Shown: one piece after another, positions 1 through 64,000 of the stretch
Layout of the letters: each line of letters starts with the position of its first letter
Numbering within the stretch: the first letter of the stretch is position 1
Source: a virus
DNA length: 64,000 bases
Reading direction: 5' to 3' (one strand)
Virus record (IMG/VR): IMGVR_UViG_3300014720_000001
Coordinates: 62,001-126,000 of that record
The notes under the pieces: generated by a model
Database searches by the model: none
Seen by the model: the letters and a program-made list of their open reading frames with translations, nothing else
Told to the model about the DNA's origin: nothing
Made by a program: the position numbers and the translations under genes

Positions 1-463
1 GATCATCAGACTCAAGCAGTCGGTTCAGTTTGCCGTACGCGTCGATAGAGTTGGCAACTTGTCGGCCACCGTACGCGCCGGCTCCGGCGCCAGCCAGATT
101 AAACAGCGCATTACTTGACGACCCGTCTTGATTCTTTACGGCAGCAATCGCGGGTGGCGGAGCCGTTTTTGTAAGCAGCATGTTCTTAGCCGCGGTTGCA
201 CCGAGGCCGCCGATGCCGCCCATGAGCGCGTAGTCCAACACGGCACGCCGTTTTTTCTTTCCTTGTAGCGCACCAATCAACCCGCCTGCGCCAGCACCGA
301 TAGCGGCGTTTTGGAGATACGGGTTGCTAAGCACCTGCGAAAGATCAGCTTGCTTCGTTAGCGCAGTGGTCACCGCAGCCACCTTCTCAACCGCCGCGTC
401 GGGGGTGCGGGTTGCGATAGCCGATAAACCGCGCGCTAATTCTTGTGCGTCAGTTGTATTCAT
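1..463 (-). CDS. Glycine-rich hydrophobic protein, N-terminal part (runs off left edge)
   Basis: The ATG at 463 lies two bases after the stop of the upstream gene (466-1839), so the two are probably co-translated. The visible 154 residues have an alanine-rich soluble N-terminus, then two hydrophobic Gly-rich segments (about residues 53-66 and 74-92) separated by a basic KKKRR loop. The same plan of paired GxxxG-type hydrophobic segments around a basic loop recurs in genes at 12923-13777, 19384-20394 and 33971-34798. I infer a virion or membrane-interacting protein; no family is recognised. The C-terminus is outside the window. Confidence 0.75.
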   Translation of the reverse strand, partial: MNTTDAQELARGLSAIATRTPDAAVEKVAAVTTALTKQADLSQVLSNPYLQNAAIGAGAGGLIGALQGKKKRRAVLDYALMGGIGGLGATAAKNMLLTKTAPPPAIAAVKNQDGSSSNALFNLAGAGAGAYGGRQVANSIDAYGKLNRLLESDD

Positions 464-465
464 GA

Positions 466-1839
466 TTACAGCAACTCACGAGCTTTTTGCTGCGCTTCGA
501 GATTACTCTTTATGCTCTCGGCGCGGATCTTTTCCATTTCAATCAGCTGCTTGATATCAAAATCGGCGAGTTGGCCGGCTTCTAACCGTTTTCGCAACAG
601 CGCCTGCATCGCGGCGCCCGAGCCGGTGAAGTTCGGCGCAATTTCGGCGATCTGGTTGTATGCGGAAGCTACCTCGTGCGGGTCGTAGCCGGAGATAACC
701 GGGTCGTTCAGAATAAGATCGTTCAGCACGCCACGCGATTTGATTTGCTGTAGTTTGTTTTCGTGCTCCGCGTCGGACATGCGCATAAACGCTTTTTGTT
801 TTTGCTTAGTCGGGTCATTGGCCTTGCCAGCTTCCGTGTCCATTTCTCCGGCTAGACCCGCTGGGCTCATCAGTTTGCCGAGATGGCCCATCGTACCGCT
901 ATAGGATGTCAGGGGCGGGGCCGAGTCTTGTTTTTTTTTAACCGCCGCCACCTTTAAAGCTAGCGGCGCGGTTTTGGGGTCGTGAAGGATTGAGCCGGTT
1001 ACGGGTGTCGGAGCCGCTTTCTTTTCGTCTGCCGGCGCCGCGAATGCCGCAAGCTTATTCTGTGCGTCGTTATGCAGTTCTACCGCTTTGATAACGTTCT
1101 CTACCAACGTCACAACGGGCAGATTACCGAAGTAATCCTGCTTTGTGGTGGCCTGTTTTGTGAAGTGCGGGTAAACCGCTGCAATTTTATTAAGGGTTGA
1201 CGCGCCCATGTCGCCGAGCCGTAAACCAACTTCGCGCACAGCGTCGTTAAACGACATGTGACCCGGAACGCGGAAATACTGGGCCAGCTCTTCCATTGCG
1301 CTTGCCGCTTTGTGGTGCGCAACCGTAGCCTGCCGGCGCGTCTCTTCCATAGCCTGCTTGGCGGCTTGTTTCTGGCTGTATGTACGCATGACCGCTGAGT
1401 GCTCATCGCGGGGCGGCGGGGTGTACGTCTTTTCTGGTAATACACTCTTGGCGGCGGCCGCTTTGTTTAATGCGGCGTTGCGGCGGGATATAAACCCAGT
1501 TGGCGACACCGCGTACTCGGTTGATATAACGCTGTTTTGCGTTAGCTCGGCCGACGTCTTTACATGTTTTGGATACAACGCGTTCATAACAACGTCTGCA
1601 TCTGCCAGCTGAAAGTCGGCAGCTTTCTCAAGCGTCGTCTCGCCTAGCTCGCGCTGCTTATTGGTGCGGCCAGTGTTATAGGCGTGCACCATAAGATTGA
1701 TGTGCCCGGCCGGGATATTGGCGTCCGACGCGCTTTTGATAATTGCAGCGTTAGGTGTCTCGCCGCCGTTAACCAACGTCGCAGCGCGCTCGATGGCGCT
1801 TAACAGCTTTTGCTCAGCTTTTTTACTTAGTGCCCGCAT
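466..1839 (-). CDS. Hypothetical Ala/Lys-rich helical protein, probably virion-associated
   Basis: 457 residues. The ATG at 1839 is preceded by GGAG seven bases upstream. The protein is hydrophilic and rich in Ala, Lys and Gln, with predicted helical stretches (for example around residues 155-190, QKQAAKQAMEETRRQATVAH) and a Pro-rich linker near 275-310. No signal peptide or membrane segment. The start overlaps the end of the upstream gene (1823-2770) by 17 bases. Position next to other putative virion genes suggests a structural or internal virion protein; this is inference. No catalytic motif is seen. Confidence 0.8.
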   Translation of the reverse strand: MRALSKKAEQKLLSAIERAATLVNGGETPNAAIIKSASDANIPAGHINLMVHAYNTGRTNKQRELGETTLEKAADFQLADADVVMNALYPKHVKTSAELTQNSVISTEYAVSPTGFISRRNAALNKAAAAKSVLPEKTYTPPPRDEHSAVMRTYSQKQAAKQAMEETRRQATVAHHKAASAMEELAQYFRVPGHMSFNDAVREVGLRLGDMGASTLNKIAAVYPHFTKQATTKQDYFGNLPVVTLVENVIKAVELHNDAQNKLAAFAAPADEKKAAPTPVTGSILHDPKTAPLALKVAAVKKKQDSAPPLTSYSGTMGHLGKLMSPAGLAGEMDTEAGKANDPTKQKQKAFMRMSDAEHENKLQQIKSRGVLNDLILNDPVISGYDPHEVASAYNQIAEIAPNFTGSGAAMQALLRKRLEAGQLADFDIKQLIEMEKIRAESIKSNLEAQQKARELL

Positions 1840-2770
1840 CGATTTTCTCCGGGTAGTGCAGTTCTTGAATCAGATTTTGATGCTGCAAAGAACCGCCAGC
1901 CGCAATAATCATCATTTCGTCATTGCGTAATTCTGCTGCGCCGTCATCAAAGGGTAACATTTTTACAGCTACGGAATCTAGTTTTGTCCCTACTTTAAAC
2001 GGCAGCGTAGCCAACATTGCGCCAATATTCTCGACGATAGTTGCCTGTGACTTCGAGGCGTTGTCGCTGTTTTTCTCGATCTCTACGTATTTTACAAAAG
2101 AATCGATCAGCGGTAACTGGGTATGGCTGTTGACCGGTACAGTAAGGCTGGCAATTGCCGCCTTGTATTTCATCGAGTGTACGGCGAAATCTTGGAAAAA
2201 CGCCGAGACGCCGCCCGCAGAATCTGGCTTTGGAATGACCAGCCCGCGATTAATAGCCGCGTCGAGAACGTGCTGGCCGCCGCGGTAGCCGAGCAGTTTC
2301 CACAGCAGGTCGTAGTGGCGCTCCTGTAGTCCGCGAGTTACCGCATCTGCCATCACCACGTTAACGACATAGTCAGTGTTTTGCAGTTTTGCGCGAACAT
2401 CAAAAAACGTGTTCGCGTACGCGTCGATGATGTCCGGTTCAGTACCTAGTTTATCGGCAATCTCTTGATTTGATTCGCCGGCTAAGATGCGCGCTTCGAT
2501 CGCCCAGCGGCTTGGCTTTTTATCGTCTGCCCATATGGCGTGCGCCCAGTACATCGGGCCGTCGCGCAGCATCGCGCCGTACAGCGCGTCCGGGTTATTA
2601 TTGGCGCGCTCAAAATGGCGCTTTAAACGTAACGAGCGTTGAATCCATGTGAAGCCTTCCGGGCCGTCAAACTGGCGGGACGGTTTTTTACCGCCGCTGT
2701 CGATTTGTACTGCCCGCAACCACCGCCAGTTGGGCGGGCGCAGCGGATTGGCGCAAAAAGCGTTCAACAT
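1823..2770 (-). CDS. Hypothetical protein with a helix-turn-helix-like segment
   Basis: 315 residues. Residues about 88-125 (from AIEARILAGESNQEIADKLG) read like a helix-turn-helix of the kind found in small terminase subunits and sigma-like proteins. The N-terminus is basic and Trp-rich (NWRWLRAV, TWIQRSLRLKRHFE). The start overlaps the stop of the 2770-3153 gene (TAATG type), indicating translational coupling. The C-terminal half is unremarkable. It could be a DNA-binding virion or packaging protein, but I do not recognise a family. Confidence 0.75.
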   Translation of the reverse strand: MLNAFCANPLRPPNWRWLRAVQIDSGGKKPSRQFDGPEGFTWIQRSLRLKRHFERANNNPDALYGAMLRDGPMYWAHAIWADDKKPSRWAIEARILAGESNQEIADKLGTEPDIIDAYANTFFDVRAKLQNTDYVVNVVMADAVTRGLQERHYDLLWKLLGYRGGQHVLDAAINRGLVIPKPDSAGGVSAFFQDFAVHSMKYKAAIASLTVPVNSHTQLPLIDSFVKYVEIEKNSDNASKSQATIVENIGAMLATLPFKVGTKLDSVAVKMLPFDDGAAELRNDEMMIIAAGGSLQHQNLIQELHYPEKIDAGTK

Positions 2771-3153
2771 TAGCGCAACGTCGGCGTGTCGACGGTCACA
2801 GTGAAGACCAGCGTCTTATTGGCCGACGGCGTGATCTTGAGATAAAGATATCTTTGCGGATTTGACGGCGAACCATCGCGATTGAGATACGACACGTTTA
2901 AATCGTTTTTGAACGGCGTCGTTTGATCAAACGACAGCACCTTAAACGTGTCAGCGGGTAGGTCGCTATTAGGCGCTTTATCCTGTTTGCTGGAGTAGAG
3001 CGCCGCGGTAAAGTTGCCGGTGGCGCCGCCAGCGGCCTCGACGAGGCTGTACCCCTTTAGCACACCACGATGCGGCATGGGCACAGCGACAGTTGTCGCG
3101 GAGCCGCTGTTGGCTGTAAACGTGACGCTACCGGACCATACTGTGCTGGGCAT
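2770..3153 (-). CDS. Small beta-rich hypothetical protein, possible capsid or tail decoration protein
   Basis: 127 residues, with AAGGTGAAAT just before the ATG at 3153. The composition alternates hydrophobic and Thr/Ser residues (TVWSGSVTFTANSGSAT near the start, LYLKITPSANKTLVFTVTV near the end), as in beta-sandwich decoration or fibre-base proteins. No Cys or membrane segment. It sits 10 bases after the large gene at 3163-5556 and is coupled to the next gene. The decoration role is inference from composition and neighbourhood. Confidence 0.75.
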   Translation of the reverse strand: MPSTVWSGSVTFTANSGSATTVAVPMPHRGVLKGYSLVEAAGGATGNFTAALYSSKQDKAPNSDLPADTFKVLSFDQTTPFKNDLNVSYLNRDGSPSNPQRYLYLKITPSANKTLVFTVTVDTPTLR

Positions 3154-3162
3154 ATTTCACCT

Positions 3163-5556
3163 TTATGCGTTAGCGATAGCGCCAAGATCAACGTCCTGCG
3201 CGGCTTCTTCCGGATACGGCTCGATGGTCTTCTGCTTGAGGAACAGAATAACGTCGCCAAGCATTTCAAACGCGTTGCGCAGCGAGTCTTCCAGTTCCGG
3301 CATGTCCGACTTGCCGTAACGTTCAGCAAACCGGTCACCGTGCCAGTAGAACATAAACAAGATACGACCAAGCTTGTCGAGACCCTTGGTTAGCTCGCCC
3401 ATGTAACGATCAACGAGCGAGTCGTCGCGCACAGCGCGGAGCATGGCGCCCACCATGGCGGTATCAAACACTTCACGCTGCCCGCTCTGAGCGGCGTCAA
3501 TGACAGAGCGTACGTCGCGCTGATCGAGCAGCGTGTTCGGGTTGTATACGCTGCGGTCGGTTTGACTGGCGCTCATACCCGGGACAGGCACGCCAACGTC
3601 GATACCGAGCTGCGTCGGAACGCTGGTACCCATGATGCTCTCACCGCCCATCACCGGGCCGGGATCGCTTGGGGCAGACGGCGCGCCATTAATCATCATC
3701 GGACCGCCGTACGGGTCGGCATACTTCACGCGGCATTGAAACTTGCGTTTGGCGGCAGCTTGTTTCAGGATCTCGCGGGCTGCTTCTTCGCGCAGGCCGT
3801 GATGCTCAACAAGTGTTACAAGCGCTTTGATAGGCGTTAGCGCTGATTCTTTGTTAAGTGTTGGGTTGATGGACACGGTTGTTCCGGTGTGATAAACCGT
3901 CAACGACGCGGTCTTCTGCATTAGTGCTAGTTGTGCGTCGACAAGGTTGCCGGGCATCAGGGCCGGCGGATCGCTCTCGCCGCAACCACACGCGCCCTGA
4001 TCTTCTGCAGTTTCGGCGTCGTCTTCGCCCTTGGTGACCTTGAGCAGCTTGAACCCTTCCGGCACGTAGATGTCACCCATACTCGCGCGCAGGCTGGAGC
4101 CCTTCTTACCGTTGAGGTGGATACGCACGCCATCGCGGTATTTGTCGTAGTTCAGTGGGTCCGTGTAGCAGCAGGCGCCGATAGAGCCCTTGGGCGGATA
4201 CTTCGAGTGATCTTCGAGGTGCACTTCGTAAATCGTGCTGTCTTCGCTGTTACCGTACTCCTTGATCACGCGGAAAGGCGCTGTGGTGTCGCCGCGCTTG
4301 CTGAGGGCGATATAACGGGCGTCCTTGCTCGGTACGCTGTTGGCGTCCGGCAGGCCGTCAAACCACTTGTCAAACTCTTCCCCCTCGATCCGGGCCAACG
4401 CAAAAACTTGGTCGGCGCGGGTGTTGAGCCAGTTACGCGCACCGTCGACGCGCACGACCGTGATGAAGTTCTCGCGCTTGGCGGCGCCTTGCGGATGGAC
4501 AGCCACGTAACAACGCTCAATGTTGCCCGGCTTGACCAGAATCTCGTACAGGCCGCTTTCGGTCGGGTTGAACAGCTTCTTTTCAACCTGAATGTGGTAC
4601 GGCACCGAAACGTTATCGCGGTCACGCTCGTCTTGAATTAACACGCCGTCGCGCAGAAGCTTTTCCTGATCTTCTTCGCTGTGGCCGACCGGCGCCTTGG
4701 TCTGAATCGTGACGTCATACGTGATAACCGTCAGGCCCTTAACAGACGCCGGTTCCTTGGGCGCTTCGGACAGCACACTAGCAATCTTGGTGCTGGCGGC
4801 AACTTCGCGAGCCGCGGCTTCGGCGATGGCTTGCTTCACGATATCTAAACCGTGAAACTCGTCGAGAGCGGCGGCGAGCTGTGGGGCGTGTTTGCACGTG
4901 TTAATAAGCGTGCCGATCACTTCGCGCCCAGCCTGCTTTAAAAACGTCTGCAGATCCAGCGCTTCGCCCATCTCTTTGAACGCCTGCGCAGTATTTAACG
5001 TGGCGCTCTTGGCGAGGGCCGGCATAGCAGCCGTCATCATCTCTTTGAGCGTCGGCTGAGCTGAGCCGAACTTGGCCGGGCTGCGCGAAAGCTGTGTAAA
5101 GTCGGGCTGGCGCTGGCCTAAGCCCGACAGGTTGCGCTGCACGCCGCTGCCCAGAATGTTGGGCTTGCGGTTAATCAAGTAGTTAATCCAGTTTTCCTTG
5201 AGCGGCACGAACATGTCCTGATTCTTGATGTACAGGAGTTCGTGGCCCTTGAGGTCGCCGTTCAGGAAAAACACCGGCGCATACAGCCAGTTTGAACCGA
5301 CCTTAAACGCAAACACGCCGACCGCTTTGGTGTTTTCCCGGTTGCGGTCGAGGAGCTGGAAGCCGATTTCGTGGTCGAGCAGCTTGGGAGCCGAATCGCG
5401 CAGATAGGCGTGCGCCAGATTGCTAAACGACTGCTCGAAGGAAGTGTCGTCGCCTTTGCCGCCTAGATCGGCGTATTTGGTCTGAGTGCGGTCATACGAC
5501 TTCAGCACATTCAGCCAATGCTTAACAGACGACTCTTTCGCTTTTTTGTTATACAC
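3163..5556 (-). CDS. Large putative virion structural protein
   Basis: 797 residues from a GTG start at 5556, chosen because GGAGG lies six bases upstream; a longer reading from a TTG at 5580 lacks a ribosome binding site. The N-terminal 150 residues contain a hydrophobic, aromatic segment (VFAFKVGSNWLYAPVFFLNG) followed by a LYIKNQDMFVPLKENW stretch that I recall from other large phages without a known function. A Cys cluster (ACGCGE) lies near residue 530 and a Gly/Pro-rich linker near 625-660. The gene follows RNA polymerase beta-prime C after an 80-base gap containing an imperfect inverted repeat (5590-5605). Likely structural; function not assigned. Confidence 0.8.
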   Translation of the reverse strand: MYNKKAKESSVKHWLNVLKSYDRTQTKYADLGGKGDDTSFEQSFSNLAHAYLRDSAPKLLDHEIGFQLLDRNRENTKAVGVFAFKVGSNWLYAPVFFLNGDLKGHELLYIKNQDMFVPLKENWINYLINRKPNILGSGVQRNLSGLGQRQPDFTQLSRSPAKFGSAQPTLKEMMTAAMPALAKSATLNTAQAFKEMGEALDLQTFLKQAGREVIGTLINTCKHAPQLAAALDEFHGLDIVKQAIAEAAAREVAASTKIASVLSEAPKEPASVKGLTVITYDVTIQTKAPVGHSEEDQEKLLRDGVLIQDERDRDNVSVPYHIQVEKKLFNPTESGLYEILVKPGNIERCYVAVHPQGAAKRENFITVVRVDGARNWLNTRADQVFALARIEGEEFDKWFDGLPDANSVPSKDARYIALSKRGDTTAPFRVIKEYGNSEDSTIYEVHLEDHSKYPPKGSIGACCYTDPLNYDKYRDGVRIHLNGKKGSSLRASMGDIYVPEGFKLLKVTKGEDDAETAEDQGACGCGESDPPALMPGNLVDAQLALMQKTASLTVYHTGTTVSINPTLNKESALTPIKALVTLVEHHGLREEAAREILKQAAAKRKFQCRVKYADPYGGPMMINGAPSAPSDPGPVMGGESIMGTSVPTQLGIDVGVPVPGMSASQTDRSVYNPNTLLDQRDVRSVIDAAQSGQREVFDTAMVGAMLRAVRDDSLVDRYMGELTKGLDKLGRILFMFYWHGDRFAERYGKSDMPELEDSLRNAFEMLGDVILFLKQKTIEPYPEEAAQDVDLGAIANA

Positions 5557-5637
5557 GGCCAGCCTCCATGCTGCGCTCAAAATTGGGCCCAGTATTAATT
5601 TACTGCGCCGAAGTCTCTATATCCTACAAAAACAGGC

Positions 5638-7518
5638 TCACGGCTTCCACCCGCTTGTTGTGCCGATGACGCCAAACTGCTCGCCCTGCGCTAATGCCGG
5701 CACATAACTACTGCCAGCTGTATCGCTACTTAAGCCGCGCTGGACGCTATTCATCAGCCCTTTTTCCTGATAGGACCCCAACATTCGAGTCATCCAGTCG
5801 GGGTCGTTTGAAATGTTTGCCATACCCCGTACCATCTCCGGCTGAAACGGTGGCGGCTCTTTATGCGCCTGTACTGTTTTCACGCCGTATTTATTCAAGT
5901 TACTGAGCACGTTTTTACCGATCTTCGTGCCAATTGAGTAGTGCAGTACGGGTTTTTCTAGATAATGTCCGGAAAGCGAGCTAGGTGCGGCAGCTACACT
6001 TCCCTCGCGCGGAGTCCAGTTGCGCTCGATTGCGGAGTACGGCACAACGTCGTCAGGCACGTAATCGCCGTACTCGTCCGTCAGGCGCACGTGATTTACA
6101 AGTCCGCGCGCCAGTAGCTCGATGTTGCGCCGATGGGCTGTAATTCCGCTGTTACCCATTACCTGCCGCATGGCTTGCACAAAGTAGCGCCGGCCTTCGC
6201 CGATTCCTTTGTGCCTGACAATTTCTGAAGGATTTGGCATACCGTCTGATAGAACGTCGCCAGCTTCCAGCTCGTCGCCTTTTTTAATAGAAAGCGCGCG
6301 CTCGGTCGGGACGTAGTGGTCTTGTCCGTTAATTTGGACATAGTGCCCGCCTTGGGGAGCCGGGCGAATTTCTTGTACGCGGCCGTCGATTTGAGCGTGC
6401 GCGGCCCCGTCTGGATATTTTTTTGGCACCTGCACGAGCGCGTTGAGAGCTTTAAACCCCGAAATCGCCCCCGCGCCGCCGACACCGCCCGAGTGTTTCG
6501 AGCTGATCTGGCTTTGCGTGACGGGCTCGGACAGGGCTTGCGCCGCTGCGATGCCCACATAATCGCCAACAGGCGGTAAACGCCCTTTCTCTCGATAGCC
6601 GACGTCTCTTGCATAAACTCCGCCGTCTCCGGGACCGCCTACAATTGGGCTACGAACTAAAATATCTTTAGCGCCACTTTCTTTCAGGTCGCGCAGAATT
6701 TTGGGCGTTAATATCGTGTTTCGCTTGTACGGCCCCACCGCGCGCGCCAGTAACGCGCCTTCATTGTCGGGGTCATCTACGTCGGTCGGGTAGCCGCGTT
6801 CTTCTGCGGCCATACGGCGCTCTTCGTCGGTGTCGTCGTCATCGTCGGCTGTGACCAACAAACGGTGCGTCATCTGCGCCAACTGCTTGCCGTAGAAACC
6901 AGCGTCGGCCGTCGCGGTCTTCAGGTCGATCACGCCTTTACGGGTACCGAACGCGCCGGCAAAGTACTCCACCGGGCGTAAACCTTGGCTGTAACCGCGC
7001 AACACCGGAATTGGAATCGGTTCGCCGCGGTGATCTAGGTACTGCATGTCGGCGCCGAGAATTGAATTCAACTGAAACTTGTTGCCGACGCCAGACCCGG
7101 CGATTTGATGGACGAGGGGGTTATCCTGCCCTTCCGCTTCTTTGTAGACCTTGTCGAGAAGTTCTTGCTGGGCTGTTTGAGCAAGTTCAAGCAGTTTGAC
7201 GTTGCGTTGCTTTTCGTCGAGCCGTCTGTCGGCAAAAATGTCGCGCATCTGGTTTTGTACGCGCAACTGAACGTGCCGAGCCGCCAGCGTCGGTTTGATA
7301 TCTTTAAGCCCGAACGACAGGCCGTTAGTCGTGTACCCAGCATCACGGCCAATATCGTGCAACCGCTTCATAACCTCGCGATACTTTTCCGGGTGGGTTT
7401 TCGCCAGCTCGGTTGCGAGGCCCGACATTGTCTTCTTAGTTAAAACGCGGTCATAGTCGCGCATTTCTGGCGGCAGTGCTTCGTTTACCAGAAGTTGACC
7501 GAGCGTCGTTTTGAGCAT
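5638..7518 (-). CDS. DNA-directed RNA polymerase, C-terminal part of beta-prime (bridge helix and trigger loop)
   Basis: 626 residues. Residues about 140-225 match the beta-prime region leading into the bridge helix: GVGNKFQLNSILG, then FAGAFGTRKGVIDLKTATA and GFYGKQLAQMTHRLLVT, equivalent to the bacterial STHGARKG...LTRRLVDVAQDLVVT. Residues about 318-345 (VGDYVGIAAAQALSEPVTQ, then SSKHSGG) match the trigger loop, and the His equivalent to E. coli H936 is present. An acidic insert DDDDDTDEE follows the bridge helix. The catalytic DFDGD motif is absent here; it lies at the C-terminus of the 8501-12919 product. The two chains must assemble to form one active site (inference from the known enzyme). 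About half the length of bacterial beta-prime. Confidence 0.95.
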   Translation of the reverse strand: MLKTTLGQLLVNEALPPEMRDYDRVLTKKTMSGLATELAKTHPEKYREVMKRLHDIGRDAGYTTNGLSFGLKDIKPTLAARHVQLRVQNQMRDIFADRRLDEKQRNVKLLELAQTAQQELLDKVYKEAEGQDNPLVHQIAGSGVGNKFQLNSILGADMQYLDHRGEPIPIPVLRGYSQGLRPVEYFAGAFGTRKGVIDLKTATADAGFYGKQLAQMTHRLLVTADDDDDTDEERRMAAEERGYPTDVDDPDNEGALLARAVGPYKRNTILTPKILRDLKESGAKDILVRSPIVGGPGDGGVYARDVGYREKGRLPPVGDYVGIAAAQALSEPVTQSQISSKHSGGVGGAGAISGFKALNALVQVPKKYPDGAAHAQIDGRVQEIRPAPQGGHYVQINGQDHYVPTERALSIKKGDELEAGDVLSDGMPNPSEIVRHKGIGEGRRYFVQAMRQVMGNSGITAHRRNIELLARGLVNHVRLTDEYGDYVPDDVVPYSAIERNWTPREGSVAAAPSSLSGHYLEKPVLHYSIGTKIGKNVLSNLNKYGVKTVQAHKEPPPFQPEMVRGMANISNDPDWMTRMLGSYQEKGLMNSVQRGLSSDTAGSSYVPALAQGEQFGVIGTTSGWKP

Positions 7519-7519
7519 G

Positions 7520-7759
7520 TCACGGCGTCCACACTATGTTCTGCATCGACTTAGGTTGAAAGTCAGAGACAACTACTGTCTTTTCGATGCCGAGCGCACG
7601 CAACATAGGGTGAAAGTCTTTTTCACCTACAGTTGAATACACGATGGCTTCGTCAACCTGAATGGCCACAAAAAGCGGGTTGCCTTTGTCGTCTTCAACA
7701 ACAACGCTGTGCGCTTTTTGATCTGTCGGCTGCAGGCTGTGCTGCGTTTTAACCCGCAT
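7520..7759 (-). CDS. Small hypothetical protein encoded between the RNA polymerase genes
   Basis: 79 residues from the ATG at 7759, overlapping the end of the 7749-8480 gene by 11 bases; its stop is one base before the start of the beta-prime C gene. The protein is compact and mixed alpha/beta (VVVEDDKGNPLFVAIQVDEAI, MLRALGIEKTVVVSDF) with no Cys or membrane segment. The tight coupling on both sides suggests co-expression with the polymerase, so a polymerase-associated or assembly role is possible. No family recognised. Confidence 0.75.
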   Translation of the reverse strand: MRVKTQHSLQPTDQKAHSVVVEDDKGNPLFVAIQVDEAIVYSTVGEKDFHPMLRALGIEKTVVVSDFQPKSMQNIVWTP

Positions 7760-8480
7760 TGTCCGCAATACTCCGAAGCATGGCTGCGATCGCGTTCGCC
7801 TTGATCTGCGTTGCTGTCGGAGCGTTTGGGTCTTGATAGCTGGGCCCAAACGGACGCCCGATCGACGCGGCCGCCTTCTCGGAACGGTCCCACCACGCGG
7901 CTGCCTTCGACGGGTCGGCTTCGGGCGGGGCGGCGTTCGGGGGCATGGGTCCGCCCGGAGGCGTCGGACCGCCCGGAGGTTGCATGCCGCCCTGCGCGTT
8001 CGGGTCTTGCGGCGGCGGCGCCATCGGGCCGCCCGGAAGCGCGGTTTCAGCCGGCGGGGCGCCAGTTGTGCCCGGCGGCAGCACCAGCGACTCGGGCGGC
8101 ACCTGAACGCCCATCGCATTCATAATGGCCGTGAGCTGCTGCTGCATGTTGTACAGCCGGTAGTCAAGCATCTGCATCATCTGCTCGGGCTTGAGCTTTT
8201 GCTGCGCGCCGGCAGGAGCTGCGCCCGGAGCGGCGGGTGCGGCGGGCGCTGCGGGAGGTGCAGCGGGAGGCGCCATTCCCATAGCCGCTGGATCCACTGG
8301 CGGTGCAGCTGCTGCAGCGACAGCAGACGGATCGGCCGGCGGTACAGCCCCCATGGCGGCTGGGTCAACCGGCGGAGCACCACCAGCAGCAGCGGGATCC
8401 ACCGCCGCTCCGGGCACTAATGCAGATTTTTCAAAGCGCGCTTTCGCGAGCGCGATAAGTTCGGGGTTGACCGTGAACAT
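7749..8480 (-). CDS. Proline/alanine/glycine-rich protein encoded between the RNA polymerase genes
   Basis: 243 residues. A short N-terminal helix (NPELIALAKARFEKSA) is followed by about 60 residues of repeats of the type PPVDPAAMG / PPADPSAV, then a helical stretch (EQMMQMLDYRLYNMQQQLTAIMNAMG, about 108-133), another Pro/Gly-rich linker, and a C-terminal helix ending at the overlap with the next gene. Low-complexity linkers with two short helices suggest a tether, scaffold or virion protein. It lies 20 bases downstream of the beta/beta-prime N gene. No family recognised. Confidence 0.8.
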   Translation of the reverse strand: MFTVNPELIALAKARFEKSALVPGAAVDPAAAGGAPPVDPAAMGAVPPADPSAVAAAAAPPVDPAAMGMAPPAAPPAAPAAPAAPGAAPAGAQQKLKPEQMMQMLDYRLYNMQQQLTAIMNAMGVQVPPESLVLPPGTTGAPPAETALPGGPMAPPPQDPNAQGGMQPPGGPTPPGGPMPPNAAPPEADPSKAAAWWDRSEKAAASIGRPFGPSYQDPNAPTATQIKANAIAAMLRSIADNAG

Positions 8481-8500
8481 ACGACCTCCGTAGGTAAGAA

Positions 8501-11500
8501 TTACTTATTATCTTCCACAATATGCACCGGGGTGTCTACTTCAATTTCGCCGCGCCGGTACGCCTGCACGGCATCCTGCTTGCTACGAAACACCCGCGGT
8601 TTAGACTTTTTGTTAATCCGGCTCGACGCCAAGTATAGCCCGGTTTGGTAATCCTTGTTCGGCACGTAGTGCGCCCGGAACGTCGAGGCGGCAAACAAGT
8701 TCTTGCTCGGCAGCATCTTTTCGACGGCTTCTTGCGCGGCGTCGTCCGTGCTTGGCACGTGGTACTGCATGGCGTCGCCGTCGAAGTCGGCACCAAACCC
8801 CTTGGTGATTACGGGGTTTACTTCCATGACTTTGTTCTTAGTTAACTTGGGGTAGAACGCCATCATGCCGTAACGATGGAGTACCGGCGCGCGGTTAATC
8901 ACAATTGGGCGCGACGACATCTGCTTGTTTAACTCAGCCGCGGCTTCTTTGTTCTTGTCTTCTACCGCCTGCATAGCCTGCATGCGGGGAAGACCGCGGC
9001 GGACCAACCCGCGGACAACGAACGGTTTGTAAATATCCCACGCTTTCTCTTCCGGCAGCGCGACTTCGTCCATGTCCAAATCGGGATTCGGCGTGATCAC
9101 CGCGCGGCCGACGAGATCTACCGTCGAGCTGAGCAGCTTGCGCTGAACTGTGCCGTACTTGGGAGAGTTCCCAAACACGTGCCGCAAGAAACCCTTGACG
9201 TTGCGCTCGACGTTTTTGGGTTGTTGCGGTTCACCTAAGCCAGTCACCGCCTTCATCGAGTCGTACACACTCAGCCGCTCGTCGCCGTAATCTGCCAGCG
9301 CGCCCGATGCGTCTTTAAGCGTGTCGTTGGCGTCGAGCAATTCTTTGTACAAATAGTTTGCGTCAGCAACGAGCGGAAGCTTTTTGTTACCCATCGTGCT
9401 GACCGGGCGGAACATGGGTGGCAGGACCGGGACTTTACTAATCATCCAGTCCTTGGGGTGCACACCGGTTGTTTCGGCGCTCTTTAAAAAACCAAGCCGA
9501 CGCACTGCAGCATCGCGCAGGGTTTTACGCCCTGATTTAATATCTTCGCGCGCCTGCTCAATGGCTTTTGGTAAGTTAATGCGTTCCAGCGCGGCTTTGA
9601 TCGCCGTCGGTCCGGTTTTGTCGCCCAGCTGTTCACGCCCGGCCAGTATGCCTCGAAACTGCTTCTCCGTTAGGCCCAGCACGCGGCGGATCGGGTCTTC
9701 CATAACGGGGTTGGGCAGCGGCTCGTGCAGCGTGATCTTGCTCCACCGGTTACCGCCGTGACCACCTGTTAATGTTTCATCAAACAACCCACCAGCAATA
9801 GGTTTGAGGCGGCCCTTCCAGTCAACAGTTTCAGAACTCTTTAACTCGCGTGCGCCAGCCAGTTCATCGACGTCCTTGTCCGTCATGGCCATCAGATTTG
9901 AACGCGTACCTTTGCGCACAACGTTAATCCCAGACGCGCGAAGTTGATTTACAAACTTCTCGTAGACGTGCGGCACCTTGGGCAGCGGCGGTGTATACCC
10001 AGCCATGAACTGCGACCAGTATTCGGGATTGGCCTGCCCGCGCACCATTTTGGCGTCACGAATAACTTTGCCGGCCCCGTGCGACAGTAGCGCGCCGAGA
10101 TCGAGCATGCCGACGCGCTTAGCGCCCTCGCTGCCGCCCTTGGCCGGCGTGCCTTCAGCGGTATACGCGCCCATCGAGCGACCCTGCGCCTTCGACTCGC
10201 TGGTGTGGTGCAGTTTCATGAAAAACCGGCTGCCCGTCAGGACGCCGCCGATTTTGCGGCCGGTCTCTGGGTCGATAACGTCTTCGGTATCTGATAGCCC
10301 GTGCTTGGCCAGCTCTTTCTGCGCAAACTCAATCAAGTCGTTTTTGTTATCAAAGTCCTTGAGCTTGTACGGCGAACCGGTTTTCATCGCCACTTTACCC
10401 AGCGCAGCTTCGATCACCTGCGCGGGGTTAATGCGGCTGATTAGACCCAGCGGCGAGACAAGCACTTCAAACGGATTGCCGTCGCGGTCCTTGGGCATCT
10501 GGTCGTCCGGGACGATCTCTGCCACGACGCCCTTGTCGCCGAAACGCCCGGTGAGCTTATCGCCGACGTCCATGGGCGCTTGGTTTTTAACAACGACGCT
10601 CACGCCCTTTTTGGTGTGCATGACATCGGTTACAACCCCGGGCGCATGATGATCCCACGTGATCGTTTCGTTAGTGAAGCTGCCGGCACGCCCGCGATGC
10701 ACCTTGCCGTATACCGTGTCTTTTTTCTTTGCCACAAGCACGAGTGGATCGCCAAATTTAACCTCGGTACCTTTTTTAATCGCACCGTCGTCGTCAAACT
10801 TGTCGAGGTACTTTTTGTCGTACTCGGTCGGGAACAAACTCACGAACGCCTTCTTGCCAACGTGAGTGTTGTCGTCCCACTCGGCTTCGTGCTGATACAT
10901 GTGCTCAGACGTCAGCCGTTTGGATGCAGATTCAGAAATCACTACGGCGTCTTCGTAGTTTTTGCCGCGAAAAGGCAGATAAGCCGTGCGCAAGTTAAGT
11001 CCAAGAGCCGCGCTACCGTTTTGATCGGTAAAATTTGAGCGGGCTAACAACTGCCCCGGATTCACTACGTCGCCCGGTTTTACAAGCGGCGTCTGATGTA
11101 AGAACGTCTTACGGTTGTACGGCATCTCGTTGTACAGATCGATCGTCTTTTTGTTGCCGTCTTTGTCGCGCAGCACGATACCGTCCGGCGTAACATCAAC
11201 AACTTGCGCCCGCTCGGTGGCCCGCGTGGCGCCTAATTTCTCGCCCATTTCGTCTTCGTGCGACATGCTCTCGTCGTCAGCTTTGGCGGACTGCAGCAGC
11301 GGCGCCTCAGCGTTTACGAGCGGAAGCGCCTGCGTAAACATTCGACTACCCATGATCACGCGATGACCTTTGATCATGGACTTGATCGGCACCATGTTGG
11401 ACAGCGTCGAGAACGTTGTGTCCATGTTTGGCAGGCTGAACTGCGCTTCTTTTCGCGGCACGTACTTGAGCTTGCCGTTTACAAGCGCGGCTACGACAGG

Positions 11501-12919
11501 TAACCCGTTGTCTTCTTCGCCCGGAAACACGAGCGGGGTATCAGATAACTCTTGCGGCGTCTTGTACACCTTCTCGCCGGTTTTCATATCTACAACAGGC
11601 GTATAGACCTTGCCGTCCGCGCCTTTCATAGCGCCGCGGGCAAACCGCATGTCGACGCCCACTTTTCCAGACTCGGGCGTGCGGAGGTAGTCGATAAAGC
11701 CGAGATGGCTGGGTTGCACAGAACGCGACTCAGCGGGCACGGCGTCGAGCGAGCCGATGCCGCCCTCGCCCATGCGCGTTACGCGGGTCTGGTGGTCAAA
11801 GATCTCGGCCGGGTTGATCTCTTCTAAGCTCGACCCCAGCCCGCTGCCGATCAACGCCGCAGAAATAGCTTTGTCGAATACGCCGGACGGAATGTGGTCA
11901 ATCGACTTTTTAGCCGTGGCTTTCCAGAGCAGTTTATTTAGTGCTTGCCGATCTTTAGTAAACCGCTCAGCAATAAGGTCTTCCGGGCCGACAACTGACT
12001 GGTACACCATGTTGTCGCGGTCGTCGCTATCGGCCTCGCGGCGATTCACTGCGATTAATTTCTTAGTGATCGCCAGAATCGTCTCCGGCGTCATGTTCTT
12101 GTATTCAGACCCAAGCGTGCGGCGGGTAACTTCGGGGTCAAGTTCAGTCTTGGCAAACTCCGCGGCAATAGCCTGCGCTTTCGCAATCGGATCAGCGCCG
12201 GCAACCTGTTTATTCACCAGCCGGGCATAGATCTTGTCCATCGTGCCCGCGTCGCCCTTCTCCATGTTGACCGCGGTGATCTCGTTGCCCCACGCCGAGC
12301 GGATGTCCTGATCTGACACGCCCATCGACTTGAGCAGCGGCATGAGCGGAATCTGCGCCTGCCCAATGCTAATCTTGAACACGCCGGTTTTGGGGTCGAG
12401 GAAGTACCGATGCGAACGGCCTTTGCCCGGCAGCGTGTTTACGTGCGCTTCAATCTCGCCGTTGTCTTTCTCGCGGGTAAAAACGCCGGGGCGCAACCGC
12501 ATCTGGTGCGCAAGTGTGTACTCCACGCCCCCGTTTACGAACGTGCCGGAGTCGGTGAGATAGGGCACGTGCGCAATCGTGGCGCGCCGCTGGCCGACGG
12601 GCTGGCCGGTTTTGTTATCTGTAAGCGTCCACGTACCCTGCAGCCGCCGGGCAAGTGTCCCGCGGGAAAGGACAGCTTTCTTCTGATCTGCCCTTGTGAA
12701 ACGTTCGGGCCCCGTGTACCCGACGTCTTGAAGTTGCAGCGTATACAGGTCGTTCTGCAGCGGTTTAAGACCTTGCGCGCTGGTGAGCGCTTGGTTGAAG
12801 ATGTTGTCGCGCATCACACCAACGTCGCCGAACGAACGCATCGTCGGCGCAGCTGACTGCGCAGCTGACTGCGCAGACAACGACGGCGTCGTTTTAAGCG
12901 GTGGCAACTCGGGGGTCAT
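8501..12919 (-). CDS. DNA-directed RNA polymerase, beta subunit fused to N-terminal part of beta-prime
   Basis: 1472 residues. Beta motifs in order: PYLTDSGTFVNGG...LRPGVF (about 115-145; bacterial TDNGTFVINGTER...RSPGVF), GKNYEDAVVISE (about 650), GDKLTGRFGDKGVV (about 786) and the C-terminal beta region HTSESKAQGRSMGAYT (about 905-925). Beta-prime motifs follow without a stop: ELKSSETVDWKGRLKPIAGGLF (about 1022-1043), PVLPPMFRPV, NRAPVLHRYGMMAF (about 1339-1352) and GADFDGDAM (about 1376-1384), the Mg-binding motif, with Gly in place of the usual first Asn. The zinc-binding Cys cluster normally found after the GLF motif is missing. The chain ends about 90 residues after DFDGD, so bridge helix and trigger loop come from the 5638-7518 product. 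Fusion of beta with part of beta-prime is unusual. Confidence 0.96.
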   Translation of the reverse strand: MTPELPPLKTTPSLSAQSAAQSAAPTMRSFGDVGVMRDNIFNQALTSAQGLKPLQNDLYTLQLQDVGYTGPERFTRADQKKAVLSRGTLARRLQGTWTLTDNKTGQPVGQRRATIAHVPYLTDSGTFVNGGVEYTLAHQMRLRPGVFTREKDNGEIEAHVNTLPGKGRSHRYFLDPKTGVFKISIGQAQIPLMPLLKSMGVSDQDIRSAWGNEITAVNMEKGDAGTMDKIYARLVNKQVAGADPIAKAQAIAAEFAKTELDPEVTRRTLGSEYKNMTPETILAITKKLIAVNRREADSDDRDNMVYQSVVGPEDLIAERFTKDRQALNKLLWKATAKKSIDHIPSGVFDKAISAALIGSGLGSSLEEINPAEIFDHQTRVTRMGEGGIGSLDAVPAESRSVQPSHLGFIDYLRTPESGKVGVDMRFARGAMKGADGKVYTPVVDMKTGEKVYKTPQELSDTPLVFPGEEDNGLPVVAALVNGKLKYVPRKEAQFSLPNMDTTFSTLSNMVPIKSMIKGHRVIMGSRMFTQALPLVNAEAPLLQSAKADDESMSHEDEMGEKLGATRATERAQVVDVTPDGIVLRDKDGNKKTIDLYNEMPYNRKTFLHQTPLVKPGDVVNPGQLLARSNFTDQNGSAALGLNLRTAYLPFRGKNYEDAVVISESASKRLTSEHMYQHEAEWDDNTHVGKKAFVSLFPTEYDKKYLDKFDDDGAIKKGTEVKFGDPLVLVAKKKDTVYGKVHRGRAGSFTNETITWDHHAPGVVTDVMHTKKGVSVVVKNQAPMDVGDKLTGRFGDKGVVAEIVPDDQMPKDRDGNPFEVLVSPLGLISRINPAQVIEAALGKVAMKTGSPYKLKDFDNKNDLIEFAQKELAKHGLSDTEDVIDPETGRKIGGVLTGSRFFMKLHHTSESKAQGRSMGAYTAEGTPAKGGSEGAKRVGMLDLGALLSHGAGKVIRDAKMVRGQANPEYWSQFMAGYTPPLPKVPHVYEKFVNQLRASGINVVRKGTRSNLMAMTDKDVDELAGARELKSSETVDWKGRLKPIAGGLFDETLTGGHGGNRWSKITLHEPLPNPVMEDPIRRVLGLTEKQFRGILAGREQLGDKTGPTAIKAALERINLPKAIEQAREDIKSGRKTLRDAAVRRLGFLKSAETTGVHPKDWMISKVPVLPPMFRPVSTMGNKKLPLVADANYLYKELLDANDTLKDASGALADYGDERLSVYDSMKAVTGLGEPQQPKNVERNVKGFLRHVFGNSPKYGTVQRKLLSSTVDLVGRAVITPNPDLDMDEVALPEEKAWDIYKPFVVRGLVRRGLPRMQAMQAVEDKNKEAAAELNKQMSSRPIVINRAPVLHRYGMMAFYPKLTKNKVMEVNPVITKGFGADFDGDAMQYHVPSTDDAAQEAVEKMLPSKNLFAASTFRAHYVPNKDYQTGLYLASSRINKKSKPRVFRSKQDAVQAYRRGEIEVDTPVHIVEDNK

Positions 12920-12922
12920 GGC

Positions 12923-13777
12923 TCACCCCGCTTGCGACTGCTCGGCCTGCTGCTTCAACGCAATGATCTCGTCTGGGTCGACGTATGTCGGCAGAATGCC
13001 AGCGATACGCGCCTTGGATTTCGCAGCTTCTTCCACCGCTTTGGCGCGTGAACGATCGCGGGCGCGGTCGTACATCAGCTTGGCCGCCAACCCGCCCAGC
13101 CCAAGGCCCGCGCCGACGTATGCGCCGCCAACTGTTGCCGGAACACGCTTGGCTACGTCATACGCGTCAGTCAACCACTCAAACAGCGCTTTCTTCTCCG
13201 ACGCCGCTTTTTCGCTTGCGGCGTCATATGCGCTGTCTAACTTTTTACCCCCGCCACCAGTGAGCGCGTCGTAGTATTCTTTTTCAGCCGCGGAAATCTG
13301 ATCTTGCTGCTCACGCCGCTTTTTTCGCTTGTGCAATGCCTCGATAAGTTTGTACCCGCCAATACCGCCGAGCGCTCCAGCGCCCCACGTAGCCCCCGTA
13401 CCGAAAGACGACCGAATGATGTTTGGATCAAACGAGTTGGGCTGCTTCGGCGCAACGTCGGGCGTAAACGGGCGTAAAAAGCTGAGCACGGAATCCGGCA
13501 GCATCTTGCCGACACCCTCGGTTACGCTGTCGTAAATACCGGCGATTTTGGTTTCTGTAATCTTGGGCGTCTCTTCTTCCTCTTCCTCGCGGGGCTTGTT
13601 TAGCGCCTGAGACAATCCGCGGGCCAAATAATACAGGCTAGCAGCAGTAGCGCCAGCACCGAGCCCGCCGATACCAGTGCGCACAATACGATCGCCCCAG
13701 AAACGCTGGTAATCTTGGGGGGTAGGTTTGCCAACAGCGGCAGCGACTGGGACGGCATTGTTTGAGAGTTTTTCCAT
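12923..13777 (-). CDS. Glycine-rich protein with paired hydrophobic segments
   Basis: 284 residues. Three Gly-rich hydrophobic stretches are visible: about 33-58 (GIGGLGAGATAASLYYLARG), about 128-150 (GATWGAGALGGIGGYKLIEAL followed by HKRKKRREQ) and about 215-238 (VGGAYVGAGLGLGGLAAKLM). They are separated by acidic (EEEEEET) and charged helical linkers. It shares the GxxxG hairpin-plus-basic-loop plan with several other genes here. I infer an internal virion or membrane-interacting protein. It is immediately upstream of the RNA polymerase gene, with only three bases between. Confidence 0.78.
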   Translation of the reverse strand: MEKLSNNAVPVAAAVGKPTPQDYQRFWGDRIVRTGIGGLGAGATAASLYYLARGLSQALNKPREEEEEETPKITETKIAGIYDSVTEGVGKMLPDSVLSFLRPFTPDVAPKQPNSFDPNIIRSSFGTGATWGAGALGGIGGYKLIEALHKRKKRREQQDQISAAEKEYYDALTGGGGKKLDSAYDAASEKAASEKKALFEWLTDAYDVAKRVPATVGGAYVGAGLGLGGLAAKLMYDRARDRSRAKAVEEAAKSKARIAGILPTYVDPDEIIALKQQAEQSQAG

Positions 13778-13789
13778 GAGTAAGGCTCA

Positions 13790-14137
13790 CTAATGCTTGG
13801 GCGGAATCATGCCGTAAACCTGTGCCCACTCCAACCAGACGCGAAAGTGTTTGTGCTCGTCGTCCCAGTTGTCAGTGCGCTTTAACAGCCGATACCAACC
13901 GTTCACCATCTTATCATTTATGTTGTCAAATTCTGCTTTTTGCGCCGGATCCCACAGCTCGAACATTCGAGATTTGAAATCATACTGTAAATCGATATTT
14001 TCCAGCTCATCTTGCTTCAGGTCGGGGCGGTGACCCGCGCCGATTACTGGAAAGCCGTCGAGCGTGCCGGGCCAGTTCAACTGGGCGTTATTGTGCTGCG
14101 TGCCACCAATTTCGCCGTGATACTTGCGAAGGCTCAC
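13790..14137 (-). CDS. Small acidic hypothetical protein
   Basis: 115 residues, Trp- and Asp-rich (FELWDPAQKAEFDNINDKMVNGWYRLLKRTDNWDDEHKHF), no Cys, no membrane segment. It lies three bases after 14141-14497 and 12 bases before the next gene, inside the run of structural-type genes. Probably a soluble helical protein. I do not recognise a family. Confidence 0.72.
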   Translation of the reverse strand: MSLRKYHGEIGGTQHNNAQLNWPGTLDGFPVIGAGHRPDLKQDELENIDLQYDFKSRMFELWDPAQKAEFDNINDKMVNGWYRLLKRTDNWDDEHKHFRVWLEWAQVYGMIPPKH

Positions 14138-14140
14138 AAA

Positions 14141-14497
14141 TTACCTTTCTGGGCGGTAAAGACGTAACTTCCTGTTGGTCTTTGCCCGGGCAGCGTACGC
14201 CTTGTACGCCGCAGCTAGTTCGCGGGCTTTGATATCTTCTTCGTCAACGTCTGGCTCGGTCATTTTGCCGGCCAGATGTCCGGCCAATCCGCCGCCAACC
14301 GTAGCCAGCATGAGCGGGGTATACGCCACATTACCGAGCGCCTTGAACGAGTCCGACAACGACGGCAGTTCCAGCGCGGCTTTTACAAACGCATCCGCTG
14401 CGTCGAGCCGCTGCGTCAGTGCCGAGCCGGTGAGTTGTTCTTCAGCGCACCGCTGGAGAAAACCCAGCTTAAAAGCTTCTTTTTCAGTGACATCCAT
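14141..14497 (-). CDS. Small protein with FKLGFLQRCAEE N-terminal motif and one hydrophobic segment
   Basis: 118 residues. The N-terminus (AFKLGFLQRCAEEQLT) belongs to a short motif type that I recall at the start of many large-phage proteins; related FGxxxG starts occur at 31783-32364, 32387-33043 and 33971-34798. Residues about 52-75 (AYTPLMLATVGGGLAGHLAG) could span or insert in a membrane. The C-terminus is highly basic. Probably virion-associated; inference only. Confidence 0.75.
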   Translation of the reverse strand: MDVTEKEAFKLGFLQRCAEEQLTGSALTQRLDAADAFVKAALELPSLSDSFKALGNVAYTPLMLATVGGGLAGHLAGKMTEPDVDEEDIKARELAAAYKAYAARAKTNRKLRLYRPER

Positions 14498-14498
14498 G

Positions 14499-14990
14499 TC
14501 AGAGGTCTCCGGGCAGAATAAGTTTCTTGGTGGGCGCGCCGACGGTAAAGTCGGGTGTTACATGCCGGCCGGTATCTTTACCCAGCGGTAAAGCACCCGG
14601 CAACGTCGATGTAAAATTAGCGCCGCTGGCCAGAGATATCTTACTCTTTCTGCCCGGGCGGTGTCGCTTAAACCACGCATCGACGGCCGGATCGTCGCGG
14701 TCGCCCTGCTCTTTTGCCTCTTTTGTCACCGCGACCATGTTTTCAATGGCCTGCTGTAACTCCACGCGGTCCGCAGAGAGCCACGCCGCTTTCGACGGAT
14801 TTTCGGCTGCCATGTGGCGCAACCGGCGGGCTTCGTCGCTAATGGCCTGCGCCCGCTGCAAGAACTCTTTGCGGGTCAGAACAAAAAATTCACCTGTCTG
14901 CTCGTCATGCAGACAGATGAAGCCATTTTGCGCGTAAAACTTGAGCCCACGATACGAATAGCATTTACCGGTCACACTGGCGGTGGACAT
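14499..14990 (-). CDS. Hypothetical protein, mixed alpha/beta
   Basis: 163 residues. The N-terminal 45 residues (YRGLKFYAQNGFICLHDEQTGEFFVLTRKEFLQRA) look like a small beta-rich fold, followed by two helices (AQAISDEARRLRHMAAENPS, ELQQAIENMVAVTKEAKEQG) and a Pro/Gly-rich basic tail. Spacing to neighbours is 1 and 8 bases. No membrane segment or catalytic motif. Not recognised. Confidence 0.72.
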   Translation of the reverse strand: MSTASVTGKCYSYRGLKFYAQNGFICLHDEQTGEFFVLTRKEFLQRAQAISDEARRLRHMAAENPSKAAWLSADRVELQQAIENMVAVTKEAKEQGDRDDPAVDAWFKRHRPGRKSKISLASGANFTSTLPGALPLGKDTGRHVTPDFTVGAPTKKLILPGDL

Positions 14991-14998
14991 TCAACACC

Positions 14999-15403
14999 TT
15001 ATTTACGGGTCGGACTGATCGGACGCGGCGCGGTTGCCGGTTTCGCGGTGCCAGAACCCAACGTCGGAAGCGGGCAGCCGTTTTCGTCACAGCCGTCCGC
15101 GCTGATCGGCGGCAACGGGCTCACCTGCAGCCGCATCGAAGGCTTCGGGCCTGTGTTCTGCATCTCGCCCGGTTTCGACTCGCAGTCCGGGCAGTCCGTC
15201 CACGGGTGATTGCTGTCGCCGGTTGGAATCTGCCCCTTGCCGTTACACTTTTTGCAGTCTTTGGTGTCGACAAGCGGTTTATCTACCGGCGTATCAGGTA
15301 GCAGAGAAGCATAAGCAACCTCTGCAGCGACCACCCCGACAAAGTCTTTTTTGGGCGGTTCGGCATGGGTCACCGGTAGCAGCGCTAACAACCATTCGAA
15401 CAT
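14999..15403 (-). CDS. Secreted protein with a DnaJ-type CxxCxGxG zinc motif
   Basis: 134 residues. The N-terminal MFEWLLALLPVTHAEPP reads as a short Sec signal with an AxA-type cleavage site. Residues 49-72 contain CKKCNGKGQ...TDCPDC, a single CxxCxGxG/CxxC pair of the type found in DnaJ zinc fingers. The C-terminal half is Pro/Ser/Thr-rich with one further Cys pair (GCDENGC). Likely an exported, disulphide- or zinc-stabilised protein. It sits next to the papain-like protease gene. Confidence 0.75.
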   Translation of the reverse strand: MFEWLLALLPVTHAEPPKKDFVGVVAAEVAYASLLPDTPVDKPLVDTKDCKKCNGKGQIPTGDSNHPWTDCPDCESKPGEMQNTGPKPSMRLQVSPLPPISADGCDENGCPLPTLGSGTAKPATAPRPISPTRK

Positions 15404-15430
15404 GTGTCACCTGTAAATTTTAGCAATTAA

Positions 15431-16456
15431 CTAGATGCGCCCGCGAGCGCCATAACTGCGCAGCTTTTTCGGCGGCCAACCATTTACGCCCGACACAGCC
15501 ACCATGTAGCGGTTTTTGATATCAGACCATTTCGCCCAGAAAGAGCCAACAGGAATATCGATGGTCGTGCCGAAAATACGCCGACCGCCGCCATTCCACG
15601 CGCCCCAGCTGTTTTGGACAAGCACCAGCGGCTCGCCGTAGCGCTGTTTAATAACGTCGCGGTCGTCTACGCCCAGATAGGCGAGGGCGTGCGCCCAAGA
15701 TCCTTTACGCTTACTTACACCGTTCTCGTCACGGTCAGAGGAGAAGCCCTCGCTCCCGCAGCTACTAACGCAGTAACCGTTAGCCAACAGGTCCCGGAGC
15801 GCTTCATACTCTTCGACTTCAGTAATCGTCTGTACAAGATGCAGCTTGCCGATAGTGCGCCACGTCTCCGGCGGCGTGCGCGAACCGTACAAGCCGGCAT
15901 TACGCGCCGAATACTGCGTGAAGTCGACGTTGATTTCGTCGTACTTTTTGCGCAGCCACAGTCCGCTATCGTTTAACATTACAGCCGCCGCTTCAGCGCA
16001 GCTCCAACCGTCGCCGCCGTGCCGCCGCCAGTTGTAAATCGCTTCGGTCGAAAGCACGCCGTTGAGACGAGCGGTGTCGCTGACTTCTGGCGCACCCTCA
16101 AGCCGGCCGCTGTTGGGATCTGGCAGCCCGCTAGTAATCTCGCAGCACATCGTTCCGAGTGCGGCGTTTCGGCTCGACCAGCTGACGCAGTCGCCGCGAC
16201 CTTGCGCTCCACCCGGCAGGCAATCCGGGTAGAGCTTCAAGATCTCAAGCACGGGAAGACTTAACTTATCTTTGCCTGTCTCTTCCAGTGCGTACGCGGA
16301 GCACGCCATGGCGCCGTCAGGAATACCACCAGCAGCTTTAATCTGGTCGCGGAGCGCAGACGCGGCTTCGGGGTTGCCGTAGGCGCCCACGAAGCCCGTT
16401 TCATACGCTGCCACAACGTCATAGACATTGTCAAAAAAATGCTCTGTGGTCGCCAT
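15431..16456 (-). CDS. Papain-like (C1-type) cysteine protease
   Basis: 341 residues. The catalytic layout of papain-fold proteases is visible: Q85 and C90 in AQGRGDCVSW, H256 in GSWAHALAYLGV, and N282 in VLVQNSWGAWNGG, matching the oxyanion Gln, Cys, His and Asn (NSWG is the family signature). An N-terminal 80 residues with no signal peptide precedes the domain. Several extra Cys (C51, C79, C104, C105, C153, C229, C233) could form disulphides. It could act in virion maturation, in entry or on host proteins; the sequence does not decide. Neighbours are exported proteins and a matrixin-like protease. Confidence 0.85.
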   Translation of the reverse strand: MATTEHFFDNVYDVVAAYETGFVGAYGNPEAASALRDQIKAAGGIPDGAMACSAYALEETGKDKLSLPVLEILKLYPDCLPGGAQGRGDCVSWSSRNAALGTMCCEITSGLPDPNSGRLEGAPEVSDTARLNGVLSTEAIYNWRRHGGDGWSCAEAAAVMLNDSGLWLRKKYDEINVDFTQYSARNAGLYGSRTPPETWRTIGKLHLVQTITEVEEYEALRDLLANGYCVSSCGSEGFSSDRDENGVSKRKGSWAHALAYLGVDDRDVIKQRYGEPLVLVQNSWGAWNGGGRRIFGTTIDIPVGSFWAKWSDIKNRYMVAVSGVNGWPPKKLRSYGARGRI

Positions 16457-16474
16457 GACATTTCTCCGGCTTAA

Positions 16475-16930
16475 TCAAGCGGTCGGCTCTTCACCCTTGG
16501 TCTCGCTCACCAGCGTGACACCTAGCGCACCCGGCTGGGCCGGCGGCAGCGTGTCATTAGCCACGAACTCAAGCGTCGCCGGCTCCGAGCGATTGCCAGC
16601 GTCGTCAATGTCAACGACTTTGAGCACAACAGCGGAACCCTGCGTTACCAGCACGTCGCCCAGATCCGTTGTAGCCGGCTCGTAGGCACGCACTTCACGC
16701 GCTACGTCGGCGCCGTCAACGTATACCGACAACTCGCGGGTAACGACGTCGCCGTCGACAACCGGACCGACAGAAACACGATAGGTCAGAACGTCAGCCA
16801 TAGTTAAATTACTCCTGATTTGAACCACACTTATTTCTGCTGGAGTCACTGGCGCTGCAAACGACAGCGCCATGACGGCCAGCAACCACAACACCAAACA
16901 CAGCAAAAACGCGGCAACGAATGTGCCCAT
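16475..16930 (-). CDS. Putative exported or anchored protein with an Ig/FN3-like domain
   Basis: 151 residues from the ATG at 16930, which directly follows the upstream stop. Residues 4-27 (FVAAFLLCLVLWLLAVMALSFAA) form a signal peptide or membrane anchor; the remainder (about 45-151) has alternating beta-type sequence with DIDDAGNRSEPATLEF, typical of fibronectin type III or related sandwich domains. An internal ATG at 16801 (MADVLTY) has GGAG about ten bases upstream and would give a cytoplasmic 108-residue version, so two products are possible. Confidence 0.7.
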   Translation of the reverse strand: MGTFVAAFLLCLVLWLLAVMALSFAAPVTPAEISVVQIRSNLTMADVLTYRVSVGPVVDGDVVTRELSVYVDGADVAREVRAYEPATTDLGDVLVTQGSAVVLKVVDIDDAGNRSEPATLEFVANDTLPPAQPGALGVTLVSETKGEEPTA

Positions 16931-16931
16931 G

Positions 16932-17384
16932 TCACTTCGCAGTCACGGCCGATGCCGCGATAACGTCGCACGCCTCCGTAAGTTTTTTGAGCGTCGCAGG
17001 CGTTCCGGGCATCACGTCATCCGTGCCGAGCGTAGTTTGAAACACCCGCTCGATCGCTTCGTCTAGGCCGGGATATTTGTTTACCTGCTCAATCGCCAGA
17101 TCCAGCGTATGGCCGTGCACTTCTTCCCACTTTTCAGTCGTCGTAATACGCTGCGGCGCCGTCGGGCGCTGGAGCACCGTCTTGAGTGACGTGTACACAT
17201 CGTAGATACGCGCACGGTCAGCCGGGTCGCTGCCGGTGAGCAGTTTTACGATCTCTGTATCAACGGCGGCTGTCGGTGCGACCGGGCGAACGACGGGTTT
17301 TGTGCCGACGTTCAGCTGCGGGCCGTTGGGGAACACCAGCGACACAAGCAGCAATAAACCGGCGGCAAGTACAAGCTTTTTCAT
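16932..17384 (-). CDS. Exported hypothetical protein
   Basis: 150 residues. The start at 17384 is chosen because AAAGGGTG lies just upstream and because it begins a good signal peptide (MKKLVLAAGLLLLVSLVFPNG). The start overlaps the upstream stop by four bases (ATGA). The mature part is helical and soluble (YDVYTSLKTVLQRP, LDEAIERVFQTTLG). No lipobox Cys. Function not recognised. Confidence 0.78.
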   Translation of the reverse strand: MKKLVLAAGLLLLVSLVFPNGPQLNVGTKPVVRPVAPTAAVDTEIVKLLTGSDPADRARIYDVYTSLKTVLQRPTAPQRITTTEKWEEVHGHTLDLAIEQVNKYPGLDEAIERVFQTTLGTDDVMPGTPATLKKLTEACDVIAASAVTAK

Positions 17385-17659
17385 ACAACACCCTTTGACG
17401 GTTGTTCGTATTCCACGATCACACGCAGCAGCGCCGTGCACGCGTCGACGCCGTCTTTGCATCCTTCAGCGGCCAGCTTATCGCGCAGCTTCGTAACGGC
17501 CAAAATGTCATCCACCAACGGCACGGCAATCGACTCTTGAACAGCCGGACCAACCGCTGTACCGGTTGTCTTACGCAAACGGGCCAACAGTTCTTTGCGG
17601 TAGGTCACAAGTAAAAGCGCCACGAATACGCCGGCGCACACTAACTGAAAAGTAGTCAT
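17381..17659 (-). CDS. Small single-membrane-span protein
   Basis: 92 residues. The ATG at 17659 has GGAG seven bases upstream; the longer frame starting at 17698 has no such site. Residues 3-22 (TFQLVCAGVFVALLLVTYRK) form one membrane span with a basic following flank; the rest is helical with two Cys. Overlaps the next gene by four bases (ATGA), a coupled pair. Function unknown. Confidence 0.75.
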   Translation of the reverse strand: MTTFQLVCAGVFVALLLVTYRKELLARLRKTTGTAVGPAVQESIAVPLVDDILAVTKLRDKLAAEGCKDGVDACTALLRVIVEYEQPSKGVV

Positions 17660-17694
17660 GATTTCTCCTGTCTTACCGGTGAGCGAATATCTTA

Positions 17695-18522
17695 TCACGT
17701 TTGAGGAACAAGTACATACGGGCGGCCATTGATCACAAGTGTACCGTTAATATTTAAACCAGCGTCTTTGGTAATAGGATATGCCGTGGTGCGCTTGCCG
17801 TATAACTTAATTATTTCAGCGACGTCACCGTCTTGCGGTTTTGTCACGTTTGGATCGTAATACGGCGCCATGAGGTTACCATTCGCCAAGTGCGGCAAGC
17901 CGAGCGCGTGGCCGAGTTCGTGGCAAATGACGGCCACGGCCATGTTGAAGCTCCAGTCCTCCGCCTCGTCGAACATCTGGTCGAGCTGGATATTCTCGGC
18001 AACGCCGCACGGTAACTCGCTCCACGCGAGTGTGCCGCCTTTGCTATCTAAACCGTTTTTCTTACCCGAACCTGACCGCGCGTAGATGTTGGCTTTTTTG
18101 TGTGTGTCCACGCGCAACGGGTCAATCGCACACACTTCGGCCCACTGCGAAAACGCGATGTCGTATGCCTCGGCCACCTGCGCGTTGGTTAAGCCGGGCA
18201 GGTGCATCTCGTGGTAATAGGCGATGTTTGGCATCGGCCATTTGCACGGGTCGCCGCCGGGGGCCGTGATGTTGAAGTCCGGCAAGCCGCAGCGCCGGCG
18301 ATTGATGCGGTGCGCGGTCTTCGGCCCGACGGTGCCGGTCGGATTCAGGCCATTAAACTCTTGAAACGCACGAACTGCTTTTTGCAGCTCGGCACCCTTG
18401 ATCTTTTTGACCTGCGCCAACGTCTTGTCGCCAAAATACCCCAGCGCGTGCAGGCGCCGGAGAATTTCGCTGACGGGCAGAACATGAGTATCAGCCGGTT
18501 GATTTGTTGGCTTCCGTGCCAT
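17695..18522 (-). CDS. Matrixin-like zinc metalloprotease with peptidoglycan-binding prodomain and cysteine-switch motif
   Basis: 275 residues from the ATG at 18522 (AAGGA eight bases upstream). Residues about 15-73 match the PG_binding_1 fold (ILRRLHALGYFG...AVRAFQEFNGLNPTGTVGPKTAHRI). Residues 77-83, RCGLPDF, match the matrixin cysteine switch PRCGxPD, in which the Cys occupies the active-site zinc until removed. The catalytic motif HELGHALGLPH is at 201-211 and a Met-turn (LMAPYY) at 217-222. The architecture is that of a secreted M10A zymogen, but no signal peptide is seen. Neighbours are small exported proteins. A role in envelope or host-protein degradation is inferred. Metal ligands are complete, so activity is expected. 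Confidence 0.9.
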   Translation of the reverse strand: MARKPTNQPADTHVLPVSEILRRLHALGYFGDKTLAQVKKIKGAELQKAVRAFQEFNGLNPTGTVGPKTAHRINRRRCGLPDFNITAPGGDPCKWPMPNIAYYHEMHLPGLTNAQVAEAYDIAFSQWAEVCAIDPLRVDTHKKANIYARSGSGKKNGLDSKGGTLAWSELPCGVAENIQLDQMFDEAEDWSFNMAVAVICHELGHALGLPHLANGNLMAPYYDPNVTKPQDGDVAEIIKLYGKRTTAYPITKDAGLNINGTLVINGRPYVLVPQT

Positions 18523-18542
18523 CGTGCGCATCCTTGCAGAGG

Positions 18543-18947
18543 TTATTGCGCGGCAGCCAACTCCATTAGCCCAACCGCGGCATCATCCTCAATTGTATCA
18601 CTCAGGTGGTACACAGCGTTAACAACGGGGTTATCAGCCTTATACTGTGTGCCCGTTTTCGCGCAATGCTCGCGCCACACGTTATTTAAACGCCGCCGCA
18701 GACGCATGAGTTTACGCGGCGGTAACGTCCGCAGCTCGCGCATGCTCTGCTGAATCGTTTCTTCCGTGTTTTGCTCGCGGCAGTGAATGATCACCTGCAC
18801 GATGACCGAAATGATCATGATGATGGTGATCGGATCAAACTGAAACGAGTTATCACCCTGCGCAACAAGCTCATCCGTGAGCTTGTCACGTAGGGACGAC
18901 AGCGCAGGCGACTCGTTCACGCGACGCTGCAGTTCTTCGAGTGTCAT
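18543..18947 (-). CDS. Small membrane-anchored hypothetical protein
   Basis: 134 residues. One membrane span at about residues 40-56 (ITIIMIISVIVQVIIHC), a charged N-terminal helix and a strongly basic middle (PPRKLMRLRRRLNNVW). The ATG overlaps the upstream stop by one base. Adjacent to a two-span holin candidate, so a lysis-accessory role is possible but unproven. Confidence 0.72.
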   Translation of the reverse strand: MTLEELQRRVNESPALSSLRDKLTDELVAQGDNSFQFDPITIIMIISVIVQVIIHCREQNTEETIQQSMRELRTLPPRKLMRLRRRLNNVWREHCAKTGTQYKADNPVVNAVYHLSDTIEDDAAVGLMELAAAQ

Positions 18948-19318
18948 TAGTTGGGCGTCCGTTCAGCACGCATTTTCTCAACCGCTACCGCTTCCATATA
19001 GCGGTACCGAGCGTCGATCATCTGAGCGCGCAACTCCGTACGACTGGCAATAAATTTCCAAACCAGCGCGCTGTTCAGCACCACAATCTGTGTCGCGCCA
19101 GCAATCGCGGTAATAGCCTTTGTCAGCACCTCGGCCTGCGTGCTGTCAACCCAGCCGATGAGCACGCCCACGGCAATCAAGTTTGTGCCGGCAACAGTTA
19201 CCATTGTCCAGAACTCGGGAGTGAGCCAATTGGAAGTGTCTACGTTGGCGTCGTCAGCCGCGGCGTTAAGCACGCGCAGCTCTTCCCGTACCGTTTCAAC
19301 GCTTTTCTTGTTAGCCAT
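18947..19318 (-). CDS. Two-span membrane protein, holin candidate
   Basis: 123 residues. Two hydrophobic segments, about 37-56 (FWTMVTVAGTNLIAVGVLIGW) and 66-90 (LTKAITAIAGATQIVVLNSALVWKF), between a charged N-terminus and a basic, charged C-terminus, as in class II holins. AAGGAG lies just before the ATG, and a sigma70-like promoter lies upstream (19350-19377). No sequence family is recognised; holin is a topology-based suggestion, competing with 22318-22674. Confidence 0.68.
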   Translation of the reverse strand: MANKKSVETVREELRVLNAAADDANVDTSNWLTPEFWTMVTVAGTNLIAVGVLIGWVDSTQAEVLTKAITAIAGATQIVVLNSALVWKFIASRTELRAQMIDARYRYMEAVAVEKMRAERTPN

Positions 19319-19349
19319 GTTTTCTCCTTAAATACAGGGTACGCGTCGT

Positions 19350-19377
19350 ATTGTAACGGACACAAAATATCGTGCAA
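19350..19377 (-). promoter_or_regulatory. Putative sigma70-type promoter
   Basis: On the minus strand TTGCAC (19377-19372), 16 bases, then TACAAT (19355-19350), about 30 bases before the ATG at 19318. Good match to the bacterial housekeeping consensus and unlike the 32-nt motif found at 40-56 kb. Confidence 0.5.
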
Positions 19378-19383
19378 GACAGC

Positions 19384-20394
19384 CTACCGCCCGAACAAAC
19401 TCGGGACGACGGCGTGCATCATGCCGCCCCACAAACCCAATTCTTGTAACTTATTTTGCCCTGCGGGCGTTAAGCCAGCCATGGCGGAGAGCGCTTTGCC
19501 GGCCACCGTCGCTGTAGCAAGACCCACGCCGGCAGACGCAATCCCGTTAATAACGTCCACGGGGCGGATAATCGGCGATCGCCGATTGGCGCTAATACCG
19601 GCCATAAGCCCCGTGGCCGCGGCGGCGTACTGGGGCGGCGTGTGATTCTGAAACCCGCGATACATACCCATGTTTACGTCCTGCCACGCGGCGCTATTGA
19701 ATTGCGGCACCGACACGGTCGGCGCAAATATCGGATTATTCGCGAACGACTTTTTTGTCATCTTCGCTTCGTACGGGTAAACAACAGGCGTTTTGTTGTG
19801 CGTCAGGAGTCCGCGCAACATGCTCGTACGAAGCGCGCGCGCATTGGCGTACGAGTTAATTCCGGCAACACCCACGCCCGACAGCGCACCCATTAATCCA
19901 AGCGTGCGCCGAAGTTTGCCGCGCTCCAAATAGCGCTCAGGAAAAAACTGTTCGGCTAGCGTCCCGGCGCCGTAGCCCAGCCCTCCCGCCAACAAACCGG
20001 TCATCAATCCGTTGGAAAGCGGCGTCGGCCCGCCAAGTAGTTTATTGCCCGTGTTCCAGACAGTCGGCAGTCCGGGGACAAGCGAGCCGGTTTTGATAAT
20101 AATTTCTTCGGTTACGTCAGGTTGCGCGGGACCGTACGTTACAACCGCCGCGCTGTACCCGGCAGCTTTCATCGCCGCGACGTAGGCGTCGCTGGCAGTT
20201 TTAGTCGTTTGCGCTGGCGCGTACAGCGTGACTAACCCAACCTCCGGTTCCCATGTCGCGACAGTCGTAGCCAGCAACGCATTGGCAGCCGCGACTTGTT
20301 CGTGAGCGACTTTGAGACGGACGGCGAGCGGAAAGAGCGCTGCGACACGCTCCGGCACTTTTTGCCACTCGTAGATAGTTGGCGCTGTAGTCAT
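19384..20394 (-). CDS. Glycine-rich protein with hydrophobic segments, putative internal virion protein
   Basis: 336 residues from the ATG at 20394, immediately after the upstream stop; the longer open frame overlaps that gene and is not used. N-terminal 110 residues are soluble (helical, then a small alpha/beta part with AAGYSAAVVTYG). Hydrophobic Gly-rich segments at about 130-150 (GLMTGLLAGGLGYGAGTL), 168-180 (LGLMGALSGVGVAG), 258-270 and 284-308. Shares plan with other Gly-rich genes in the window. No family recognised. Confidence 0.75.
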   Translation of the reverse strand: MTTAPTIYEWQKVPERVAALFPLAVRLKVAHEQVAAANALLATTVATWEPEVGLVTLYAPAQTTKTASDAYVAAMKAAGYSAAVVTYGPAQPDVTEEIIIKTGSLVPGLPTVWNTGNKLLGGPTPLSNGLMTGLLAGGLGYGAGTLAEQFFPERYLERGKLRRTLGLMGALSGVGVAGINSYANARALRTSMLRGLLTHNKTPVVYPYEAKMTKKSFANNPIFAPTVSVPQFNSAAWQDVNMGMYRGFQNHTPPQYAAAATGLMAGISANRRSPIIRPVDVINGIASAGVGLATATVAGKALSAMAGLTPAGQNKLQELGLWGGMMHAVVPSLFGR

Positions 20395-20395
20395 G

Positions 20396-20668
20396 TTAAC
20401 GGGCGACACCCAGCATAAATTTTGCAAACAACGACAACCACGCCAGCACACCGCTGATAGCAAAAAAAACAATCACGCCGCTCAGGCTGACAACGCGCCC
20501 GAGCTTGTGAAACGGAATTTCCTTAAGCAGCCGCCACGCTTTGACGTAATCCACCACATTCGGCTGGTGCGGTGCGGCGGGAACAGGCGTCGGGGCGGGC
20601 TGGGGCGCGTCGGGCGTCTTTTTTTTCCGGATCCAGCCCGTCAATTTATCGAGCAGCGGTGTGGCCAT
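20396..20668 (-). CDS. Small membrane protein with proline-rich linker
   Basis: 90 residues from the ATG at 20668 (GGGGAAG upstream). A basic N-terminal helix (LLDKLTGWIRKKK), a Pro/Ala-rich linker (about 20-40), then a C-terminal membrane segment (about 60-82, VVSLSGVIVFFAISGVLAWLSLFAKF). It overlaps the end of the 2H-phosphoesterase-like gene by 23 bases. Function unknown. Confidence 0.7.
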   Translation of the reverse strand: MATPLLDKLTGWIRKKKTPDAPQPAPTPVPAAPHQPNVVDYVKAWRLLKEIPFHKLGRVVSLSGVIVFFAISGVLAWLSLFAKFMLGVAR

Positions 20669-22094
20669 TGGTCTTCCCCCAATTTTGAATCGTGTCAAAG
20701 ATATCGTTGCCGTACAACTGCGTCGCCTTATCGAACATGTTCATCTGCGGTAGCGTGCCTGTCGCGGCCGCTTGCGCCATCTGATAGCGATACTGCGGAT
20801 CAAGTGTTGTGCGATAGATATGGGCTTTGTTGCGCGCAGCCAAAATGAAATCGCCGCGCTGCTTGGCCTTCAGCAAGTGGTCGGTCACGTTCGCGAACAC
20901 CGGTTTGTTGTGGTCATAAACAAACGGCGTGCGGAAATCGAGCAGATTGCGAAACTGCTGCGCATACACGCTGTTGGTCGCCGCCTTCACATGCGAACCA
21001 ATCACCTTAGCGGGCGCATGAAACCGAAACTTGGTCGGCGCATGGGTGATGCCTTTGTATTTAGGCTTCGGGTCGTCCACGTGCCAGTCTTGCGGTGATT
21101 GCGAGATTAATCGCCGCAGGATTTCGTGCTTGCGGTCGTATTCGCGGCGGTCTGAGTGGGTTTTTGCCGCACGCAGTTCGTCGAGAACGCCGGGCTTTTT
21201 GGACTTGGGCTCTTCTTCGGCGCCCTTCTCTATTTTTTCGATTTTTTCGTAGTACAGCGGGTCTTTTTGCAGATGATCCTTGGCAATTTCTTCGGCAACT
21301 TGGTCGTTTCTTGTGTGCTCGTGCTCATGTTTAGCTCCTTCAGCTAGCGCGGGGGCAGAAAAATCCCGATCGGGTAAATTATCAGCTTTTCCACCCGCTA
21401 ACAGGTCGTTTTGTCCCGAGCGGGAAAATTCGGCGGTGGCGGCTTTCAGTGACCCCCTGCTGATGGGGTTACTAAACCTATGCTCTTCCGTCGTTTCGGC
21501 AGAGGTTTCGTTACACTTCGACGTGCCGTTATCGAGCAAAACGCCTTTACGTCTGGCGGCAACGGTGATGTGAAACGGATGGTCATCATTGGGGAGCGCC
21601 GACAGGCCATAGCTCTTGCGGAGCGCCGAAAGTGCCGGGCTGCTGACCTGCACAGCCCAGACTTTGCTCACGCCATCGACGTTTTTGACGTCGATTTCTT
21701 TCAGCCCGCCCAGCGTGTAGCCGAACATATGGCCGCGCTCGCTGATCTTGTCAGCGCCGATAGATGCAACCTCGTCAGCCGTCATGACCGATATATGCGC
21801 ATTTACCAGATCGCCCTTAACGTTTGGAACGTTAAACACGCCGGCCGTCGGTAATTCCGCGCCGGGAGCAGTCAGCGCGTCAAACACGCCGCGGACCAGC
21901 GCGTTCGGTACAGATAACAAAAGCCAGCCAGATTTGGCGAGATACAGCCGGCCGGCAAGCGGATAATTCGTGGCCGCCTGTTTGTTGCCGCTGCAGTAAA
22001 GCCAGCCGAGCGCGTTACCGGCGGCGTAGGCGGGATGCTCGCGAAAGTACTGCGGGTCCCAAGCGAGCGGATCGAGTGCTGAGAGGCTGTCCAT
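20646..22094 (-). CDS. 2H-phosphoesterase-like domain in a larger hypothetical protein
   Basis: 482 residues. The N-terminal ~190 residues contain two HxS/T motifs, H100-I-S102 (NAHISVM) and H175-I-T177 (PFHITVAA), 75 residues apart with alternating strands between, the hallmark of the 2H phosphoesterase superfamily (LigT, AKAP7, phage Acb1). The rest is charged, His-rich (HEHEHTRND) and contains KIEKIEKG coiled-coil-like sequence, and may be a separate module. 2H enzymes hydrolyse cyclic or 2'-5' phosphodiesters; an anti-CBASS or RNA-processing function is possible. Location among virion-type genes means it could also be packaged. Confidence 0.72.
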   Translation of the reverse strand: MDSLSALDPLAWDPQYFREHPAYAAGNALGWLYCSGNKQAATNYPLAGRLYLAKSGWLLLSVPNALVRGVFDALTAPGAELPTAGVFNVPNVKGDLVNAHISVMTADEVASIGADKISERGHMFGYTLGGLKEIDVKNVDGVSKVWAVQVSSPALSALRKSYGLSALPNDDHPFHITVAARRKGVLLDNGTSKCNETSAETTEEHRFSNPISRGSLKAATAEFSRSGQNDLLAGGKADNLPDRDFSAPALAEGAKHEHEHTRNDQVAEEIAKDHLQKDPLYYEKIEKIEKGAEEEPKSKKPGVLDELRAAKTHSDRREYDRKHEILRRLISQSPQDWHVDDPKPKYKGITHAPTKFRFHAPAKVIGSHVKAATNSVYAQQFRNLLDFRTPFVYDHNKPVFANVTDHLLKAKQRGDFILAARNKAHIYRTTLDPQYRYQMAQAAATGTLPQMNMFDKATQLYGNDIFDTIQNWGKTNGHTAAR

Positions 22095-22108
22095 AGCGCG
22101 CTTTCAAA

Positions 22109-22180
22109 CTGCCTGAGTAGGACTCGAACCTACAACCCCAGCATTAACAGTGCCGTGCACTACCATTGTGCTATCAGGCA
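22109..22180 (-). tRNA. tRNA-Asn(GTT)
   Basis: 72 nt. Acceptor TGCCTGA/TCAGGCA, D arm GCAC..GTGC, anticodon loop CTGTTAA (anticodon GTT), T arm GTAGG/CCTAC with TTCGAGT loop, discriminator G. CCA is not encoded. It is separate from the main tRNA cluster at 52-55 kb. Confidence 0.95.
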
Positions 22181-22187
22181 AGGTATG

Positions 22188-22337
22188 TCACGGGGTCGCG
22201 CTAATTGTTGGTGTCGTCATACCTCCGACCGCGTGATGTGCCACCGCCGCATATGCTGACACAAACAGCAAGAGGCAAAATACTGCGGAAGCGCCCCACG
22301 CGGCTACGCTCAATTGTTTACGGACGGTCATTGTCAT
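22188..22337 (-). CDS. Very small membrane or exported peptide
   Basis: 49 residues from the ATG at 22337 (CAGGAG seven bases upstream). Residues about 9-30 form a membrane span or signal (LSVAAWGASAVFCLLLFVSAYAA) followed by HHAVGG. It overlaps the end of the holin-like gene by 20 bases in another frame. An overlapping small exported peptide beside a holin is reminiscent of lysis accessory genes (inference). Confidence 0.55.
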   Translation of the reverse strand: MTMTVRKQLSVAAWGASAVFCLLLFVSAYAAVAHHAVGGMTTPTISATP

Positions 22338-22674
22338 GCTCGTGCTCCTGTTCGCGATCACGTTCGTGCACAATGGTTACTTTGATCCCGGCGCCAGACA
22401 ATAGCGATATTGCCAGATCCGTTAAAGTTGACCCGCCCATGCCTGCCAGCACGCAAATGCCAATCAGGCCGTAGACGTTTTCGGCTTTCCGGTAGTTTTG
22501 ATACCAAATCAAAGCGATGGCGAGGCCGAGGAACCCGGCGTTCAACATCGCACTGACCACCGCTAGTTTAGACAGTTTCTTGGCAAACCGCAAAAGCGTT
22601 GCCAGACCCGCGAACGCAGAAGCGCCAAACGCGCTCAAAAGCACCGACAACGAATGTAAATTTTCGTCGCCCAT
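22318..22674 (-). CDS. Three-span membrane protein, holin candidate
   Basis: 118 residues from the ATG at 22674. Three hydrophobic segments: about 8-27 (LSVLLSAFGASAFAGLATLL), 37-57 (VVSAMLNAGFLGLAIALIWYQ) and 68-95 (VYGLIGICVLAGMGGSTLTDLAISLL), then a charged tail (HERDREQEHEHDNDRP). A basic LRFAKKLSK loop after span one and GxGG in span three recall LydA/phage_holin_3-type holins. The open frame extends upstream to 23046, but that part contains a probable terminator and no good start. Host-lysis timing role inferred. Confidence 0.7.
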   Translation of the reverse strand: MGDENLHSLSVLLSAFGASAFAGLATLLRFAKKLSKLAVVSAMLNAGFLGLAIALIWYQNYRKAENVYGLIGICVLAGMGGSTLTDLAISLLSGAGIKVTIVHERDREQEHEHDNDRP

Positions 22675-23015
22675 GATTTTAACCGCCTGTAATTGTTGAT
22701 GTTGTAAATGTGTCAAAAGCCCCTGCGATCCCCTGTCCGCAGGACCTACCTCAACCGAAGTTGTGGTTCTGCAGCAACTTTCAAGGACATATATTTCGTC
22801 CCGTGTGGCATTTGCTGCTCCTCCGCCCGTGAGCCCGACAAAATCTGACCACGGAACCTGTAACCCCCGCGGCATCCCTGCCTTAGAAGCTACGCCTAAC
22901 CAGCCGACCACCACGGCTAACTTTTGACACAACTCAAGTTTAACATGTTTTATCGGGCGCAAGGAACGCCAAATAAAACAGCGACAGCGGCAACAAATTG
23001 TCAAAGAGCGCAACG
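22675..23015 (-). other. Intergenic stretch with terminator-like hairpin and a possible 21-codon ORF
   Basis: On the minus strand, 22811-22746 encodes a 21-residue ORF (MPHGTKYMSL...) with GGAGGAG seven bases before its ATG. It is followed by a hairpin CCTGCG...CGCAGG (about 22740-22716) and CTTTT, which looks like a terminator ahead of the holin-like gene. The same region is open in two other frames without good starts. Low confidence that the short ORF is expressed. Confidence 0.35.
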
Positions 23016-23471
23016 CTAAATGTAGCGTGACGGAAAATTGCTGCACAGGCCGGCCGGCTCAAATTTTTCGATCCAGCCGGGCGCGTCTTCCGGAAGAAAC
23101 GCGATTGAGCGTGGAGCGAGCGCGTGGGGAGCCGGCGTCCAGATAAACTGCGCGCTCGTCAACGTGGGCAAATTGTCAGTCGTAAAAAAAGCATGCGCGC
23201 CAACGTTGCATAGCGCGTCTAATGTTTCGCCGTCAAAGCAGCGCGACCAGACGCGCTGCTTGGAAAAAAAACCGGGCGGCGCAACATTGAAACCGCCGTC
23301 AAAGGGCAGCAAAAAACTGCCCTGATGAAACACGACATCGGCGCAGACGTGCCAGCCAGCCGCCAACGTAGCTTGTAAATAAGCCAGCCGGTTTTCCTTG
23401 TCCGGCCGCGGTCCGTCGATGTTGCCCAGATGCGCAATCAAGATGCCGTCGAACCGTGCGCCGCGCCCCAT
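23016..23471 (-). CDS. GDPD/PI-PLC-like protein with altered catalytic residues
   Basis: 151 residues. The order ILIAHLGNIDGPRPDKENRL (10-29), LAAGWHVCADVVF (36-48), TLTSAQFIWT and SIAFLPEDAPGW (C-terminal) matches a glycerophosphodiesterase-like family common in viruses, normally HRGN...ENT...VEIDVW...LGHD...FFHQDD..TLTS..IWTYPG...SI.VMPE. Here HRG is HLG, VExD is VCAD and the LGHD motif reads LPFDGG, so two or more catalytic residues are gone. Possibly an inactive or repurposed member. Start ATG at 23471. Confidence 0.65.
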   Translation of the reverse strand: MGRGARFDGILIAHLGNIDGPRPDKENRLAYLQATLAAGWHVCADVVFHQGSFLLPFDGGFNVAPPGFFSKQRVWSRCFDGETLDALCNVGAHAFFTTDNLPTLTSAQFIWTPAPHALAPRSIAFLPEDAPGWIEKFEPAGLCSNFPSRYI

Positions 23472-23559
23472 ACACTTTTCCTTGACTTGTTAACAGCCGC
23501 CACGCGTTGTGCATGTGGCGTATCGTACCCGTGCCCACAAACCGTGTCCACGAGTTCGG

Positions 23560-24591
23560 TCAAAGAATCTTGGCGGCAATTAAGCACCCGCGGGCAACAG
23601 CATGCAACGGATCTTTGGCGTGACGAACTTCTTTCACAGGAAGTGGGAAGCCGTTCTCTTCCAGCTTCTTGGTAAACATGTCCACGAAGCCCTTGGCCCG
23701 TGTCGTGCCGCCGGCCACAGATATCAAAATCGGCTCTTTGAACTTGGGCAGCGCTTTGTGCCCGGCCAGTGCGTGCGCCAGCATCTTGGTCGTGTAGTCA
23801 ATCAGGCGCTCGTAGTACACGCTCACGGCGGCCAGAATCGTGTTGTCGTTCTTCTCGCCGATGACAAACGCGCCGTGCTCCTTTTCCGCCTGCACTACAG
23901 AGTCAGGCTCGTTCGTAGCCACTGCGGTCATGCGATCGACCCAGTCGCCCGACTTGGTCGTTGAGAACATCACGGTGGGCTCGCCGTTGAGCATCACGCA
24001 GACGTTCACCATACCGGCGCCCCACGACAGGCCGATGCCGGTGTAGTCGTCGTGCTCCAGCTCCGAGTAGCACAGCGCTTCAGCCTCGTTAATGGCCCGA
24101 GCGGCGTAGCCCTGTTCGGCCAGCACCGTGCGCACCACATCTTCGTGGTACGCCACGTCGAAGTCGTCGTCTTCGTGGTCGACGGGCTGCGCCGGAACGC
24201 AAAAGATCAGCTTCTCGTGGGGCTGGCTGGCGGTGCCGACCACTTCCTTGAGAATGAACGCCAGCACGCGCTTGGCTTCTTTTTCCTTGGGGCTGACAAC
24301 GCCGCGGTACATCGGCCGGCGCGCAGAGTCATTGCGCTCGACGGCTTTCTCAATGGCGTCTTGGCCGAGAATGATGAAGCTCCCGTCGGCGTCCTTGACG
24401 AAGACTTTGCCCTGCAGGCCCTTCTCAATCATCTTTGTAGCCACGGGCGTCGTCGGTTTGATGACGTAGAACGCGTCGCGGAAATCCTTGTATTCCACGT
24501 TGCCGACCGCGTGCGGATCGGTCGTGGAGTTGGCGGCCGCGGCCTGCGCGAGCACGATAAACGAGGTACCGACGTCGAGTCCCTTGGCCAT
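23560..24591 (-). CDS. Actin/Hsp70-fold ATPase (ParM/MreB-like superfamily)
   Basis: 343 residues. The five-motif actin fold is visible: phosphate 1 MAKGLDVGTSFIVLA (1-15), phosphate 2 TGIGLSWGAGMVNVCVMLNG (about 185-204), and the adenosine motif ILISVAGGTTRAKGFVDMF (about 290-308). GLDVGT and VAGGT..AKG are close to the family consensus. It could form a filament for DNA positioning or act as an assembly ATPase. It forms an operon with a 38-residue basic protein (24594-24710) and a membrane protein (24710-25048), which may be partners. The precise subfamily cannot be decided by eye. Confidence 0.85.
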   Translation of the reverse strand: MAKGLDVGTSFIVLAQAAAANSTTDPHAVGNVEYKDFRDAFYVIKPTTPVATKMIEKGLQGKVFVKDADGSFIILGQDAIEKAVERNDSARRPMYRGVVSPKEKEAKRVLAFILKEVVGTASQPHEKLIFCVPAQPVDHEDDDFDVAYHEDVVRTVLAEQGYAARAINEAEALCYSELEHDDYTGIGLSWGAGMVNVCVMLNGEPTVMFSTTKSGDWVDRMTAVATNEPDSVVQAEKEHGAFVIGEKNDNTILAAVSVYYERLIDYTTKMLAHALAGHKALPKFKEPILISVAGGTTRAKGFVDMFTKKLEENGFPLPVKEVRHAKDPLHAVARGCLIAAKIL

Positions 24592-24593
24592 GG

Positions 24594-24710
24594 TTACTTC
24601 CCTTTCTTCTTGAGCTTCTTTTCCAGCTGCTTGATGTACTTAGCTTGCGCGTGCAGCTTTTCGCACTGCTTCTTGACCTTCTTCTTCGTCCATTTGTCCC
24701 AGAAGCTCAT
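24594..24710 (-). CDS. Very small highly basic protein upstream of the actin-like gene
   Basis: 38 residues, MSFWDKWTKKKVKKQCEKL...IKQLEKKLKKKGK, about 45 percent Lys. The ATG at 24710 overlaps the upstream TGA by one base and the stop is two bases before the actin-like start. It looks like a short amphipathic coiled-coil or nucleic-acid-binding peptide. Given the tight operon it may be a DNA adaptor for the actin-like ATPase, analogous in position to ParR (inference). Confidence 0.65.
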   Translation of the reverse strand: MSFWDKWTKKKVKKQCEKLHAQAKYIKQLEKKLKKKGK

Positions 24711-25048
24711 CACTTCGCCTTTAGCTGCGCGAGCTTGGACACGGACGAACTAATATCATCGTCGGTTTTTGTGGTTTTGCCAAGAGCGATGTCCTGCGTC
24801 TTTTGCATGCCGGTTGTGTTAATACCGCCGACGTATGTACCAGCGTCAATTTCAATTTTGTTTTTACTGGGCGCGCTCTCTTTCATGGCTGCGCGCAAAG
24901 TATTTGTTTTGGGCGCCGCAGTTGTAGCATCGTGCGAAACGCTGCCGGCTACACGCGCCACCAACCAGTCAAGCCGGCCGATGATATAGCCCAGCGCAAC
25001 ACTGCCGGCCACGAGGAGCACAAAAACAGAATAAGGCAGTACTAGCAT
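24710..25048 (-). CDS. Membrane-anchored hypothetical protein
   Basis: 112 residues. One N-terminal membrane segment (about 3-24, VLPYSVFVLLVAGSVALGYIIG), then a flexible Ser/Thr/Lys-rich part and a C-terminal helix (DDDISSSVSKLAQLKAK). First gene of the three-gene set with the actin-like ATPase; a membrane anchor for that system is possible. The N-terminus overlaps the GIY-YIG gene stop by seven bases. Confidence 0.7.
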   Translation of the reverse strand: MLVLPYSVFVLLVAGSVALGYIIGRLDWLVARVAGSVSHDATTAAPKTNTLRAAMKESAPSKNKIEIDAGTYVGGINTTGMQKTQDIALGKTTKTDDDISSSVSKLAQLKAK

Positions 25049-25746
25049 GTTTCAGGCTTGCGCCATCCCCGGTGTGATTTGATGCGCCCGGCGTTGACGC
25101 TACGCATATGGCAGTCGCTGAGCCCGTTGTGGCGGCAGAAGTCTTTGAGGTTGTGGATAATAACTAAATCGCCGTCCGGGTTGAGAAAATTGTACGTCTT
25201 GGAGTACTTCTCGCGGATCACTTCTCGGCCGCGTTGGCGCAGCTCTTCCATGCGTTTTTCAGGAATACCGTGCACGCCTGTTTTCAGCTCTAATGATTTG
25301 CTGCCCCCAATACTCGCCCACATTTGCCGGGTTTCAATGTCCATGCCCGCAAAGCCCGAGCCGCTGTCGTGCGAGCGCTGGCAGGCTAACTTGCGCTGTT
25401 CGGGCGTGAGTAAAAACCGACCGCCTGCGTTACGGTTGAGGCAGAGTTCAGGGCCCAAGTGTTCCGTGTTGGCGTGCGCGTCTTTGATCAGCGTAATTTC
25501 AGCCTTGGACAATTCTGTCGCGGCTTTCTTGGATTCCCGGCGATATTCCGCGCGCAAAACCACCTTGAGTGCGTCGGCCTGATACTCGGCGTGCTCCGGA
25601 TCGTTGTAGTGCGCGAATGTAACAGGCGAACCGAAATACTGGTGGTCATCTGCCGGCGCTTTGTCGGCGATGCGCGAGCCGTAATAGAACTTGTACCCCA
25701 GCGACGGGTACAGGATCACGTACAGATAGTACCAGCGTTTACGCAT
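25042..25746 (-). CDS. GIY-YIG-type homing endonuclease candidate
   Basis: 234 residues. The N-terminus YYLYVILYPSLGYKFYYGSR matches the GIY...YIG core, with Y and G-S-R conserved, followed by a YFGS segment. The C-terminus HNLKDFCRHNGLSDCHMRSVNAGR...SHRGWRK resembles a NUMOD-type DNA-binding helix common in phage homing endonucleases. No intron is evident, so a free-standing mobile endonuclease is likely. A tight hairpin ends immediately before the ATG with no Shine-Dalgarno, suggesting translational restraint. Confidence 0.75.
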   Translation of the reverse strand: MRKRWYYLYVILYPSLGYKFYYGSRIADKAPADDHQYFGSPVTFAHYNDPEHAEYQADALKVVLRAEYRRESKKAATELSKAEITLIKDAHANTEHLGPELCLNRNAGGRFLLTPEQRKLACQRSHDSGSGFAGMDIETRQMWASIGGSKSLELKTGVHGIPEKRMEELRQRGREVIREKYSKTYNFLNPDGDLVIIHNLKDFCRHNGLSDCHMRSVNAGRIKSHRGWRKPETC

Positions 25747-25748
25747 AC

Positions 25749-25794
25749 ACTGAATCCGTTCAGTGCTGGTTTTCAGCCAAATCCGTTTGGCTGC
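25749..25794 (-). promoter_or_regulatory. Two tandem hairpins before the GIY-YIG start codon
   Basis: On the minus strand GCCAAA-CGGA-TTTGGC (about 25792-25777) and CACTGAA-CGGA-TTCAGTG (about 25766-25749) share the same CGGA loop. The second stem ends two to three bases before the ATG at 25746, where a ribosome binding site would be expected. This resembles the hairpins that block translation of some phage homing endonuclease genes (established for T4), but function here is inferred. Confidence 0.55.
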
Positions 25795-25819
25795 CGGTAA
25801 CTTATGTCACCAGTCTGCG

Positions 25820-26032
25820 TTATTGTAACAATTTACGCGCGATGATCGGAACCGTGGTGTACACAAGAATGACAGCCACGAGCCATAGAATAGACAAAAC
25901 AACGCGCCGAATGCGCATGTTTGTGTGCCAGTACCGCGCCCGAATCTCGTCCGGGTCGTGCAGCTGTAAACAACGCGCATTATGCTCAATGCGCTCTTCA
26001 ACCGTTCGAAAGACGGGCGGCTCCCAAGGCAT
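25820..26032 (-). CDS. Small single-span membrane protein
   Basis: 70 residues, ATG at 26032. A charged soluble N-terminus (TVEERIEHNARCLQLHDPDEIRARYWHT) is followed by a C-terminal membrane span (about 44-66, VVLSILWLVAVILVYTTVPII). Overlaps the end of the next upstream gene by 35 bases in another frame; a competing 64-residue frame at 25807-26001 has a less plausible composition. Confidence 0.6.
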   Translation of the reverse strand: MPWEPPVFRTVEERIEHNARCLQLHDPDEIRARYWHTNMRIRRVVLSILWLVAVILVYTTVPIIARKLLQ

Positions 26033-26237
26033 GCTCCAACTCCTTGATGCGGGCCTGCAGCAGCGCCATCTGTCGCTTGGTCTCGCTGTGCGCCGTCGCG
26101 GCCTGCTCGGTCATGTACACAACCAGCGTATTTAACCGGTCCAGCTCATCGGCGGCTTCGTCTAGCGCGCGCCGGTTGACCAGTCCGGACATCGTGCGCA
26201 GCGCAAAACTCATATGGTGTCGCATGTCTTCACTCAT
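25998..26237 (-). CDS. Small coiled-coil protein
   Basis: 79 residues, almost entirely helical with heptad character (LDEAADELDRLNTLVVYMTEQ, TKRQMALLQARIKELEHALGAA). ATG at 26237 overlaps the dCMP deaminase stop by four bases. No Cys or membrane segment. Unknown function. Confidence 0.68.
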   Translation of the reverse strand: MSEDMRHHMSFALRTMSGLVNRRALDEAADELDRLNTLVVYMTEQAATAHSETKRQMALLQARIKELEHALGAARLSNG

Positions 26238-26731
26238 ACTTCGATGTGCTTTCCGTCACGGAGTACAAACGTGCCCAGCTTTTCTTCCAACCGATAAAAC
26301 TCAACACCAGCCTCACGAAACATCTCATCGCCCCGGTCGCAGCTTTCTTGCCACGCGCCGTGCGCCGGTGGAAACGCCAGCCCGATGACTTTAGTAATCC
26401 CGACGCAAATGATCGCCCGCGCACAATCGGCGCAGGCAAACCACGGGCAGTACAGCGTCGCGCGCTTGAGCAGTAAACCCTGCTGCGCCGCCGAATAAAT
26501 AACATTGCGCTCGGCGTGTTCGATGTAGCTGTACTTCTTGGGGCGCTCTAGCCGCTCATCGCTCAGCTGCACATAGGGTGGAAACCGGTTAGCGGCCGCG
26601 ACGATCAGGCCGTCTTCTGTGCGCAAGACAGCGCCGTTGTGCGTGCGCGTGTCATGCGAGTCAGTCTTGGCCACGTGGCAGGCCAGCCGAAGATAAAACC
26701 GCGCAGTTGAAAGTTCGTCAGCCATAGTCAT
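26234..26731 (-). CDS. Deoxycytidylate (dCMP) deaminase-like enzyme
   Basis: 165 residues (ATG at 26731; a second ATG at 26725 is possible). Zinc-dependent deaminase motifs: H72-A-E74 in EHAERNVIYSAA and C100-x-x-C103 in CPWFACADCARAI, with the proton-shuttle Glu in place. Family members convert dCMP to dUMP to feed dTMP synthesis; this suits a phage that also carries thymidine kinase. The usual PCxxC is extended here to P-W-F-A-C-A-D-C. No obvious ribosome binding site; the start follows a T-run ending an RNA-like region. Confidence 0.85.
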   Translation of the reverse strand: MTMADELSTARFYLRLACHVAKTDSHDTRTHNGAVLRTEDGLIVAAANRFPPYVQLSDERLERPKKYSYIEHAERNVIYSAAQQGLLLKRATLYCPWFACADCARAIICVGITKVIGLAFPPAHGAWQESCDRGDEMFREAGVEFYRLEEKLGTFVLRDGKHIEV

Positions 26732-26739
26732 AAAAACGG

Positions 26740-26984
26740 GTTGGATACTGGCAGCAGAACCGCTCGTGTTCCGCTTGTGCTCGTGTAACGTTGGGGCGAA
26801 GGAGGCGCTTGGAAACGTTTGAAACCCAGCAACCAGTATCCGGCACCACGGCTAACCAAGTGTGGTGCAAACACCGGGAGGACGACCGGTGTTCTGCGGC
26901 GTCACGTCCGGGCTGGCGCAGAACGGACGGGAGTGATCCGTTCGCAGCGCATTCCGGCCACCATGCCGCAACTCTCCCGCATGT
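26740..26984 (-). ncRNA. Putative structured non-coding RNA
   Basis: 245 bases without a convincing gene. Minus-strand pairings seen by eye: CATGC/GCATG near the 5' side, GAACGG/CCGTTC flanked by GCGC (about 26947-26915), AACACCGG/CCGGTGTT, GCACCAC/GTGGTGC, and a longer-range GGATACTGG/CCAGTATCC (26832-26824 with 26759-26751), followed by CGTTTTTAT. A G-U pair extends one helix only on the minus strand. No known RNA class recognised; it may be a small RNA or a structured leader of the deaminase gene. Confidence 0.5.
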
Positions 26985-27527
26985 TCAACTCCGTGGATCC
27001 ATGTTGTTTAACTTCCGCGCTTGCCGCAGATCGACGTCAGCCAGAATGCGCTGGATGTGCCGGGCGTCCTCGAAGCTGTCTTGCAGATGATCTTCGTAGA
27101 ACACTTCGAGATACGCCGCGGCGACCTTGTCATCGAGCGACTTAAGCTGTTCAAGCCGCTTGGCGTAGTTCGTGACGACTTGGCGTTCCAGCGTGTGCGC
27201 CTCGATTAAGATATCTTCAACGCGCGTGTACGTGGGGAACGGATGCCCGCCAGCGCAGGGCTGAACGAAGTCAAAACCGTACAGGCAGTCCAGAAACTGC
27301 TGCACGTGGTTTAGCTCGCTCTTCGCAGCCTCGGTCAGGAACTCTTTGTATTCCTCGGCGTGCAGGCCCGTGACCGCGCTGGCGTGATAGAGATAGAACT
27401 GCAGATGCGTCCATTCGTTCTGCAGATCTTCGTTAATTAGCGTGACAAACTCGGCCAGCGTGTATTTCCCCGGCTCGCCTTCTGGTCCGGGTTCGCCGCT
27501 GTGACTCGTTACTCCCTCGTGGGACAT
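26985..27527 (-). CDS. Ferritin-like diiron four-helix protein
   Basis: 180 residues. After a Gly/Pro-rich N-terminus, four helices carry a ferritin/bacterioferritin-type iron site: E38 (INEDLQNEWTHLQFY), E71-x-x-H74 (AAKSELNHVQQFL), E114 (HTLERQVVTNY) and E153-x-x-x-H157 (FEDARHIQRI). The spacing matches the paired ExxH half-sites of the ferritin-like superfamily. The family stores iron or carries out redox chemistry; in a phage it could protect against iron-driven damage. The Pro/Gly N-terminus (GEPGPEGEPG) is an unusual addition. Confidence 0.82.
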   Translation of the reverse strand: MSHEGVTSHSGEPGPEGEPGKYTLAEFVTLINEDLQNEWTHLQFYLYHASAVTGLHAEEYKEFLTEAAKSELNHVQQFLDCLYGFDFVQPCAGGHPFPTYTRVEDILIEAHTLERQVVTNYAKRLEQLKSLDDKVAAAYLEVFYEDHLQDSFEDARHIQRILADVDLRQARKLNNMDPRS

Positions 27528-27544
27528 AGCTACCGCTCCTTCAG

Positions 27545-27832
27545 TTACGGGACAAACTTAAACTGCGCCGCGCCAAACACAAGTTCAGCGCGACCAAATA
27601 GATTGTTACCGGCTGCCATTCTCGGTTCGCCGGGTTTAAACGCTTCGATGGCGACGTCCAGCGCCATTTCAATGTGCGGCGGAATGTGCACGTGTGTGGG
27701 TCCGACGCAATGGTCTTCGCCGTGTCGTAGCGGCTCTGACAAGTACCGCATGTGGGCGTAGTTGCACATCTGGTACACCGCCCAGCACGCTTCTTTGAAG
27801 TCTGTAGCCAAGACAGTTACTTCTTCGGACAC
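27545..27832 (-). CDS. Small hypothetical protein
   Basis: 95 residues, soluble, His-rich centre (RHGEDHCVGPTHVHIPPHIE) that could bind metal. The start overlaps the methyltransferase stop by 16 bases and it lies 17 bases before the ferritin-like gene. No family recognised; possible metal link with the neighbour is speculation. Confidence 0.68.
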   Translation of the reverse strand: MSEEVTVLATDFKEACWAVYQMCNYAHMRYLSEPLRHGEDHCVGPTHVHIPPHIEMALDVAIEAFKPGEPRMAAGNNLFGRAELVFGAAQFKFVP

Positions 27833-28356
27833 AGCAACTGCTCCTTCAGGTAGGCTGCAAGGCGTTGGGCCTGCGGCGTTTCTTCGCGAATGATCTGCTC
27901 GTAACAGACCGCGCCGTACTGCCGAAAGATCTGCACGTTATTGACGAACCAGCCCATATGGTAACCAGCCCGCATAAAGTTGACCAGATGATTTGTGGTT
28001 TCTTCGTCATACACATAGTTTTGGCAACCGAACTTATGCGCCCAGTATTCCTTGGGCTGGCAGTTAATGTGCCCGTGTCCGCCCTGTCCCGGAAGCGCCG
28101 CGCTAAAGATAATCGTGGGCGCTGTCTGAACTAACTTTTGCACAAACGCATCGGCCAGTTCCGGGTTAATGTGCTCGGCAACTTCGAGGCACAGGCAAAT
28201 ATCATAACCCCGGCACATGTCGAACTGCGGGTCGAACACGCTGAATTTATCGTGCGGGCATGCCGGGTCAGGGTCGATGCCGTCTACGATAAAGCCGGCG
28301 TCACGAAGGGCGTCGACGTAAATCCCGGGGCCGCAGCCGACATCTATGACACGCAT
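27817..28356 (-). CDS. SAM-dependent methyltransferase (class I)
   Basis: 179 residues. Motif I MRVIDVGCGPGIYVDALRDAG (1-21), motif II acidic loop VDGIDPDP, and a later strand ICLCLEVAEHINPE, as in Methyltransf_11/23-type enzymes. The segment FSAALPGQGGHGHINCQPKEYW is characteristic of a small-molecule or glycan-type methyltransferase group common in viruses. The start codon is immediately at motif I, so the usual N-terminal cap is missing. Substrate unknown. Confidence 0.85.
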   Translation of the reverse strand: MRVIDVGCGPGIYVDALRDAGFIVDGIDPDPACPHDKFSVFDPQFDMCRGYDICLCLEVAEHINPELADAFVQKLVQTAPTIIFSAALPGQGGHGHINCQPKEYWAHKFGCQNYVYDEETTNHLVNFMRAGYHMGWFVNNVQIFRQYGAVCYEQIIREETPQAQRLAAYLKEQLLCPKK

Positions 28357-28976
28357 GTTGCAGTCAGCGCCTCTCTAATTTGCTGCGCTTCTTCAAGCAA
28401 TAAATGAAAATCAGCGGCTGTTTGTGGTGGGGCAAACATACGGCCGTATTTTACGTTCCAACAATTCTCTTTGAAACAATACAAGTTGTGTGGGTTGTTT
28501 GGTTCTTCACGTTCGCCTTTGTATCCATAAAACGAAAACGCAACGAATAAATCTTTCGGCAGGGCCCCGCAAATGTACATTTTAGAAAAGTCTTCAAGCA
28601 CGCGACCGAAAAAAAACCAGTCACAGTCAGGTAATGCGCCCGATTTACGTTTGTCTGCGACAGAACCTAAAAAATTCAATTTTGGTTGTGACGTACACGT
28701 TTTTGCTTTGAATTCTGTGCGTCGCGTAAGTGGATGCACGCGATCACAGTCGTATATCTCGCGGCCAGTGCTTAGTCGCCAAATTTCGCGGCCGTAATAC
28801 TCGTCCATACCTACCTCAAAAAGCATTCCGTGCGGCGTGCTTTTACCGAGGGTAAATGAGTTGGGCAAATACGGTTCCCCGTGTATATCCTGACCTTTGG
28901 CTGCCAACTCTGCCGCCAGTTGTTTGGCGCGATTTTGAGCGGTTTGCGATGGAGTGACTTCGATAATCCGCGACAT
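28344..28976 (-). CDS. Hypothetical protein, possible PD-(D/E)XK-like fold
   Basis: 210 residues from the ATG at 28976 (AAGGAC eight bases upstream), downstream of a sigma70-like promoter. The segment YDCDRVHPLTRRTEFKAKT contains a D...ExK arrangement found in PD-(D/E)XK nucleases, followed by CDWFFFGRVLEDFSKMYICGALPKDLFVAF. This is suggestive only. AT content and codon use look higher in A/T than the neighbours, which may mark a recent acquisition. Overlaps the methyltransferase by 13 bases. Confidence 0.65.
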   Translation of the reverse strand: MSRIIEVTPSQTAQNRAKQLAAELAAKGQDIHGEPYLPNSFTLGKSTPHGMLFEVGMDEYYGREIWRLSTGREIYDCDRVHPLTRRTEFKAKTCTSQPKLNFLGSVADKRKSGALPDCDWFFFGRVLEDFSKMYICGALPKDLFVAFSFYGYKGEREEPNNPHNLYCFKENCWNVKYGRMFAPPQTAADFHLLLEEAQQIREALTATCVS

Positions 28977-29008
28977 GAATACGCGTCCTTTCACTTCGAG
29001 ATGGGCGA

Positions 29009-29037
29009 AGTGTAGCTCGTATATTCGCTGCGCGCAA
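29009..29037 (-). promoter_or_regulatory. Putative sigma70-type promoter
   Basis: Minus strand TTGCGC (29037-29032), 17 bases, TACACT (29014-29009), ending 33 bases before the ATG at 28976. Good spacing for a housekeeping promoter; unlike the 32-nt phage motif. Confidence 0.5.
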
Positions 29038-29044
29038 TCTGTCG

Positions 29045-29752
29045 TTACAGCTTTTTGAGCATGGCAGCGACGAGCGGATGGCGCACAACGTCACTGTGGG
29101 CAAACTGCACAACATCAATGCCCGAGATGCCCTTGAGTTTCGTCACCACTTCATTCATGGGTGGCGGCGAAATTGGCAAGTCCGTCTGCTGCGGATCACC
29201 CGTGACGATGATCTTTGCGTTCTGTCCTAAACGAGAGAGAAACAGCTTGAACTGCGTATACGTGGCGTTCTGGGCTTCGTCAAACACGCACACTGAATCA
29301 TTGAACGTCCGGCCGCGTAGATAACATAACGGCGCCAGCACCACGGCCCGATTCACAAACTCACGCTTGGGGCCGAACTTTCCCAAGAGCGTGTCCATAG
29401 CGTCGTACAGCGGCTGCATGTACGGATTGACCTTCTCGCCAAACGAGCCCGGGAGATAGCCAAGCTTTTCACCGGCATCGACAATGGGCCGGGTGAGCAC
29501 GATCGAGGTGGCGCGCTTAGCCAACACCTCATTGATAGCAAAAGCCATCGCCAGAAACGTCTTGCCCGAACCGGCCGAGCCGAGCAGGAACGTGATGTCG
29601 TTATCGTTTAATGTCTTCCACGCGCGGCGCTGAGTTTCCGTGCGCCATTCAATATCGCACGGCGTTAGCGGGGCTTTTGCTTTTTCCTGTTGTTCCTGTC
29701 GTTTTTTCGATTTCTTTTCGGCTCTCCGCACATTCCGTTGCTTGGGGGCCAT
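29045..29752 (-). CDS. phoH: PhoH-like P-loop ATPase
   Basis: 235 residues. Walker A GSAGSGKT (58-65), the family motif RPIVDAGEKLGYLPG (about 88-102), Walker B DEAQNAT (158-164) and TGDPQQTD (184-191). These define the PhoH family, an ATPase found in many phages, often linked to phosphate stress or RNA metabolism though its exact role is unsettled. The basic N-terminal tail (about 1-27) is rich in Lys/Gln. Length is typical for phage PhoH. Confidence 0.93.
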   Translation of the reverse strand: MAPKQRNVRRAEKKSKKRQEQQEKAKAPLTPCDIEWRTETQRRAWKTLNDNDITFLLGSAGSGKTFLAMAFAINEVLAKRATSIVLTRPIVDAGEKLGYLPGSFGEKVNPYMQPLYDAMDTLLGKFGPKREFVNRAVVLAPLCYLRGRTFNDSVCVFDEAQNATYTQFKLFLSRLGQNAKIIVTGDPQQTDLPISPPPMNEVVTKLKGISGIDVVQFAHSDVVRHPLVAAMLKKL

Positions 29753-29802
29753 AAAGTGTAGCCTTCCTTGAAGTAATGCGATCTCCGGGTTGTCTATTCA
29801 GC

Positions 29803-31632
29803 TCAGCGCGGCGCAATTGGCGAGCGGAACTGCACCGGTGATTGAAACTGCGGTTGGCCTGCGCCGTAGTACGCCGCCGCGCCAGCTACCGGAATAGCCG
29901 TAGCAGCGTGTTGCCCGGCGGCTTGCAGACCTTTACCGGCTAACTGCCCGACGCGCCCGGCACCACCAGCGGCGGCGCCAGCAAGCGTCCCGGTCGCACC
30001 AACAATATCTTTTGCGATCGATTTACCCGGCGCGTTAAGCATGTTTGCGCTGCCCCGCATAACCGCATCGCCACCGCGAGCCAGCGCGCCGCTCGCAGCG
30101 CCTAGTCCTTTACCGGCCGCAGTCACCGCGCCACGCGCTCCCGCAGCCAGCCCCCGCCCAACCATACCGCCAAACGCAGCTAAGTTAGGCGCGGATGTCT
30201 TCTCGTTCACACCGTAGTCTTGTTGAACGTTGCCCGCGCCAGTCGGCACCGGGCTATTAGCCTCGCGCTGCTTGTCGTCGATCGGCTTGCTGCTGCCGCG
30301 AGAGCTAGGCGTGCAGCTCATTTCCGTCTTGCCGCGGGGCGCACTGGAGACAGCTTTCTTTTCTTTCTTGGTTTTCTTCTTGCTGCCAACCGGTCGGCAC
30401 GAATCGTTGCTGTACGGCTTCTTGCCCGGCACGGCTTCGTAGCCTTCCCAACAGCGGGCGACCTTCATGCCGAACTCAAGCGCCGAGCCCTGTTTGACGC
30501 CAGTCACGCTAGCGTTCTGCAGCTGCGGCATGAGCTGTTCAATGATATTTTTGTTGTGGGTCAGAAAGTCGTACATTTGTCGCCCCTGTTCGCTGTTCAT
30601 GTTGGGATCACGGCCCATCAGCATCGTGGTACCAAACTCCGGGCTTAACTTACTGAGCGCGTTAATCTGGTCCATGGGGTTGCCGCCCTGTCCGCCGCCG
30701 ACCATGTTGTAAAGCGCATTGGCGCCTTGGCCAACCATGCGCCGCGGGCCGTCGCCAAACATGCCCGCCCCGGCCGCGCCCAGACCAGCAGCACCGAGAC
30801 CCAGCGCGCCCATCGCGCCGCCCAGACCGTAGTTGCCGCGGCCGCCCATGAACGCGCCGGCCAACGCCAGCGGAACACCAGCACCGATGGCGTAGCGCGC
30901 CTCCGTCGGCAGGCTGTTCCACATGCCCATCAAGCCGCCGTTGGCACCCGCAGCGTTGGGATTCGCCTCGCCGTGCTGCTGCGCCATCGCCTGCGTTGAC
31001 GCCTGCTGATTTTCAATCGCCTGCGCGGTGGGTTCAGCCGCACCGCCGCCCACAAGACCAGTGGCGCGACCAGCGCCATACATCGCGCCGGCACCAGTGG
31101 CCACGTTCAACGGATTGAGCTTGTCGCCAACCGGGCTCGTGCCAAACATGCGGCCAGCTTCCGTCTGCACGGGACGCACAACGCGGTCGCCGAGTTTGCC
31201 GCCGGTAGCCGCAGCACGACCGGGGCCGTTCATGGCATACCGTGCAGCGTCATCAGCGTAATTCAGACCGTGGCGCACAGCGTCTTGCGAAACTTGGCCG
31301 ACGCTCCCAACAAACTTCGCGCCCTGTACCGCCTTGTTTGCGACTGCTTGCCCGGCACCGCTGATGCGATTTCCTACCGCGTCGTCAACTTTGTTAAAGC
31401 CTTTTGCGACCGCAGCGCCGACGGGTTTGGCGCGGTCTGCCACGGCGGTAACAACCGGCTTGGCGCGTTCAACACCCTTGGACACGAGGCTTTTTGCAGC
31501 CGGCAGCGCGCGATTCGCGGCGTAGCGGGCAACATTACCAACCATGTTTTTTACGCCGTCTGCTACGCCGGCGTCTTTTTCCATGTCAGCGTTAGCAGCG
31601 AGAAACGCGCCAAAACGTTGTGCGTCATTCAT
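29803..31632 (-). CDS. Large glycine/alanine-rich putative internal virion protein
   Basis: 609 residues. Long Ala/Gly-rich helical regions (about 25-200 and 500-580) with a hydrophobic core (about 245-295, GAGVPLALAGAFMGGRGNYG and repeats of GLGAAG). Residues about 385-440 hold a distinct module: ALEFGMKVARCWEGYEAVPGK followed by PYSNDSC and a Lys-rich run; a CWxGYxxVPG motif recurs, from memory, in unrelated proteins of large viruses. The C-terminus has QFQSPVQFRSPIAPR, like the RSPVDFNF end of 31783-32364. Probably a packaged or ejected protein (inference). Confidence 0.78.
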   Translation of the reverse strand: MNDAQRFGAFLAANADMEKDAGVADGVKNMVGNVARYAANRALPAAKSLVSKGVERAKPVVTAVADRAKPVGAAVAKGFNKVDDAVGNRISGAGQAVANKAVQGAKFVGSVGQVSQDAVRHGLNYADDAARYAMNGPGRAAATGGKLGDRVVRPVQTEAGRMFGTSPVGDKLNPLNVATGAGAMYGAGRATGLVGGGAAEPTAQAIENQQASTQAMAQQHGEANPNAAGANGGLMGMWNSLPTEARYAIGAGVPLALAGAFMGGRGNYGLGGAMGALGLGAAGLGAAGAGMFGDGPRRMVGQGANALYNMVGGGQGGNPMDQINALSKLSPEFGTTMLMGRDPNMNSEQGRQMYDFLTHNKNIIEQLMPQLQNASVTGVKQGSALEFGMKVARCWEGYEAVPGKKPYSNDSCRPVGSKKKTKKEKKAVSSAPRGKTEMSCTPSSRGSSKPIDDKQREANSPVPTGAGNVQQDYGVNEKTSAPNLAAFGGMVGRGLAAGARGAVTAAGKGLGAASGALARGGDAVMRGSANMLNAPGKSIAKDIVGATGTLAGAAAGGAGRVGQLAGKGLQAAGQHAATAIPVAGAAAYYGAGQPQFQSPVQFRSPIAPR

Positions 31633-31786
31633 GATCGTTGGTTCCTACTGAAGATTGTTCAGATTGTTCTTGCGGATATTCACACCTGCCGCCTTCGCAA
31701 CAGGTTTCTAGAATGATGCGGCAAAACGGACAGACCAGTTTGCCGCGGATCTCAACTGGCGGACTTTCGCACAGCGGACAGATCAC
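31625..31786 (-). CDS. Small zinc-ribbon protein
   Basis: 53 residues from a GTG at 31786 that overlaps the upstream TGA (GTGA), with GGAG upstream. Sequence starts MICPLCESPPVEIRGKLVCPFCRIIL and contains two CxxC knuckles plus a CCEGGRC segment, a typical four-Cys zinc ribbon. The stop overlaps the start of the next gene by eight bases. Small ribbons of this type often bind nucleic acid or act as adaptors; no specific role assigned. Confidence 0.68.
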   Translation of the reverse strand: MICPLCESPPVEIRGKLVCPFCRIILETCCEGGRCEYPQEQSEQSSVGTNDHE

Positions 31787-32364
31787 CACTCAAACTCCAC
31801 TGGATTGCGTGTCTGATAGTCGAAGTTAAAATCGACGGGCGAGCGAAACTTTACACCGGGCAGCGGCAGCTTCGGCGCCACTGTAGCCGTGCCGCCGAGC
31901 AGCCCGGCTGCCGCAAGCGTCGGTACGCCGTACGGTGTATCGGCCAGCCGCGACAGCCCGCGACCGCCAGCTTGCAACGCCCGGCCGGCATAATCTGTTA
32001 CGTGACCAGCGCCTCGCGCGGCGCGACCAGCAGCCCGGCCGCCATACCCGAGCGCCGACATCAGGTCGCCATAAAAGCCTGTGCTCTTGGCGCCGTGGTC
32101 GATCACGTTCTTGCCGCCCTTCATTGCTTCGCGGCCCAACCCCTTGGCGAGCCCGGCAGCACCACTGGTAGCTTGCCCCACACCTTCCGCTGCGCCGCCA
32201 AAGCCGCGCACAATGTGTTTCGCGCCCTGATTAATCGTCTTGGCGCCGCTGGCAATTCCGCGGCCCGCAGCACCGAGCCGCGCGAAGATAGAACCGAGGT
32301 TAATACTGGGCGCGGCAGATTTTTCTAGCTGCCCGACGGTATATCCAAACTCAAACGGCGTCAT
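31783..32364 (-). CDS. Glycine/alanine-rich protein with FEFGYTVG N-terminal tag
   Basis: 193 residues. Begins MTPFEFGYTVGQLEKSA, part of a short tag shared with 32387-33043 and 33971-34798, then a long Ala/Gly/Arg helical region and a hydrophobic segment (about 150-165, VPTLAAAGLLGGTATVAP), ending in FRSPVDFNFDYQTRNPVEFEW. Likely a virion protein of the same class as the 609-residue neighbour. No enzymatic motif. Confidence 0.76.
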   Translation of the reverse strand: MTPFEFGYTVGQLEKSAAPSINLGSIFARLGAAGRGIASGAKTINQGAKHIVRGFGGAAEGVGQATSGAAGLAKGLGREAMKGGKNVIDHGAKSTGFYGDLMSALGYGGRAAGRAARGAGHVTDYAGRALQAGGRGLSRLADTPYGVPTLAAAGLLGGTATVAPKLPLPGVKFRSPVDFNFDYQTRNPVEFEW

Positions 32365-32386
32365 TGGTAGCTCCTTTTGTTATGAA

Positions 32387-33043
32387 TTAAGGTGTGAACT
32401 GCTGCGATGCGATCTGCGCTGCGGTGTTTTGCGGCGGCGCAGAACTGGTGGTCATCGCCACGGTGTTAATCGGATTGCGAATCATGGCGTTCCCCAACGA
32501 CTTCAGCGGTGTCATCGGAATCGACAGGCCGCCCTCGCCAAGACCGGCGCGAAGTCCCGGAATCGGAACTTGTTTCCAGCTGGTTTGCATCAGCGGAATG
32601 TGTTTCTGAATCCCCTGCGACATGGCGGTGTTCAGCTGGGTCGCGCCGCGGTTTGCGGCAAGCATGCCGCGCGCGGCTTGTGTACCCGCGGCGCCTGTTG
32701 CCTGCAGACCTTTACCAACAGCCTGCGCCACGCGGCCGCCGCCCATGAGCGCTTTGCCGCCCCGCATCAGACCTTTCGCTGCGCCGCCGAGCAAACCCGC
32801 GCCCGGAATCAAACCCAGCGCCATCATGCCGGCCGAACCCAGCGAGCCGAGCACGTTACCTTGGCTCACATTGTGCATTAAGTCTTGCCCGGCCTGTACC
32901 GAGCTGAGCCCGGGAACAAAGTAACCGACGGTGCGGGCGAGCTGATTGTCTTGGTTCAGCGGGTTAAAACCACCCAAACTCGGCCCGAGCGCGCGTTTCT
33001 CAGTGGCTGCTCCAACACAATAACCAAACTCGTACGGCTGCAT
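32387..33043 (-). CDS. Glycine/alanine-rich protein with YEFGYCVG N-terminal tag
   Basis: 218 residues. Begins MQPYEFGYCVGAATEKRAL, matching the tag seen in neighbouring genes, then a Gly-rich hydrophobic segment (about 68-90, GSAGMMALGLIPGAGLLGGAA) and repeated short motifs (GKGLQATGAAGTQAARG). Soluble C-terminal part with SIPMTPLKS. Probable virion component; no family recognised. Confidence 0.75.
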   Translation of the reverse strand: MQPYEFGYCVGAATEKRALGPSLGGFNPLNQDNQLARTVGYFVPGLSSVQAGQDLMHNVSQGNVLGSLGSAGMMALGLIPGAGLLGGAAKGLMRGGKALMGGGRVAQAVGKGLQATGAAGTQAARGMLAANRGATQLNTAMSQGIQKHIPLMQTSWKQVPIPGLRAGLGEGGLSIPMTPLKSLGNAMIRNPINTVAMTTSSAPPQNTAAQIASQQFTP

Positions 33044-33060
33044 GATCCACTCCTACAATG

Positions 33061-33426
33061 TTATTTAAACTGAGTGCACCGGCGACGCGACATTTGGGCC
33101 CGAAACCGGCGAGCCATTTGGCGCACGTCTTTGTTGTAACAATGATAACTGAAAAAGTGCCCAAACATGAAGTGGCACGGGGTTGCGCATAACGTAATGA
33201 GGTTATTTTCCGTCAATTCCAGTTCCGGCGCAATGCTAACCGGAAAAATATGATGCACCTCAAGATTGGTCTTTCGGCCACAGACTTCACACGCCGGATG
33301 TTTCGCTAAATGTTCTGCCCGGACTCGCCGCCATTCTTTAGATCGCTGCCGCTGCTCAAAGATGTATCTGGGGCGCAACCAGCGCGGGAGGTACTGGGTG
33401 AGGACGGCAAGAAGTGTCGAAAACAT
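33061..33426 (-). CDS. HNH endonuclease
   Basis: 121 residues from the ATG at 33426 (GGGGTG upstream; a GTG at 33450 is an alternative). A basic N-terminus (QRQRSKEWRRVRAEHLAKHP) leads into CEVCGRKTNLEVHHIFPVS...NNLITLCATPCHFMFGH, the HNH/His-Me finger core with the CxxC...C..C zinc ligands. Such small HNH enzymes act in phages as homing or packaging nucleases. It overlaps the DUF5522-like gene by about 120 bases in another frame. Confidence 0.85.
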   Translation of the reverse strand: MFSTLLAVLTQYLPRWLRPRYIFEQRQRSKEWRRVRAEHLAKHPACEVCGRKTNLEVHHIFPVSIAPELELTENNLITLCATPCHFMFGHFFSYHCYNKDVRQMARRFRAQMSRRRCTQFK

Positions 33427-33545
33427 GACCGCACCCCGCGACTTCCGCACACATGTTTTGGTTCATACGGGCAGTTTTGACAGCGGCGACCACAACACAT
33501 TTCTTGCTGCAATAAAAATTGCCACGACAACGGCGCCGGACTCAT
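33306..33545 (-). CDS. Small Cys-rich protein resembling DUF5522
   Basis: 79 residues. The ATG at 33545 overlaps the upstream TGA as ATGA, indicating coupling. The N-terminal half (LSWQFLLQQEMCCGRRCQNCPYEPKH) matches the CCGxxCRHCPY signature that I recall as DUF5522. The C-terminal ~40 residues overlap the HNH gene out of frame and are low-complexity Ser/Gly. The overlap raises doubt about the C-terminus, but the signature and coupling support expression. Confidence 0.55.
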   Translation of the reverse strand: MSPAPLSWQFLLQQEMCCGRRCQNCPYEPKHVCGSRGVRSCFRHFLPSSPSTSRAGCAPDTSLSSGSDLKNGGESGQNI

Positions 33546-33895
33546 AGCACCGTGGTAGCGTGGGTAAACTTCTTCTCGTAGTGCGAATAGATTTCCGCAA
33601 ACGCCACACCCCACGCAGCGTCATGCGCTAACTTGTTAAACGCCTCGTCTGTCTCGGCGTTGTCTAGCCTGTGGTTCCACGCACGCGCATGCGCCCACTC
33701 ATGGAGCAAGACGTCCATAGAGCGGGATTCATCCAGACTCTTGTCGATCTGGATGTGAAACTTCTTGCCCTGCTTCCAACAGCGGCCCTCTAGTTTAGAT
33801 AGCTTGACCCGGCGCACGCTCACGGGAAAAGCCGCGGGACACTCGTCTTTGAGCATCCGCAGGAGGGCGTGGTAATACTTAAAACGAGCCGCCAT
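33542..33895 (-). CDS. SprT-like or related zinc metallopeptidase-fold protein
   Basis: 117 residues from the ATG at 33895 (GGAGGA upstream; the longer frame to 33928 lacks support). VLLHEWAHARAWNHRLD holds an HExxH-type zinc site (H-E-W-A-H), followed about 25 residues later by HDAAWGVAFAEIY, with a further His that may be the third ligand. Small phage HExxH proteins of this form occur commonly; substrate unknown. Confidence 0.72.
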   Translation of the reverse strand: MAARFKYYHALLRMLKDECPAAFPVSVRRVKLSKLEGRCWKQGKKFHIQIDKSLDESRSMDVLLHEWAHARAWNHRLDNAETDEAFNKLAHDAAWGVAFAEIYSHYEKKFTHATTVL

Positions 33896-33970
33896 GCTCC
33901 GTCCTCCTGTAGGGCGTCCTTGCCACAACGGAGTGATTATACTGGAGCCGGCGAGCTTTGGCGGCAGTGA

Positions 33971-34798
33971 TTATTTTGCGTTCTTTTGCAGCTGCGCTAA
34001 CACCCGGGCAGCGCTTTCTTTAACTTCCTCGTCGCCCGCGTCTTCCGCCTTTTCTTCGGACTTTTCTTCCTTTTCGTCGCTCTCGGGTTTTTCTTTCTTT
34101 TTGCTAAAGCTCCGGCCGATGTCGGCGCCGATGTTGCCGCCCATGTGAGCGCCGGCACCCAGTCCAGCCGCCCCACCAGCGAGGAGGCCCATTCCCGCGC
34201 CCGGTGCGCCGCCCAATGCACCGCCGCCCAACGCGCCAAGAATACCGCCGCCTGCGCCGCCAGCTAAACCACCCAGACCACCGCCAGCGAGACCGCCGAG
34301 CACGGAGAGCACAGAAGCCTCTTTCTTTTCCCACGACGGCTTGCCCAGCGCGCTACCCGCGGCTGCATAGCCTAGACCACCGCCGCCAACTGCCCCGCCG
34401 ACACCGCCGGCTGCAAGCGTATTAAGTAGCTGCAGTTGCTGCTCAGGTCGAATGTGGCCGGGGCGCATCGCTTTTACAAACTTGCCGGAGCGCGCTAACT
34501 GCCGCACATAGTTCGCCAATTGTGTGCTCGACGGACCGAACACGGCCTTACCAACACGCGGATTCATGAGCGCAAGCGCGAGTGTGCCCACAGCGCCAAC
34601 TGGAGCGCCAATCGTCGCGCCAAGCCCGACGCCTGTGCCTTTTGCGGCGCCGCGGCCAGCGCCTTCCGCCCGATGACCAGACGGCGACGTGAGCGCGCCC
34701 AGACCCGCGCCGACACCGGCAGTTGCAGGAATCGTCACAAACGATTTCTTGATCTGCTGGCCCATCTGCATGCCGAATTGCTGCGGCGTAACACTCAT
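33971..34798 (-). CDS. Glycine-rich hydrophobic putative virion protein
   Basis: 275 residues from the ATG at 34798, chosen because it begins MSVTPQQFGMQMGQQIKKSF, matching the FG-type N-terminal tag of 31783-32364 and 32387-33043; the open frame continues to 34924 without a clear start signal. Three very Gly-rich hydrophobic segments (about 30-48, 60-82 and 155-240, including GGLAGGGLGGLAGGAGGGILG) precede an acidic Lys/Glu tail. Such sequences can insert in membranes; an ejection role is inferred. Confidence 0.74.
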   Translation of the reverse strand: MSVTPQQFGMQMGQQIKKSFVTIPATAGVGAGLGALTSPSGHRAEGAGRGAAKGTGVGLGATIGAPVGAVGTLALALMNPRVGKAVFGPSSTQLANYVRQLARSGKFVKAMRPGHIRPEQQLQLLNTLAAGGVGGAVGGGGLGYAAAGSALGKPSWEKKEASVLSVLGGLAGGGLGGLAGGAGGGILGALGGGALGGAPGAGMGLLAGGAAGLGAGAHMGGNIGADIGRSFSKKKEKPESDEKEEKSEEKAEDAGDEEVKESAARVLAQLQKNAK

Positions 34799-34901
34799 GC
34801 GATCACCCGTGGCTTGAATAGAGTTTTGAATCTTGCGTGTGGCGACGTGTTGCACGATTTTCTCGAACAGCTTGCGCCGAGATAACGCCAACGCCATCAG
34901 T

Positions 34902-37085
34902 TTATTTGGCGGAATCGGCGGCATCGTCGTCGTCCAGAATGCTCTTGCTGGCTTGGGGTTTGGCGTCTGGATATTTTAACAGCCGGCGCTTCTTTTTTGA
35001 AAGCGGGCGTTTCGGGGTGTCCGGCGTGAGTTTAAGCGACTGAAATACCGCGCTTTCTTTCTCTTGACTGTCGTCTTGTAGTAACAATTTGCGTCGGCGT
35101 TTGAGATACTTTTGTAACTCTTGCTCCTGATACGCTTCGAGCATAGTTTTAACGCGATCAGACCTAGCCGGTGCGACTAACTTAGTGGGATCAATCGCCC
35201 AGTGTTGCAGCGCCCAGCCGCGTCTTGGCGTGGGATTGGTCATGAACGGCCCGCCATGGCGCGCCTTGAAGCTCGCCCAGCGCTTAATTTGCCGCGCATC
35301 TTCGTCGGGGATCCGGCGGCCTGAGTTATAGTTCTGGTACCACTCCAGCCAGCCCTTCGGATCATGCTCGGTGACCCATTCCGGCTTCCACTCTCCCAGA
35401 CTGGCTAAGCGCGGGCCTTCTTTCTCATACAGCGACTTGTACACACCCATGCGATGCAGCTGGCCGGGTGTAAAGTCAGGCTGAAAAGCGGGCAGCTCGG
35501 CGCCCTGCTTCTCTTGTTCTTTCTGCTTGCGGTACTTGTCGCCCTCTTCTTTCAAGATCTTGCGGAAGATCTCGTTGAGCTGTTCTTTCTCGGCGGTGAG
35601 GTGTTCGAGCACTTCGTCGCCGGTGCGCTCGCGCTTGTAGCCCATGAGCTTGCCCACCATGCTCGGGGCTTGGCTGGCGCTTAGATATCTTTGCACTTGG
35701 ACGTTCTTGAGTTCTTCTGGCAGATCACGGTGCGAGTCAAAACGTAAGCCGCGGCCACGAGCTTGCTGGCTGCGTGACTCGTGCCAGTGCGGGTCTAAGA
35801 GCTGGATAAGACTCGTGCCCTTGGTAGACAAGCCCTCGGCGCCAGCAGGGCCAATGAGTAACGCCCGGAGCTTGCCTTGGTTGTATGCGTCCACAGCGGC
35901 TTGGCGCGCCTTTGAGCTAACGCCGCCATGGAAAAACGCATGCGGGATCTTGGCTTTCTCTAGGCCCGCAGCATAAGGGGCCAAGCCAGAGTCAATGAAA
36001 TTGGAGTAGATAATAGCTTTCTTGCGCTTGTCTTCGCCCAGCGTCTTCTGCAAGTTCTGAAAGGCTGTCTGAAGCTTGGCGCTCTGCTGAAACGCTTTGG
36101 CCGGGTCTTTGTCGGCACGAAACGGCTGCGTGGATAAGCTCACTTGGCGCAGACCAGTTAAGAAGCTATTTAACTTCGCCAGCTCGTCTTTAGATAGCGG
36201 AAACTCTTGGTCCAGCTTCCAGAGAAACCCGGGCGGAATCTTGGTACGAATAGCTTTTTGAATCTTGTCTTGCGCAGGAGACAGGGGCACGCGCACGACT
36301 TCTTCTTTGACGTCCACTCCTTCGGGCGTCTTGCTGGGCTGGTAATCCACTTTGCCCTGTAGAAGCTGGCGCAGTTCCTTCTCGTTCTTGACGACTGGCT
36401 TCACACCCGGCTTCACGCCCCGCAGCCAGCCAAACAAACCCGGTTTAACAGTCTTGTAGTCGATGTAGCGCTTTTCGAACTCTTCCGGCGTGATCGATTT
36501 GTTGTGCAGCATGGACAGCAAATTCGCCAGATCCGTGGGCGAATTCGTGATCGGCGAACCAGTAAGTAACATTAAACGGTTCGCTTGGGCAGCAGCTTCG
36601 GCAGCTCCGGCAGAACTGGCGCTCCCCGGATTGCGTAATCTATGCGCCTCGTCCATAATCAGCGTCTTGGGCGGCTTCTGGAACTTCTTGCCCAGCGCCA
36701 ATCCCGTGTAGCTCATGATCTCAGGATTAGAGTTACGCGTGAACTTCTTGATCTCTTTGTCGAAGTTGCCACGTAAACTGGCCGGGACCACCACGCCGTA
36801 CTCTTCGCCGTCCTGCTCTTTGGCGGCTTCTGCAGCAGCCAATGAAGACAGCGATTTGCCGGACCCTAGGCCGTGATAGACAAGTAATCTGGGATCGGGG
36901 CCCGCGATCCTGTCGGCAATGCGTTGCTGGTGCTCTTGCAGTTGAATATCGGGCAGAAGTTCGGCTTGTTTACTGCTGCCAAATTGGCGCTCAGAATTTC
37001 CGGCTGCCAATTCGGCCACTTTAGTCCAGACGCTCTCGGGCAGCGCGGACTTGTGGGGCGCAGAATCGTCGAGAATGCTGTTCAT
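34902..37085 (-). CDS. SF2 helicase/ATPase with giant-virus-like C-terminal domain
   Basis: 727 residues. Helicase motifs: I GLGSGKS (72-78), II DEAH (145-148), III TGSPI (175-179), Va around GPAGAEGLS (412-420) and VI QARGRGLRFDSH (441-452). Similar in plan to Snf2/D6-type helicases of large DNA viruses. Around residues 575-632 is a segment with GWLEWYQNY...RQIKRWASFKARHGG...TPRRGWALQHWAIDP, which I recall from giant-virus proteins (DUF5872-like). The N- and C-termini both contain SILDDD motifs. It could be a transcription or packaging-associated motor for the phage polymerase (inference). Confidence 0.88.
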   Translation of the reverse strand: MNSILDDSAPHKSALPESVWTKVAELAAGNSERQFGSSKQAELLPDIQLQEHQQRIADRIAGPDPRLLVYHGLGSGKSLSSLAAAEAAKEQDGEEYGVVVPASLRGNFDKEIKKFTRNSNPEIMSYTGLALGKKFQKPPKTLIMDEAHRLRNPGSASSAGAAEAAAQANRLMLLTGSPITNSPTDLANLLSMLHNKSITPEEFEKRYIDYKTVKPGLFGWLRGVKPGVKPVVKNEKELRQLLQGKVDYQPSKTPEGVDVKEEVVRVPLSPAQDKIQKAIRTKIPPGFLWKLDQEFPLSKDELAKLNSFLTGLRQVSLSTQPFRADKDPAKAFQQSAKLQTAFQNLQKTLGEDKRKKAIIYSNFIDSGLAPYAAGLEKAKIPHAFFHGGVSSKARQAAVDAYNQGKLRALLIGPAGAEGLSTKGTSLIQLLDPHWHESRSQQARGRGLRFDSHRDLPEELKNVQVQRYLSASQAPSMVGKLMGYKRERTGDEVLEHLTAEKEQLNEIFRKILKEEGDKYRKQKEQEKQGAELPAFQPDFTPGQLHRMGVYKSLYEKEGPRLASLGEWKPEWVTEHDPKGWLEWYQNYNSGRRIPDEDARQIKRWASFKARHGGPFMTNPTPRRGWALQHWAIDPTKLVAPARSDRVKTMLEAYQEQELQKYLKRRRKLLLQDDSQEKESAVFQSLKLTPDTPKRPLSKKKRRLLKYPDAKPQASKSILDDDDAADSAK

Positions 37086-37099
37086 GGCGGCCGGGCGAG

Positions 37100-37966
37100 T
37101 TATTTTGACGCGCTGTTATCTAAATCAGCGACTGGAGTCGGCCCCAGTGTAGCCTGTGCCGCCAGCTCGCGCTCCTGCTGCTGGATCTGCAATTCTACCC
37201 AATCCCGGTACAAACTCACACGGACAAATGCCGCCTCGTCGGCGTAGTTGCCGTTGGGCGTCTTGTCGTCGTGCATCAGAAACGAGTTAATCCCCGCTAA
37301 CTTATTGCCGATGAACATCCCGCCCCCTGAGTCGCCGGGCGCAATGAGAAATTCCAGCGGCATGCGCCCTTTGCCGGCCGTGGGCTTGCAGAACAAGACT
37401 GCATCCGCCGAGCTTTCAATGACGTTGTGCCCCGCCCGCCGTTTGCCGTCGGAGTCTTGAGTGACGCCAGTTGTAAACGTGCCGTGCGAACCAAAGCCGG
37501 CAATCGTGATCGCTTTGCCCAGCTCGTCTTGGTCTGTGTACAGCGGCGTATAGAACTCTAGCTTGAAGTCTTCCGGGCTATAGCACAGCGCCAGATCATG
37601 CCAGCCCACGCGGTTCTCTTCATAGTCTTTGTGCCGGACCATGCGCGCGACGGGATATTCTTTGCCCTCTGCCGTGATCACCGTCTGCTCAAACGTGTTA
37701 TTTACAACGTGCGCTGCTGTTAAGACCCAGTGCGGGCGAATGACCACCGCCGAGCCCAGCTGCGTGTGTTCTTTTTGCGGGCAGTCGGGATTCGAGCACT
37801 TCACTTTGGCCCGCAGCCGCACCACGCTGGGAAACTGCTTGCCGAACTCCAGATACTTCTCGTCTGGCGTACCGGGGTCGCGGGTGCCGGCCAGCGCCAC
37901 ACGTGACGCGACGAGCAGAATGATCACAAAGCGCAGCAGGCGGGCAAATAGTTCTTGCACGTTCAT
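37100..37966 (-). CDS. Trypsin-like serine protease (S1), exported
   Basis: 288 residues. Residues 9-26 form a signal peptide (RLLRFVIILLVASRVALAG). The catalytic triad is H86 (VLTAAHVV), D124 (WHDLAL) and S213 (APGDSGGG), in the order and context of chymotrypsin-fold proteases. A Cys pair (CSNPDC) precedes the His. The C-terminus has a Gln/Glu-rich helix. Export implies it acts outside the cytoplasm; target unknown. 14 bases downstream of the helicase gene. Confidence 0.9.
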   Translation of the reverse strand: MNVQELFARLLRFVIILLVASRVALAGTRDPGTPDEKYLEFGKQFPSVVRLRAKVKCSNPDCPQKEHTQLGSAVVIRPHWVLTAAHVVNNTFEQTVITAEGKEYPVARMVRHKDYEENRVGWHDLALCYSPEDFKLEFYTPLYTDQDELGKAITIAGFGSHGTFTTGVTQDSDGKRRAGHNVIESSADAVLFCKPTAGKGRMPLEFLIAPGDSGGGMFIGNKLAGINSFLMHDDKTPNGNYADEAAFVRVSLYRDWVELQIQQQERELAAQATLGPTPVADLDNSASK

Positions 37967-38009
37967 GGCAAGCCCCCAGTCTTTTTAGATATGTAAGTAG
38001 TGTGCTATC

Positions 38010-39824
38010 TCATACTTGTTGTGGTTGCAGGAGTTTCATTGACTTCGCGAACATGTGTGGATCAAGCTTGGGTGGCAGCGGCTTGGCGGGCGGAGCTTTG
38101 AGCGAGTTACCAACTGCCCCGGCGCCGTAACCAGCCGCGCCCATGAGCCCCGCGGCGCCAAGGCCCAGCAGCGTCCGGTTGCGGGCCATGAGATTCAGAC
38201 CCTTCTGGACGAGCGGCTTGTTGGTAATGCCAAGAATCTTCACGCCCGGCCGTGTTAATAGCGTGCTCGGCAAGACATCCATGTGCGAGAGCTGCGGTTT
38301 CACGGCGCCCACATCGTCAAGCACCTTTGAGACCATCGAGCCGCAGTGGTTGCCCCAGCAGGTCGAGCCTTGGCCGCGGCCGCCAATAAACGGAATCTTC
38401 TGCAGCCACGGAAACTTCCGGCGCAGCATGTTAATGCCCAGCACTTCTTTGGCTCCGGCACCAATGGCGGCCGTACTGGCGTAGCCCTTGTTCGTCTCTT
38501 TGTTTAATGACTTGATCAGCTGGTCGGTATCAATGTGATCGCCGGCCCGCGCATAGATCGTGCCGCGGGGCTTGCCGGAGTAATAACCGTCCGGAAACAG
38601 CTGCGACTTGTCGCGCATAGCATCGTCGTACACGTTATCAATGCCCAGAATCGAGTCGCCAGCGTTGAACTTGAACGGGCGTTTCTTGGCGTCGAGCCTG
38701 CCGGCCGCCATAGCGCGCCTGTTCTCCGCCAGCGCTTTTTGCAACACACTCAGACTGACTCCGTTTCGGGATGCAATCTCTTTTTGTGTAGCTTCCGGCA
38801 GCGTGTGCAGGATCTTGAATATCGGATCGTGCACCTCGTCGAGCATTGCGCCGCCGTGATGCAATGTCGGAATCAGCCGCTCGAACGCCTTGGGTTTAAA
38901 TAACTTTGAGCGGCGCAGCGCATTCGTCGGCATGCCCACTTCATCAATCGCTTTGGTAATTTCTTCAGCCAGCGCCGGCGAAGCTTTGGTGCCCCGCTGC
39001 CGAAATAAATCAGCCAATGCTTTGAGCCGGTCTTTCTTGGCCAGACTCTCGGGCGTATTAGGATTCACACCCAGCGCCCGCACGTTGTCCATGACTTTGC
39101 GCGCCTTGGCCTGCGGTGTGTTCTCAAAGAACTCGCGCAGGCGGCCTTTGGCTGGATATGTGCCGCCTGTGGGTGTCGTGCGCTCCGGCGTCAGAAACGT
39201 CTTGAAGTTTTTGACTAACTTATCGCGCTGGGCGACTAATTTACTGGTGTCAGCGCCCGTGGCTTTAGCTTCTTGGATCTGCCGCGACAGCGCCCACAGC
39301 CGGGCTTTCATCAGGCCGTACTTGTCGCCGCCGCCCTCGAAAGCCGTGTAGCGTGCGGTACGTTTTGCGGCGTCACGAATAAACTTGCGCCGATTACGGG
39401 CCAACGCCGGGCTGTAGACTTCGCCAGCGTCGTTGACCAAGAATGACAAGGCGGGTGGCCGGCCCCCTTCGGGCGTGTTCGTGAGCTTGAAAGGAGCTTG
39501 AATGTGCGGGCCGACCATTTGGCCGTGCATGCCCGGGCCGCCAGATGCTGCGCCTGAGCCCTGAATCAAGAAGTTCACCAAGCCGCCGTCGTTACTCTGC
39601 TGTAATCCAGACAGCCCAAAGTCACCGGGGCGAAGGGTCTTGAGCGCCTGCGCAACGTCTACATTGCCGTTGCCGAGCGTCCAGTCCGGCGCGTCTTTCA
39701 GCGCCTTGCGGTACTTGGGAAGCGTGCTGAGCAGGTATTCCAACAGGCTGAGCGTAGGTAGAGCTGCGCCCGCCGTGGCACCAATGGGCCGCAGATCGAC
39801 GCCGTTTTCGTCGCTTGGGGGCAT
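38010..39824 (-). CDS. Large putative virion protein with NlpC/P60-like Cys motif
   Basis: 604 residues. Mostly helical and basic, with a central region RPFKFNAGDSILGIDNVYDD (about 388-408) and a C-terminal GRGQGSTCWGNHCGSMVSKVLDDVG (about 478-502) resembling the Cys helix of NlpC/P60-type (possibly permuted) hydrolases, but the His partner is not certain. A hydrophobic stretch (about 560-578, LLGLGAAGLMGAAGYGAGAVG) ends the chain. Possible packaged peptidoglycan or amidase-like enzyme; tentative. Confidence 0.72.
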   Translation of the reverse strand: MPPSDENGVDLRPIGATAGAALPTLSLLEYLLSTLPKYRKALKDAPDWTLGNGNVDVAQALKTLRPGDFGLSGLQQSNDGGLVNFLIQGSGAASGGPGMHGQMVGPHIQAPFKLTNTPEGGRPPALSFLVNDAGEVYSPALARNRRKFIRDAAKRTARYTAFEGGGDKYGLMKARLWALSRQIQEAKATGADTSKLVAQRDKLVKNFKTFLTPERTTPTGGTYPAKGRLREFFENTPQAKARKVMDNVRALGVNPNTPESLAKKDRLKALADLFRQRGTKASPALAEEITKAIDEVGMPTNALRRSKLFKPKAFERLIPTLHHGGAMLDEVHDPIFKILHTLPEATQKEIASRNGVSLSVLQKALAENRRAMAAGRLDAKKRPFKFNAGDSILGIDNVYDDAMRDKSQLFPDGYYSGKPRGTIYARAGDHIDTDQLIKSLNKETNKGYASTAAIGAGAKEVLGINMLRRKFPWLQKIPFIGGRGQGSTCWGNHCGSMVSKVLDDVGAVKPQLSHMDVLPSTLLTRPGVKILGITNKPLVQKGLNLMARNRTLLGLGAAGLMGAAGYGAGAVGNSLKAPPAKPLPPKLDPHMFAKSMKLLQPQQV

Positions 39825-39946
39825 AGTCTGTCTGCCGTTTTGCTAACAATATCTCGCCCATTCTACTGCGCTTTATTCTATTACAACAGCGCCGCCGGGC
39901 AGAAAACAGTTATTGGCGGGGCAAAATAGTTACCAGAGCGCTGATA

Positions 39947-39986
39947 GCTAAAAAAACGCTTACGCGTGCGGAGCCGTCGCCTCCGC
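39947..39986 (-). terminator. Rho-independent terminator (after 40007-40306)
   Basis: Minus strand GCGGAG-gcgacgg-CTCCGC (39986-39968) and ACGCGTAAGCGT then seven T and AGCTATCAG. Ends the transcript of the small gene at 40007-40306. Confidence 0.6.
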
Positions 39987-40006
39987 TGCCTACAAATTAT
40001 TAACGC

Positions 40007-40306
40007 TCAGAACCACCGATTCAGGCAGTCTTCCAAGGAGCGTGTAATCGTCGTGCCGTGGATCACACGCTCCCACGCGATTCCATATTCGCGTGTATCG
40101 CCGCGAAGATCGGCAGACTTGGCAATCGTCTCTTCGCATCGCACACATGTACGCACACAGTCCAGCGTCTCGGCGAAAATTCGCTTGACTGTCTCGCTGG
40201 AGCCGAAATTGCGGTGGCATTCCATTGCGTGCGTCTCCATCGCAAACAGGTCGTTAGCAAAACGCTCTTCGTCCGCACGCTGCAGGGTGCCGGTCATCGT
40301 CGTCAT
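40007..40306 (-). CDS. Small hypothetical protein with HxxC/CxxC motifs
   Basis: 99 residues, AAGGAG before the ATG. Helical, with H29/C30 in HAMECH and a later CVRTCVRCEE, which could bind a metal. Lies downstream of 40362-40643 and ends at a terminator. No family recognised. Confidence 0.68.
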   Translation of the reverse strand: MTTMTGTLQRADEERFANDLFAMETHAMECHRNFGSSETVKRIFAETLDCVRTCVRCEETIAKSADLRGDTREYGIAWERVIHGTTITRSLEDCLNRWF

Positions 40307-40361
40307 GTTATTACTCCTTAAAACGGGGTGAAAGAAAGAATGCCACGAACGCGGACGAACA

Positions 40362-40643
40362 CTACTCCGGAGTGTAGAAAAACTGCTCTACCATCCGGGT
40401 GTGTTCGCCGTCGTGACGCACCAGCTGAATGATGTACACATCAGCGGCGGGGTTCTTGGGGTCGCGGCACTCCGGGCGGTACGTGGCATACAGACGGAAA
40501 CCAGCCGTCAGCGACACCGCGTCCATGTAGTCCCGATCGTCGATCAGCCGCTCGATGTCGTCTGCTTCGAACCCGTGCGCCGCCATCTTCCAGTCAGCGG
40601 CATTGTAGTTCAGAACTTCGACGTCCATGGTGACAGTGTTCAT
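40362..40643 (-). CDS. Small hypothetical protein
   Basis: 93 residues, AAGGAG seven bases before the ATG. Soluble mixed alpha/beta (VEVLNYNAADWKMAAHGFEADD, DVYIIQLVRHDGEHTRMVEQFFY). First gene after promoter motif copy at 40719-40750, 76 bases away. Not recognised. Confidence 0.7.
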   Translation of the reverse strand: MNTVTMDVEVLNYNAADWKMAAHGFEADDIERLIDDRDYMDAVSLTAGFRLYATYRPECRDPKNPAADVYIIQLVRHDGEHTRMVEQFFYTPE

Positions 40644-40718
40644 GCGATACTCCTTGGGTAGAACAATACGGCTGGAGACACAACACGTGGCTTACCAGCA
40701 AAGAGCTAGGCTCCTTAC

Positions 40719-40750
40719 TAGATATACCCGGGTTTTGCCCGATATTTAGC
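40719..40750 (-). promoter_or_regulatory. Phage promoter motif, copy 1
   Basis: GCTAAATA (40750-40743), 16 bases ending CCCGGG, then TATATCTA (40726-40719); 76 bases upstream of the ATG at 40643. One of seven copies with identical block spacing. Confidence 0.8.
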
Positions 40751-40763
40751 TCCGGGCTTTGAT

Positions 40764-40817
40764 AGCTAAACAAAAGCCTGCAGCCCCGGGGCTTGGGCGG
40801 CACCCGGGGTCTGCAGG
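40764..40817 (-). terminator. Rho-independent terminator (after 40832-41539)
   Basis: Minus strand CCTGCAG-a-CCCCGGG loop CCCGGGG-c-TGCAGG stem (40817-40777), then CTTTTGTTTAGC. Strong GC-rich stem immediately upstream of promoter copy 1. Confidence 0.75.
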
Positions 40818-40831
40818 ACTTTGTTACTGCA

Positions 40832-41539
40832 CTAGGCAGCGGCCACGGCGGCCTTGGCGCGCAGCGCCTTCACCTTCGCCTCGACGGCGGGGAGGATCCG
40901 CGCCAGCGTGCTCTCCTGCACGCCGCCCTCGAACAGCCCGTAGAGAGCGCCCGAGGTGCAACCACCGGAGACCGCGGCGAACAACAGCGCCGTGGCCTTG
41001 GTGATCGTCTCACCAGCGCCGAGGCTGGCTGCGAGGCTGCCCGTCGTGACACCGACCGCGAGGCCGACCGTCGCGCCCACGCCGATCGCAGCGGCAGCCG
41101 CGACCAGCTTGAGCATGCCGGCGTTGATGTCACTCACGTTCATGGAGCTAACCAGCGCATGAACGGCGGTCAGCGCCTTCTTGGCCCGACCGTAGGCCGC
41201 GTTGGCCATCTCCTTGACCCACGCCACCATCGCCGCCACGGCTTCCGCGAACGCGTTGTACACGCGGCCGAGGAACGCCCAGACACCGCTGGCGATCTTC
41301 TGGATCGCATCAGCGAGCGTGCTGAGCACCGAGGAGACACCGGCGCCGAGGACCGACACGGTGTCGACCGCCAGCGCGCTGGCGCGGCTCAGCAGGCTCT
41401 CGTCGGCGAGGGCCTGCTGAACGATCGCGTCGATCTCAGCGTCGGTCAGCTCGGGCTTCTTGACCCGGTTGACCTTGCCGACCTTGACCTTCGCCTTAAC
41501 GCCGCGGGTCTTGGCGGGGATCTTCTTCGTCGCACTCAT
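40832..41539 (-). CDS. Membrane protein with amphipathic and hydrophobic segments
   Basis: 235 residues, AAGGAG before the ATG. A basic N-terminus (residues 1-27, Lys-rich with repeated KVK) precedes long helical amphipathic stretches and hydrophobic segments at about 76-98 (QKIASGVWAFLGRVYNAFAEAVAAMV) and 145-175 (LKLVAAAAAIGVGATVGLAVGVTTGSL), ending with a helical Ala-rich tail. Own promoter (copy 2) and terminator make this a single-gene unit, and its codon use is strongly GC-rich and regular, suggesting high expression. Function unknown. Confidence 0.78.
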   Translation of the reverse strand: MSATKKIPAKTRGVKAKVKVGKVNRVKKPELTDAEIDAIVQQALADESLLSRASALAVDTVSVLGAGVSSVLSTLADAIQKIASGVWAFLGRVYNAFAEAVAAMVAWVKEMANAAYGRAKKALTAVHALVSSMNVSDINAGMLKLVAAAAAIGVGATVGLAVGVTTGSLAASLGAGETITKATALLFAAVSGGCTSGALYGLFEGGVQESTLARILPAVEAKVKALRAKAAVAAA

Positions 41540-41625
41540 CTGATCAGCTCCTTAAACATGAGGACATCGATTGCGCAGAAACCCATGCAATCCGTCTGGG
41601 GACGCCAATAACACATTGGCATCAT

Positions 41626-41657
41626 TAGATATACCCGGCTTTTCGGCTTTATTTAGC
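41626..41657 (-). promoter_or_regulatory. Phage promoter motif, copy 2
   Basis: GCTAAATA (41657-41650), 16 bases ending GCCGGG, TATATCTA (41633-41626); 87 bases before the ATG at 41539. A GCCAAT-gtgtt-ATTGGC hairpin (41622-41606) lies just downstream. Confidence 0.8.
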
Positions 41658-41659
41658 TA

Positions 41660-42751
41660 TCAGCCGTTATTCCGGGTTTTCACCACCATCTGCTGCCGGG
41701 AGGGCCACAATACCATCTGTTGCATTGTGTCCTCGTCGGTTGCGTCGGCCAGTAACTGCAGAGCTGTCACGGGCCGCTGCGCAATACTTTCTTTGCGCTC
41801 GTCGGTCAGGCTGTTGCGCAGCACAGCCTTGAGCGCGTCATACCGGGGATACGTCACCCATCCTTCAGCTTTGTCCGGGTTGTACTCTTCGTACTTCCTG
41901 TGGACATAGTGATTGGTTTGCACCAGCCCGTTACGTCTGGTGCGGATGGCGTCGTCATCTCCGACATGCGTTACAACAGTGTGTTCGTGGGCTTTGGAGC
42001 CGACCACGTGCGCAAAGAACGGCACGATGGTTTCATAACTCCGTAATCCCAGTACCAGACTGTTGTAACTCTTTGGCAACAGGTCGCACGCTGCTCGGAC
42101 TCCCTGTAACACGGGCCATTTAAAGAGCAGCTTGGGCGCCCGCAACCAATTAAACACACTGTCAAACAGGTTCAGCGGTTTGTAAACAACCGGAGCCTGA
42201 TTGACAGTAACCGCCCATGAATCACCCATGGCAGAGATCACGCCCACCATGCCCGCCACGCCTACAGATGTATAGGCTTGCCGACCACGATGAAAGCGAA
42301 AGATCCGCGTGTGCCGGCCAGTACTGCGCGGCACAACCCAGTCCATGTTGCGGACCAGCACGGGGGACTTGTCGACCTCGAAGCTGATGCTGGAGCACCC
42401 ACAACCGTACATCTCAGCTAGAGACGTAAAGTCATAGATGAGGTTTCCCAGCATGAGCTTACCCACAGGAACTTCTGCGTGCTTGGCAATGCACGCTAAC
42501 TCCTGTGTGTAATCTTCGCCAAACATGTCCACGATTTGGCGAAGTAACCAACCGCCGCCATTGGCCAACATGTGCACAGCCGCCATGAGCGGACCGGGCA
42601 AGTTTGGCGCCAATGTCTCCTCGATTTCTGTTTCCACGTCGTCGAGAAGGGACTGAATGGCGTCTCCGTTTTGGATAGCAAAATCAGTCCAGCGCGTATC
42701 AGCCGGCTCGTCGAGGTCGATGTCCCAGACCTTGCCTGTGTAGAGCTTCAT
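41660..42751 (-). CDS. Acid ceramidase/NAAA-like Ntn hydrolase (linear amide C-N hydrolase)
   Basis: 363 residues, GGAGG eight bases before the ATG. Ntn-hydrolase motifs of the choloylglycine/acid ceramidase/NAAA group: GCGCSSI with nucleophile C119 at the autocleavage site, VLVRNMDW (R134, D137), VTVNQAP (N184) and TNHYVHRKY (N280, H281), in the correct order. Family enzymes hydrolyse N-acyl amides such as ceramides, N-acylethanolamines, bile conjugates or acyl-homoserine lactones. The N-terminal 118 residues correspond to the alpha prosegment. It heads a cluster with two small genes. Substrate not predictable; very unusual for a phage. Confidence 0.87.
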   Translation of the reverse strand: MKLYTGKVWDIDLDEPADTRWTDFAIQNGDAIQSLLDDVETEIEETLAPNLPGPLMAAVHMLANGGGWLLRQIVDMFGEDYTQELACIAKHAEVPVGKLMLGNLIYDFTSLAEMYGCGCSSISFEVDKSPVLVRNMDWVVPRSTGRHTRIFRFHRGRQAYTSVGVAGMVGVISAMGDSWAVTVNQAPVVYKPLNLFDSVFNWLRAPKLLFKWPVLQGVRAACDLLPKSYNSLVLGLRSYETIVPFFAHVVGSKAHEHTVVTHVGDDDAIRTRRNGLVQTNHYVHRKYEEYNPDKAEGWVTYPRYDALKAVLRNSLTDERKESIAQRPVTALQLLADATDEDTMQQMVLWPSRQQMVVKTRNNG

Positions 42752-42936
42752 CTGGGCACCTCCTCCTGTGCGCGCCAGAGAATCCTGACACGCACGGGCT
42801 TGGCGGGTATTGGCGGCACATGAAGAAGCAGACGCCGCTCAATGCGGGCAATCCGTTTTTCCACGCTGGCCATCGCTCGCTCAAACCGCTGCTCAGGCGG
42901 GACAGGGAACAGGAACAGCATGATGCGCTTAACCAT
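42748..42936 (-). CDS. Small basic protein
   Basis: 62 residues from the ATG at 42936 (GGCGG upstream), overlapping the next gene by four bases (ATGA). Basic amphipathic helix (FERAMASVEKRIARIERRLLLHV). Coupled to the Ntn hydrolase; unknown function. Confidence 0.62.
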   Translation of the reverse strand: MVKRIMLFLFPVPPEQRFERAMASVEKRIARIERRLLLHVPPIPAKPVRVRILWRAQEEVPR

Positions 42937-43162
42937 TGCGCACCGCCTGTTCCAGCAGCTCGACACGCCTGTACAGCACGTCGAAAGACTGCGCCCGGAT
43001 TTTGTCCATCTCGACGATCTTTTCCATCAGGTCGAGCAGGCGCAGCTGGGCTTTCTCTAGCTGCGCGACCCGATTACGCAGGTCAACGATCCGTCCCTTG
43101 TCGGTCTGCGGTAGATCGACGGGGAACAGGGACCCAATGTCGGTCTCAAACATCTGACTCAT
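42929..43162 (-). CDS. Small coiled-coil protein
   Basis: 77 residues, AAGGAG before the ATG. Strong heptad pattern from residue 25 on (VDLRNRVAQLEKAQLRLLDLMEKIVEMDKIR). First gene after promoter copy 3. Overlaps the next gene by eight bases. Confidence 0.7.
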   Translation of the reverse strand: MSQMFETDIGSLFPVDLPQTDKGRIVDLRNRVAQLEKAQLRLLDLMEKIVEMDKIRAQSFDVLYRRVELLEQAVRNG

Positions 43163-43233
43163 CGGTCATTCTCCTTGGCCGCGCAGAAGCGGCAGAGAGG
43201 GTTCAGAACCACCCAATACACTATGGGCGTCAC

Positions 43234-43265
43234 TGAATATGACCGGAATCAGGCTTTTATTTAGC
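43234..43265 (-). promoter_or_regulatory. Phage promoter motif, copy 3
   Basis: GCTAAATA (43265-43258), 16 bases ending TTCCGGT, CATATTCA (43241-43234); 72 bases before the ATG at 43162. The upstream block overlaps the stop codon region of 43257-44297. Confidence 0.75.
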
Positions 43266-44297
43266 TATCAGCGCATTGGCTAACTTAGCGCCAAATTCCA
43301 TCGCACTGGAGCACTTGCAGTTCCATTTGCGCAGGGATTTGTTAATGCGCGAGTCAGGGTCACTTTTGGTTTTTGCGCCGGTGTTAACACGTTTCATGCC
43401 GCACATCCGGGAGCAAAAAGAGTTCTGGCGCTTGGCTCGTTCGCCCTTGGGTTTACTCTCAGTCACGGGCGCTTTTAAGTTCCCGCCAGTCTCGCGCTCG
43501 TAGCTTTTGCGTCCCTTTTCGTTAAGCCCGCCTTCAGGATTCTTGCCAGCAGAACGTTGCCAAGCCGGAGTGCTGCCTAACTTCTCGCCGCCTACAGAGT
43601 TTGCCGTCCCAAACGCTGCGTTGCCTGTAATATCACCCGATGACGAGATGGCGCCATATGAATTAATCGGGTTGGCATTCGGAGAAGATCCGCCGCCTAC
43701 TGGAGGAAGCTGCCCGGAGGGTGCCGGCGAGCCCATATTCGGAGGCTGCGCGGCGGGGGCTTGCGCTTGACCTTGCGGGGCGGGAGCCTGCATCCCCATC
43801 GGCAGGGGAGTACCAGCGGCAGGCATGGCATAGCGTTTAATGCCGACGTTTGCAGGCTGCATGGCGGCCTCTCGGGCCTCCAGTTCAGCTCTTTCATTCT
43901 CTATGGCCTGCATTATGGGTTGCGACAAGACAGCAGAAAGCTTCGCCATCAGCTTGTTTACACCATAATTTGGCTTTGTTTCTGCATTACACCGCTCGCT
44001 CTTGGTCTTGGTGACTTGGGGTGGATTTTCGCCGGCTACAGTGGGCTTATCACTGTGCGGCTGAGTGATATACACCTCTTTGGTATCCGCTTTCTTGGAG
44101 AATTTCCTGTAAATATCGAGGGCGACAGAGTTTACAGCCGATTGTTTACTATTTGTTTCGGCTTTTTCAGGCTTCTTTTTGTCATATGCGTACATAGGAA
44201 GTTTCTTTTTGGTTGGATACTCGTGTGCCCAGCGTTTAGCAATGTCTGGATGCGCGGCCCAGAGGAACCGACGCTGTTTTTCTGATTGGAATGGCAC
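43257..44297 (-). CDS. Phage protein with DUF6321-like and SFCxRMCG C-terminal module
   Basis: 346 residues from a GTG at 44297. N-terminus MPFQSEKQRRFLWAAHPDIAKRW matches a SxxQRRFxWAxHPEIA motif common in phage proteins. A Pro/Gln-rich linker spans about 150-215. The C-terminal ~90 residues, with GLNEKGRKSYERETGGNLKAPV and NSFCSRMCGMKR...NKSLRKWNCKC, match a module I recall from many large marine phages (DUF6321-like). It ends AMEFGAKLANALIAK, similar to the EFG tags elsewhere in the window. Probably virion-associated. Confidence 0.8.
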   Translation of the reverse strand: MPFQSEKQRRFLWAAHPDIAKRWAHEYPTKKKLPMYAYDKKKPEKAETNSKQSAVNSVALDIYRKFSKKADTKEVYITQPHSDKPTVAGENPPQVTKTKSERCNAETKPNYGVNKLMAKLSAVLSQPIMQAIENERAELEAREAAMQPANVGIKRYAMPAAGTPLPMGMQAPAPQGQAQAPAAQPPNMGSPAPSGQLPPVGGGSSPNANPINSYGAISSSGDITGNAAFGTANSVGGEKLGSTPAWQRSAGKNPEGGLNEKGRKSYERETGGNLKAPVTESKPKGERAKRQNSFCSRMCGMKRVNTGAKTKSDPDSRINKSLRKWNCKCSSAMEFGAKLANALIAK

Positions 44298-44512
44298 GGC
44301 GTAGCTCGAAAGATAGTGAACTCAGCGGGATTTCCGGATAGTTGGGGTTTGAACTAGTCGGAAAAACCTATGAGTTGGTCGGCGCTATGTGTTCCCAAGC
44401 TGAATACGCCTCATTTTGGCAGAAGGGCCGCGAGAAGAAAAGGGCGCATGGGCGTCTGGTACACTGAAATGACGTTGTTAGTGGCTTCGGGCGTTTCGAC
44501 AAGGAGGTCGCC
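44298..44512. other. Divergent intergenic region
   Basis: 215 bases between the minus-strand gene at 43257-44297 and the plus-strand gene at 44513-44842. It must hold promoters for both directions. A plus-strand TACACT near 44459 is a weak -10 candidate with no good -35; no copy of the 32-nt motif is present. No other feature seen. Confidence 0.5.
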
Positions 44513-44842
44513 ATGAAATCTCTACGGATTCTAGCGTTTAGCCTGCTGTGCGTGATCTGGGCGGGGAAGGTTTGCGCCGATACTGTGCTCATGTTCTCTG
44601 CTGAATGGTGCAAATACTGCCAGACAGCCAAAAAGGATTTACTGGAGCGTAAAGAAGAAGTAGCCGAGTGGAATGTCGCGGTTGTAGATACCGACGAGAG
44701 CCGGGACATGGTGAAAGAATACGGCGTGAAGAGCTTGCCGACGTTTATTTATCTAAATGACGAGGGCAAAGAGGTCGATCGGCTGACGGGCTACAAAGGC
44801 TATCACCGGTTGCGGCGCTGGGTTGAGAAAAACAAGCGCTGA
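44513..44842 (+). CDS. Exported thioredoxin-fold protein
   Basis: 109 residues, AAGGAGG six bases before the ATG. Signal peptide (LRILAFSLLCVIWAGKVCA), then a thioredoxin fold with the active-site motif W32-C33-K-Y-C36 (SAEWCKYCQTA), the cis-Pro region SLPTFIYL and a C-terminal amphipathic helix. An extracytoplasmic disulphide or thiol oxidoreductase. It is the only convincing plus-strand gene in the window, flanked by divergent and convergent neighbours. Confidence 0.88.
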   Translation: MKSLRILAFSLLCVIWAGKVCADTVLMFSAEWCKYCQTAKKDLLERKEEVAEWNVAVVDTDESRDMVKEYGVKSLPTFIYLNDEGKEVDRLTGYKGYHRLRRWVEKNKR

Positions 44843-44890
44843 TAGCTAAAAAAAGCGCATGCAGGGTCAGGGTTGAATACCTGCATGCGC
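44843..44890 (-). terminator. Rho-independent terminator between convergent genes
   Basis: Perfect 11-bp stem GCGCATGCAGG (44855-44865)/CCTGCATGCGC (44880-44890). On the minus strand it is followed by TTTTTTTAGC, so it terminates 44896-45120; on the plus strand there is no T-run. Confidence 0.75.
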
Positions 44891-44895
44891 TCCGC

Positions 44896-45120
44896 CTACT
44901 GGGGCGCCGAGAGGGTGGTCCACTCGCCGCTGTAGGTCTGTTCCAACGGATTGACGATCCGTGGCTTCTGCTCAGGGGCGGGGCGTGGAGCCGGGGCGGG
45001 CCCAGTGACGGGCTGTTGCCAGCGCGTCATGAACTCGTCCCAGCCTTTCGGGGCTTGAGCGCTTTCCGAAACCCACCCGATGAGCGCAAGCCCACCAAGG
45101 ACCATGAGAACCGTGGTCAT
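44896..45120 (-). CDS. Small exported or anchored Pro-rich protein
   Basis: 74 residues, GAAAGGA before the ATG. Residues 1-22 form a signal or anchor (VLMVLGGLALIGWVSESAQA), then a Pro-rich segment (PVTGPAPAPRPAPEQKP). Under promoter copy 4 and followed by a terminator: a single-gene unit. Confidence 0.7.
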   Translation of the reverse strand: MTTVLMVLGGLALIGWVSESAQAPKGWDEFMTRWQQPVTGPAPAPRPAPEQKPRIVNPLEQTYSGEWTTLSAPQ

Positions 45121-45184
45121 GCTATTTCCTTTCTATACATCGTGACGGGCAAGACGTAATTTTTGGCTTACGCCTATCCGTCAC

Positions 45185-45216
45185 TAAATATGACCGGAAA
45201 TAGCAGGTTATTTAGC
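45185..45216 (-). promoter_or_regulatory. Phage promoter motif, copy 4
   Basis: GCTAAATA (45216-45209), 16 bases ending TTCCGGT, CATATTTA (45192-45185); 65 bases before the ATG at 45120. The upstream block contains the stop codon of the 30-residue ORF 45208-45300. Confidence 0.78.
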
Positions 45217-45300
45217 GCGCAGCCAGACGATAATGTCAAAGCCCCAGTCGTCGTCTTCGTCGTAGTCGGTAAAGATATTAATGGAGCTGGCGGCGCGCAT
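45208..45300 (-). CDS. Very small acidic protein
   Basis: 30 residues (MRAASSINIFTDYDEDDDWG...), GGGAGG five bases before the ATG at 45300 and a TATAAT hexamer about 45 bases further upstream. The acidic DYDEDDDW core could mimic nucleic acid or bind a basic partner. Its TAA stop is embedded in promoter copy 4. Good ribosome binding site, but length makes it tentative. Confidence 0.5.
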   Translation of the reverse strand: MRAASSINIFTDYDEDDDWGFDIIVWLRAK

Positions 45301-45371
45301 ATGTACCTCCCGACGACAGGCGTTGAAAACGTGTCGCAATTATACGATTTTGATAACAAGTCCCCTATTCG

Positions 45372-45489
45372 GTAAGAAAAAGCGGTTGAATTTCTTACAG
45401 CCAAACAACGTAACATATTGCTACACATAGACTTACGACAAATGCGGAATTCCGGCGCGGCGTAAGTCTTTGTGCAGCAACATGTTACG
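45372..45489 (-). ncRNA. Two adjacent long hairpins, putative small RNA or leader
   Basis: Arm 45409-45437 pairs with 45461-45489 over 29 positions with three differences; two become G-U pairs only in the minus-strand RNA, favouring that direction. The adjacent GTAAGAAA (45372-45379)/TTTCTTAC (45391-45398) forms a second perfect stem. They lie between the terminator at 45499-45539 and the small ORF at 45208-45300. Function unknown. Confidence 0.5.
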
Positions 45490-45498
45490 CCTAATAGC

Positions 45499-45539
45499 TA
45501 AGAAAAAGCGCGGTCAGGGTCCGAAGACCACTGCCGCGC
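45499..45539 (-). terminator. Rho-independent terminator (after 45546-45776)
   Basis: Minus strand GCGCGG (45539-45534), inner GGTC-TTCG-GACC, CCGCGC (45513-45508), then TTTTTC. Confidence 0.7.
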
Positions 45540-45545
45540 ATAGAG

Positions 45546-45776
45546 TCAGGTGACCGGCTCGAATTTGACGTCGATCACATTGGTGGCGTCGAACCCGTCG
45601 TCCTCCAGAATCGCGCGCTCGCCGGGAATGCACTCGCAGACCCCGATCGACCGCAAACAGTGACAGCAGCGCTCGGTGTCGGCGTCCGGCACCGGCACCA
45701 CGAGCACAACCATCAGATCCCGGTACTGATCGATGTCCACGAGCACTGCCGGGTTGTTGCGAAGTTGACCACTCAT
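45546..45776 (-). CDS. Small Cys-rich hypothetical protein
   Basis: 76 residues from the ATG at 45776 (GGAGGACGAG upstream). Contains RCCHCLRSIGVCEC, a possible zinc-binding cluster, then an acidic C-terminal half. Preceded by a 170-base hairpin-rich leader after promoter copy 5. Confidence 0.7.
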   Translation of the reverse strand: MSGQLRNNPAVLVDIDQYRDLMVVLVVPVPDADTERCCHCLRSIGVCECIPGERAILEDDGFDATNVIDVKFEPVT

Positions 45777-45831
45777 CTCGTCCTCCTTGAAGAGAAATAA
45801 AACTGCCACCGTTCTCGTTGGTGGCCTACGC

Positions 45832-45926
45832 TTGCAGGTCGTCTGCAAGGCCGTCCTGTTAGCCCCGAACAGGAAACGGGAAGGGATTGCTTAGCGCATA
45901 CGAGAGGACGCTGGATATACCAGCGA
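45832..45926 (-). promoter_or_regulatory. Hairpin-rich 5' leader of 45546-45776
   Basis: Between promoter copy 5 and the ATG are three perfect hairpins: CGCTGG-tatat-CCAGCG (45926-45910), CCTGTT-cggggct-AACAGG (45872-45854) and CTTGCAG-acgac-CTGCAAG (45850-45832 approx.). Longer than the leaders of the other copies; may be regulatory. Confidence 0.45.
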
Positions 45927-45952
45927 CGTAGCATGAGCTATAGGTCCCTTAC

Positions 45953-45984
45953 TAGATATGCCCGCTTTTTTGGGTTTATTTAGC
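45953..45984 (-). promoter_or_regulatory. Phage promoter motif, copy 5
   Basis: GCTAAATA (45984-45977), 16 bases ending AGCGGG, CATATCTA (45960-45953); 177 bases before the ATG at 45776. Confidence 0.78.
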
Positions 45985-46234
45985 CCACAGCAGTGGCGGT
46001 ATTGCTGTTGTGATAGAGTTGTACAAGGTGTTCTTGCAGCTCCATAAACCCGCGACGGTCTCCAGCTTCAAGTGTCGTGTGACACGTCCCTTTGTGGGCG
46101 TGTAGTGCCCGGCTCGCGGGGTAGTTTTCATCTACAAACGCAACTGCCAGCGCAGCGTCACGAATAGGCTGCTGGCAATGATCACAAAGCACACACGACT
46201 GCCGCCGGCCATCAAGTTTTACAATCGCAATCAT
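45980..46234 (-). CDS. Small zinc-finger-like protein
   Basis: 84 residues from the ATG at 46234 (AAGGAG upstream); the longer frame to 46342 runs through promoter copy 6 and is rejected. MIAIVKLDGRRQSCVLCDHCQQPI...HAHKGTCH contains CxxCxxC and a distal HxxxxCH, a likely zinc site. Its end overlaps promoter copy 5 by five bases. Confidence 0.7.
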   Translation of the reverse strand: MIAIVKLDGRRQSCVLCDHCQQPIRDAALAVAFVDENYPASRALHAHKGTCHTTLEAGDRRGFMELQEHLVQLYHNSNTATAVG

Positions 46235-46268
46235 CGCGTTCTCCTTAAAGTGATAGACAGGTACCCAC

Positions 46269-46300
46269 AGGATATGCCCGGGTTTTGATAGATATTTAGC
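46269..46300 (-). promoter_or_regulatory. Phage promoter motif, copy 6
   Basis: GCTAAATA (46300-46293), 16 bases ending ACCCGGG, CATATCCT (46276-46269); 35 bases before the ATG at 46234, the shortest leader of the seven. Confidence 0.75.
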
Positions 46301-46313
46301 TGGGCTGGAATAG

Positions 46314-46350
46314 CTAAAAAAAAAGCCGGCAGGGGAGCGCACCCCTGCCG
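46314..46350 (-). terminator. Rho-independent terminator
   Basis: Minus strand CGGCAGGGG (46350-46342), loop TGCGCT, CCCCTGCCG (46335-46327), then nine T (46324-46316) and AGC. It has no protein gene directly upstream; the preceding 430 bases hold the structured element at 46417-46756, which it probably terminates. Confidence 0.8.
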
Positions 46351-46416
46351 ACTAATGACGAATTAACGAGTCGCCACCCGTGCCGAAGCGACCAATCGGT
46401 CGCCAAAAGAGCGTTA

Positions 46417-46756
46417 GCACATGGCATGCCTGTAAGGACAGGTATCACTACCCGCCTACGTCCTGCAGCCGTTTGTTAGGTCACAGACAAGCGCGCAGTG
46501 TACGGCCGCGTGCTTTTGTTATTTAAAACTAGTCTGACAGGGCTTTCACCTGCACCGCCCGCTCCCCTAGCCATAATGTAGCGTAGTCGAGCGGAGTCGC
46601 TTGTAGTAGCCACGAGGCCCGGGCGGGGCTGCCCGCTACTACTTAATCTACCCTAACGGTTCCTGCAAAACATTTCACCACGCCTGCTCGTTACAAACGC
46701 GTACGTGCACCTAGAGATAGGTTCATACACACGCTTCTTACAGGCATGCCATGTGC
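46417..46756. ncRNA. Putative large structured RNA closed by a perfect 20-bp stem
   Basis: 46417-46436 (GCACATGGCATGCC...) and 46737-46756 are exact inverted repeats enclosing 300 bases with no gene. Inside: GTAGTAGC (about 46602)/GCTACTAC (about 46634) enclosing CGGGC/GCCCG; AAGCGCGC/GCGTGCTT near 46490-46514; ACCTA-GAGA-TAGGT near 46709-46722; CAGG/CCTG; and a possible long-range GCAGCCGTT/AACGG..CTGC. Plus-strand folding gains a GNRA loop and G-U pairs, while the terminator at 46314-46350 supports minus-strand transcription, so the strand is open. Motifs of RNase P, tmRNA and group I/II introns were not found. Confidence 0.65.
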
Positions 46757-46785
46757 CAACGTCGGGATTCTAGCGTCCCTGTTGG

Positions 46786-46989
46786 CTATGTCAACGTGTC
46801 GATATAGTGCTGGATGGCACATATCTTTCTCAGCAGCGCCTCTTCGGCCTCGGGGCCAATATCTTGCGCGTCCATGTCGTTCACCAGCCCGACCAGCGAG
46901 TTTTTGATATTTAACAGCCCGCGGCGAAGTTGTTTAACTTCCACCTCAGTTTCTGTCTTATACCTCGTCCCGGCTTTCGTCGTCACCAT
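46786..46989 (-). CDS. Small helical hypothetical protein
   Basis: 67 residues from the ATG at 46989 (GGAGG about 11 bases upstream). Helical with an acidic middle (LVNDMDAQDIGPEAEEALLRK). The longer frame to 47070 overlaps the upstream gene more. Last protein gene before the structured RNA element. Confidence 0.62.
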   Translation of the reverse strand: MVTTKAGTRYKTETEVEVKQLRRGLLNIKNSLVGLVNDMDAQDIGPEAEEALLRKICAIQHYIDTLT

Positions 46990-47239
46990 CGGTTCCAGCG
47001 CCTCCTTCTTGTGTACTACTTCGGTCCACCACTGGTTGTTCCACGTCACTGCTGTCGAACTCGCTGCCATTGGCTTCCTTTTCTAGCACATCAAACGCTA
47101 CGGCTGTGACGCGATCGACAAGCTCGTTCGCAAGCCCGTCGACCGTGCGGCGAAGATAGTTGATCTTTGTCTCCATCTCCGCCAGCTCGTCTCTCGTTTT
47201 AATCAGACTTCTGACCAAGTCAAGCGTGTACTTGCTCAC
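46958..47239 (-). CDS. Small coiled-coil protein with acidic tail
   Basis: 93 residues from a GTG at 47239 (AAAGGA eight bases upstream). Coiled coil about 5-45 (LVRSLIKTRDELAEMETKINYLRRTV), then an acidic low-complexity tail. The start overlaps the upstream TGA. Confidence 0.68.
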   Translation of the reverse strand: MSKYTLDLVRSLIKTRDELAEMETKINYLRRTVDGLANELVDRVTAVAFDVLEKEANGSEFDSSDVEQPVVDRSSTQEGGAGTDGDDESRDEV

Positions 47240-47517
47240 ATTACCATCCTTTCCGGGACCGCGTCCCGCTCCAGCTGCATACGGATCTGGTACATCCGGT
47301 CCAGCAGCAAATCGGCCAGAGTGTTCTCGTGCGTCAGCATCTGCAGAAAATCAAGGATCTCGGGCATCATCACGACGAATGCCAGCGTGGCCTCGTTCAC
47401 CGTGCAGGTGTTACTGAACTCCATCAGCATATCGTCCGTCTTGGGGTCGTTCACCCAACCACGCAGGTGCGCCGGCGTAGCCTGACTACCCAGCGGCTTC
47501 AGCGTCACGTTGAGCAT
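47236..47517 (-). CDS. Small hypothetical protein
   Basis: 93 residues from the ATG at 47517 (AAAGGAG six bases upstream). Soluble, helical (MMPEILDFLQMLTHENTLADLLLDRMYQIRMQLERD). Unknown. Confidence 0.7.
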   Translation of the reverse strand: MLNVTLKPLGSQATPAHLRGWVNDPKTDDMLMEFSNTCTVNEATLAFVVMMPEILDFLQMLTHENTLADLLLDRMYQIRMQLERDAVPERMVM

Positions 47518-47535
47518 GGTCACTCCTTTGTGAAA

Positions 47536-48192
47536 TCACTCAATCGGTCCAATTGCCCGCTGCACGCGAGGGGGCAACACGACATACTTCAGCTTATTGA
47601 TAGCTTTGTAGTCGTAGTCCTTTTTCTTCGTCTCCGAATAGTTCAACAGCCACAGAAAGGGTTGATGAAACCAATTGGGCAGAAAATGCCCGTGCTCGCG
47701 CAACTGCTTGAGATGCGTGAGCAGACCTTCCCTGCCGTCATAATGCCCGGCCCAAACCATCGTGCCGTCTGCCATCGCGTCATACCCGCCGGACGACGTG
47801 CACTGGTGCGCGTTGTCCAGACTGGTCGGCACCCAGTTGTAATACACCTGAATCATATTCACGTTGCGCTTGCCGCCCGTGTACGACTCAGAAGTTAACA
47901 ACAGCCCGGCCGCATGCCACCAGATCTCGTACACGTCGTTGCTCTCGCCGTGCGTCTCGTGGTAGATCTTCTCGAATCCTGCTCGCTCTAGCACTCGCAC
48001 GCACTCGTCGTAGAGCATGTTGAAGTGTGTGTCACCCAACACGGAAAGCGCGTCTTCTTTATCGCGCGACACCTGCTGCATCAAAGCGATGCCCAGTTTC
48101 GTGGCGTGATCTCCGGTTCCAAGAATTTTTTCTGCCTCGGCGAGCGTGTCGCGCTTCAAAAGGCCAAGCGCGTGGTTTTCCAGTGCGTTCAC
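47536..48192 (-). CDS. Conserved-type phage hypothetical protein
   Basis: 218 residues from a GTG at 48192 (AAAGGAG six bases upstream). Mixed alpha/beta with an aromatic core (VYEIWWHAAGLLLTSESYTGGKRNVNMIQVYYNWVPTS). No signal or membrane span. It leads a run of small phage genes. I do not recognise a function. Confidence 0.74.
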   Translation of the reverse strand: MNALENHALGLLKRDTLAEAEKILGTGDHATKLGIALMQQVSRDKEDALSVLGDTHFNMLYDECVRVLERAGFEKIYHETHGESNDVYEIWWHAAGLLLTSESYTGGKRNVNMIQVYYNWVPTSLDNAHQCTSSGGYDAMADGTMVWAGHYDGREGLLTHLKQLREHGHFLPNWFHQPFLWLLNYSETKKKDYDYKAINKLKYVVLPPRVQRAIGPIE

Positions 48193-48195
48193 TTT

Positions 48196-48414
48196 CTACT
48201 CCTTTGTGAAAAGAAACGTATCGTTCACCAATTCAATCTTTGACGGCGTGTTAGAGTTATTAACAAGCCGCGTACTCGGGTCATCAACGATCTGCCCGTT
48301 GATCTTGCACCGACCTGTCACGATCTCACGCCGGATCAACGACTCCGGCATATCCGTCTTTGTCGCCAGCCAGTCCACCAGCGACACACCCACAATTGGT
48401 TCTGCTTCGCTCAT
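48196..48414 (-). CDS. Small protein with S4-like RNA-binding segment
   Basis: 72 residues from the ATG at 48414. SLVDWLATKTDMPESLIRREIVTGRCKINGQIV resembles the S4 domain (xxRRxIxxGxVxVNGxxV), which binds structured RNA. The rest is short. Interesting beside tRNA, tmRNA and structured RNA genes, but the match is by eye only. Confidence 0.6.
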   Translation of the reverse strand: MSEAEPIVGVSLVDWLATKTDMPESLIRREIVTGRCKINGQIVDDPSTRLVNNSNTPSKIELVNDTFLFTKE

Positions 48415-48416
48415 GG

Positions 48417-49031
48417 TTAATCCCAAAGGGCTTGATAGTACTTACCGAACAGAGTCGTCCCACGACGGATACGCTCCTCGTGGGCTTTCAAACCTGCGAT
48501 ATCGACCTTCAAATTGCTGTAGTGCTTTTCAAAGTTATCAATATCGGCTAGCTCTTCACGGCCCGTGTAGAACTGATCTTCACTGTCTGGGTCGTTCAAC
48601 TGCTCAAACGCCCAGATCATTTCACCTAAGATCCAGTTCCACCGTGCCTCGTGGTTCGTGTCGGTCGGATCGTAGCGCTGTTCTTTGGCCGTACGCGGCG
48701 TTGCGGCTGTCGAACGAAGTTCCTCGGGCACGTCTTCGTCATCCGTGAACGGGCTGCCGGGCTGAGTATCCCGCAGCTGCTTAAGCAGCGGCAAGATAAT
48801 CGGCGCGAGCGTACCGTCTACACTCCACGTGTCGTAGTAGTGGATTTTGATAACTTTCTTCTGCGTGCGGAACCGGCCGTGGAACCACTCGCAAAAGTCA
48901 CCCAAACCTTTTTTGTCTAACCACTTACCGATCTGGTCGCAACGGTCTTCCGAGAAACCGACACGTTGCAGCAAATTGGCGATCTGATACGGACCCCACC
49001 ACTTCTTAGGCGGACCGATGTATACCTTCAT
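48417..49031 (-). CDS. Conserved phage hypothetical protein
   Basis: 204 residues, AAGGAG six bases before the ATG. Starts MKVYIGPPKKWWGPYQIAN and contains HYYDTWSVDGTLAPIILPLLKQL and GSPFTDDEDVPEELRST, a sequence type I recall from many unrelated phages without known function. Highly acidic C-terminal half with MIWAFEQLND. Confidence 0.85.
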   Translation of the reverse strand: MKVYIGPPKKWWGPYQIANLLQRVGFSEDRCDQIGKWLDKKGLGDFCEWFHGRFRTQKKVIKIHYYDTWSVDGTLAPIILPLLKQLRDTQPGSPFTDDEDVPEELRSTAATPRTAKEQRYDPTDTNHEARWNWILGEMIWAFEQLNDPDSEDQFYTGREELADIDNFEKHYSNLKVDIAGLKAHEERIRRGTTLFGKYYQALWD

Positions 49032-49330
49032 CTTGCACTCCTTGCGGATTTACGAAACCGGGGAAACTGGTGTTTACAATCCGGACACTCCCAGTAACTC
49101 ACTCCGTCGTAATGGTCCGGGTGGGTATATGGAAGCTCGACGCCAACGAGCCGCGAGAACTTATACGGCGGCGAATAAAACGTTTTAATATGCTCAAACA
49201 GTTCGGCGTCGCTTTTGTCTTTGCACCAGTCTTGAGGGCGCAAAGTGTCAAAGATGTTGCCCGCGCACCAGTCGGCTTTGCACGCCGGGCAATGGCCGTG
49301 ATGATCAAGATTTCGGTACTCTTCATCCAT
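49028..49330 (-). CDS. Small zinc-finger protein
   Basis: 100 residues. CPACKADWC near residue 14 and CPDCKHQFPRF near 85 form two CxxC knuckles, a probable zinc ribbon. ATG overlaps the upstream stop; typical phage small-gene coupling. Confidence 0.78.
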   Translation of the reverse strand: MDEEYRNLDHHGHCPACKADWCAGNIFDTLRPQDWCKDKSDAELFEHIKTFYSPPYKFSRLVGVELPYTHPDHYDGVSYWECPDCKHQFPRFRKSARSAR

Positions 49331-49571
49331 TTAACACCTCATATGAATCGACCTCCGGCAGCAGCATCAACCGCCGCCCGTTGTCCCAGTTCACGCCGAT
49401 CTGCTGCCATTGCGCCGGCCCAGACAGATTGACGTATGTAATCGTGCCCTCCAACCCGGCCGGCATATCTTCTTCTTTCGGCATGCGGTCGGATTTAGGG
49501 TTTGTCATCTCTTTCGTCAGCCGCACGCGCCGACCCACCAGCGGATGAACTTTTTCGTCAGTCACAATCAC
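49323..49571 (-). CDS. DUF4314-like small protein
   Basis: 82 residues from a GTG at 49571 (AAAGGAG six bases upstream); the longer frame has no start signal. GRRVRLTKEM...MPAGLEGTITYVN...QIGVNWDNGRRLMLLPEVDSYEVL matches the SH3-like DUF4314 domain found in phages and plasmids. Function unknown. Confidence 0.82.
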   Translation of the reverse strand: MIVTDEKVHPLVGRRVRLTKEMTNPKSDRMPKEEDMPAGLEGTITYVNLSGPAQWQQIGVNWDNGRRLMLLPEVDSYEVLNG

Positions 49572-49582
49572 GATGCGCTCCT

Positions 49583-49882
49583 TTACTCGGTTTCGCCAAA
49601 GTTGCACAGATCTTCTAACGGCACACGCGCGCCGTAGCCGTTTTCCCGCGTGAGATCTTCGGTGATACCCACGTCGCCAAAGCGCGAGACCATCACGATC
49701 CTGACGCGAGTACCAGCCGGACACATGACCTTATCAAACTGCGGTTCGTTACCAACCCACCGCTGTTTGTAGTGCCACATCTCGACAGGTTTGCGCAGGT
49801 CAGCAAACTTGTACTGCCACGTTTCGGGCTTGTGCGGCACCCAGCCTTGATCCATCGCATGCCCTTCAAGCGTTTCAACCAT
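49583..49882 (-). CDS. Small hypothetical protein
   Basis: 99 residues, TAGGAG before the ATG. Beta-rich C-terminal half (CPAGTRVRIVMVSRFGDVGITEDL) suggests an SH3-like barrel, similar in flavour to the next gene. Unknown. Confidence 0.7.
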   Translation of the reverse strand: MVETLEGHAMDQGWVPHKPETWQYKFADLRKPVEMWHYKQRWVGNEPQFDKVMCPAGTRVRIVMVSRFGDVGITEDLTRENGYGARVPLEDLCNFGETE

Positions 49883-49925
49883 GACTGGCTCCTACAGGGT
49901 TTTCATAGCAAAAAGAATAGCGACG

Positions 49926-49965
49926 TGCCGTGCTGGGTTACGGCACACCATAACCCAGCACGGCA
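49926..49965 (-). terminator. Perfect 14-bp hairpin after 49986-50606
   Basis: GCCGTGCTGGGTTA (49927-49940)/TAACCCAGCACGGC (49951-49964) with a ten-base loop; on the minus strand a T-rich ATTCTTTTT follows after about ten bases. Probable terminator or processing site. Confidence 0.6.
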
Positions 49966-49985
49966 ACGTCTCACAACATTAGCGC

Positions 49986-50606
49986 CTACTTCTTGATCAC
50001 CGTCGCGCCGTTCCACTTTATTCGCGTATTGCGCAAAACAGTACGCGTAGGAGCCGCCCGCGCAGCCGATCGCCGCTTCTTCGGCTTTCGAATGACGTCA
50101 AAACCGCGCTCTGACGACTCTGCAAAACTTTGCCACCGAGCCGTAACGCGCGACTTTTTCTTCTTATCCTCTGCGCGCTTGCGACTACGAAGAATCGGCG
50201 TCATGGGGTTGAGCTTGTACATATTCGGGGGCAGCGGCCACGGCTTGTTTTTATCGAACATGCCGGCTGCCCGCGATAACGTACTGGGGCAGTGCCATCG
50301 AATCTCGATTTTGTTGACAAAATCCCAGATTTTGATGATGCCTTTCCCCACCTGAAACGAGTAGTTCTTTCCCCAAAACGCTTTCAACGCTAGCGCCAAA
50401 ACACAGTGCTCCGGCGAACCCGGAATCGCGCTGTCGATCATCTTTTGCGTGATGTGGATATACAGCGGATCACGACTTAGAACGACGGTCCAGTCGTGCA
50501 GCGCCGGATAAGACGGCCCACACTGTTTAAACGGATGCTGCGTACCAGCCTTCGGGCGGCCGGCAGATTTCGAATTCTTTTCGATATTGCCTGATTTCCT
50601 CGTCAT
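49986..50606 (-). CDS. Basic hypothetical protein
   Basis: 206 residues from the ATG at 50606 (GAAGGGA upstream). Basic throughout, with a Lys/Arg-rich C-terminal region (about 145-195, including RSRKRAEDKKKKSR). Possible nucleic-acid binding. AT content a little higher than neighbours. Unknown. Confidence 0.68.
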   Translation of the reverse strand: MTRKSGNIEKNSKSAGRPKAGTQHPFKQCGPSYPALHDWTVVLSRDPLYIHITQKMIDSAIPGSPEHCVLALALKAFWGKNYSFQVGKGIIKIWDFVNKIEIRWHCPSTLSRAAGMFDKNKPWPLPPNMYKLNPMTPILRSRKRAEDKKKKSRVTARWQSFAESSERGFDVIRKPKKRRSAARAAPTRTVLRNTRIKWNGATVIKK

Positions 50607-50670
50607 AGAACGATTCCCTTCGTTATGGAACCAACGGAACAACCCGTAACAACGTGTTACAGGCAAGAAG

Positions 50671-50703
50671 AAAAAACCGGGCTGGGCCATTTACGCCCCG
50701 GCC
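50671..50703 (-). terminator. Rho-independent terminator
   Basis: Minus strand CCGGGGC...GCCCGG stem with one bulge, then TTTTTTCTTC. No protein gene directly upstream; it closes the structured stretch at 50780-51000. Confidence 0.6.
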
Positions 50704-50779
50704 CATTATCTAAGCCCAGCTGCAGCTGTTCTTAGTACTCCCCCACGCCGAAGATCACGCCACGAGATTCCCCGCAGCG

Positions 50780-51000
50780 GTAGTCGGAGGCAAGGAGCGC
50801 CCGGTTAAAACAACGTTGCGCTCGGGTATGCTAGCCGAGCGCGGGATATAGGACCTCGGGTTCGCGCATACCATTCCACCCGAGTTTGTGTCCTACATCG
50901 GAACGTTGCGTGTTCTAAATGCCGATGCTGGGCACTACTCCAGCAGTTTTGGTCGCGTGCTCGGCATTCACACACGCGACGAGAGAAGGCACGCTAGCTA
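50780..51000 (-). ncRNA. Putative structured non-coding RNA
   Basis: A 300-base gene-free stretch between two terminators (51011-51042 and 50671-50703). Perfect stems include GTCGCGTG/CACGCGAC (about 50952-50980), TGCTGG/CCAGCA inside GCCGA/TCGGC (about 50921-50967), CATCGG/CCGATG (about 50897-50926), CGGGT/ACCCG within GGAC/GTCC, and GCGCTCGG/CCGAGCGC (about 50819-50843). Several are mutually exclusive, suggesting alternative folds. No known RNA family recognised. Confidence 0.5.
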
Positions 51001-51010
51001 GTCGTGCCCT

Positions 51011-51042
51011 CAAAGAAGCGCACAGGGGTCGAGCCTGTGCGC
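51011..51042 (-). terminator. Rho-independent terminator (after 51044-51451)
   Basis: GCGCACAGG (51018-51026)/CCTGTGCGC (51034-51042); on the minus strand followed by TTCTTTGAGG. Confidence 0.65.
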
Positions 51043-51043
51043 C

Positions 51044-51451
51044 TCATCGTGTGCAATGGCCAAGCTGGTGATGCACTTTGTAATAGGGCTGGTTGTGTTC
51101 CAGCATTACAATTTCTCGCCGCGCGGCAATTAGCACTGACTTGACCCACTCAGCCGACGGTAGTGTGCTGAATTCCGGCCGCAGATGATCAATTAACATA
51201 TCAATGCGTGCCGTAATTTCAGTGTTAGCGTCGTTGGGTTCTGGCAAGTCGTGGCGAGTAAACGTATTGTCGGATGCCGTAACATACGTTGTTGTCTTTG
51301 TTGGTACACCAGCGGCCGCAAATACGCTAGCTACCGCAGCTTTTCTCAGCGCTGTGTTTTCAGTCTTTAGCTCGTGTAATGCGACGCGTTGCATTGCGAC
51401 GATCAACCCGAGTGACGCTACACCAAACAACCCAAAAACCCAACCCCGCAT
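51044..51451 (-). CDS. Small membrane-anchored protein
   Basis: 135 residues, AAAGGACTCTTT before the ATG. N-terminal span (about 3-22, GWVFGLFGVASLGLIVAMQRVA), then a coiled-coil-like segment (LHELKTENTALRKAAV) and a helical C-terminal part. Directly follows the tmRNA gene. Unknown. Confidence 0.72.
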   Translation of the reverse strand: MRGWVFGLFGVASLGLIVAMQRVALHELKTENTALRKAAVASVFAAAGVPTKTTTYVTASDNTFTRHDLPEPNDANTEITARIDMLIDHLRPEFSTLPSAEWVKSVLIAARREIVMLEHNQPYYKVHHQLGHCTR

Positions 51452-51486
51452 AAAGAGTCCTTTCTTTTTAAACGTTACATAACCAG

Positions 51487-51838
51487 TGGAGGCGGCGGGA
51501 ATCGAACCCGCGTCCTGTGATGTTTCCGTTCAGACGTCTACGTGTGTATCTGGTGAATTTGGTCTCACCTGAGTGTCACCCTACCAGCGCGGTAACAGTA
51601 CAGGCCAGCCCTGAACGAATTTAACCTGCGTAACAGAGCAATGGGCAGGCGAGTCGGATTTGGCGACCGCTAGACACTCCAACCGACTAGGAGTGGTTCG
51701 CGGGCTGCTGGTTTTACTCAGGCAGCGATGGCAAGAGTGTTGCCTACTAACATTTGATCGAGTTTTAACGTGGCCACCCGATCAACCACGACACGCAATC
51801 ATGAACTTCTACCATCCAGTCGATACCAGTACGCCCCC
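51487..51838 (-). ncRNA. ssrA: Transfer-messenger RNA (tmRNA)
   Basis: 352 nt. 5' GGGGGCG pairs with 3' CGCCTCC (one G-U), the 5' D-like loop reads ACTGGTATCGACTGGA, and the 3' end has GGACGCGGGTTCGATTCCCGCCGCCTCCA, the tRNA-like T arm of tmRNA; CCA is not encoded. The tag frame (51744-51718) follows TTAGTA and reads GNTLAIAA then TGA, so the tag would be A-GNTLAIAA, shorter than E. coli's ten encoded residues. tmRNA with SmpB rescues stalled ribosomes and tags proteins for proteolysis; phage copies are known but uncommon. Confidence 0.93.
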
Positions 51839-51847
51839 GTCAACGCA

Positions 51848-52030
51848 TTACGCCACTGCCTCTTCAGTAACCGGCGTTTCGCGCATTTTAACAAGCGCCT
51901 CCCGCCGATCAACCAGCGGAAGCGTGAAAAGCGCGTTGTACTCTTTCTTAGTGAGTTCCGTGTCACCAAAGAACTTAATTCCGTACATCAGCATGCCGCG
52001 GGAATCAAGCCAGTAACCAGTCGGCGCCAT
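51848..52030 (-). CDS. Small hypothetical protein
   Basis: 60 residues, AAAGGAG before the ATG. GMLMYGIKFFGDTELTKKEYNALFTLPLVDRRE is a compact alpha/beta stretch. Ends ten bases before the tmRNA. Unknown. Confidence 0.68.
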   Translation of the reverse strand: MAPTGYWLDSRGMLMYGIKFFGDTELTKKEYNALFTLPLVDRREALVKMRETPVTEEAVA

Positions 52031-52316
52031 ACAGACTCCTTTCGTGAAAAGATATCAAAAAGTCTCGCCGCAAGGATGTGGTGATCGCACGTATTGCTAC
52101 GCTCCCACGCACATTAAGGCTCGTAACTTCCCCTTGCATTTCGCAACGCTGTACACACGCTGCCGAGACAAGAATTAAAAGCGCCCAACTGGGTGCGGTG
52201 ATGACGGCTTACGCGCTTGCCGCGTTGCGTCGCCTACGTTTCAGCCGATTCCCGCGGAGATTAAGGCTCGTAATTTCCCCCAGCCGGGCTTTTTGTTGTG
52301 CGGTTTATTGTACAAA
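52031..52316. repeat. Intergenic region with a two-copy direct repeat
   Basis: ATTAAGGCTCGTAAYTTCCCC occurs at 52113-52133 and 52260-52280 with one difference; similarity extends about ten bases to the left. No convincing gene: the plus-strand frame covering it has no ribosome binding site and Arg-rich shadow-like sequence. The right copy overlaps the region just before tRNA-Leu(TAG). Possible RNA-processing or regulatory element. Confidence 0.45.
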
Positions 52317-52390
52317 TAACCCGGGTGGGAGTCGAACCCACAACAAGTAGATCCTAAATCTACCGCCTCTGCCAATTGGGCTACCGAGTT
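52317..52390 (-). tRNA. tRNA-Leu(TAG)
   Basis: 74 nt. Acceptor AACTCGG/CCGGGTT, anticodon stem GTAGA/TCTAC with loop TTTAGGA (anticodon TAG), T arm GTGGG/CCCAC, discriminator A. The variable loop is five bases (TTGTT) rather than the long arm normal for Leu tRNAs. Confidence 0.88.
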
Positions 52391-52510
52391 GAACGTGGTT
52401 TATTCCGGTTGCACCACCACAAGGTTTTTTATCACACCGGACCTTTGCCTGCTGTATATCGTAGGGAGCGCAGCAGGCCGCGGATTCCCTTGAACGTGCC
52501 CTTGCGGGCA
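52391..52510 (-). other. Spacer between tRNA-Leu(TAG) and tRNA-Glu with processing-type hairpins
   Basis: Minus strand contains GCCTGCTG/CAGCAGGC (52483-52448 region) and TGCCC-GCAA-GGGCA, with a TAAAAAACC run downstream. No ORF. Probably tRNA precursor processing or a terminator. Confidence 0.4.
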
Positions 52511-52583
52511 TGACCCCACGGGGATTCGAACCCCGGTAAACGGAACGAAAATCCGTTGTCCTAGACCTCTAGACGATGGGGCC
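52511..52583 (-). tRNA. tRNA-Glu(TTC)
   Basis: 73 nt. Acceptor GGCCCCA/TGGGGTC, anticodon stem ACGGA/TCCGT with loop TTTTCGT (anticodon TTC), T arm CGGGG/CCCCG, discriminator A, CCA not encoded. Confidence 0.93.
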
Positions 52584-52590
52584 GCCTCAG

Positions 52591-52902
52591 TTATTTAGCA
52601 GCTTCTTGGCTCCAAAACAACTGGGCGCGTTCAATGGCGGCCAGCATGCGCTTTCGCCCGACCGGGTTGGCCGAATGAATGCGCACCTCGATTGGCGACA
52701 GGCTACCCTTGTAGGCCGCTTCCTCGATGAACTTTGCGACGTCGTAACCCGTGCCGTTCTCTTCTGGGCCAAGATCGTGGTCCAGCGAAATCAGCGTGAT
52801 ACCGCCCACACGCAAAAGCCGAATGGCCGTTTCTGCTGTTTTGACGCAGCAGTCAAAGTCAGCCGGCTTGGGTCGCTCATCATCGAGCCAGAGTTTAACC
52901 AT
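52591..52902 (-). CDS. Cyclic-phosphate-processing receiver (cpREC)-like protein
   Basis: 103 residues from the ATG at 52902. KLWLDDERPKP at the start, LISLDHDLG near 48 and the NPVGRKRMLAAIERAQ end match a receiver-like domain annotated as cyclic-phosphate processing receiver and predicted to act in RNA repair. The paired Asp clusters (LDDE, LDHD) are intact. It lies directly beside tRNA-Glu, consistent with an RNA-repair function in the tRNA cluster (inference). Confidence 0.8.
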   Translation of the reverse strand: MVKLWLDDERPKPADFDCCVKTAETAIRLLRVGGITLISLDHDLGPEENGTGYDVAKFIEEAAYKGSLSPIEVRIHSANPVGRKRMLAAIERAQLFWSQEAAK

Positions 52903-53035
52903 AGTTAGCGCATTCCTTCTTTTCAAGCGTCCGCTCGGTCTTCCAAAACAAACGTTTTCCGAACTTTTTCATGTGCTTGTTCCAGCCCATGATCTTTGGT
53001 CGCACGTGCAGCAGTCCGCGCTTCTTCGTGGTCAT
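52895..53035 (-). CDS. Small basic peptide
   Basis: 46 residues from the ATG at 53035 (AAAGGAG five bases upstream). Very basic (TTKKRGLLHVRPKIMGWNKHMKK), ends overlapping the next gene start by eight bases. Unknown. Confidence 0.6.
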   Translation of the reverse strand: MTTKKRGLLHVRPKIMGWNKHMKKFGKRLFWKTERTLEKKECANYG

Positions 53036-53060
53036 GTTGCTCCTTTGATAACAAAACCAA

Positions 53061-53133
<73 letters not shown>

Positions 53134-53198
53134 TCGCGTGGGTGGGGCGCCAAAGGCTTGGGCTACCTCCAGCGCCCCACCGTCAGCGAGTCTACGCT

Positions 53199-53549
53199 TC
53201 AGCGGTAGCGCTTGCACGCATACCACCGGCCATCCCTGCCACGCGCGACCCCTTGGTCTACGACCGCTCTGCCGCTATTGCTGTAGCAACAGTTGCCCAG
53301 CGCCTCGTCAGGCGAACGGCCCATGCCAACACCTTCCAGCCCTGAGTTACCGCCGTGGTGACCCATGCTGCAGCGGCTGGCCTGCAGCTCGGCTACGCCC
53401 TGTGCCGTGGCCGTAGATCCGCTGTAGGCGTACCCAGAATGAGTAGGCGTCGAGACCATTGGTGTCGTGTAGTAGCGACGACGTGGGGCAGCATGCGCAA
53501 CGCTGGCCAGCATCAAAACTGCAACGACACACGTGGAAAAACGGAACAT
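53199..53549 (-). CDS. Small exported Cys-containing protein
   Basis: 116 residues. Signal peptide (FSTCVVAVLMLASVAHA), then TAQGVAELQASRCSMGHHGGNSGLEGVGMGRSPDEALGNCCY. A GxAE...GHxGG..EGVGxG...A..NCC pattern like this occurs, from memory, in small secreted proteins of Planctomycetes. Function unknown; may be host-derived. Confidence 0.75.
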   Translation of the reverse strand: MFRFSTCVVAVLMLASVAHAAPRRRYYTTPMVSTPTHSGYAYSGSTATAQGVAELQASRCSMGHHGGNSGLEGVGMGRSPDEALGNCCYSNSGRAVVDQGVARGRDGRWYACKRYR

Positions 53550-53616
53550 AACGATCCTCCGTGACCCCGCTGCTGGTGTGCGCAGCGTGAAAAGAAACTA
53601 GCCCCACACCGGGCAG

Positions 53617-53690
53617 TAGGCGCAAAGGGACTCGAACCCCTAACCCCCTGCGTGTAAAGCAGGTGCTCTGACCAATTGAGCTATGCGCCT
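53617..53690 (-). tRNA. tRNA-Val(TAC)
   Basis: 74 nt. Acceptor AGGCGCA/TGCGCCT, anticodon stem CCTGC/GCAGG with loop TTTACAC (anticodon TAC), T arm AGGGG/CCCTT-type, discriminator A. Confidence 0.92.
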
Positions 53691-53695
53691 AGGTT

Positions 53696-54079
53696 TTATT
53701 TGTACTTGCCGCGCCACTTGTCGAAGCGCAGCCTGTACCAATTCCACCTGTCGTACACCCGCAACCGCTGCCGGCGGAACCAGCGGCGGAACCGCAACCC
53801 CGGCGTGTTCAGGCCGTTCTCGTTGAGGTACTTCCTGTACGACCACTGAACAGCCTCGTCTGACCCGGCGTCGGTAACCGCGATGTCACACGCATCGCAG
53901 CGCAGGCAGGGCACGCCGTATACCGGCACCTGATGCACTTTGCCGTCAATGCGCATGTCGTACACGTCTTTAAACGTATACGCACGAAACGGCTCGCCAC
54001 ACTGATAACAACAAATCGGCCTGTATACGCAAGCCGGATTTTTTAACAGATTAGGCGACAGAATATTGTTGTCGGTCAA
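53696..54079 (-). CDS. MqsA/YgiT-type zinc-finger protein
   Basis: 127 residues from a TTG at 54079 (AAAGGAG six bases upstream); starting further upstream would run into tRNA-Leu(TAA). CYQCGEPFRAYTFKD...VPVYGVPCLRCDACD has the CxxC...CxxC zinc module typical of MqsA/YgiT antitoxins, but no helix-turn-helix follows; the C-terminal half is basic and Trp/Arg-rich. Confidence 0.72.
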   Translation of the reverse strand: MTDNNILSPNLLKNPACVYRPICCYQCGEPFRAYTFKDVYDMRIDGKVHQVPVYGVPCLRCDACDIAVTDAGSDEAVQWSYRKYLNENGLNTPGLRFRRWFRRQRLRVYDRWNWYRLRFDKWRGKYK

Positions 54080-54102
54080 CAGAAACTCCTTTCTACTGCG
54101 AC

Positions 54103-54175
54103 TAGGACCGGTGGGACTCGAACCCACACTTGAAGGATTTTAAGTCCTTTGCCTCTGCCATTGGGCTACGATCCC
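54103..54175 (-). tRNA. tRNA-Leu(TAA)
   Basis: 73 nt. Acceptor GGGATCG/CGGTCCT (two G-U), anticodon stem AAGGA/TCCTT with loop CTTAAAA (anticodon TAA), T arm GTGGG/CCCAC. Short five-base variable loop (CAAGT), as in the other Leu tRNA of the window. Confidence 0.87.
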
Positions 54176-54185
54176 CCGATGCTTT

Positions 54186-54488
54186 TCACACCAGCTCGGC
54201 TTTTTTCTCTTCCGGCGCAGGATACTGCTCAGGATGCGCGATGTGCCGAAACCGGGCTTGCCCTGTGCGGCTGTGCATGCCGAGGATATCTCTGCTGACA
54301 ACGGCTTTCTCGAAATACTCAAACGCCCGTTCCACTTTCAAGAAATCGGCGTAAGACACAGATCCGCCGTCGTCGATCTTACGCCGGAGTTCTTGGCCGA
54401 TCTCGATCAGCTTGTTTAAGTCTTCGCCGATACGGCCGTCGTAGTACTCCGCAGAACTCTCGTTTTCATCGTGTCCGTGTGTTCCCAT
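54186..54488 (-). CDS. Small hypothetical protein
   Basis: 100 residues from the ATG at 54488. Acidic N-terminus, then helical (GEDLNKLIEIGQELRRKID, DFLKVERAFEYFEKAVVSRD). Overlaps the upstream gene by 23 bases. Unknown. Confidence 0.68.
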   Translation of the reverse strand: MGTHGHDENESSAEYYDGRIGEDLNKLIEIGQELRRKIDDGGSVSYADFLKVERAFEYFEKAVVSRDILGMHSRTGQARFRHIAHPEQYPAPEEKKAELV

Positions 54489-54786
54489 TCCAAGCGTACC
54501 TCTGATTGCCCATTTGGCACCACCACTGCTGCCCGTCGTTCCAATAAACGGGTACACCAGCCGTAGCGGGATTCATCTCGTCGTTCCCGGTCCACATGTA
54601 CCATTGCCCCTGCTCACAGCGCCACCAACGACCTTCGTGATACACCACGTAAGCCTGCTGCTGGGGTTGCTGCATTTGCTGCACACGTGCCTGAACACGA
54701 TCTCGTAGCTGCTCGACGCCCGTTTGAATAACAGGTTGCACGACCGGCGTCAAAATACCAACAAGCAGCGCGATTAGCCAATTCAT
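54466..54786 (-). CDS. Small membrane-anchored Gln/Trp-rich protein
   Basis: 106 residues from the ATG at 54786 (GGAGGA six bases upstream; adjacent ATG at 54789 also possible). N-terminal span (NWLIALLVGILTPVVQPVIQ), a Gln-rich linker (VQQMQQPQQQ) and a Trp-rich C-terminal domain with two similar units (GRWWRCEQGQWYMW, GQQWWCQMGNQRYAW). Unknown. Confidence 0.72.
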   Translation of the reverse strand: MNWLIALLVGILTPVVQPVIQTGVEQLRDRVQARVQQMQQPQQQAYVVYHEGRWWRCEQGQWYMWTGNDEMNPATAGVPVYWNDGQQWWCQMGNQRYAWNGNTRTR

Positions 54787-54826
54787 CATTTCCTCCTTGA
54801 AAGATGACAATTAAACAATCGACCAC

Positions 54827-54899
54827 TGGGCCCTGTGGGACTCGAACCCACGACCAAAGGATTAAAAGTCCCTTGCTCTACCAACTGAGCTAAAGGCCC
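54827..54899 (-). tRNA. tRNA-Lys(TTT)
   Basis: 73 nt. Acceptor GGGCCTT/AGGGCCC (one T-G), anticodon stem AGGGA/TCCTT with loop CTTTTAA (anticodon TTT), T arm GTGGG/CCCAC, discriminator A. First tRNA of the cluster in transcription order. Confidence 0.94.
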
Positions 54900-54932
54900 G
54901 ACGCGTTTTTACCGTACGCTAACGGTGACCAT

Positions 54933-55643
54933 TTATTTCATGGTCATGCGCGGCCGTGCCGCAGGAGTTGCCGGCCACTGATTCGGGCATGTACCATCTG
55001 GACAGCTGTCTTCTGTCTGTACAGGTTGTACTGCCTTACCCGCGACTTTGCGCTTTCCTTTTGCCGATGTCGGTTTTGTAACTTCGGCAACTGGGCGCGC
55101 AGGCAGTGCGGCCTCTTCAGGCCACAACGCCTCCGACATGTTCCCATTGATTACATGGGCTTTCCACTGACCATGCTCGACGCGGGCGAACAGCTGATAT
55201 TCGCAAAGTTCCCATTCGGGCAGAAGTCCCGAACGGTGGCGATATTCAGTGTATTCCACGTCGTCGTCCTTGGGCATGGTCCACTGTGTAATCTGCACAG
55301 CGGCCCACAGCCCATTGGAATCTTCCCAGCTCGTAATCCAGCGGCAGTCGACGAGCCTGATGTAGACGTCAGTGTCGTCAAACATCTTCTGGCACTCCCG
55401 CATAAACTGCACACGATCCGGGCAGTTCGATGTCATCGTCGCCATCACTGCCTTCAGGTTTTCCGTAGAGCACGCCTGAAAGTTCTGCTCCATGACTTCC
55501 CTGATCGCCGCAGTGGCCGCTTCAATATACGCAGGGTCATGGGTATTACTGACGCGATTCCACTTTCCGGTCTTTGCGTTGTGCTGCGCTTGCGCGACAA
55601 CACAAACAAAACACAACACTAACGACAAAAAGAACTTATTCAT
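54933..55643 (-). CDS. Exported protein, possibly NTF2/SnoaL-like
   Basis: 236 residues. Signal peptide (MNKFFLSLVLCFVCVVAQAQ). Residues about 35-145 (AIREVMEQNFQACSTENLKAVMATMTS...ITQWT) have a helix-then-strand pattern of NTF2-like folds. The C-terminal ~70 residues are Pro/Lys-rich with CPDGTCPNQW. The ATG overlaps the upstream gene. Fold assignment tentative. Confidence 0.7.
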   Translation of the reverse strand: MNKFFLSLVLCFVCVVAQAQHNAKTGKWNRVSNTHDPAYIEAATAAIREVMEQNFQACSTENLKAVMATMTSNCPDRVQFMRECQKMFDDTDVYIRLVDCRWITSWEDSNGLWAAVQITQWTMPKDDDVEYTEYRHRSGLLPEWELCEYQLFARVEHGQWKAHVINGNMSEALWPEEAALPARPVAEVTKPTSAKGKRKVAGKAVQPVQTEDSCPDGTCPNQWPATPAARPRMTMK

Positions 55644-55827
55644 CTCGCTGACTTTCTCTGATTAAGCACGCGTAAGCAAAACCGCCAAAAAGCGACCAGC
55701 CCACGAATGCGCCTGTAACGTTTACTGCTTCTCCCATCTGGAGCGAGCGTGCAGCCATTAGCCCAATCACTGCACCCAGCACAGTACACGTCACAAGCAA
55801 GAACTCACGCAGAATCGGGTGGCGCAT
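55636..55827 (-). CDS. Small two-span membrane protein
   Basis: 63 residues from the ATG at 55827. Two spans (about 8-25, EFLLVTCTVLGAVIGLMAAR; about 38-55, GAFVGWSLFGGFAYACLI). First gene after promoter copy 7, 65 bases away. Unknown. Confidence 0.7.
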   Translation of the reverse strand: MRHPILREFLLVTCTVLGAVIGLMAARSLQMGEAVNVTGAFVGWSLFGGFAYACLIRESQRDE

Positions 55828-55891
55828 GGTATCCTCCTTGCTTTGCCCGACCGTGTGCCAAGATCCGCAAACACGTATTTGCGGGGCACAA

Positions 55892-55923
55892 GAAATATGC
55901 CCGGATATTGCCAAAAATTTAGG
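55892..55923 (-). promoter_or_regulatory. Phage promoter motif, copy 7 (divergent member)
   Basis: CCTAAATT (55923-55916), 16 bases ending ATCCGGG, CATATTTC (55899-55892); a CCGCAAA-tacgtg-TTTGCGG hairpin lies just downstream. Block spacing identical to the other six although the sequence is the most diverged. Confidence 0.7.
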
Positions 55924-55926
55924 CAA

Positions 55927-57069
55927 TTAAGAGTGGGCGCAAACGGGCCCAAAGCAGCGTTTATCGTTGCCCAAATCTGTCGGCAACGTATACCAGCCTT
56001 TGTCATAGAGCTGATAGATCTTTTGAAACGCTTCATCGTACATGGCGCCACAGGCTTCAAGGCTATACGTACGCCGGGCGTTCTTGGCGATAGCGGCCCG
56101 ATCCAGCGAATGTACCCGTTTGAGCGCGTGCAGCCAGTCCGCCAGTGTTTTGCAGCGGAAACCATTGACGCCATGCTGGACGGTCTCAGTGAATGCGCCG
56201 TAGTCAGTAGAGATGAGCGGCGTCCCACACAGCAGGCCCTCGACGCCCGACCCACCAAATGGCTCGATAAAGTCTGTGGGCATCAACGAGCAAATGGCGT
56301 TGCGCATAAACTCGCTGCGCTCGGTGCCGGCAATCGGGCCCCTGTAGATGATGTTGGGGTGCGCCCAGCGTTCGTGGTCGCCTTGGCCCGCCAGCACGAT
56401 CTTCGCCTGCTTGTCTACAAGATGCAGATTCTTGGCTAGCTCATAGATCGTGTCCAGCCCTTTGCACTTATCAATGCGGCCGAGGAACGCATAGTACTTT
56501 CCGGGTGCAAAGCTGGGTTGCCAGTCTTCGATATCAAAATAATTGGGGATCACGAACTCATAGTGCGCACCCTGTCGGCCGTCTTTACCGGCGTGATAGT
56601 GCCGCCACGCATAGCTTTCAAATATCTTAATCGTGCCGTCTACCAGCGCCGGATATCCGATGCCAGTTTCAACGTGAGTGTTAGCGGGGAAATCGGCCAG
56701 CAAGCGCGAATGTGCGTGCCCGAACGGGTGGCAAATAATGTCTCGCGGCTTGACGCGCTGCTGCATAGCGGGCACAAGCCTGTCTTCAAATAACTTGTGG
56801 TGCGGCGCGCCGACTGTAGCGTTGTCGCCGTGAAACGCTTTCTTGTCGCGGTTGCCCAGCATGTTTTCAAACTCGTCATGCGCGAGCATTTCTACTTTTT
56901 CATCAGCAAGACTTTCACTCCCGGCGTTGGCGTACTCAATGACGCGGTAGCCGTACATGCGCATCATCTTGGAAAAGCGCAGGGCTTTACCGGTGAACGC
57001 GCAGTGCGAATACGCAGCTGTGTGCCGCGTGTGAAAGATACCAACCAGATGAAGTGTCGGCCGTGACAT
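55927..57069 (-). CDS. GT4-type (GT-B) glycosyltransferase
   Basis: 380 residues. C-terminal GT-B half: YYAFLGRIDKCKGLDTIYELAK (about 190-212), KIVLAGQGDHERW, and the donor-binding motif FIEPFGGSGVEGLLCGTPLISTDYGAFTE (about 265-293; E-x7-E type). N-terminal acceptor half ends near residue 180. GT4 enzymes transfer sugars from nucleotide-sugars; the target could be DNA, virion glycan or host surface. Promoter copy 7 begins four bases after its stop. Confidence 0.88.
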   Translation of the reverse strand: MSRPTLHLVGIFHTRHTAAYSHCAFTGKALRFSKMMRMYGYRVIEYANAGSESLADEKVEMLAHDEFENMLGNRDKKAFHGDNATVGAPHHKLFEDRLVPAMQQRVKPRDIICHPFGHAHSRLLADFPANTHVETGIGYPALVDGTIKIFESYAWRHYHAGKDGRQGAHYEFVIPNYFDIEDWQPSFAPGKYYAFLGRIDKCKGLDTIYELAKNLHLVDKQAKIVLAGQGDHERWAHPNIIYRGPIAGTERSEFMRNAICSLMPTDFIEPFGGSGVEGLLCGTPLISTDYGAFTETVQHGVNGFRCKTLADWLHALKRVHSLDRAAIAKNARRTYSLEACGAMYDEAFQKIYQLYDKGWYTLPTDLGNDKRCFGPVCAHS

Positions 57070-57077
57070 TTTGGTTC

Positions 57078-57515
57078 CTATTGATCGAACGGCAAGTACT
57101 GCTGTTCTGGGCCAGCGACTGGGGTGACTTTTTTCTTGAGCTGTTTGCCGGCCGAAATCAGGCTTGCGCTCAGCTGTTCTCGCGCCTCGTCAGTGACCGC
57201 GGGAATAAACAGCGTGTATTCGCTGTGCGGCCCGAAAGAGATCGTTACGCCGGCATCCTCGACTTTAGCCTTGCCGGGCGGAAACAGCCCAAAGAGCGTT
57301 TTTAGGTTGTTATTCTCCGCCACGAGCGCCGAGATCACAGCGGCTAGCTCGTTCAGATTGTCGTTTTTGAAACCGACAAAGCGACTGCCGCCCTTGGCGA
57401 TATCGAGCAGCTTGCTCAAGACCCACGAACCGTCGCCGACTAATGCCAGCAGCGCGTCGGACCCCAGCATTTCTTCCCTTGGCCGGTCGCAGGTTTTGTT
57501 GCCACAGCAACCCAT
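57078..57515 (-). CDS. Hypothetical protein with MGCCGNKTC N-terminus
   Basis: 145 residues, AAAGGAG before the ATG. N-terminal CCGNKTC Cys cluster, then a helical, soluble chain (LNELAAVISALVAENNNLKTLFGLFP). C-terminal QYLPFDQ. Nine bases upstream of the glycosyltransferase. Unknown. Confidence 0.7.
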   Translation of the reverse strand: MGCCGNKTCDRPREEMLGSDALLALVGDGSWVLSKLLDIAKGGSRFVGFKNDNLNELAAVISALVAENNNLKTLFGLFPPGKAKVEDAGVTISFGPHSEYTLFIPAVTDEAREQLSASLISAGKQLKKKVTPVAGPEQQYLPFDQ

Positions 57516-57618
57516 GTCGTCTCCTTTGATAATGATATGTATCTCGATACGCGACGTACAAAATAAACGCGGCCCAGACGACTATTACGCTAATGAAGAT
57601 AGTCCACTTTATGAGCAT
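57310..57618 (-). CDS. Possible small membrane protein overlapping the next gene
   Basis: 102 residues if read to its stop, but the last ~65 overlap 57078-57515 out of frame and look like a shadow (Arg-rich). The first ~35 residues form a convincing membrane segment (LIKWTIFISVIVVWAAFILYVAYRD) and the ATG at 57618 follows the upstream TGA by one base. Either an overlapping gene or an annotation artefact beyond the first exon-like part. Confidence 0.4.
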   Translation of the reverse strand: MLIKWTIFISVIVVWAAFILYVAYRDTYHYQRRRHGLLWQQNLRPAKGRNAGVRRAAGISRRRFVGLEQAARYRQGRQSLCRFQKRQSERASRCDLGARGGE

Positions 57619-57619
57619 G

Positions 57620-57829
57620 TCAATCCAGTCTCATAAGGCGACGAGCCGGGTGAAACTCGACGCGACACGGGCAACGGTCAGTAAGCAGTTCTTCAGAGAT
57701 TGGCACGTACACCACGTTTGTCTTGTATACGCAACGCCGGGCGGTTTCACTGGGTGACCAGCCCCGCCGTATTTCTCGCGCGCGAATGGCAATCTCTTCT
57801 TTTGTTGGCGGCGGTACCTTAGCGGCCAT
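57620..57829 (-). CDS. Small hypothetical protein
   Basis: 69 residues. TKEEIAIRAREIRRGWSPSETARRCVYK followed by a CPCRVEF Cys pair. AAGGAGC before the ATG. Unknown. Confidence 0.65.
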   Translation of the reverse strand: MAAKVPPPTKEEIAIRAREIRRGWSPSETARRCVYKTNVVYVPISEELLTDRCPCRVEFHPARRLMRLD

Positions 57830-57838
57830 GGCAGCTCC

Positions 57839-58201
57839 TTACCCGTAGAGTTTAAATATCTTGCGCTGTTTGGGTGTCGTATCCAACGTTGTGCGGGGAG
57901 CCGGCTGTGGCTGCGCCGGCGGTATTACGCGCGTCACGTGCGCAGCCAGCCGCTCGCGAAACTGCAGGCTGACTATCTCGTCATGCCGCCTACGCGCTTC
58001 GGCGCGAAAGTGCTCCATTCGATTCTTTCGCTCTGCCAGCCACTGCCGTTCGCGCATGAAGTCAAAGCGGAGCCACAAGAAATACAGCGCGATAAGAACC
58101 ATCGCGCCAATAAACCCAACAGGGTCAGGTGTTCTGGCCGGCGTGGTTGGCAACGGCTGCTCAACGCGCGCGACTGTTGCTGAGTCCGTGTTTAGTTGCA
58201 T
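57839..58201 (-). CDS. Small single-span membrane protein
   Basis: 120 residues. One span (about 28-48, VGFIGAMVLIALYFLWLRFDF), then a charged coiled-coil (ERQWLAERKNRMEHFRAEARRRHDEIVS) and a Pro-rich tail. Overlaps the thymidine kinase end by 41 bases in another frame. Unknown. Confidence 0.66.
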   Translation of the reverse strand: MQLNTDSATVARVEQPLPTTPARTPDPVGFIGAMVLIALYFLWLRFDFMRERQWLAERKNRMEHFRAEARRRHDEIVSLQFRERLAAHVTRVIPPAQPQPAPRTTLDTTPKQRKIFKLYG

Positions 58202-58769
58202 AACACGCGGCGCAGGCCGGTAGATACTTTTCTTCGCAACCGAGTTCTACAGATGGGCCGGCGAGAGTTGGCTGCCCGTCGCACATTTTAAGATTGAACA
58301 CAGCTTTTCGCAAGCAGAATGTACAGATTGTTTTGATTTCTTCAATAGCGTCTGCCAACTCCAAAAGGCGCTGTGAAGCTGGGAAGAGTTGGCGACGAAA
58401 GTCTGTTCGCAGGCCGTAGCAAATAACCGGGATTCCGTCTCGGTTATACGGCGGATACGTGCAAGCGTGGGCGACGTTATGCAGCTGGTCGACGGCTTCT
58501 ACTGATAAGAACTGCGCCTCGTCTACCAGCAGGCATACGACGTCGTTAAGGTCGGGTAACTGGCATGGCCCGCTGGCTGGAACAAGTATGTCAGCCGGGG
58601 CCTCCAGCCCTGCGCGCGTTTTAATGACATCTTTGCCGAAACGCACATCCAGCTCGGGCTTCAGTAGTAGCACCTTTTTGTTTTGCTGCCGGTAGTTGTG
58701 AGCTACAGCCAGCAGATTCATTGTCTTTGCGCTACCGACGGTCCCGTATCGAAAATAAAGCTTGGCCAT
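58161..58769 (-). CDS. tdk: Thymidine kinase (type II)
   Basis: 202 residues. P-loop GTVGSAKT (9-16; usual form GPMxSGKT), lasso and DEAQFL Walker-B-type motif (83-88), a CTFCLRKAVF knuckle near 147 and LPACAACY near 188 forming the four-Cys zinc site of type II thymidine kinases. Phosphorylates thymidine to dTMP, complementing dCMP deaminase. The P-loop SAKT replaces SGKT, a conservative change seen in some viral enzymes. Confidence 0.9.
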   Translation of the reverse strand: MAKLYFRYGTVGSAKTMNLLAVAHNYRQQNKKVLLLKPELDVRFGKDVIKTRAGLEAPADILVPASGPCQLPDLNDVVCLLVDEAQFLSVEAVDQLHNVAHACTYPPYNRDGIPVICYGLRTDFRRQLFPASQRLLELADAIEEIKTICTFCLRKAVFNLKMCDGQPTLAGPSVELGCEEKYLPACAACYATKHGLSNSRAR

Positions 58770-58772
58770 AAA

Positions 58773-59258
58773 TTACGGATTTGAGGTATCTGGGCACACA
58801 TTTATTGCAACAGGAGATTCGCCCGCAGTTCCGTCAAACAAAATTTCGCCTGTCGTCGGGCGTGTAACTTTGAGTTTTGCAATTCCGCGATGGCAGTCCG
58901 AGTATACGCAGTCAAGTTGTGCATAAAGAATGCAGCAGTCTTCAGCGTCTTTGGTAATGTCTTCTGCTTGTTGTTTGCTGATTGTGTGTCGCGAGAATTT
59001 TCGTAAACCGTCGCTGCCGTTGTTAAGATTGACATTGCCGATCTCAACACGTTCTCCGCCTTGAGCAAAAATGTAAAGCGTAAAACTTGCGCGATCGCAA
59101 ATGTGGCCCTCTTCGGGGCCGGCGGAGTACTCTAGCTCGACGCCTTCAATACCGCAACCACAACAGCAATCTTTGTCGCTTAGTTCGCCCACAATGAGCG
59201 TCGGCGAGCTGCAATCTGTCACGCGCAGTCGCCCGCCTATAGTAATTAACTTTGCCAT
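58773..59258 (-). CDS. Cys-rich hypothetical protein downstream of LamG adhesin
   Basis: 161 residues from the ATG at 59258, overlapping the adhesin stop (TAATG). Ten or more Cys, including DCCCGCG near 30 and DCCILYAQLDCVYSDC near 110, suggesting metal binding or disulphides. Beta-rich. Possibly a fibre-associated virion protein. Unknown. Confidence 0.7.
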   Translation of the reverse strand: MAKLITIGGRLRVTDCSSPTLIVGELSDKDCCCGCGIEGVELEYSAGPEEGHICDRASFTLYIFAQGGERVEIGNVNLNNGSDGLRKFSRHTISKQQAEDITKDAEDCCILYAQLDCVYSDCHRGIAKLKVTRPTTGEILFDGTAGESPVAINVCPDTSNP

Positions 59259-62200
59259 TAGATGATCGTCAAAAGCGCTGCGCGGCTGTATCCAATGTTT
59301 GTCGTGCCGCAGCCCGCGCGGACACGATATTGATTTCCGTTGTCGGCACCGGGAGTGAGCGCTGTATCTGTAACTGACGCGCCAGTTGCAAACGGAATAT
59401 CTTGCCAACCACCATCAAGGCCCTTCTTTTGCCATTGATATGTAAACGACGAATAGGTTTGCCCAGTTGTTCGCCCAATACCGGTAGCGGACGCCGTAAA
59501 TGTAACCGAACCCGTGACACTAGAATCAATCACCGTATCTTGCGGCTCTGTGGTAAACGAAATGCTCAACGGTTCGACCGTTAACAAAGCGGCGTCGCTG
59601 ACGGCTGTTTGAAAACCGCTTTTTGCTTCAATGCGGTAATACGTTGCATTGTCTGCAAACGTCAAATTTGTTAGCGCAAGTGTAACGCTCAGAGGCTGCG
59701 CAAACTGCAGCGGATATGTTTGAATGGTTTTCCAGTTGTAACCGTCGTTGTAGTACTGCCACGAGCCGGCTGGATTTCCGGCGCCATCAGCTTCATGAAT
59801 AATCCAATAGCCGTCATACCAAAACAAACAATACATATTGTCAGCTTTGCGATAAAACTGTTTACCGTTGTACGCGTTGTTTGAGCTAACCGACGGATAA
59901 TACGTGCCATTGATAGCGCGTTTACCAGCTGCTGTTACTTGCAACGCGTACAGGTTTGTGCCATTGTTTAATGCACTTGGCGGCGTGAAATTTGCCGTAT
60001 ATCTTGCCGCGCGGGTAATCCGCAATTCGTCGGTGTAATCGTTGGCCGCGGCAAAAATAGTTGTGGTACGTTCTGTAGTAGTGTCGCCGACTTGTCCGGA
60101 GTATGTGAAATCGCCAATGGACAAGCCATTAACATAACAACGAATAACAGAAGACGAAGACGCCACATTGCGCACAAGCGCTATGTGTGTCCATGTCTGC
60201 GCGCTGACATGTTGCGCGCCCGTCAGCGTTTGCGGAGAACCGCCGTTGATCTGCAGATACAGTTTTGAGTTCTCTAAATACAAGTCAGTTAAATTGACGC
60301 CCAGCGTGCCGCTAGAGAACAAATAACGTTTTGTTGTTGTGGCGTTGAAATAAAACCACGCTTCAACGGTAAAACTACTCGGCAGAGTAATGTCGCCGGA
60401 AAAATTGACAGATGCGTTTGAAAGACTGTACGTGCCATACTTTTTATTTGCTGACGTCAATCCGCCCGGGCCGTTGATTACCCCATAAAATCGATTGTTA
60501 CTGATATCACTCAAGCCGGTTTCAAAATTAGTAAATAGCGCGACAGCACTTGCCAGCGCGTCTGGGTCAGCCCACGTAAGCTGAGCGCCCAGTGTCGGTG
60601 GCGTAAAATTTGCGGTGTAACGACATACGCCGTTTGTAATTCTGACTTGCGCCATCTGCCCTTCAAAACCACGACTGGTGGCGCCCCATACGCCAGCGTA
60701 ATCGCCAATTTCTAGCGTGTTACCGGCAGTTACAGGATTTGTATATGTCGTACCGTAAACGACCTGTCCGTTAAAAAAAATTTGAAAAACAGCTCCGCTG
60801 CGTGTTACCGCAATGTGCACCCACGTATTTAACGGCGGCGTAATACCGGTGTCGGCACCCATGGCCCAATAATTGCCGCCCCACCAATACGACATTGGCG
60901 AATAAAAGTACAGCCGATTGTTACTTTCCAAAAGAAGAATCCAACCAGTTACGTCACTGTTGGAATGCGTCATTACAAGCGCTTGATACCCTTTGCTATT
61001 GTTTGAAAATTTAAACCAACCCTCGATCGTAAAATCGCCGTTAAACGTGAAGTTTGAGCCGCTGGATACTGTCAATGCGTCGTCTGTGCCGTCAAAAGTA
61101 CCCGCTCCGCCGTTGCTGCCGTCAGGTAGAACAGTTGTTGTTACCTTTAAATTGCCGCCGCGCACTAACGTGTTTGGCGCTGGTGACACATCTGTAAACG
61201 TCAAAGAGTTATTGGACCCGGTCATTGGTACCAGTAATGCAACTTGATTAAAAGCCGGGTCAAGATTGCTGGTCGGGAACGCGGCGGTTGGCGGAGAAAA
61301 CGACGCCGGATAACGCGCCACGCCGATTGTCAACCGTAAGTCGTCGATGTAGCCGTCAAAATACGGATTTGAGCCGGCGTTGTCCCAACGTTTTCCGACG
61401 TTGAAGTTAAGCGTCGGGCTGTTGATGCTGCTACCCGTTACACCAAAACCAACCACTACGCCGTCGTAAAACAGATAAAAAAAGTTTCCCTCGCGCACAA
61501 CAGCGACGTGCACCCATTGATTCAACGGCAAATCTGTTCCGGCTGTGATATGAATGTGCCACCAACTGCCGTTGTAGCTTGCAAAAAACAATCGGCGACC
61601 TAGGTCTTCAAAGCCGTTTGGGCCGTGAAAGCCGAACGCAATACTAATAGGCGTGCCGGCGTGTTGTTCGCTGATGATGCACCCGCTCATTGTATCCGAC
61701 CGCATGTACACCCACGCTTCAATCGTGAACGGGGCGTCGCTCAGCGCCATATTGTTATTTGTAGCTGTCGTAACGACGCCGGTGCTACCGTTAAATTCAG
61801 CGCTGGCGGCCCCGTACTTTTTAAAGTTTGTGCGAATATTTGCACCCGACGTCGCCTGCAGTGCGCGCGCGTTCACAGATAAATCCACAAACCCGGTATC
61901 CATCGTCATCAACAGGGCGACATTTTTGAAGTACGGGTCGCCTGATGAGTTTGTTGGAACCGCCGTCGTTACTTGCTTGAGATACGGTACAGGCGCCGGA
62001 GCGTTTGCATACTGCGGATCGCCCCACCCCGTTTGCGGATCATCGGCGATCCACGGGTTGCCGGTAATAGGCGTGTCAGAGTTTTTATCGGCCTTTTGCC
62101 ACGAGACCGTAATCGGATCTTCCCAACGGCCGGTTCTATAGGCATTAGCCGTAAATGTCGCGCTAAACGTGCACGACGCGTTTACGTCTGACGGATTTTG

Positions 62201-62365
62201 CCCGATGCCAAAACCAGTCGTTTCGGGCGCGAGTACTGTCGGCCAGCTGGAACGAAGAAGGGCGTCGTTCGCTTCTTGCAGACCCCATACGCCGTTCGCG
62301 CCAGAACGTTTCGGCAACGAGGTATCACGCGCACCGAAGCGCCCGCCAACACGACCGCGACTCAT
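59258..62365 (-). CDS. Tail fibre/adhesin with three LamG-like lectin domains and a C-terminal Ig-like region
   Basis: 1035 residues, start coupled to the upstream stop. Three concanavalin A/LamG-like units at roughly 145-370, 375-600 and 605-790, each ending in a DDLRLTIGVARYPASFSPP / VRITNGVCRYTANFTPP / DELRITRAARYTANFTPPS signature. Internal W-V-H-[VI]-A core motifs repeat (QWVHVAVVR, TWVHIAVTR, TWTHIALVR). C-terminal part (about 890-1035) has Ig-like sandwich sequence. Such modules bind host glycans or proteins. Confidence 0.9.
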   Translation of the reverse strand: MSRGRVGGRFGARDTSLPKRSGANGVWGLQEANDALLRSSWPTVLAPETTGFGIGQNPSDVNASCTFSATFTANAYRTGRWEDPITVSWQKADKNSDTPITGNPWIADDPQTGWGDPQYANAPAPVPYLKQVTTAVPTNSSGDPYFKNVALLMTMDTGFVDLSVNARALQATSGANIRTNFKKYGAASAEFNGSTGVVTTATNNNMALSDAPFTIEAWVYMRSDTMSGCIISEQHAGTPISIAFGFHGPNGFEDLGRRLFFASYNGSWWHIHITAGTDLPLNQWVHVAVVREGNFFYLFYDGVVVGFGVTGSSINSPTLNFNVGKRWDNAGSNPYFDGYIDDLRLTIGVARYPASFSPPTAAFPTSNLDPAFNQVALLVPMTGSNNSLTFTDVSPAPNTLVRGGNLKVTTTVLPDGSNGGAGTFDGTDDALTVSSGSNFTFNGDFTIEGWFKFSNNSKGYQALVMTHSNSDVTGWILLLESNNRLYFYSPMSYWWGGNYWAMGADTGITPPLNTWVHIAVTRSGAVFQIFFNGQVVYGTTYTNPVTAGNTLEIGDYAGVWGATSRGFEGQMAQVRITNGVCRYTANFTPPTLGAQLTWADPDALASAVALFTNFETGLSDISNNRFYGVINGPGGLTSANKKYGTYSLSNASVNFSGDITLPSSFTVEAWFYFNATTTKRYLFSSGTLGVNLTDLYLENSKLYLQINGGSPQTLTGAQHVSAQTWTHIALVRNVASSSSVIRCYVNGLSIGDFTYSGQVGDTTTERTTTIFAAANDYTDELRITRAARYTANFTPPSALNNGTNLYALQVTAAGKRAINGTYYPSVSSNNAYNGKQFYRKADNMYCLFWYDGYWIIHEADGAGNPAGSWQYYNDGYNWKTIQTYPLQFAQPLSVTLALTNLTFADNATYYRIEAKSGFQTAVSDAALLTVEPLSISFTTEPQDTVIDSSVTGSVTFTASATGIGRTTGQTYSSFTYQWQKKGLDGGWQDIPFATGASVTDTALTPGADNGNQYRVRAGCGTTNIGYSRAALLTII

Positions 62366-63369
62366 TAGGCGATCTCCTCATACGAGCAAATGTAGTCGAG
62401 CCGGTTATCCGCACTGGCAAAACAACTGATGCGGTCACCTTCTTCTAAATAAAGCGGATTCTCTTTTGATAATACAGCTAACGTGCCGCCGGCCGGAACT
62501 GTGATTCTGTGCGCTATACGGCTTTCCGCGCCGATGAACGCACTCTGCGACGTTTTGATAACAGCCCCGCCAATACCTGTAATTGCATGCGGCGTCAACA
62601 CGCTGTCCGTAAATGTCGTGGACCCATTTGCGCCGTCGGCGTGCATAAGCAGCACAGTGTTGGCGTTGTTATCTGGAAACGGCGCTGCCGGCGGCGTAAA
62701 GTCACCGGAGTAGCGCGCAATCGTGCTGACGCGCAACTCTTCAAGATAACCATTCGCGTATTGTCCGTCCATGAGGCGGCCAATACGTGGATTATTATTG
62801 TTTGCCGTGACTGTGCTTGTATTAACAAACGACACGCCGGTATCACGTATGCCGTCAACATAAAAACTTATGATGTTACTGGCACGACAAATAGCGACAT
62901 GCGTCCAACGCTGCAGAAAGATTGGGATTGTTGAGTATTGTGTGCCGGGCGCATCAATCCACGCAAGGCGATAAAACCCGTTGTTTGTTACGTAAAATAA
63001 ATAACCCGTTTGATTTGCTGCCGCACGTGTTTCAAGCAAACAAAAATGATTAGGAAGTGAATCTAAGTACACCCATCCTTCAATTGTGAAATCGCCGGTA
63101 AACGTAAGCCCGGTATTGCTGTTCATCGTTAGATATCCGCTGTAGCCGTCAAAATACGCGGATGATGCGCCAGTAACGCCGCCGCGGCGCAGAACGGCAA
63201 TGACATCAGCATTTGCGGTGCCCGTAGTGTTACTGATTAACAGCGTGCCGACACGGAGCGATTTAAAACTGCCGCTTGGATTCAACAGCACATCAACGCC
63301 GTCAGCCGGAATTCTGCCTGTTACTGTCTTACCGTAAATCGCTGTTGTAGAAACAATGTTTGTCGGCAT
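62365..63369 (-). CDS. Tail fibre/adhesin with LamG-like domain
   Basis: 334 residues from the ATG at 63369 (GGAGG upstream). One LamG unit (about 85-240) with FTIEGWVYLDS, RWTHVAICR and YLEELRVSTIARYSGDFTPP, closely similar to the units of the 59258-62365 product, then a smaller beta domain. Coupled TAATG to the next gene. Confidence 0.88.
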   Translation of the reverse strand: MPTNIVSTTAIYGKTVTGRIPADGVDVLLNPSGSFKSLRVGTLLISNTTGTANADVIAVLRRGGVTGASSAYFDGYSGYLTMNSNTGLTFTGDFTIEGWVYLDSLPNHFCLLETRAAANQTGYLFYVTNNGFYRLAWIDAPGTQYSTIPIFLQRWTHVAICRASNIISFYVDGIRDTGVSFVNTSTVTANNNNPRIGRLMDGQYANGYLEELRVSTIARYSGDFTPPAAPFPDNNANTVLLMHADGANGSTTFTDSVLTPHAITGIGGAVIKTSQSAFIGAESRIAHRITVPAGGTLAVLSKENPLYLEEGDRISCFASADNRLDYICSYEEIA

Positions 63370-63370
63370 G

Positions 63371-64000
63371 TCATCCTCCGAGAATAAGTGCAGCCCAAAT
63401 TGAAGGCGGTCCGGGCGGGCCTGATGGGCCGCCGCTAGGACCTGTTGGCCCGGCAGGTCCTGTTGGACCAATCGGCCCAGACTCACCGGTTAAACCGCGT
63501 GCGGCATATACAGGAACACCGCCAATTAAAATAACAGAAGGGTCAGTAGTGGCTTCAACCTCGGGTGGCGGGCCTGCGACGCCTGTCGCGCCCGTTGGAC
63601 CAGTGGGTCCGGTAGCGCCTTGCGCAGCATATACCAACACGCCGTCAACATAAATAGAATCGGACGTCGGGCCTGCTGTAACTGTAAGCCCGGGACCTGT
63701 CGCGCCGGTCGCTCCGGTCGGGCCGTCGATGCCTGTAGCGCCAGTTACACCTGCACCTGTGGCGCCGGTCGCCCCGGCCACACCTGTTGAACCGCGTAAA
63801 CCGCTCGGACCAATTAATCCTGATGGTCCTGTTACGCCAGTCGCGCCTTTCGTACCGGTGGCGCCGATAGCGCCGGATATACCTATAGGCCCGCTGGGTC
63901 CAGCCGGACCTGTCGCGCCGCGCTCACCTTGAATGCCTTGCGGACCAGCTGGCCCAACAATACCGGTCGCACCAACGGGGCCTTGAATGCCGATAACGCC
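63371..64000 (-). CDS. Collagen-like fibre protein (C-terminal part; runs off right edge)
   Basis: Visible 209 residues, about 50 Gly-X-Y triplets ([18 protein letters not shown] type), interrupted by two non-collagen units, [16 protein letters not shown] and [16 protein letters not shown], which are degenerate copies of each other. Ends with [16 protein letters not shown], two bases before the LamG gene. Phage collagen-like proteins form tail fibres or head fibres. Start lies outside the window. Confidence 0.9.

Follow-up and report, generated by a model that had tools for sequence, protein, structure and literature searches.

The window, by which we mean the whole stretch of 64,000 nucleotides that was analysed, is part of a 204,621-bp (204.6-kb) phage record with genes for an RNA polymerase of its own as well as tRNAs and a tmRNA. 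The polymerase is encoded at 5638-12919 on the minus strand by split beta-type subunits, the larger of which shares only about 33% identity with its counterpart in Salmonella phage Arash. The phage tmRNA (51484-51838, minus strand; 144.8 bits with Rfam) was not called by ARAGORN, adjoins six tRNA genes and is also present in the relatives L004, L006 and L182. Within the tRNA cluster, at 52050-52310 on the minus strand, two tandem copies of GGGGAARUUACGAGCCUUAAU lie inside stem-closed units, and at least one copy is conserved in L006, L010, L014, L015 and L017. This region may be another small RNA; as a second large RNA it was rejected, its overall fold being unexceptional (z -1.1). A long imperfect intergenic hairpin, CGUAACAU..AUGUUACG, lies at 45385-45515 (z -5.4).

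Anatomy of the RNA gene

An earlier note on this DNA had singled out a gene-free element of 340 nt closed by a perfect 20-bp inverted repeat. The inverted ends are present (46417-46436 and 46737-46756) and form the core of a 25-nt pair, 46412-46436 with 46737-46761, which is 96% complementary, leaves 300 nt between its arms and has as its sole exception a G-U pair on the minus strand. The stretch is indeed free of genes, with stops in every frame of both strands, and the claimed minus-strand terminator exists (12 pairs and a T run at 46353-46324). The extent of 340 nt holds for the inverted ends, but the transcription unit is longer than claimed, at about 46761-46316. The GAGA-capped stem was a reading of the plus strand, and on the RNA strand its loop is UCUC.

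That the RNA strand is the minus strand follows from the G-U cells of the alignment described below, which number 143 against 4 A-C cells. The minus strand folds at -166.4 kcal/mol, compared with -129.4 when shuffled (z -6.7; none of 100 shuffles as good), and the plus-strand fold is weaker (z -4.1). The features are listed here in the order of the predicted transcript.

46767-46794, minus strand: sigma-70-like promoter, TTGACA (46794-46789), 16-nt spacer and TAGAAT (46772-46767), 11 of 12 matches
46764-46779, minus strand: short inverted repeat GGGA-CGCTAGAA-TCCC spanning the -10 box, its arms changing together in relatives
46316-46761, minus strand: predicted RNA gene of about 445 nt, which starts just past the promoter and stops with the T run of the terminator (predicted transcript ends)
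46737-46761, minus strand: P1 5' arm, 25 nt, inverted repeat with both-side changes
46703-46734, minus strand: hairpin A (helices 2-3) of the alignment consensus, near-invariant AUGAACCUAUCUCUAGGUGCA
46679-46701, minus strand: hairpin B (helix 4), both-side covariation at 4 of 8 pairs
46652-46673, minus strand: 5' halves of helices 6 and 7, the inner closing helices (AUGUUUUGCAG, then GUUAGG), from the consensus structure
46603-46642, minus strand: hairpin C (helices 8-9), both-side covariation at 3 pairs
46555-46594, minus strand: hairpin D (helices 10-11), which holds UCGACU and CUAGGGGAGCG, from the fixed-structure count and covariance model
46537-46553, minus strand: putative T-loop-like hairpin GCAGG-UGAAAGN-CCUGC, near-invariant even in the diverged L130
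46484-46536, minus strand: helices 13-15, of which helix 15 varies greatly (covariation at 6 of 10 pairs) with an invariant 7-nt loop
46499-46505, minus strand: helix 15 loop CCGUACA, palindromic at GUAC, and its L130 counterpart CUGAUCA, palindromic at GAUC; candidate for a self-kissing loop
46458-46480, minus strand: 3' halves of helices 6 and 7 plus the internal, conserved segment CCUAACAAACGG, from consensus and conservation
46437-46456, minus strand: hairpin GGGUA-GUGA-UACCUG adjoining P1, from consensus and conservation
46412-46436, minus strand: P1 3' arm, 25 nt, inverted repeat with both-side changes
46387-46404, minus strand: 3' tail hairpin GGCGACC-GAUU-GGUCGCU, then UCGGCACG, kept in the mini allele
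46324-46353, minus strand: intrinsic terminator stem-loop, then T run

P1 begins about where transcription would start, and the predicted RNA would thus be about 445 nt long. The terminator stands between the RNA and the next gene, so the RNA is not a leader of that gene. The pattern TTGAC-N15-18-TANNAT occurs once in the 64-kb window, where about 2 occurrences would be expected by chance over both strands, so the position of the match weighs more than its rarity. TTGACR with TAGAAT or TACAAT is retained in 7 of the 8 close copies, the window included, the exception being L014, and the promoter is also not kept in the two most diverged copies. The arms around the -10 box co-vary among relatives (GGGA/TCCC, CGGGT/ACCCG, TGGA/TCCA), and from this pattern the repeat could possibly be an operator or a promoter hairpin. 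We are nearly certain that the locus is a gene in its own right, whose product is a highly structured, non-coding phage RNA.

Homologues and compensatory change

Protein and DNA searches of IMG/VR contigs gave homologues in L007 (the same as in L004, L005 and L008), L009, L010, L014, L015 (the same as in L006), L017 and L131, which are about 82-93% identical, as well as a strongly diverged homologue in L130. Each carrier tested has one copy of the RNA gene per genome. The gene order beside it is retained, and it has the same position in the relatives examined. Identity of the RNA core to L004 and L006 is 82-85%, and that of the flanking gene pieces is mostly 66-80%, with a few higher. Downstream of the RNA gene, hairpins of the form CGTAAGTC, similar to the one at 45385-45515, are found in L004, L129 and L130. 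Related IMG/VR contigs, L025-L098, make up a graded series of large phages.

Alignment A2 contains 7 sequences, the window included, from few independent lineages. Its consensus has 144 pairs, 29 of them with changes on both sides. With the structure fixed, 99.1% of cells are paired and 63 cells show both-side changes. As the structure itself came out of A2, the percentage of paired cells is inflated; the both-side changes are less readily so. The covariation score is 0.267, compared with 0.145 when shuffled, and none of 500 shuffles was as high for paired cells, both-side pairs, both-side cells or covariation. The number of further pair types was unexceptional (76 of 500 shuffles). Sliding the partners by 1-3 columns lets pairing fall to 36-44%. 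In P1, 9 of 25 pairs have both-side changes among the 7 sequences, a figure that rises to 13 of 25 in the set of 9 that includes L131 and L130. When L130 was left out of the covariance model, the model still recovered it with 51.6 bits (E 2.7e-14), 12 bits above the 39.4 bits of a sequence-only model.

Some parts of the molecule are conserved in sequence instead. These are P1 in its outer 10 bp, the tail hairpin and several near-invariant elements: the T-loop-like hairpin GCAGG-UGRAAGN-CCUGC, the hairpin with GUGA that adjoins P1, an internal segment with the sequence CCUAAYAAACGG, hairpin A (AUGAAC..AUCUCU.GGUGCA) and the tail UCGCUUCGGCA. The 7-nt loop of helix 15 is invariant in eight copies, with GUAC as its inner four bases; in the ninth, L130, these are GAUC. 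This is one event only and weak as covariation, since a change at one inner base would lead to such a switch by chance about one time in three. Pseudoknot helices with further covariation were sought, and the candidates obtained were all short and ambiguous.

No reading frame is conserved: all frames are stopped in 8 copies, and A2 contains single-base indels. A 32-codon AUG-to-UAA frame inside the RNA is open in most copies, and we rejected it as coding because a one-base insertion in L014 cuts it short and L131 lacks the AUG. The computable checks proposed in the earlier note were an Rfam covariance search, a collection of homologues examined for compensatory change and a look for coding conservation; Rfam gave no relevant match, homologues were found with abundant compensatory change, and no frame was conserved. 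Its reading of a candidate new large structured RNA is therefore supported.

A mini allele and searches outside the clade

In phage G025 the 300-nt interior is absent and a 7-nt loop closes P1, and the helix itself, the 3' tail hairpin and the terminator are retained. The RNA-polymerase tree places G025 as a sister of G037, the phage that bears the diverged full-length RNA L130, and the other full-length carriers fall outside this pair, so the simplest account is that the interior was deleted in the G025 lineage. At least one lineage can do without the interior. We infer that P1 and the 3' tail form an anchor module and that the 300-nt interior is an accessory domain.

With Rfam, nothing relevant was found in the element or its relatives at curated or permissive thresholds; the RNA strand of the element had no match up to E 5 and the relatives no relevant match up to E 2. 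The earlier note had seen no motifs of RNase P, tmRNA or self-splicing introns, and in the element the covariance models for these are likewise unmatched. A Clostridiales-2 match on the other strand of the element (E 0.43) is far below the cut-off and was put down to chance. A DNA similarity search of isolated phages and plasmids found no copy, and the exact motif was absent from 84,980 genomes of bacteria and archaea (GTDB); such exact-pattern scans miss diverged copies, and the collections searched are incomplete, with many fragmentary records. Near-full-length records outside the clade (G012, G036, G039, G040, Salmonella phage Arash and Vibrio phage D69) gave no convincing match. G065 has a candidate model match at E 0.07. 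An open-access literature search found no description of this RNA.

Several matches were rejected. Motif matches in L011, L012, L013 and L016 have the 16-mer alone in common with the element, and a weak model match in G039 falls in ordinary-looking sequence that lacks a long closing repeat. Matches to the T-loop pattern outside the clade are coding DNA or an unrelated tRNA-like RNA. The latter recurs in the viral contigs L141, L148, L167, L170, L173 and L176, where it has an acceptor-like stem, GAGCUCGAAA, AGAGCGCCUCAUUUUGCC and a UGAAAGU T-loop hairpin; it has no Rfam match and no ARAGORN call.

Possible modes of action and known RNAs

The RNA represents a new family of large phage non-coding RNA, carried by a group of jumbo phages and falling within the known kind of large structured phage RNAs of unknown function. 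We infer that it acts in trans as a folded RNA, with neither a peptide product nor a leader role for the next gene. By sequence evidence it has a compact multibranched fold closed by the 25-bp helix P1. The likeliest mode of action would be an architectural one, in which folding proceeds through the T-loop-like hairpin and the tetraloop hairpin. Self-association may then be possible via the palindromic loop of helix 15, and the RNA could be a ROOL- or GOLLD-like scaffold during infection. A structured RNA gene with such an architectural mechanism is the best explanation as a whole, which we would give about an even chance of being right. The mechanism itself, architectural or self-associating, is somewhat less assured than that. 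The fullest version, in which a new architectural RNA family unrelated to ROOL and GOLLD self-assembles as a dimer or larger via the palindromic loop and has a removable 300-nt interior, is doubtful.

The main rival to the architectural reading is a protein- or ribosome-binding RNA. Here a trans-acting RNA would bind one partner, such as the phage or host RNA polymerase, the ribosome, a nuclease or a defence protein, and act as a decoy or regulator with P1 and the 3' tail as the binding module and without self-association. The survival of P1, tail and terminator alone in G025, the sequence conservation of the outer P1 pairs and the tail hairpin, and the phage's own polymerase subunits and tmRNA are all consistent with this. 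However, at least 8 relatives conserve the large interior, which covaries in a fold of its own and is beyond what a simple decoy would need, and we hold partner binding to be possible but tentative. A regulator that base-pairs with mRNAs of the phage or host by way of its exposed loops (AUCUCU or UUCGGCA, for example) seems unlikely; near-invariant loop sequences and a free-standing transcription unit would suit it, but the RNA is far above usual regulatory RNAs in size and complexity and is mostly tightly paired.

The earlier note had also allowed for a replication or packaging structure, and a cis-acting DNA or RNA structure of this sort, or a small mobile element with terminal inverted repeats, would account for the long repeat with 300 bp between its arms and for the interior missing in one relative. 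This is disfavoured by the G-U pairs, kept on one strand only (the 143 to 4 count above), the covarying internal hairpins, the flanking promoter and terminator, the same position in the relatives examined and the single copy per genome, which together make it very improbable. Hardly any more probable is a degenerate catalytic RNA or intron (RNase P, a group I or II intron, or a retron RNA) sitting in the P1 loop, if anything the least so of all; the mini allele, which resembles P1 with the interior removed, would be its empty site. Against this, the RNA strand lacks an Rfam match up to E 5, no reverse transcriptase or endonuclease family was found among the neighbouring genes, and the covarying part of P1 adjoins the interior and belongs to the fold.

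We favour the architectural and possibly self-associating RNA because the palindrome switch in the loop resembles the kissing-loop evidence for OLE and GOLLD. OLE has known protein partners and to our knowledge is not described as a phage RNA, and there is no match between it and the element. Like the element it is large and non-coding, and its symmetric kissing loop has the support of palindrome-switching covariation (PMC12286853). The cryo-EM study of OLE, ROOL and GOLLD took palindrome switches as evidence for symmetric kissing loops in OLE and GOLLD (PMC12286853). With its one event, the GUAC/GAUC switch seen here is no more than suggestive of self-kissing. Closer to hand, the phage's own tmRNA is a structured RNA of similar size in the same neighbourhood, but it is a separate gene, and the element has no tmRNA match.

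ROOL (Rumen-Originating, Ornate, Large) is an intricate non-coding RNA of phages and prophages, often found near tRNA islands and of unknown function (PMC12286853). The element resembles it in its phage setting, about 5 kb from the tmRNA and tRNA cluster. However, the Rfam model for ROOL is unmatched in the window or relatives even at permissive thresholds, and the element differs in architecture and in size (445 nt as against a 659-nt ROOL example; PMC12286853). With GOLLD it shares the phage setting near tRNA genes, and in our family the 3' tail and P1 outlast the interior; the GOLLD model is again unmatched in window and relatives. Many GOLLD RNAs are more than 800 nt long. For the element, an RNA-only multimeric cage as in ROOL, or a cage as in GOLLD, is at most hypothetical.

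The purpose of large structured phage RNAs such as ROOL and GOLLD is a long-standing puzzle. This independent family is of moderate size, with strong covariation and a clear promoter and terminator, and its natural deletion allele separates the core of P1 and tail from the accessory interior. These traits make the purpose of large phage RNAs open to direct tests. By analogy, the element would be expected to work like ROOL and GOLLD while being a member of neither.
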